Below are positions 1-18,397 of a stretch of DNA of 18,397 nucleotides, in pieces. The notes beneath the pieces are model-generated. The model was not told the origin of the DNA. It saw only the letters and a program-made list of their open reading frames with translations, and made no database searches. A program made the position numbers and the translations under genes. The DNA comes from Acidobacteriota bacterium (GTDB taxonomy: Bacteria > Acidobacteriota > Terriglobia > Bryobacterales > Bryobacteraceae). The DNA is taken from the NCBI GenBank assembly GCA_947505565.1, contig CANNLB010000001.1, positions 1 through 18,397 of the forward strand, given 5' to 3'. The first letter of the stretch is position 1, and each line of letters starts with the position of its first letter.

Positions 1-2
1 AA

Positions 3-704
3 CGGCAGGGTCTTTGCAAGTCTCAGCTCCGGCTCATTCCGTTTTCATCGCCACAGCCCAGATCCTGGGGTGACATCAGGAGGTCTGAGACTGTGATTCC
101 CACCGGACTGCAACTCGGGCTGGGAGTCCGGGCCGCCTCCAACGAAATCGTCTTCACGCAGGGCGATTTCGCCGCAACCGAGAACCCGCTCGATCTAGTG
201 ATCCAGGGACGCGGTTTTTTTCAGATTCGGCGAACCAACGGGGAGTTGGGTTACACGCGGGCCGGCTCGTTCCATCTGAACCGCGAGGGGAACGTAGTCA
301 CCTCGGACGGCGATAAGCTCGAACCGGAAATCACACTCCCGCAGGACGCGCAATCGATCACCATCGCTCCCGACGGCACGGTCAGCTTCACGCAGGCAAG
401 CCAGAACGCGGCACAGGTTGCCGGCCAGATTCAACTCGCCAATTTCCAAAATCCAGCCGGACTTACGAGCATCGGGAAGAACCTGTACAAGCCGACAGAC
501 GCTTCGGGCGATGCGATCGTGGGGACACCTGGTGGACAGGAAGGCATCGGCGCGCTGCTCCAGGGCTACACCGAACAATCCAACGTCAGCGTTGCCGAAG
601 AGTTCATCAACCTGATCGTCAGCCAGCGTGCTTATGAGGCGAACTCGAAGGTTATTAAGGCCGCCGACGAAATGTATCAGCAAGCCAATAATCTAACGCG
701 ATGA
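3..704 (+). CDS. flgG: Distal rod protein FlgG, 5'-incomplete and frame-disrupted at its start
   Basis: FlgG builds the distal rod of the flagellar basal body. From about base 84 the frame reads as FlgG: IPTGLQLGLGVR, then FTQGDF and NPLDLVIQGRGFFQI, and a C-terminal FlgE/FlgG-type tail SVAEEFINLIVSQRAYEANS. Full FlgG is about 260 residues; here about 207 recognisable ones remain. The GTG at 93 is the first start codon but lies inside the conserved region, so it is not the true start. The frame is open back to base 3, but what it encodes before base 84 is only loosely FlgG-like (GLCKSQ). The expected stretch just before SETVIPTG is read as DPGVTSGG in the +1 frame (58-84), so the first 90 bases carry at least one frameshift, real or a sequence error. 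The stop overlaps the flgA start (ATGA). Confidence 0.9.
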   Translation, partial: RQGLCKSQLRLIPFSSPQPRSWGDIRRSETVIPTGLQLGLGVRAASNEIVFTQGDFAATENPLDLVIQGRGFFQIRRTNGELGYTRAGSFHLNREGNVVTSDGDKLEPEITLPQDAQSITIAPDGTVSFTQASQNAAQVAGQIQLANFQNPAGLTSIGKNLYKPTDASGDAIVGTPGGQEGIGALLQGYTEQSNVSVAEEFINLIVSQRAYEANSKVIKAADEMYQQANNLTR

Positions 705-1576
705 TACTCCTATTGTTTGCAGCGGCGCTGACCGGACAGGCCGAATCCTGCCATGCCGTTCTTGACGGGGACCGGATTCAGGGGCGCCACCTCTCCTTAG
801 CGAGCCCTCGGCTGGCTGCGGTTGCGACGGAACTGGCCATTGGCTTTGCGCCCGCGCCGGGCTTGAAACGGGTGTTCACCCCGGGGGAGTTGATGCGCCT
901 GCTTCCGTCGGAGTCAACTGTCCCGCGGATCACGGAATCCCTTTGTCTGGAATGGCCGATGAGAGAGCCGACGGCGGAACTTTTCGCGCAGGCGATCCAG
1001 GAGTCGCTGGCCGCTCCCGGCGCTCAGGTTGAGGTTCTTTCGTTTAGCAGAAGTAAACTGCCACCCGGCAAGCTCCGCTTTGAGCGCAGCGGGATAAGCA
1101 GTGAAGCGACGATCACGAGTGTTGGAGCGACGTGGCGGGGCGCGGTTATGATTGACGGCAAACCGCGGTTTTCGGTCTGGGCCCGGGTCCGGATTCTGTA
1201 CGAGAGTGAGCGCCTTGTCGCCGTCGAGGATCTGCCCGCTGGCAAGCCAATCCAAGAGGGGCAGCTGCGATTGGCGATAGTGCGGGGCCTACCGGGAACC
1301 GGGCCAGCGCCCCCGGAATCTCTAGTCGGTATGACCGTCTGGCGTTTGATACGGGCCGGCCAACCGGTCTTGCTTTCTGATTTCCAGTCGCGCGTTGTGA
1401 TCTTGCGAGGGGACGACGTCGAGGTCACGGTGCAGCGGGGTGCGGTTCTTTTTCGCGCCAATGTTCAGGCTAGTTCGGCGGGAAGAACTGGCGAGTGGAT
1501 ACAGGTTCGAAATCCGGATTCCGGGAAAACATTCCGCGCGCTGGTCGGTGGGGCGGGAAAGGTGTATGTGCCATGA
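701..1576 (+). CDS. flgA: Flagellar basal body P-ring formation protein FlgA
   Basis: FlgA is a periplasmic chaperone that assists assembly of FlgI into the P-ring. The 291-residue product begins with a hydrophobic signal-like segment (MILLLFAAALTG) and then a poorly conserved N-terminal part with DGDRIQGRHL. The C-terminal half (about 165-291) is the recognisable SAF/FlgA module: DLPAGKPIQEGQL, LVGMTVWRLIRAGQPVLLSDF, and the closing block with WIQVRNPDSGKTFRALV. Length is slightly above the common 220-240 residues because of the longer N-terminal part. It overlaps flgG by 4 bp and flgH by 4 bp, implying translational coupling, and sits directly before the L- and P-ring genes it serves. Family assignment rests mainly on the C-terminal module and context. 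Confidence 0.9.
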   Translation: MILLLFAAALTGQAESCHAVLDGDRIQGRHLSLASPRLAAVATELAIGFAPAPGLKRVFTPGELMRLLPSESTVPRITESLCLEWPMREPTAELFAQAIQESLAAPGAQVEVLSFSRSKLPPGKLRFERSGISSEATITSVGATWRGAVMIDGKPRFSVWARVRILYESERLVAVEDLPAGKPIQEGQLRLAIVRGLPGTGPAPPESLVGMTVWRLIRAGQPVLLSDFQSRVVILRGDDVEVTVQRGAVLFRANVQASSAGRTGEWIQVRNPDSGKTFRALVGGAGKVYVP

Positions 1577-2268
1577 TGAGAGCAATCATTGTTTTGAGTG
1601 GATGGGCTCTGCTTGCGGCGCCGCAAATATGGGGAGCCCGGCGGAAACCGCCGTTGCTTTCTCCGCTCGATGACTTCATCGCCAGTTCTATGACGCGGCA
1701 GAATTCCATTGAATCCGGAACTCCCGGCTCACTGTGGAGCGACGATAGCCGACTATCAATGCTGACGAGTGACCTCCGCGCCTCCAGAATCGACGATATC
1801 GTCACGATCGTAGTCAACGAACGGGCGTCCGCCGTGGCAACCGGAAACACCAAGACCGCGCGCTCATCCAGCGCCAAGGCCAAGATCGACGCGTTGGCAG
1901 GAATCCCGCGCACCTCCGGTATCCTGCCTAACCTATTGAGCGCGAGTTCGCAAAGCCAGCTGGACGGACAGGGCAGCACCAGCCGGGAAACCACTCTCCA
2001 GACCACACTTGCCGCGCGCGTCACGCACGTTTTGAGCAACGGCCTGTTGGTGGTGGAAGGCACAAAAACGATTTTGGTCAACTCCGAGAATCAGGTGATC
2101 CGGGTGCGCGGCGTGGTTCGGCCGATCGACCTGTCGACCGGTAACGGAGTGGCGACGGATCGGATCGCTCAATTGGAAGTTTCGGTGAACGGTAAAGGGG
2201 TCGTTAACGACGCCGTTCGCCGTCCCCTCCTTTTGTACCGACTCTTGCTAGGACTGCTTCCGTTCTGA
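1573..2268 (+). CDS. flgH: Flagellar L-ring protein FlgH, without a lipobox cysteine
   Basis: FlgH forms the L-ring, the outer-membrane bushing around the rod. The FlgH pattern is clear: SLWSDDSRLSML, RIDDIVTIVVNERASA, LAARVTHVLSNGLLVVEGTKTI, IRVRGVVRPIDLS and the hydrophobic C-terminus ending LLLGLLPF. The gene starts at 1573 (or at the adjacent ATG, 1576), giving 231 residues and overlapping the flgA stop. Classical FlgH is a lipoprotein with a Cys after the signal peptide. Here the N-terminus (MMRAIIVLSGWALLAAP, then QIWGARRK) looks like an ordinary signal peptide, and there is no cysteine anywhere in the protein, so it cannot be acylated in the usual way. Its position between flgA and flgI is standard. 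Confidence 0.95.
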   Translation: MMRAIIVLSGWALLAAPQIWGARRKPPLLSPLDDFIASSMTRQNSIESGTPGSLWSDDSRLSMLTSDLRASRIDDIVTIVVNERASAVATGNTKTARSSSAKAKIDALAGIPRTSGILPNLLSASSQSQLDGQGSTSRETTLQTTLAARVTHVLSNGLLVVEGTKTILVNSENQVIRVRGVVRPIDLSTGNGVATDRIAQLEVSVNGKGVVNDAVRRPLLLYRLLLGLLPF

Positions 2269-2275
2269 GGACCTC

Positions 2276-3376
2276 ATGATTCAACGCTCGATCTTTACCG
2301 GCCTATGGCTGCTGACCGCCCTGTTCGGGGCCTCGTCCAAAACTAGTGTGCGCATCAAGGAACTGGCTTCGATCGAAGGGGTTCGCGACAACCAACTGAT
2401 CGGCTATGGCCTGATCGTTGGCTTGAACGGAACCGGCGACCGCAAGCAGACGGTTTTCTCGGCCCAGAGTCTGACGAATATGTTGCAGCAAATGGGTGTC
2501 TCCGTTTCGCCGACCGCCATCCGTGTTAACAACACAGCGGCCGTCATGATCACGGCCACTCTGACGCCGTTCGCCCAACCGGGTTCGCGGATTGACATCA
2601 CCGCTTCCGCCATTGGCGATGCGGCTAATCTCCAGGGCGGAACTCTCATCATGACCCCGCTAAAGGGCGCGGACGGGCGTACCTATGGCGTCGCGCAGGG
2701 TGCGGTCATCACCGGTGGATTTATGGCCGGCGGCGGGGCCAACGCACTGACGCAGAATCACCCGACCGTAGGCCGGATTCCCAACGGCGCCATTGTCGAA
2801 CGCGCCTCGCCGGCGATTAGTCCAGACCGGATAGTCAAGCTGCAATTGCGCCGCGCTGACTACACCACCGCTGTGCGTATTACCGCGGCCGTCAATGATC
2901 GGTTTGGAAAACAGACGGCCAAAGCCGATAACGCCGGCATTGTGAGTGTGACGATTCCGGCGGATTTCAAATCGATCCCAACCGAATTCATCGCCGAGCT
3001 GGAACACCTTCGTCTGGAAGCGGATCAGGTCGCACGCGTAATTATCAACGAGCGAACTGGCACGATAATTGTCGGCAAGGATGTCAAAATCGCACCGGTG
3101 GCTATCCTGCACGGAAATCTCAGTGTCGAAATTCAAACGACATTCGATGTATCCCAACCCAATCCGCTGGCGAAAGGCGAGACGGTGGTGACGCCAAAAG
3201 TAGGCGTCGGCACGAAGGAAGCACCAGCCCGGAATGTCGTGCTCAAGGAAGGTGCCAGCGTCGAAGCACTGGTGCAGTCGATGATGACAGTCGGATCTTC
3301 GCCGCGCGACATAATCGCGATTCTGCAAGCCCTGCGCAGCGCAGGTGCTTTAGACGCGGAACTTGAAATTATTTAG
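2276..3376 (+). CDS. flgI: Flagellar P-ring protein FlgI
   Basis: FlgI polymerises into the P-ring in the peptidoglycan layer. The 366-residue product has a signal peptide (about 1-20, MIQRSIFTGLWLLTALFGAS) followed by the hallmark mature N-terminus VRIKELASIEGVRDNQLIGY and GLIVGLNGTGD. Further conserved blocks are SLTNMLQQMGV, NTAAVMITATLTPFA, NGAIVER, VIINERTGTIIVG and the C-terminal LVQSMMTVGSSPRDIIAILQ. Length is normal for the family. The start at 2276 lies 7 bp after the flgH stop, and the GAGGA formed at the flgH stop serves as its ribosome-binding site. No cysteine or frame problem is seen. The identification is secure. Confidence 0.97.
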   Translation: MIQRSIFTGLWLLTALFGASSKTSVRIKELASIEGVRDNQLIGYGLIVGLNGTGDRKQTVFSAQSLTNMLQQMGVSVSPTAIRVNNTAAVMITATLTPFAQPGSRIDITASAIGDAANLQGGTLIMTPLKGADGRTYGVAQGAVITGGFMAGGGANALTQNHPTVGRIPNGAIVERASPAISPDRIVKLQLRRADYTTAVRITAAVNDRFGKQTAKADNAGIVSVTIPADFKSIPTEFIAELEHLRLEADQVARVIINERTGTIIVGKDVKIAPVAILHGNLSVEIQTTFDVSQPNPLAKGETVVTPKVGVGTKEAPARNVVLKEGASVEALVQSMMTVGSSPRDIIAILQALRSAGALDAELEII

Positions 3377-3384
3377 GAGACGTT

Positions 3385-4098
3385 ATGATCCAGCCATTGA
3401 GCATAAGTACGACTGCCGCCGATTTCAAACTGCCGCGGCAAATCACCCTTTCCGACGCCAGGATTGAAGCTTTCGGCAGAGTTTATGAAGCAAATCGAAC
3501 CCAGTTTGCGACCCGCGAGACCGCCGAGGCGCTAGCCTCACTTCTAGGCGGCAAAGTATCCGACCTTTCTGAGCAGTGGGGCGCTGGCAAGGTTTCCCCG
3601 CTCTACCAGATCGATCTTTCGGGAGGGGTCTCCCTCAACGCCGGTCTTTTAGCGGACCGCTTTCAACGCCACGGGACGGCGGCAGCCATTCAAATGACAC
3701 AGGAGGAAGTGGCGCATATCTTGACACCCGTGACCAACGTGGTTGCCAGTGCCGCGTTCAGGGCAAATTCCGCCTCTGTATCCCCTTCCCCGGTAGGTTC
3801 ATCCGCCGCGCCTGGCTCACTGACACTGAAGGCCACCTCCGCGACGGAAAAATCTAAACTGGCCGACGCGGCAATACAGTTCGAATCTCTTTTGATGGCG
3901 CAAATCCTCAAGAGCGCGACACCGGAAGGTGAGGACGGCCTATTATCGGGTGCTGGTGACAGCTCGACCCAGTCCATTTATCAGATGGCCCTGGAGAGCT
4001 TCGCAGCAGTGCTCGGTCAGCAGGGTGGCCTTGGGCTGGCTGGCACCGTGACCGACCAGCTCAAGTTGAGCCACCCTACAACTTCCATCCGCGGCTAG
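3385..4098 (+). CDS. FlgJ-type rod-binding protein with an unrecognised N-terminal region, no muramidase domain
   Basis: Residues about 157-227 match the FlgJ rod-binding domain: KLADAAIQFESLLMAQILKS, then a Gly/Ser-rich turn and IYQMALESFAAVLGQQGGLGLA. In FlgJ this domain caps and scaffolds the growing rod in the periplasm. Unlike E. coli FlgJ there is no C-terminal peptidoglycan hydrolase; instead about 120 residues precede the rod-binding part (AFGRVYEANRTQFATRETAEAL, LLADRFQRHGTAAAI), plus a Ser/Ala/Pro linker (about 123-155). I do not recognise that N-terminal region. No clear signal peptide, consistent with export by the flagellar apparatus. It follows flgI by 8 bp, the usual flgJ position, with AGGAG just before the ATG. 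Its 3' end overlaps fliS on the other strand by 23 bp. Confidence 0.8.
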   Translation: MIQPLSISTTAADFKLPRQITLSDARIEAFGRVYEANRTQFATRETAEALASLLGGKVSDLSEQWGAGKVSPLYQIDLSGGVSLNAGLLADRFQRHGTAAAIQMTQEEVAHILTPVTNVVASAAFRANSASVSPSPVGSSAAPGSLTLKATSATEKSKLADAAIQFESLLMAQILKSATPEGEDGLLSGAGDSSTQSIYQMALESFAAVLGQQGGLGLAGTVTDQLKLSHPTTSIRG

Positions 4099-4570
4099 CG
4101 GAGCTGGTCGCTTCGTCCCGGTAATCGAGGTACGGATTGGTGCTTGCCACCACGTTCCATTCCTCAAACGCGCTCGGCGCAGCCGACACCGGGGCACTTC
4201 CTTCGAGCGCGTTGCAGACGTCCTTCCAGTTGTCGAGTAACAAGGTTAGCGACGTTTCCACGGTGGCAAGCGTTTCGGGCTTCGCTCGTGCGTGGGCGTC
4301 GATCAAGATCGCCTGGAGGGAGCCGTAAATGCTGCGGCGTTTGCTAGTTTCAGCGGTCCCATCGGCTTTTAGACTGATGATCAACTCAGATAGGATGTCC
4401 AGCAATCGGTTTACTGCACGAGCTCTTCGCCGCACATCGTTTTCGGTCAGGGACTGGCGAATCGCCCCAATGGAGGCAACAGCCTGCTCCATCAGGATTA
4501 AGGTAAGCCCGACCGGCGACGCCGCGTAAATCCGATCCTCAAGCAATGTGGTGTTGGAGTAGGGGTTCAT
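4076..4570 (-). CDS. fliS: Flagellin export chaperone FliS
   Basis: FliS binds the C-terminal segment of flagellin in the cytoplasm, preventing early polymerisation and delivering it to the export gate. The start at 4570 gives the family's typical beginning MNPYSNTTLLEDRIYAASPV, followed by LTLILMEQAVASIGAIRQ, a helix with LLDILSELIISL, and LTLLLDNWKDVCNAL. A longer frame opens at 4639, but the AGGAA immediately before 4570 and the conserved MNPY support the shorter one of 164 residues. The C-terminal 40 residues (after ALEG) are low in conservation. The gene is reversed relative to all its neighbours and converges on the flgJ-like gene with a 23-bp overlap. Usually fliS sits beside fliD; here it is some 14 kb away from it. 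Confidence 0.88.
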   Translation of the reverse strand: MNPYSNTTLLEDRIYAASPVGLTLILMEQAVASIGAIRQSLTENDVRRRARAVNRLLDILSELIISLKADGTAETSKRRSIYGSLQAILIDAHARAKPETLATVETSLTLLLDNWKDVCNALEGSAPVSAAPSAFEEWNVVASTNPYLDYRDEATSSASRGWKL

Positions 4571-4588
4571 GGTTCCTGGTCGGTCTAT

Positions 4589-4615
4589 GTATCGCAAATC
4601 CGGCTGAATCGTAGA
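4589..4615 (-). promoter_or_regulatory. Possible weak sigma-28-like promoter for fliS
   Basis: Read on the minus strand: CTCTA, a 15-bp spacer, then TGCGATAC. The -10 resembles that of the other candidate late promoters here (especially TGCGATAT at 15070), but the -35 fits poorly compared with CTAAA. Transcription would begin near 4582, leaving a leader of about 12 nt with AGGAA inside it. Inference; weaker than the five other sites. Confidence 0.35.
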
Positions 4616-4662
4616 GACAAAACATCCTCGGAGGGCCAAAAAAACCGCGCAGACTTCTCCCT

Positions 4663-4678
4663 TTAGGAAAAATCCTAA
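4663..4678. repeat. Perfect inverted repeat TTAGGA-4-TCCTAA in the fliS/activator divergent region
   Basis: Two 6-bp arms (4663-4668 and 4673-4678) separated by AAAA. It lies in the 196-bp divergent region between fliS and the sigma-54 activator, and its centre is about 31.5 bp from that of a second palindrome at 4695-4709, close to three helical turns. A regulator-binding site is the simplest reading; no T-run suggests a terminator. Confidence 0.5.
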
Positions 4679-4694
4679 GTATTCCTCTATGTCT

Positions 4695-4709
4695 CCTACA
4701 GTCTGTAGG
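4695..4709. promoter_or_regulatory. Perfect 15-bp palindrome CCTACAG-T-CTGTAGG, probable operator
   Basis: Seven-base arms are perfectly complementary around one central T, ending 57 bp before the activator start at 4767. The loop is too tight for an RNA hairpin, so a dimeric DNA-binding protein is the likely reader. The downstream enhancer-binding protein (autoregulation) or a master regulator encoded elsewhere are candidates. Which one is not visible from the sequence. Confidence 0.55.
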
Positions 4710-4766
4710 CCAGCTGGTCGATGGATGTATTCACCGAGTTAAATTTGCAAGATTCTGGAGATGACG

Positions 4767-6104
4767 ATGAGCAAGTCCTATCTATGGCTGTCTCAAAATG
4801 CACAGTGGTATCGCCGGATGGCGGATTTGCCCATGGCCGGTACTGCGGCGATCACCACGCGGCGTTTTGTGCAAAATCTGGAGAGTGACGAATATCGTTT
4901 CGCCGTTGTTCAGTTGCCGATCCCGCCGGGAGAAATCTTGGAGATAGCCCGTGCGTGGAGGGGACTTTCCGCGCCGCCTCTGTTAGTAGTGTTTGACCCG
5001 ATGCAATGTCTCGGTCGCGGGGAATTTCCTGATTCGTGGCCTGCCGATTGGCATGTTTTAAGAAGCAGTTCGGAAAGTGCCGTGAAACAGGCACTCTCGG
5101 AACTGGCTAAGCCGCCGCCACTGCGGCCCTTAGAGCCCTGGCGTTCGTTGCTCATTGGCAATAGCGAATCCATGTCGCAGATCCGGGAGTTGATTGGAAT
5201 GGTCGCGCCGCTGAACGCTACCGTGCTGATTACTGGGAGTACCGGGACGGGCAAGGAGGTCGCGGCACGGGCTATTCACCTCGCCAGCAAACGCGCCGAC
5301 AAACCGTTCGTCGCCATCAATTGTGCTGCCCTCCCCGACACGCTCCTGGAAGCCGAGCTCTTTGGCCATACCAAGGGTGCTTTCACTGGAGCCGTCAACG
5401 TTCGGGCGGGTCTATTTGAGCAAGCCGACGGCGGGACGATTTTTCTTGACGAGATCGGAGACATGCCGATTGAGTTGCAAGTCAAGCTGCTGCGGGTGAT
5501 ACAGGAACGTCAGATTCTACGACTGGGGAGTTCGGAGTCGACTCCGGTGAATGTCCGTATTATCACGGCGACCAATGCGGACCTGAAAAAACTTTGCGCG
5601 GTGAAGCGATTCCGGCAGGATCTGTTTTTTCGGCTGAACGTCGTACCCGTAAAAATGCCGCTTTTGAAAGACCGCCCTGCCGATGTTGTTCCGTTGCTCG
5701 ATCACTTTCTCAAAAAGACGGCCCAGGACGAGAATTTGCCCCTGAAGCGGGTCGAGCCCGAGGCGGTGTATCGATTGATCGCGTACACATGGCCTGGAAA
5801 TGTTAGAGAGCTCGAGCATGCGGTTGAGCGCGCGGTAGCGATTACGGGTCCCAGGAACCTACTCCGATTCGAAGATTTTTCGCTCGACGATTCCGGCATG
5901 ACGGATTCCGATATTTTCGATAGGGACATCGAGATCCCCCATTCCGGCTTCGATTTCGAACGGGCCCTCCAACAGTTTCAAATCGCGATGATCAACCGCG
6001 CCATGCGGACGGCCTGCGGGAACAAACAACGCGCCGCCACCCTTCTCGGCTTGAAGCGGACGACGATGATTTCGAAGTTCAAGGCCCTCGAATACTGCGT
6101 GTAG
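4767..6104 (+). CDS. Sigma-54-dependent flagellar transcriptional activator (FleQ/FlrA/FlgR-type)
   Basis: This is a bacterial enhancer-binding protein that would remodel sigma-54 RNA polymerase by ATP hydrolysis. Order: an N-terminal domain of about 120 residues, the central AAA+ domain and a C-terminal Fis-type helix-turn-helix. In the AAA+ part are Walker A GSTGTGKE, the sigma-54 contact loop GAFTGA, Walker [14 protein letters not shown], the arginine finger region [11 protein letters not shown] and [10 protein letters not shown]. The tail [17 protein letters not shown] is the DNA-binding helix pair. The N-terminal domain has a faint receiver-like layout, but no acidic pocket or phospho-acceptor Asp is evident, so it is probably not phosphorylated, as in FleQ. 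An ATG at 4761 directly abuts GGAG; 4767 has a 6-nt spacing and is preferred. It is followed 10 bp later by flhA. Confidence 0.9.
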
Positions 6105-6114
6105 CGAGAACCCG

Positions 6115-8184
6115 ATGCCGAGCCAAACGTCATTCCTGGATTCGATTTTTAAGTCGCTGCAGTGGAAATCCGCGGGTGAATTCGCTATTCCCGTCGCGGT
6201 GCTCAGCATCGTGCTGGCTCTCATTATTCCATTGCCAGGTGTGTTGTTGGATTTCATGGTTGTAATCGACATCATGCTGTCGCTCGTCGTCATGCTGGTT
6301 TCTTTGCAGATCAAGCGGCCGGTGGAATTCAATTCGTTTCCCACGCTGCTCTTGCTGCTGACACTCTTCCGCTTGGCACTCAACGTGTCTTCTTCTCGGT
6401 TAATCCTGTTGAATGGCAACTCGGGTACAGCCGCCGCCGGCCACGTGATTGAGGCTTTCGGTAATTTTGTGGTCGGCGGCAACTACATCATTGGTGCCGT
6501 AGTTTTCTTGATTTTGTGTGGAATTCAGTACATCGTCATCAACCATGGCGCAGTTCGCATCTCCGAAGTCACGGCCCGCTTCACCCTGGATGCGATGCCG
6601 GGAAAGCAAATGGCGATCGATGCCGATCTCAATGCTGGCCTGATTGACGAAGCGACGGCCAAGCAGAGACGGAAGGACTTGTCGAGTGAGGCGGAATTTT
6701 ATGGTTCCATGGACGGCGCGTCGCGTTTCACCCAGCGGGACGCGATTGCTAGCCTTTTGATTACCGCGATCAACATCATTGCGGGATTTCTCATAGGCGT
6801 GTTGCAGCACGGAATGCCGCTGACCAAGGCGCTACAAACCTACACGGTACTCACCATCGGGGATGGTCTGGTGACGGTTATTCCGGCCCTCATGATCTCG
6901 GTGGCCGGTGGCCTCATTATTACGCGGGCCAACTCCGAGCTGGCGCTGGGTGCCGATGTGCAAACCCAGTTGTTCGGCGATTATCGCCCACTCCTAGTGG
7001 CCGGTTCGGCCATGATGATGCTGGCTCTGATTCCCGGCCTTCCTGCGATACCCTTCCTTCTCCTCGGTGGTTCTGTGACCGCGTTCGCCTGGCAGGAGCG
7101 CCGTCGAATTTCCGACGAAGACGTCGAGAAATTGACGAAGGCGCTAGTGTCTCCGACCGCTGAACCGGTCGAAGACCTCCTCCGAGTGGAACTGATTGCG
7201 ATCGAAGTGGGAGTGGGGCTGGTGTCGTTCGTCGAGGGTGGTCCGCGGTCTCCCCTCATGCAGCGCATCGCCGGAATCCGGCGTCAACTGGCCAGCCAGC
7301 TCGGATTCATTCTGCCCTCGGTTCGGGTGACCGACAACTTGTTGCTGCGGTCTCGCGAGTACATTATTCTGCTTCGCGGGGCCGAGATTGCGCGTTTCGA
7401 ACTCGCGAAGGATCAACAACTTGCGATCCCTACGGGCAAGCAACCAGCACCGGCATCCGGCAAGCCGGCGCAAGATCCAGCGTTTGGACTCAGCGCCTGG
7501 TGGATATCCAATGGCGAGGCCGACACGGTTCGCGCAGCCGGGTTTACGGTGGTCGATGACGTCAGTATTTTGAGCACCCATTTCGCCGAAATCATTCGCC
7601 GCTACGCGCATGAAATCTTCGGCCGGCAGGACGCCAAGACGTTTTGCGACCGCGTGGCGACGCAAAGTCCGAAGTTGGTAGAAGATGTGGTGCCGAAATT
7701 GCTTTCCTTGGCCAGCGTGCAACGCGTACTTCAGAATTTACTCCGAGAGCGCGTCTCCATTCGCGACGGCAGCTCGATTCTCGAAGCTCTGGGCGAGGCG
7801 GGCGCGATCACGAAAAACCCCGTGCTACTCACCGAGTATGTCCGGCAGGCCATTCGACGTTCGCTGGTCAAGTCGTTTGTTTCCCCGAAACACGAACTGC
7901 ACGCCTATTTCATTGACCCCGCCATGGAGCAGCAGATTGAAGGTGCGCTCGAACACGCCGAGACGAATACCATTCTCACCTTGCACCCCGCGGTGTTGCA
8001 GGACATGGTGGCACGTGTAGCCAAGAAGATCGAAAAGCCGGCGACCTCGGTCATTGCCATCACCAGCGTTACCGCACGACATCATCTGCGTCAGATTTTG
8101 GAAGCGGAGTGGCCGCACCTGGTTGTACTCTCCCAGAACGAAGTGCCTCCGGAAATCAAAGTCCGGACACTCGGGACCATCTAA
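6115..8184 (+). CDS. flhA: Flagellar export gate protein FlhA
   Basis: FlhA is the large export-gate component of the flagellar type III secretion apparatus; its cytoplasmic ring docks chaperone-substrate complexes such as FliS-flagellin. The 689-residue product has several N-terminal membrane segments (about 23-43, 46-66, 115-140, 208-232, 240-262, 290-320). The FHIPEP family signature is present around residues 68-97 (RPVEFNSFPTLLLLLTLFRL and NVSSSR), with GDGLVTVIPALMISVAGGL in the membrane part. The cytoplasmic half after about 340 has the usual conserved strings, including REYIILLRGAEIARFEL, and HEIFGRQDAKTF. Length is normal. No other export-gate gene (flhB, fliPQR) lies in the window. 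Confidence 0.97.
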   Translation: MPSQTSFLDSIFKSLQWKSAGEFAIPVAVLSIVLALIIPLPGVLLDFMVVIDIMLSLVVMLVSLQIKRPVEFNSFPTLLLLLTLFRLALNVSSSRLILLNGNSGTAAAGHVIEAFGNFVVGGNYIIGAVVFLILCGIQYIVINHGAVRISEVTARFTLDAMPGKQMAIDADLNAGLIDEATAKQRRKDLSSEAEFYGSMDGASRFTQRDAIASLLITAINIIAGFLIGVLQHGMPLTKALQTYTVLTIGDGLVTVIPALMISVAGGLIITRANSELALGADVQTQLFGDYRPLLVAGSAMMMLALIPGLPAIPFLLLGGSVTAFAWQERRRISDEDVEKLTKALVSPTAEPVEDLLRVELIAIEVGVGLVSFVEGGPRSPLMQRIAGIRRQLASQLGFILPSVRVTDNLLLRSREYIILLRGAEIARFELAKDQQLAIPTGKQPAPASGKPAQDPAFGLSAWWISNGEADTVRAAGFTVVDDVSILSTHFAEIIRRYAHEIFGRQDAKTFCDRVATQSPKLVEDVVPKLLSLASVQRVLQNLLRERVSIRDGSSILEALGEAGAITKNPVLLTEYVRQAIRRSLVKSFVSPKHELHAYFIDPAMEQQIEGALEHAETNTILTLHPAVLQDMVARVAKKIEKPATSVIAITSVTARHHLRQILEAEWPHLVVLSQNEVPPEIKVRTLGTI

Positions 8185-8211
8185 GCTTTCATGCCCCCAG
8201 GAGAATCCACA

Positions 8212-9159
8212 ATGTGCATCAAATCCTACTTTGCCAACCGCGTCGCCGTCGCTGTCGAACTTGCTCAGCGGGAACTCGGCGAAGACGCAGTTCTGCTTTC
8301 CACCCGTCTTACGGAGGGCGAAGCCCGTGAATTTGGAAAGTATGAAGTCGTTTTTGGCATCAATGCGCCTGTCGATCCTCCCGACATGACAAGCGAGATG
8401 GGGGACTCACCCGAGGATGAATTCCTAAAACGAGAACTCGACGCCATCGGCGATAGGGCTCCGGAGTGGTCCGACGACACTCTCACCGCGGCTCCGTGGC
8501 TACGGATTACCTCTCCGGCCCCAACTCGCCTTGCTTTGCCGCGGCCGACGTCGCCCGTGTTCTTTGATCCGATCGGGCCGCCCGGCGTAATCGCCGTAGT
8601 CGGTCCGGGCGGTGCCGGTAAAACTTCCGCTTTGATGAAACTGGCGTTCATCCTTTCGGCGGTTCGGGGTGCCCGCATCCGCTGCGTTCAGTTCGACACC
8701 GACCGCCTAGCGGCAATCGAACCGATGCGGACGTTTTGTGAGATTCTCGACGTTCCGCTCCTCATGCGGAACGGAATCACCCCAAATGACCTGCGTCCTT
8801 CCTCCGCAACTGAATATGTTCTCGTTGACACACCTGGTTTTACACCAGACGACGGCGATGCGTCCGGCCGACTAGCCGAAATCCTCGGTACGCTTCCCGG
8901 CTACCGAACCTATCTGGTTGTCCCCGCTTGGTATTCGCCGACCGAACTTCCCGCGATGAGCGGTCGGTTTGCTCCGTTCGCGGCCGACCATCTGATCGTG
9001 ACTCGCGCCGATGAGGTTTCGAGTGACGCCACCGTTTCGGCGTTAGCGACCTCGTGCCAATTGCCTCTCTCCTTGGTTTCGGCGAGCCGCGATGCGTCCG
9101 CGGGCTTTATCAACGCCACTCATTTGCACCAGTTGTCTCCGATGGAATCGGCGGCCTGA
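8212..9159 (+). CDS. flhF: Flagellar biosynthesis GTPase FlhF, short form
   Basis: FlhF is an SRP-type GTPase that sets flagellar position and number, usually at a cell pole. A frame opens at 8191, but the ATG at 8212 has AGGAG at 8-nt spacing and gives the family N-terminus (MCIKSYFANRVAVAVELAQR then ELGEDAVLL). GTPase motifs are visible: P-loop GPGGAGKTS (131-139), FDTDRLAAIEPMRTF (161-175), DTPGF (206-210) and TRAD (264-267), where the canonical G4 is TKxD. The link between N-terminal part and P-loop is short and partly acidic, and the total of 315 residues is below most FlhFs. It is followed directly by fliA; the partner MinD-like ATPase gene flhG/fleN, often placed between them, is absent here. 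Confidence 0.92.
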   Translation: MCIKSYFANRVAVAVELAQRELGEDAVLLSTRLTEGEAREFGKYEVVFGINAPVDPPDMTSEMGDSPEDEFLKRELDAIGDRAPEWSDDTLTAAPWLRITSPAPTRLALPRPTSPVFFDPIGPPGVIAVVGPGGAGKTSALMKLAFILSAVRGARIRCVQFDTDRLAAIEPMRTFCEILDVPLLMRNGITPNDLRPSSATEYVLVDTPGFTPDDGDASGRLAEILGTLPGYRTYLVVPAWYSPTELPAMSGRFAPFAADHLIVTRADEVSSDATVSALATSCQLPLSLVSASRDASAGFINATHLHQLSPMESAA

Positions 9160-9174
9160 GGTACGGATACGCCT

Positions 9175-9945
9175 ATGTCAACCATGCAGTGTCAGCTAAC
9201 CTACGAACCGCAATCGATCGGGAACGGCGTTGATCGGGAGTCGTTAATTATTGAGCACCTGCAGCAGGTAAAGTGGATTGCCACCCGTCTGCACGAGCGA
9301 ATGCCGGAGTCGACGAATCTCGAGGATTTGATCTCGATCGGGGTAATCGGCCTAATTCAGGCCGTCGATAATTTTGATGCTTCCCTTAACGTGAAGCTAA
9401 AGACCTACGCGGAGTTTAAGATCCGGGGAGCTATTCTCGATAGCGTCCGCGGGATGGATGGCATCGGCTCTCATCACCGCAAAAAAGTCAAGACTATTCA
9501 AACGGCGATTCAGACGCTGCAACACAAGCTAATGCGTCAGCCGACCGAACCGGAAATCGCCACCGCGCTCGGCATTTCACTGAGTGAATATTACGACTGG
9601 CTTATCGAAGTGCGCGGGGTCCGCATCGGCAGCCTGGATGCCGAAACACCCGAAGGCAGCAGTTTCATGAGCCTCGTCGCCGACCCGAAGGCGCACACAC
9701 CCGAGCACCAAATGCAAAAGTCCGAGCTGGAGCGTCAGATTGCCGCAGCCGTCAGCTCCATGCCCAAGGCTGAACAAACCGTGCTTGACCTCTACTACGA
9801 CAAAGAGTTGAATCTGCGGGAGATTGGGCAGGTTATGAATCTGCACGCTACCCGCATCCACCAGCTCAAATCGCAGGCTATTCTTCGCCTGCGAGCCCAC
9901 CTCACCGAAGCCTGGCCCGGCGCATTGTCAATACTTGGCGTTTGA
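9175..9945 (+). CDS. fliA: Flagellar sigma factor FliA (sigma-28)
   Basis: This sigma-70 family factor (256 residues) directs RNA polymerase to late flagellar promoters. Region 2 covers about 24-95 and includes NLEDLISIGVIGLIQAVDNF and TYAEFKIRGAILDSVRGMD. Region 3 follows with HHRKKVKTIQTAIQTL and RQPTEPEIATALGIS. Region 4 (about 195-250) contains AEQTVLDLYYDKELNLREIG and RIHQLKSQAILRLR, which would read the -35. The FliA/WhiG subgroup is indicated by this layout, the lack of region 1.1 and the surrounding genes. The start could be 9175 or the ATG at 9184; neither has a strong ribosome-binding site. Its likely anti-sigma factor FlgM is encoded 760 bp downstream, and several candidate target promoters lie within this window. 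Confidence 0.95.
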   Translation: MSTMQCQLTYEPQSIGNGVDRESLIIEHLQQVKWIATRLHERMPESTNLEDLISIGVIGLIQAVDNFDASLNVKLKTYAEFKIRGAILDSVRGMDGIGSHHRKKVKTIQTAIQTLQHKLMRQPTEPEIATALGISLSEYYDWLIEVRGVRIGSLDAETPEGSSFMSLVADPKAHTPEHQMQKSELERQIAAAVSSMPKAEQTVLDLYYDKELNLREIGQVMNLHATRIHQLKSQAILRLRAHLTEAWPGALSILGV

Positions 9946-9997
9946 CTCAAGTTCGCACCTGACGTTTGGAGAAGCAAGGATCAATCCGGAGAACAAT

Positions 9998-10243
9998 ATG
10001 GAAGCCTTGATGGATGTAAAACTACAGATTACTGTCTCTTTCGGACGCTCGCGGGTTTCCCTGCGTGACATTCTCGACTCGGAACCAGGAGCGTTAATCC
10101 CACTGGAACGAACCGAAGGCCAACTAGTGGAGATTCAGGTTAACCGGTCCGTTATCGGCTACGGTGAAGTGGTCGACGTTGACGGGCACTATGGCATCCG
10201 TATTCACCACCTAGCCAAGTCGCCTCTCACGGAATCCATTTAG
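9998..10243 (+). CDS. fliN: Flagellar motor switch protein FliN, minimal
   Basis: FliN forms the bottom of the C-ring and helps in export and switching. The 81-residue product is essentially one SpoA domain: DVKLQITVSFGRSRVSLRDI, then GALIPLERTEGQLVEIQVN, and GYGEVVDVDGHYGIRIHHL. An upstream in-frame ATG at 9935 would overlap fliA, but GGAG at 6-nt spacing before 9998 and the position of the conserved domain favour the shorter form. There is no long N-terminal extension as seen in E. coli FliN, nor a CheC-like domain as in FliY. It sits between fliA and a small membrane-protein gene, with an 8-bp gap to the latter, so co-transcription is likely. Confidence 0.9.
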   Translation: MEALMDVKLQITVSFGRSRVSLRDILDSEPGALIPLERTEGQLVEIQVNRSVIGYGEVVDVDGHYGIRIHHLAKSPLTESI

Positions 10244-10251
10244 GAAACGAC

Positions 10252-10635
10252 ATGACTCTCACTATCATCGGCCCATTCTTATTCGGTATCTTCGTCTTGA
10301 TCATCTGCGCCCTCATCTGTCGATTTCTGCCGAGCTTACTGCGTAGGCGTCGACAGAAGCGAGTCAAAGCGAGAGGCCCGCGGCGTGCCGAGTCGATCCG
10401 ATCCATCCGAGCCTCGCTGACAGACATCTACCACCAGTTAGAAGATTCTCCAGTGGAGGACTCCGGCCCGCAGAAGAAGTCCGCGATCGGCATTCTCTAT
10501 CGCTGTGGCATACCCGGCGCTGATATCGCCGAGCAGCTTCGGTTGAGCAGAAGCGAAGTCGATCTAACGATAAAGGTCGACCGTCACAGGGTACAGCGGA
10601 AGGTTCAGGAACGTGGCGTTACCCACTCTTTATGA
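10252..10635 (+). CDS. Small membrane-anchored protein with a helix-turn-helix-like tail, SwrB/DUF2802-like
   Basis: 127 residues. One membrane segment (about 5-28, IIGPFLFGIFVLIICALICR) is followed by a strongly basic stretch (31-48, RRRRQKR and RGPRR) that would place the rest in the cytoplasm. The C-terminal part (about 78-110) reads AIGILYRCGIPGADIAEQLR then LSRSEVDLTIKV. This resembles the tail of DUF2802/SwrB-type proteins, with an IAEQL-x-LSRSEV helix-turn-helix-like motif. Those genes lie next to flhF/fliA or sigD in other bacteria; SwrB of Bacillus promotes flagellar export maturation. FliO, also small and single-pass and often next to fliN, is the alternative, but the tail argues against it. 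AGGAAA precedes the ATG. Function is inference. Confidence 0.7.
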   Translation: MTLTIIGPFLFGIFVLIICALICRFLPSLLRRRRQKRVKARGPRRAESIRSIRASLTDIYHQLEDSPVEDSGPQKKSAIGILYRCGIPGADIAEQLRLSRSEVDLTIKVDRHRVQRKVQERGVTHSL

Positions 10636-10704
10636 TTTCTCCTCTACTTTGCCTCGATTTTTGCGAGGTGGGGCTAATCGATCATCACGGGGAAAAGGAT
10701 TACC

Positions 10705-11004
10705 ATGCAGATTGACACGACAACAGTAGTCGGGACGTTGACCAGCGAAGTTTCGAGGCGCAGTTCGGCGGCGTCCTCTGGGATAAGTGCACGCTCGCAG
10801 GAACATGATCGCTTCGGATCCAGCAACGGCGACACCATCCAGACGAAGGCCACGGATCTGGTGCATTTGGTTCTACAGTCTCCGGACAAGGCATCCGAAG
10901 CTCGTTTGGCGCGGCTCCAGCAGGAATACGAATCCGGCGATTACCGACCAGCGGCGCACGAAGTCGCGCGCGCCATTTTCGCTGGCATCCTGCACGGCGA
11001 CTAG
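10705..11004 (+). CDS. flgM: Anti-sigma-28 factor FlgM
   Basis: FlgM binds FliA and is exported through the completed hook, releasing the sigma factor for late genes. The 99-residue product has a low-complexity, Ser/Thr-rich and probably disordered N-terminal half and the conserved FlgM C-terminal block: LVHLVLQSPDKASEARLARL, then QQEYESGDYRPAAHEVARAI. In known FlgM proteins this region contacts sigma-28. AAGGA lies 5 nt before the ATG. It begins the group flgM, flgN-like, flgK, flgL, an arrangement common in many bacteria. The 69 bp before it include a short hairpin (10652-10668) but no recognisable promoter. Confidence 0.9.
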   Translation: MQIDTTTVVGTLTSEVSRRSSAASSGISARSQEHDRFGSSNGDTIQTKATDLVHLVLQSPDKASEARLARLQQEYESGDYRPAAHEVARAIFAGILHGD

Positions 11005-11028
11005 CGTAACCAGAGCAATGGACTACAC

Positions 11029-11388
11029 ATGACTGCAAACGAGTTATTGATCTTGCGGACCGAGATGCTCAGCATCCGGGAGATATTGACGACCTGCCCG
11101 GATGCCGCCCTATCGGAGGTGGAAAGCCGCCTCGATGCGGTCGCCGAATCGATTGCCCGCCGCCAAGGAATCGCCTCGCCTGTGGCCGCGGCATGCTTGC
11201 CGAAAGGACACGAAGTAGTGCGGGATATTCATTGCATACTCGGTGATCTCGCGGCACTCTGCGAACAAGCGGCGGAATTCTACGGTAACTGGCTCGCCAC
11301 GCTTGGCTCGCTGGCGGGGGAGTATGACGGAACCGGGGTGCCGTCCTTTCCGCCGTTGCAGCAAACGCGCGTTACCGCCCGAGGCTAA
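11029..11388 (+). CDS. Probable FlgN-type export chaperone
   Basis: 119 residues, largely helical, with repeated leucine-rich amphipathic stretches (ELLILRTEMLSIREIL, VESRLDAVAESIARRQ, HCILGDLAALCEQAAEFY then GNWLATLGSLAGEY). The last segment, an aromatic helix near the C-terminus followed by a disordered tail, is the pattern of FlgN chaperones, which bind FlgK and FlgL and deliver them for export. Sequence similarity alone is weak. The call leans on the position exactly between flgM and flgK, the standard flgN slot. The ribosome-binding site is poor. The start codon overlaps the stop of a meaningless 4-codon frame. Confidence 0.65.
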   Translation: MTANELLILRTEMLSIREILTTCPDAALSEVESRLDAVAESIARRQGIASPVAAACLPKGHEVVRDIHCILGDLAALCEQAAEFYGNWLATLGSLAGEYDGTGVPSFPPLQQTRVTARG

Positions 11389-11399
11389 GGAGCGTTACA

Positions 11400-12845
11400 A
11401 TGGCGAACCTACTAGCATCTCTATCGTCCCTGAGCAGCGGTTTGCGGGCGTTTGAACAGTCCCTCGGAACTTCGCAGAATAACGTGGGCAACGCTGCCAC
11501 TCCGGGGTACGCCCGTCAATCGACGATCATGATCGCACTCCCATTTGACGGGGCGGGAGGACTGATCGGTGGGGTGGCCTCCGGCGGTATTCAGAGTGCC
11601 CGCGACCGATTCGCCGAGCTCGCCGTCGAACGCCAGACCTCAAACCTCGGCCAGTTCAAGGAGGCGGCGTCCTTGTTGCGCTCGCTGAACCAGCTTCTCG
11701 AGTTGAGTGGGGACTCCAGCGTTCCTGCCGGTTTCAATCAACTTCTGCAGAGTTTCTCGGCCTGGAGTGTTGCGCCCCAGTCTGCCTCCGCGCGGCAGCA
11801 GGTCGTTGCCCAAGCCGACCAGTTCGCTAACTCGGTTCGTTTCGCTGCCAGCCAAATCCAAAACATGGCGGCTGAGTCCGAACACCGGCTAATTGATGTT
11901 ACACACCAAATCAACACTCTCGGCCAGCGCATCGCGGCGATCAATAGCCAGCGAACCGGAGGAACGGCCACCAATTCGGCACTTGAAACGGCTCTCTACC
12001 GCACGTTGGATGAGCTGTCTTCGCTGACCACTTTCACAGTCCTAGCTGGCGAAAACGGGCAAATGAACGTCCTCTTGGGTGGCCAGACACCGCTCGCCAT
12101 CGGGGGTAAGTCTTTCGCTATCAGCGGGGCGCTGGCTCCGCCGCCGGATGCCAACAGCGTAGGTGGGGTACCGGAATGGCGGTTTATGAACGCCAATGGC
12201 CAGAACATTACCGGTCAGTTCTCGGCGGGCAAAGTCCGCGCCCTGCTCGATTTACGAAACGATACACTTCCCGGGCTCCTCGGCGGCCAAGGCCAAATCG
12301 GGTCACTGAACGCGTTTGCCACAGCTGTGGCGGAAAGAATCAATGGTCTGCTCACCGCCGGTCAAGTCTCGCCCGGCACACCCCCAGTGAGCGGCGTTCC
12401 CCTATTTAGTTTTGCCAGTGTCAATCCGGCCCAAGCCGCCTCGTCGTTCCGGATCAACCAAACCCTGTCCGACAGCGAGCTTGCCGCGGGGTTAGCCGCC
12501 ACGCAGACGGGGCCTCCGACGGTGGCCAACGGCGTCGCACTCGAACTGGCCGGATTACAGCTATCCAATTCGCCGCTGAACCAGATAAACGGAGTGGGCT
12601 TTCTCGCCTTCTATGGTGGGATTGCAGCGGACATAGGGTCCGGGGCACAAACGGCTTCGGATTGGGAGGACCGCTCCAACTCTTTGCTCAACCAGGCCAA
12701 AGCAATGCGCCAGGATGCCTCCGGAGTTTCCCTCGACGAAGAAGCCGCTCGTATCGTGGAACTCCAGCGCGGCTATCAGGCCATTTCTCGCGTCGTCTCC
12801 GTAATTGACCAGATGACAGATTCACTCATGGCGATGATTCGCTAG
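11400..12845 (+). CDS. flgK: Hook-associated protein 1 FlgK
   Basis: FlgK forms the first ring of the hook-filament junction. The 481-residue product has the flagellar rod/hook N-terminus SSGLRAFEQSLGTSQNNVGN and AATPGYARQ, a heptad-rich region (IDVTHQINTLGQRIAAINSQ) and the C-terminal D0 helix GVSLDEEAARIVELQRGYQA, VVSVIDQM. It is at the shorter end for the family, mainly because the middle surface domains are small. AAGGAG, formed partly by the preceding gene's stop, sits at 7-nt spacing before the ATG. It follows flgM and the flgN-like gene and precedes flgL by 13 bp. Confidence 0.95.
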   Translation: MANLLASLSSLSSGLRAFEQSLGTSQNNVGNAATPGYARQSTIMIALPFDGAGGLIGGVASGGIQSARDRFAELAVERQTSNLGQFKEAASLLRSLNQLLELSGDSSVPAGFNQLLQSFSAWSVAPQSASARQQVVAQADQFANSVRFAASQIQNMAAESEHRLIDVTHQINTLGQRIAAINSQRTGGTATNSALETALYRTLDELSSLTTFTVLAGENGQMNVLLGGQTPLAIGGKSFAISGALAPPPDANSVGGVPEWRFMNANGQNITGQFSAGKVRALLDLRNDTLPGLLGGQGQIGSLNAFATAVAERINGLLTAGQVSPGTPPVSGVPLFSFASVNPAQAASSFRINQTLSDSELAAGLAATQTGPPTVANGVALELAGLQLSNSPLNQINGVGFLAFYGGIAADIGSGAQTASDWEDRSNSLLNQAKAMRQDASGVSLDEEAARIVELQRGYQAISRVVSVIDQMTDSLMAMIR

Positions 12846-12858
12846 AAGGACAACGACC

Positions 12859-13779
12859 ATGATTAACGGACTCACTCCTCGCCTAGAGAATTTCCTCCTT
12901 AACATCAGCCGGATCCAAAGTCGTGCTTCCGAAGCCCAACAGCAGGTGTCGTCGGGACTTCGACTGCGGTCTGCCGTCGACGACCCCGGAAGCGTCGACC
13001 GGCTTCTCCGTGCCGACTCCGGGTTAGCGGCGGCCGAACAGACTCAAAAGAACATGACGGTCGTGAAGGCTGAAGTTGAGGTCGGATCCAACGCGGTGCA
13101 GGCGGCGATTAAATTGATGGATGAAGCTCTCACCTTGGGCAGCCAAGCCTCCAGCGGCGCTTTCGGAACCGACAAGCGCACCATTCTCGCCGAGCAATTG
13201 GCGGGTTTGCAAGCCCGTATGGTGAACACCTCGGCCATCATCTTCAATGGCCGTTATGTCTTCAGCGGCGATCTGGATGGCACCCCTTCGTATGCCCTTA
13301 ATTTGACCAATCCGAACGGGGTTGATCGCCTTGCCACTCCCACTTCGACTCTGCGAATCGCCAATTCCGACGGCACTCACATCGCCGTTGGACGCACCGC
13401 ACAGGAGCTGTTCGACCGTCGTGATTCCATCGGCTCATTCGCCCCGGAAAATGTTTTCGCGGCGCTTCAAAACCTTCGTGTCGCAGTCGAATCCGGGACG
13501 GATGCCACGGTGGCATCCGCCCTCGATCAAGTGCGGACCGCGCAAAACTATCTCAATACGCAGGGTGCCGGTTACGGCTCCACGCTCACCCGCCTTACCG
13601 CGGCACAGGGTGAGGCGGCAAGTGCCCAAGCGCAGTGGAAGATCACACTCAGCGAGATTCGCGATGCTGACATCGCGTCGTCGATCCTAGAAATGCAACA
13701 ATTGCATACACAACTAACCGCCTCCATGTCCGCACAGGCCCAATATCCACGAACCTCCCTATTCGATTACCTCAAGTAA
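12859..13779 (+). CDS. flgL: Hook-associated protein 3 FlgL
   Basis: FlgL is the second ring of the hook-filament junction, on which the filament grows. The 306-residue product is flagellin-like at both ends: SRIQSRASEAQQQVSSGLRL, then AVDDPGSVDRLLRADSGLAA, and near the C-terminus EIRDADIASSILEMQQLHTQ. The FlgL-specific middle includes IIFNGRYVFSGDLDGTPSYA. Normal length. GAAGGA precedes the ATG. It ends the flgM-flgN-flgK-flgL group; a sigma-28-like promoter begins 8 bp after its stop. Confidence 0.95.
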   Translation: MINGLTPRLENFLLNISRIQSRASEAQQQVSSGLRLRSAVDDPGSVDRLLRADSGLAAAEQTQKNMTVVKAEVEVGSNAVQAAIKLMDEALTLGSQASSGAFGTDKRTILAEQLAGLQARMVNTSAIIFNGRYVFSGDLDGTPSYALNLTNPNGVDRLATPTSTLRIANSDGTHIAVGRTAQELFDRRDSIGSFAPENVFAALQNLRVAVESGTDATVASALDQVRTAQNYLNTQGAGYGSTLTRLTAAQGEAASAQAQWKITLSEIRDADIASSILEMQQLHTQLTASMSAQAQYPRTSLFDYLK

Positions 13780-13786
13780 GATTTCG

Positions 13787-13814
13787 CTAAAGAAAGAGGC
13801 CGAAAGTTCGATAA
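13787..13814 (+). promoter_or_regulatory. Sigma-28-like promoter ahead of the 67-codon ORF
   Basis: CTAAA (13787-13791), a 15-bp spacer and TTCGATAA (13807-13814). Compared with the enterobacterial FliA consensus (TAAA, 15 bp, GCCGATAA), the -35 is exact and the -10 matches 6 of 8. Expected transcription start near 13821, only about 5 nt before the ATG at 13826. Confidence 0.65.
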
Positions 13815-13825
13815 GAAGTCCTACC

Positions 13826-14029
13826 ATGCATTCGATCAAATTCCAGCCGATGGAGCAGTCGAAGGAAAAGAGAATTTCCTTCGGAGCTGCTTCCGACCAC
13901 GTCGAGATCACCCTGCTAATTCGGGAAACGACGAGCGCTCTCGACGCCGGATGTATGTTCTCTGGCCATCGGATCCAGTTGGCCGCTCGATTACTCCACC
14001 ACCTGGAGCTCAGGGTAAACGAGAAATAA
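13826..14029 (+). CDS. Orphan 67-residue protein behind a sigma-28-like promoter
   Basis: I do not recognise this product. The frame starts at 13826, or possibly at the ATG at 13850. It has a basic N-terminus (MEQSKEKRISFG), a central hydrophobic strand-like stretch (HVEITLLIRETTSALDAGCM) and a C-terminal helix (IQLAARLLHHLELRVNEK). It is not CsrA or FliW, the genes that often follow flgL. It has no signal peptide or membrane segment. Its 3' end overlaps the minus-strand fliM-like gene by 20 bp. A strong sigma-28-like promoter immediately upstream argues that something here is transcribed; it may be the protein or a small RNA. The expected leader of about 5 nt leaves no room for a ribosome-binding site unless the second ATG is used. 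Confidence 0.5.
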   Translation: MHSIKFQPMEQSKEKRISFGAASDHVEITLLIRETTSALDAGCMFSGHRIQLAARLLHHLELRVNEK

Positions 14030-14969
14030 TCCTTTCAATCCGAAAAACCTTGCGCGGCCCCGATGGGACGACCGAGCCCTCAAAAGCACAAGCCGAGTTG
14101 AGGCTCCCGGTCAAAGGTGCACTCAGTGCGGACTCGAGCGCAATGACATCGCCCACTTGCAGACGGGCAATGTCAGCGAGCGCGATACTGTTTCCTTCCA
14201 GCTTCACCTCGAAATCCAACATCACTCCGCCGAGTTTTTCCAGCCGACGTTTTCTCGCGGCACGGGAAGCCGAACCGGTTACCGTATGGGAGGCGACCGC
14301 ATCGGAAGCACTAAAATATGCCGATTCAAAGGGTGCCATCGCCAGGAACGCGCTGCAAATGCCGTCGGCGAAGGTGATCTGAAACTTTGCGAAAGAAGTT
14401 CGTCCTTCCGGACCCATAGATTGCTCCAGTTGACGGTTGGGGATGATCCCAAAGGAGGCGTCCGGAGTGCCCTTGTCGTTGCCAACGGCGGGAGGTGGAA
14501 ACAGAACGTGTCCGGTTTTGAAGATCAGATCCTGTAGAAACTGACACTCCAATTCGCTCACGTCGCGGGAGATTGGCACGGCCTTCTGGACGGAGCCGCC
14601 GAGGAGGCACTCCAAGAGCAGGCCAGCTGCGACAGGCTCAAACCAGATGGCGCTAAACCCTCCATTGGCAGCCTCCGTGCGATATCCTGTCACTCCGCCT
14701 GAACCTCTCCGTTCGAGCACTTCGCCCCACCGAACAGTGCCCGACTCCCCCATCTTGACCGCGATATCGCCTCCCAGTCCGAAGGAAAGCAATTCTTCCA
14801 ACGCCCCGCAGGCACCGGCCATTTTTGAACGCCACTCTTCCTCCGTCCGGGAGTCGCCCGCCGAGAGACGATCCGCGTTAGGAACACGCGCAAATACGCC
14901 GTCGCCGCCGACCGGCAACGGTTCCGCAGAGCCATTTTCCGACACTTCAAATTCCGACAGACTAGCCAT
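14010..14969 (-). CDS. Divergent FliM-like motor switch protein
   Basis: The C-terminal SpoA domain (about 243-318) is unmistakable: LEKLGGVMLDFEVKLEGNSI, then ALADIARLQVGDVIALES. This is the part of FliM that joins FliN in the C-ring. The middle (about 50-230) follows the FliM/CheC layout loosely, including LLLECLLGGSVQ and RDVSELECQFLQDL, which align with the usual FGGxG and REFTxIE segments. Two expected motifs are missing: the N-terminal CheY-binding LSQxEIDALL is not evident in MASLSEFEVSENGSAE, and the FliG-binding GGxG is GGSV here. Length (319) is right for FliM. The gene is reversed relative to its neighbours, has its own sigma-28-like promoter, and overlaps the orphan ORF by 20 bp. 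It may be the only FliM or a late-expressed paralogue; the window does not show another fliM. Confidence 0.75.
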   Translation of the reverse strand: MASLSEFEVSENGSAEPLPVGGDGVFARVPNADRLSAGDSRTEEEWRSKMAGACGALEELLSFGLGGDIAVKMGESGTVRWGEVLERRGSGGVTGYRTEAANGGFSAIWFEPVAAGLLLECLLGGSVQKAVPISRDVSELECQFLQDLIFKTGHVLFPPPAVGNDKGTPDASFGIIPNRQLEQSMGPEGRTSFAKFQITFADGICSAFLAMAPFESAYFSASDAVASHTVTGSASRAARKRRLEKLGGVMLDFEVKLEGNSIALADIARLQVGDVIALESALSAPLTGSLNSACAFEGSVVPSGPRKVFRIERIISRLP

Positions 14970-14997
14970 GCGTTTAGAATCCCCGACGTCCCTTTAC

Positions 14998-15026
14998 TAA
15001 TCGGCTGCCCCGTCCGTTCACTTTAG
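14998..15026 (-). promoter_or_regulatory. Sigma-28-like promoter for the fliM-like gene
   Basis: On the minus strand: CTAAA (15026-15022), a 16-bp spacer, then GCCGATTA (15005-14998), matching 7 of 8 bases of the FliA -10 consensus. Expected start near 14991, about 22 nt before the ATG at 14969. It lies back to back with the flbD promoter. Confidence 0.65.
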
Positions 15027-15048
15027 CGTCGCAAACTACTTCTTCTCC

Positions 15049-15077
15049 CTAAACAAAATCACACCTTATTGCGATAT
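15049..15077 (+). promoter_or_regulatory. Sigma-28-like promoter for flbD-motA-motB
   Basis: CTAAA (15049-15053), a 16-bp spacer and TGCGATAT (15070-15077). Expected start near 15084. An upstream ATG at 15076 lies inside this -10, so if the promoter is real, flbD must start at 15103. The arrangement places the stator genes in the late class, as in most flagellar hierarchies. Confidence 0.6.
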
Positions 15078-15102
15078 GGAGACCCAGCTTCAAGAAAAAC
15101 CA

Positions 15103-15306
15103 ATGATCCATCTTACCCGGCTAAACCAAAACGCGCTGGTTGTGAACTCAGACCTGATCGAGCATATAGAGACGACACCGGACACCTTACTCTCGCTGAC
15201 CACCGGGCAGAAGTTCGTTGTGCAGGAGTCGGTTGACGAAGTCGTTCGCCGGGTTGTCGCCTTCCGGCGCTCCATTCTAGCGGGCAACGTCATGGGCCAG
15301 GATTAG
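15103..15306 (+). CDS. flbD: FlbD-family small flagellar protein
   Basis: Starting at 15103 the 67-residue product reads MIHLTRLNQNALVVNSDLIE, then HIETTPDTLLSLTTGQKFVV, QESVDEVVRRVVAF, matching the FlbD/swarming-motility small protein family along its whole length. Its molecular role is unknown; the gene is frequently found immediately upstream of motA-motB, as here. An in-frame ATG at 15076 would add nine residues, but family starts are at MI-x-LTRLN and 15076 falls within a likely promoter -10. The ribosome-binding site before 15103 is weak (AAGAAA). This family is distinct from the Caulobacter regulator also called FlbD. Confidence 0.85.
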   Translation: MIHLTRLNQNALVVNSDLIEHIETTPDTLLSLTTGQKFVVQESVDEVVRRVVAFRRSILAGNVMGQD

Positions 15307-15325
15307 GCGGACGGAGGAACGAAAA

Positions 15326-16180
15326 ATGGCGAGGGCAGAAGGGAAGAGCAAAAAGGGCGGAAGGAAGATCGACTTCGCTACAGTCGGAGGGGTGTTGGTG
15401 GCCCTCGGTGCCATCGTGGGAGGGTTGATCCTGGAAGGCGGTAAGATCTCCGATATTACACAGGTGACCGCGGCACTAATCGTCATCGGAGGCACGCTGG
15501 GTGCCGTGATGGTCAACACCCCTATGTCTGTATTGATCGGTGGGCTCAAGAAGCTACCGGACTTGTTTCTGGAAGCCACTCATGATTCGGCTGAAACGAT
15601 CGATGTAATTGTTACGCTCTCCGGCACCGCGCGGAAAGGTGGTATTGTCTCGCTGGAATCGGACGTGGATCAACTCCAGGATCCCTTCCTAAAGAAAGCG
15701 CTTTCACTCGCCGTTGACGGTACGGATCTCTTAGAGATTCGCAAGATGATGGAATTCGAAATCATCGCTGAAGAAGAGCACTCCGAGGCCGAGGCGAAGG
15801 TGTACGAATCCGCAGGCGGCTATGCTCCAACCATCGGAATCATCGGTGCGGTGCTGGGGCTCATTCAAGTGATGAAGCATCTGGAGAACATTGATGAAGT
15901 CGGTCATGGCATCGCGGTCGCGTTCGTGGCGACCGTCTATGGTGTCGCCGCGGCGAATATTTTCTTCCTGCCCGCGGCGAATAAACTAAAGGCGCGGGCC
16001 TCTCATTCGGTCCGAATGAAAGAAATGGCGCTAGAAGGAGTGTGTAGTTTGGCAGAAGGGATGAATCCCAAGCTGATTCGAATGAAACTGGAAGGCATTG
16101 TAAAAACACCGCACGTCAAAGCGGCCACAAAAGGGAAAGAGGGGGCTGCCGGCGGCGGGCCTGCGACCGCGGAGAACTAG
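15326..16180 (+). CDS. motA: Flagellar stator protein MotA
   Basis: MotA is the pentameric part of the stator that drives rotation through ion flow. Four membrane segments are visible: about 17-36 (FATVGGVLVALGAIVGGLIL), 47-63, 167-183 (APTIGIIGAVLGLIQVM) and 195-216 (GIAVAFVATVYGVAAANIFF). The cytoplasmic loop between the second and third holds the family pattern (FLKKALSLAVDGTDLLEIRK, EFEIIAEEEH), with the charged residues that contact FliG. The Pro in YAPTIG is the conserved one near the channel. The tail is basic then Gly/Ala-rich. 284 residues, normal. It has GGAGGAA shortly before the ATG, follows flbD by 19 bp and precedes motB by 7 bp. Confidence 0.95.
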   Translation: MARAEGKSKKGGRKIDFATVGGVLVALGAIVGGLILEGGKISDITQVTAALIVIGGTLGAVMVNTPMSVLIGGLKKLPDLFLEATHDSAETIDVIVTLSGTARKGGIVSLESDVDQLQDPFLKKALSLAVDGTDLLEIRKMMEFEIIAEEEHSEAEAKVYESAGGYAPTIGIIGAVLGLIQVMKHLENIDEVGHGIAVAFVATVYGVAAANIFFLPAANKLKARASHSVRMKEMALEGVCSLAEGMNPKLIRMKLEGIVKTPHVKAATKGKEGAAGGGPATAEN

Positions 16181-16187
16181 TTTTCCA

Positions 16188-17021
16188 ATGCGCCGACGCT
16201 ACAAACATGCCGCGCATGAGAATCACGAGCGATGGCTCATTTCATACGCCGACTTTATCACGCTCCTTTTCGCCTTTTTTGTTGTCATGTTCGCCTCGTC
16301 CCAGACCGACAAGACGAAGGCTAGGCAAATTTCCGAGTCCGTCACCAAGGCTCTCGAAGAGAGTTCTATCTCCCACGCCGCTGCGGCAGTAGTCAAAGTA
16401 CTGGGCGGAACAGTGGACGACAAAGGCCAAGGAAATGCGCAGATGAAGGGACCTGGCGGTGCGCAAAAGGCCGCCAAGGAAACGCCACCCGATCAGGTTG
16501 TTGAACTTCTGCCCTCCTTGAAACTGCTTTCGAAAGAGCTGGAGCGAGAGATTGCTTCCGGCAAAGTGGAAGTTACCCTGGAAGCCCGGGGCCTCATAAT
16601 CAGCCTGAAGGAGGCTATCCTCTATGCGAGCGGCAGTAATGAATTGGAGGATGCTGGGATACCTGTAATCAAAAAGGTCGCCGCCGCCGTACGCGCGGTT
16701 CCGAATCCGATTCGCCTGGAAGGTCATACCGACTCGATACCCATCCACACGGCCCGTTTCCACAATAACTGGGAGTTATCGTCCGCCCGCGCCGTCAGCA
16801 TGTTGGAGATTTTAGAAGTTGAGTTCGATGTGCCGGCTGGTCGCATGGCAGTGGTTGGGTATGCCGATACTGTGCCCATCGGAGATAACGGAAAGCCGGA
16901 GGGTAGGGCGAGGAATCGGCGAGTAGACGTTGCCATCTTAAGTCAAATAGGCCTTCAGGCGTCACCGAAGCCCACGGTGGGCGGAAGCCACGACCCCAGC
17001 GCCAGAAAGAAGGCCGACTAG
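16188..17021 (+). CDS. motB: Flagellar stator protein MotB
   Basis: MotB anchors the stator to peptidoglycan and carries the ion-binding aspartate. One membrane segment (about 17-38) starts RWLISYADFITLLFAFFVVM; Asp22 in YADF is the conserved ion site. A plug/linker region follows, Gln/Gly/Lys-rich around 78-100. The OmpA-like domain (about 140-265) includes LEGHTDSIPI, NNWELSSARA and PEGRARNRRVDVAI, the peptidoglycan-binding signature. 277 residues. The segment around Asp22 looks more like proton-type MotB than PomB, but this is only a sequence impression. The tail after 265 is short and basic. The ribosome-binding site is weak (GGAG within the end of motA), suggesting coupling. Confidence 0.95.
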   Translation: MRRRYKHAAHENHERWLISYADFITLLFAFFVVMFASSQTDKTKARQISESVTKALEESSISHAAAAVVKVLGGTVDDKGQGNAQMKGPGGAQKAAKETPPDQVVELLPSLKLLSKELEREIASGKVEVTLEARGLIISLKEAILYASGSNELEDAGIPVIKKVAAAVRAVPNPIRLEGHTDSIPIHTARFHNNWELSSARAVSMLEILEVEFDVPAGRMAVVGYADTVPIGDNGKPEGRARNRRVDVAILSQIGLQASPKPTVGGSHDPSARKKAD

Positions 17022-17092
17022 TTTCAGAGACCCTGTCCAGGAGGCTTCCCAATAGGTGATGAACGTCGCTGTGACGGCCACGAGGGCAGAGG

Positions 17093-17138
17093 GGCTGGGT
17101 CTAACCGGCAAGGTCTGCTAACAGAAAATCACCCAGCC
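17093..17138 (+). other. Structured RNA element after motB: 8-bp perfect hairpin with an inner stem
   Basis: GGCTGGGT (17093-17100) pairs perfectly with ACCCAGCC (17131-17138). Within the 30-nt loop, TCTG (17114-17117) pairs with CAGA (17122-17125) around CTAA. A small hairpin CGTC-5-GACG lies a little upstream (about 17064-17076). No good T-run follows, so a classic terminator is doubtful. It may be the 3' end of the motB message or a processed RNA. This sits in the 272-bp gene-free stretch 17022-17293, which otherwise holds only the fliC promoter and leader. Confidence 0.4.
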
Positions 17139-17182
17139 GCATTTCGTCGTACGTTTCGAAGCGTAGCTCTATTTTTCCGAAT

Positions 17183-17210
17183 CTAAAAGTCGCAATTTGT
17201 TTCGAGATAG
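17183..17210 (+). promoter_or_regulatory. Sigma-28-like promoter for flagellin fliC
   Basis: CTAAA (17183-17187), a 15-bp spacer and CGAGATAG (17203-17210). The GATA core fits the FliA -10, the first three bases do not. An AT-rich stretch (ATTTTT) just upstream could act as an UP element. Expected start near 17217, giving a leader of about 77 nt. Confidence 0.6.
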
Positions 17211-17239
17211 TAGGCGTTCCCAAAAAGAAAACCTGATTG

Positions 17240-17283
17240 CTCCGAAAGCGAGAGCCAGGAAATTAAAACCAACCCTTTCGGAG
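17240..17283 (+). promoter_or_regulatory. Leader hairpin masking the fliC ribosome-binding site
   Basis: CTCCGAAAG (17240-17248) is perfectly complementary to CTTTCGGAG (17275-17283), a 9-bp stem closing a 26-nt loop. The right arm contains the first GGAG of the Shine-Dalgarno run GGAGGAG (17280-17286), which lies 7 nt before the ATG. The loop carries CAGGA (17256-17260), a second GGA. Two GGA motifs, one at the ribosome-binding site, are the layout of CsrA-controlled flagellin leaders; that link is inference. Confidence 0.6.
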
Positions 17284-17293
17284 GAGAAACATC

Positions 17294-18118
17294 ATGTCGT
17301 ATTCAATTCAGACCAATGTGAGCTCGATCATGGCTCAGGAAAACCTGCGGGTTAACGGCGACTTTCAGAGCCGTACGATTAACCGCCTGACCTCGGGTTA
17401 TCGCATCAACTCGTCCGGTGACGACGCTGCCGGCTTGGCTGTCGCCAATAAGCTCCGCAGCGGCAACGCCGAACTTCAGCAGGGTGTTCGCAATGCCAAC
17501 GACGGCATCAGCACCCTTCAGATCATCGACGGCGGCCTGAACAATATCTCCAAGATCCTGGACCGCTTGAAGACCCTCGCCACTCAGTCGGCTTCCGCCA
17601 CCTTCGGTGGTGACCGCACGACCGTCGACAACGAATTTCAAACCCTGCTCGGCGAAATTGATCGCCAGTCCGCTAGTATCGGACTCAACACGGGCGGTGC
17701 GAGTGCGGTCTCGCTCAGTGTCTACATTGGCGGCGGAAACAACCAAGCGAACTCGAAAGTGACGGTTGATCTGAGTGCGGCGCAGTCCGACTCGACCGGC
17801 TTGGGCCTCGCGAGCATCGCAGTCCTCACCGGGGCAGGCGCACTTTCAGCGCTCACCGCCATTGATGCGGCAACCGCAACGCTCGGCCAATCCCAGGGCT
17901 CTGTCGGTATTGGCCAGAGCAACCTGGAGTACGCTGTTCAGTTGGCGCAGTCGCAGATATCCGGCTTCTCCGCCGCCGAGTCCCGCATTCGCGACGCCGA
18001 TATTGCCGCTGAAGCCGGCAACCTTAGCAAGTCCCAGACCCTGCAGCAGGCTTCGGTGGCGGCGATGTCCCAAGCCAATTCTGCTCCGCAGGCCCTGCTC
18101 GCGCTTTTCCGCGGCTAA
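17294..18118 (+). CDS. fliC: Flagellin FliC, short form
   Basis: Flagellin is the filament subunit. The 274-residue product keeps both conserved ends: NVSSIMAQENLRVN, INRLTSGYRINSSGDDAAGL and NANDGISTLQIIDGGLNNIS at the N-terminus, and ESRIRDADIAAEAGNLSKSQ, then TLQQASVAAMSQANSAPQAL, LALFRG at the C-terminus. Between about 135 and 195 there is only a small Gly/Ser/Ala-rich D1 extension, so surface domains D2/D3 are absent. This short type is common outside the enteric bacteria. It has the strongest ribosome-binding site in the window (GGAGGAG), its own sigma-28-like promoter, a leader hairpin and a terminator. Codon choice appears more uniform than in its neighbours (many GGC, CTC/CTG, CGC), as expected for an abundant protein. 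Confidence 0.97.
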   Translation: MSYSIQTNVSSIMAQENLRVNGDFQSRTINRLTSGYRINSSGDDAAGLAVANKLRSGNAELQQGVRNANDGISTLQIIDGGLNNISKILDRLKTLATQSASATFGGDRTTVDNEFQTLLGEIDRQSASIGLNTGGASAVSLSVYIGGGNNQANSKVTVDLSAAQSDSTGLGLASIAVLTGAGALSALTAIDAATATLGQSQGSVGIGQSNLEYAVQLAQSQISGFSAAESRIRDADIAAEAGNLSKSQTLQQASVAAMSQANSAPQALLALFRG

Positions 18119-18120
18119 CC

Positions 18121-18149
18121 CTAAACCTCTCGGTGAATCGGGCCGATCT
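18121..18149 (+). promoter_or_regulatory. Sigma-28-like promoter for fliD, overlapping the fliC terminator
   Basis: CTAAA (18121-18125), a 16-bp spacer and GCCGATCT (18142-18149), 6 of 8 matches to the FliA -10. It begins 2 bp after the fliC stop. The -10 lies within the left arm and loop of the terminator hairpin. Expected start near 18156, about 38 nt before the fliD GTG. Confidence 0.55.
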
Positions 18150-18178
18150 TACTAGAGCGGCTCGATTCTATTTTTCTT
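18135..18178 (+). terminator. Rho-independent terminator after fliC
   Basis: An 11-bp stem, GAATCGGGCCG (18135-18145) with CGGCTCGATTC (18158-18168), has one G-U pair. The inner TCT/AGA can pair further around a tetraloop. A T-rich tract follows at once (18169-18178, TATTTTTCTT). This fits a strong intrinsic terminator for the abundant flagellin message. Confidence 0.8.
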
Positions 18179-18193
18179 GATTGGGAGAAGCCT

Positions 18194-18397
18194 GTGGCGA
18201 CTAAAAGCGCAACCTTTACCGGAACCAGTCAGTACTCGGCTGACTTCACTCAGATTATCAATCGGGCGGTCGCAATCGCCTCGTTGCCGATTTCTCAATT
18301 GAATAATCAGAAGAACGCAATGAGTTCCCAGTCCAGCGCGATCAAGTCGATGCAGGATCAGTTCGGCAAGCTGGGCGGCGCAATTACAGATCGGAAG
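18194..18397 (+). CDS. fliD: Filament cap protein FliD, N-terminal part only (runs off the window)
   Basis: FliD caps the filament tip and guides flagellin folding. Only the first 68 codons are present. The frame starts at a GTG with GGGAG at 6-nt spacing. The residues TSQYSADFTQIINRAVAIAS, then LPISQLNNQKNAMSSQSSAI match the FliD N-terminal region, which combines a flagellar-type D0 helix with the LPIxQLxxQ segment. It directly follows fliC, a common arrangement. The rest of the gene lies beyond 18397. Confidence 0.85.
   Translation, partial: MATKSATFTGTSQYSADFTQIINRAVAIASLPISQLNNQKNAMSSQSSAIKSMQDQFGKLGGAITDRK

Follow-up and report, generated by a model that had tools for sequence, protein, structure and literature searches.

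The window, by which we mean the whole stretch of 18 397 nt analysed here (positions 1 to 18 397 of contig CANNLB010000001.1, from the acidobacterial assembly GCA_947505565.1), carries close to its end a flagellin gene whose product matches Pfam Flagellin_N (2.4e-26) and Flagellin_C (4.8e-19). The preliminary description had drawn attention to the leader of this gene, where a stem of 9 bp would enclose part of the Shine-Dalgarno (SD) run. The sequence confirms that the two 9-nt arms pair fully and that the SD run and a CAGGA are placed as described (Table 1). A weak local hairpin over the SD, UUUC-GGAGGA-GAAA, resembles the GUUUC-AAGGAGA-GAAAC of same-genus flagellins.

Table 1. Features of the flagellin leader and related genes in the window
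Feature	Position	Strand	Basis
fliS, flagellin export chaperone, non-adjacent to flagellin	4076-4639	-	Pfam FliS 1.6e-14
Sigma-28-like factor, FliA, likely user of the promoter	9175-9945	+	Pfam sigma-70 regions 2, 3, 4
Candidate FliA (sigma-28)-type promoter, TAAA-N15-nnnGATA	17184-17209	+	Pattern search
Competing hairpin using the 5' arm, excludes the reported stem	17232-17259	+	In the lowest-energy ViennaRNA fold of 17215-17323
5' arm of the 9-bp stem, CTCCGAAAG	17240-17248	+	Sequence
CAGGA	17256-17260		Sequence
Upstream GGA, context CCAGGAAAT	17258-17260	+	Sequence
3' arm of the 9-bp stem, CTTTCGGAG, overlaps the SD	17275-17283	+	Sequence and energy model
Weak local hairpin UUUC-GGAGGA-GAAA over the SD (4 bp)	17276-17289	+	Pair probability ~0.02 in the ensemble
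SD run GGAGGAG	17280-17286	+	Sequence
Flagellin gene, 274 aa, start ATG at 17294	17294-18118	+	Pfam

The promoter pattern, built on the FliA (sigma-28) consensus, occurs twice in the window against 0.13 matches expected, and two matches were reached in none of 200 shuffles. Of 178 flagellin leaders only 10 contain a similarly strict pattern, and therefore the FliA-type pattern is no general mark of flagellin genes. Judging from its position, transcription would start near 17216, which would place both arms of the stem within the mRNA. The FliA-like gene owes its name to its context and is also found in the corresponding clusters of two other genomes, G021 and G126. The second match to the pattern (13788-13813, +) precedes an ORF of 67 aa (13826-14029, +), both of them sitting between flgL and a fliM/N-like gene, and an ORF of 127 aa (10252-10635, +) with an N-terminal hydrophobic stretch and no Pfam match lies behind a fliN-like gene. 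A coupling of flagellin synthesis to FliS had also been considered; the fliS gene is on the opposite strand, at a distance of about 12.7 kb, so this coupling has no positional support.

Occurrence, folding and conservation of the 9-bp stem

When the 3' arm was held fixed and the part upstream of it was dinucleotide-shuffled, an SD stem of at least 9 bp appeared in 19 of 3000 shuffles (P = 0.006). Among 176 flagellin leaders, the window leader included, 9 bp was reached in three, and of the 16 gene starts of the window that of the flagellin alone has such a stem. The whole window contains 7 perfect stems 9 bp or longer whose loops span 3-60, and five block-shuffled copies of it contain 6, 3, 3, 3 and 9. 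The 9-bp stem is thus uncommon for a given leader, yet the number of such stems across the window is at the level of shuffled sequence.

Folding predictions do not set the leader apart either. A region of 131 nt around it is no more stable than its shuffled versions (z = -0.19, 82 of 200 being equally stable), and the unpaired probability of the SD core, 0.40 against a median of 0.42, ranks 79th among 171 leaders. In the energy model, the reported stem has a probability between 0.24 and 0.92, depending on which of 24 sets of transcript ends is chosen, since the same 5' arm is taken by a competing hairpin (probability 0.03-0.72 across 24 segment choices). The SD had been pictured as buried; what remains of this picture is that the stem can form over the SD, but the accessibility of the SD is ordinary and another hairpin competes for the arm. 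The sole match of positions 17100-17400 in Rfam at a permissive threshold was to a CRISPR repeat, below threshold (E = 0.39, 21.6 against 37 bits), and was judged to be due to chance.

An alignment of the leaders of related genomes had been proposed as a check. The closest flagellins found are two from G126 (78% and 75% identity over length), followed by those of G021 and G204 (71%) and of G203 and G210 (70%); G205 and G211, congeners of G203, G204 and G210, have similar leaders and were added to the comparison. The longest Watson-Crick stems involving the SD region measure 4 and 6 bp in the two leaders of G126 and 4 bp in each of G021, G203, G204, G205, G210 and G211, and the range for all 25 non-window leaders compared is 3-6 bp. 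The alignment of the eight close leaders contains no counterpart of the 5' arm, and the arms show neither conservation nor covariation there. A conserved SD-sequestering hairpin is therefore not found at the distances available, i.e. at about 78% flagellin identity and below, which is the outcome that the preliminary description had itself named as refuting its proposal. Since the contig scan and the search of 257 genomes of the order gave no nearer relative (very near genomes having possibly been excluded), a stem kept only within the species or genus would go unseen.

SD-sequestering leader hairpins are a known general type. The window leader is like them in that its SD can pair with a complementary arm upstream, and unlike them in that no conservation of the stem is seen and no ligand is known for it; it is a candidate switch at most. 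Absence from the eight close leaders speaks against the initial proposal that a hairpin switch controls fliC translation. One version of such control would need no protein: pairing of 17240-17248 with 17275-17283 would hide the SD, formation of the hairpin 17232-17259 would exclude that stem, and folding order, temperature or ribosome traffic would set translation. The sharing of the 5' arm by two structures that swap on small changes of transcript ends fits this version, as does the rarity of a 9-bp SD stem in a single leader. We nevertheless regard it as quite improbable, not only in view of the relatives lacking the stem, but also because the alternative state pairs part of the SD as well and because RNA often has alternative folds close in energy. 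As a regulatory device, the hairpin most likely does not function.

csrA, fliW and the flagellin leaders of the order

A search of the genome for csrA and fliW, suggested together with the idea of CsrA/FliW control, was positive for both. Contig C79 of the same assembly carries fliW, csrA and a flagellin gene, in that order and on one strand (L033:1-2397); the csrA ORF has 105 aa, with a C-terminal extension past the matched domain. The assembly is 58.89% complete with 1.76% contamination, and the assignment of C79 and the window contig to one genome rests on binning. Among the 257 genomes of the order, csrA is found in 172 (171 above the family cut-off) and fliW in 173, the two lists, compared by eye, differing only by G111. 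In 48 genomes picked for their flagellin matches (a set that leaves out G013, G022 and G033 despite such matches), 40 have both genes and 8 have neither. By set difference, 27 of the 195 genomes with a flagellin match have no csrA; the leaders of these 27 were retrieved for the comparison. Neither gene was found in G021, G203, G204, G210, G096 and G025, which are 92-97% complete and contain relatives of the window flagellin.

Flagellin leaders were collected from among the flagellin matches listed, giving 184 leaders from 147 genomes. Six with mis-called starts were dropped, including the sole leader of G089, and 178 were kept; doubtful starts remain in a few (e.g. G195, G148 and one of G253), and the set includes G057 and G058, both outside the order. 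The two sets of leaders from csrA+ genomes used for the counts below (141 and 147) contain the window leader. Among 141 csrA+ leaders, 52 enclose the SD GGA in a stem of 4 bp or more (flank-swap control: mean 8%, maximum 15%); among 30 csrA- leaders, 2 do so (control: mean 3%, maximum 17%). Lowering the threshold to 3 bp gives 79 of the 141 csrA+ leaders (control 25%) and 7 of the 30 csrA- leaders (control 9%), so that some csrA- leaders do have an SD hairpin. The UUUC-GGAGGA-GAAA of the window is not covered by the counting rule, under which the 5' side of the GGA may be separated from the stem by no more than 2 nt. One of the two csrA- leaders with the longer stem comes from G002, a same-genus assembly that is only 83% complete, and its missing csrA may therefore be a gap. 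When one leader is taken per genus, stems of at least 4 bp are seen in 16, 16 and 14 of 54 csrA+ leaders (three draws; control 6-7%) and in 2 of 12 csrA- leaders; counted by genus, the contrast between the two groups is weak.

Upstream of the SD, the best hairpin has a GGA in its loop in 52 of the 147 csrA+ leaders, where 20 shuffles gave a mean of 11.1 and a maximum of 20; for csrA- leaders the count is 4 of 31 (shuffles: mean 1.6, maximum 5). The distance between the two GGAs is 22-26 nt in 48 of the 74 csrA+ leaders having both sites; having a GGA at 18-28 nt from that of the SD, on its 5' side, is nevertheless not rare, being seen in 7 of 30 csrA- leaders and, at a background place, in 24 of 178. 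The leaders with the two-hairpin GGA form include those on contigs C5 (L034:1506-1562) and C79, the two other flagellin leaders available from the assembly. In a further 18 of the 147 csrA+ leaders, e.g. L011 (G019), L148 (G036) and L157 (G062), the loop of the upstream hairpin has AAGA or ATGA in place of GGA; the AAGA type accounts for 15 leaders from 7 genera and the ATGA type for 3 from 3 genera, and 1 of 31 csrA- leaders is of the AAGA type.

The two-hairpin form was then described on an alignment of 45 csrA+ leaders, selected for having the SD core AGGAG, with at most three per genus. Its structure was named by hand, the SD helix being taken from row G000_L034 and the upstream helix set in the six-base-loop register of rows such as G133_L222; the upstream GGA hairpin of row G000_L001 lies outside this register. 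In this structure 66.0% of cells are paired (none of 500 shuffles as high; slid versions at most 51.3%), and the covariation score is 0.303 against a shuffled mean of 0.161 (again none of 500 as high; slid versions at most 0.181). The structure and register were set on the same 45 sequences and, therefore, the slid control flatters the two-hairpin form. Two other measures do not stand out: 10 pairs are changed on both sides, a number reached by 89 of 500 shuffles, and the 50 cells changed on both sides are equalled by the version slid by +1. RNAalifold predicted only 3 pairs on the csrA+ leader alignment, probably because the hairpin registers differ between rows.

A covariance model of this form gives 44.5 bits to the C5 leader and 29.7 bits to the C79 leader, both of which were in the training set. 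In a search of 42 sources, the four best untrained same-genus leaders scored 43.8-47.5 bits, being near copies of trained rows, and five further leaders, also close kin of trained rows, 19.6-31.3 bits. For the csrA- genus g34, 10 of 14 loci were searched (L060, L161, L164, L165, L170-L172 and L175-L177) with no match to E 5; two other csrA- leaders match weakly (G200, 17.5 bits, E = 0.27; G025, 12.4 bits, E = 2.5). An illustration from a genus outside the training set is provided by G126, which has both csrA and fliW: the model gives 30.7 and 28.0 bits to the leaders of the two flagellins close to fliW-csrA and has no match to those of the two window-type flagellins. For the window itself, a scan for matches to E 10 returned none at the flagellin leader, and with filters off this leader obtained 1.6 bits, from the SD hexamer only. 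Such comparisons support CsrA/FliW control, as a prediction, for the other flagellins of the assembly and of the order.

Readings of the window leader

Does this prediction extend to the window flagellin? In Bacillus subtilis, the hag leader, which belongs to a CsrA/FliW partner switch, has two CsrA sites (review PMC7652899). The window leader resembles it in having GGA in two places, one of them in the SD, and in coming from an assembly with csrA and fliW; it differs in that the best upstream hairpin found does not present the upstream GGA and in lacking the AnGGA motif, and the C5 and C79 flagellins fit the hag system far better. The 5' UTR of Campylobacter jejuni flaA has two predicted stem-loops with A(U/A)GGA (PMC6692469). 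A two-hairpin, two-GGA layout is seen in many csrA+ flagellin leaders of the order but is not apparent in the window leader. The same source gives AnGGA as the core motif of CsrA sites: the A at -2 is missing from all three GGAs of the window (CCAGGA, TTCGGA and GGAGGA), and is present at the SD GGA of 96 of 140 other csrA+ leaders. Since 24 of 30 csrA- leaders have it too, this letter is not diagnostic.

It could be argued that the leader is a degenerate member of the CsrA type, in which the cell's own CsrA would bind the GGAs at 17258 and 17280/17283 and block the SD until relieved by FliW. The presence of both genes in the assembly agrees with this, as do the position of the upstream GGA, whose distances of 22 and 25 nt to the SD GGAs fall on the csrA+ spacing peak, and the weak SD hairpin UUUC-GGAGGA-GAAA that could form. 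We consider this unlikely, however, given that the leader fails the covariance model, as do the window-type leaders of G126 in a csrA+ genome, and that the best local upstream hairpin of the window leader has no GGA in its loop and leaves the upstream GGA unpresented. None of the window GGAs has the A at -2, for what this letter is worth, csrA and fliW were not found in the six genomes named above that hold relatives of the window flagellin, and the window contig and the csrA contig may not come from one genome. The idea of CsrA/FliW control fits the surroundings, where the two genes are present and GGA hairpins are common in the csrA+ leaders of the order, but is not supported for the leader in which it was conceived.

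The genes of the window are syntenic with those of G021:C260 and G126:C386, with a regulator followed by flhA, fliA, flgK, flgL, motAB and the flagellin. In the same-genus genome G017, flgL, motAB and the flagellin have no counterpart within the 20 kb around flhA and flgK has no clear one, and a window-type flagellin was found in none of 18 other same-genus genomes searched (E <= 1e-72). Accordingly, the cluster either represents a second system in the genome or lies on a misbinned contig. Base composition is not decisive on its origin: the GC content is 0.574 for the window, 0.614 for C5 and 0.626 for C79, and the tetranucleotide correlation with the window is 0.942 for C5 and 0.908 for C79. 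One may imagine a single cell with two flagellar systems, the C5 and C79 flagellins being under CsrA/FliW and the window flagellin, free of CsrA, being held by a new SD stem opposed by the anti-sequestering hairpin 17232-17259; we give this little credence.

The account that we find reasonably probable is that of an ordinary sigma-28 flagellin leader, belonging to a second flagellar cluster type outside the CsrA-type leader family and bearing a lineage-specific stem. The gene would be a late flagellin gene transcribed from the FliA-type promoter with a leader of about 75 nt; several weak structures that exclude one another would cover part of its strong SD, as much as is usual in flagellin leaders of the order, and the 9-bp complementarity would be peculiar to the lineage and most likely accidental. 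Computation shows that the close leaders examined do not have the stem, that the window leader has no match to the CsrA-type model, and that it is the other flagellins of the assembly that have CsrA-type leaders, together with fliW-csrA; that the promoter is used, that the stem arose by accident and that CsrA control is absent is what we infer. Counting against this account are the per-leader P of 0.006, the GGA spacing on the csrA+ peak, the resemblance between UUUC-GGAGGA-GAAA and the SD hairpin of same-genus flagellins, and the distance of the nearest relatives.

A sturdier by-product of the analysis is that csrA and fliW co-occur in the order and that many of its csrA+ flagellin leaders carry two covarying GGA-loop hairpins. 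As a prediction, this extends the flagellin checkpoint of Bacillus and Campylobacter to a group represented chiefly by metagenome-assembled genomes; in the open-access library searched we found no description of these flagellin leaders. The csrA- genomes and those with the second flagellin type constitute a natural experiment on which flagellins escape the checkpoint.

Two observations concern such csrA- genomes. In genus g34, many members have flagellins, and among the members listed only G094 has csrA and fliW. In G203-G205, G210 and G211 (L131-L133, L138 and L153), where csrA was not detected, a leader hairpin of the form CGGC-loop-GCCG is kept while its loop varies (AGGAT, GGGA, AGCT, GCGAA), which looks as if the site decays after loss of csrA.
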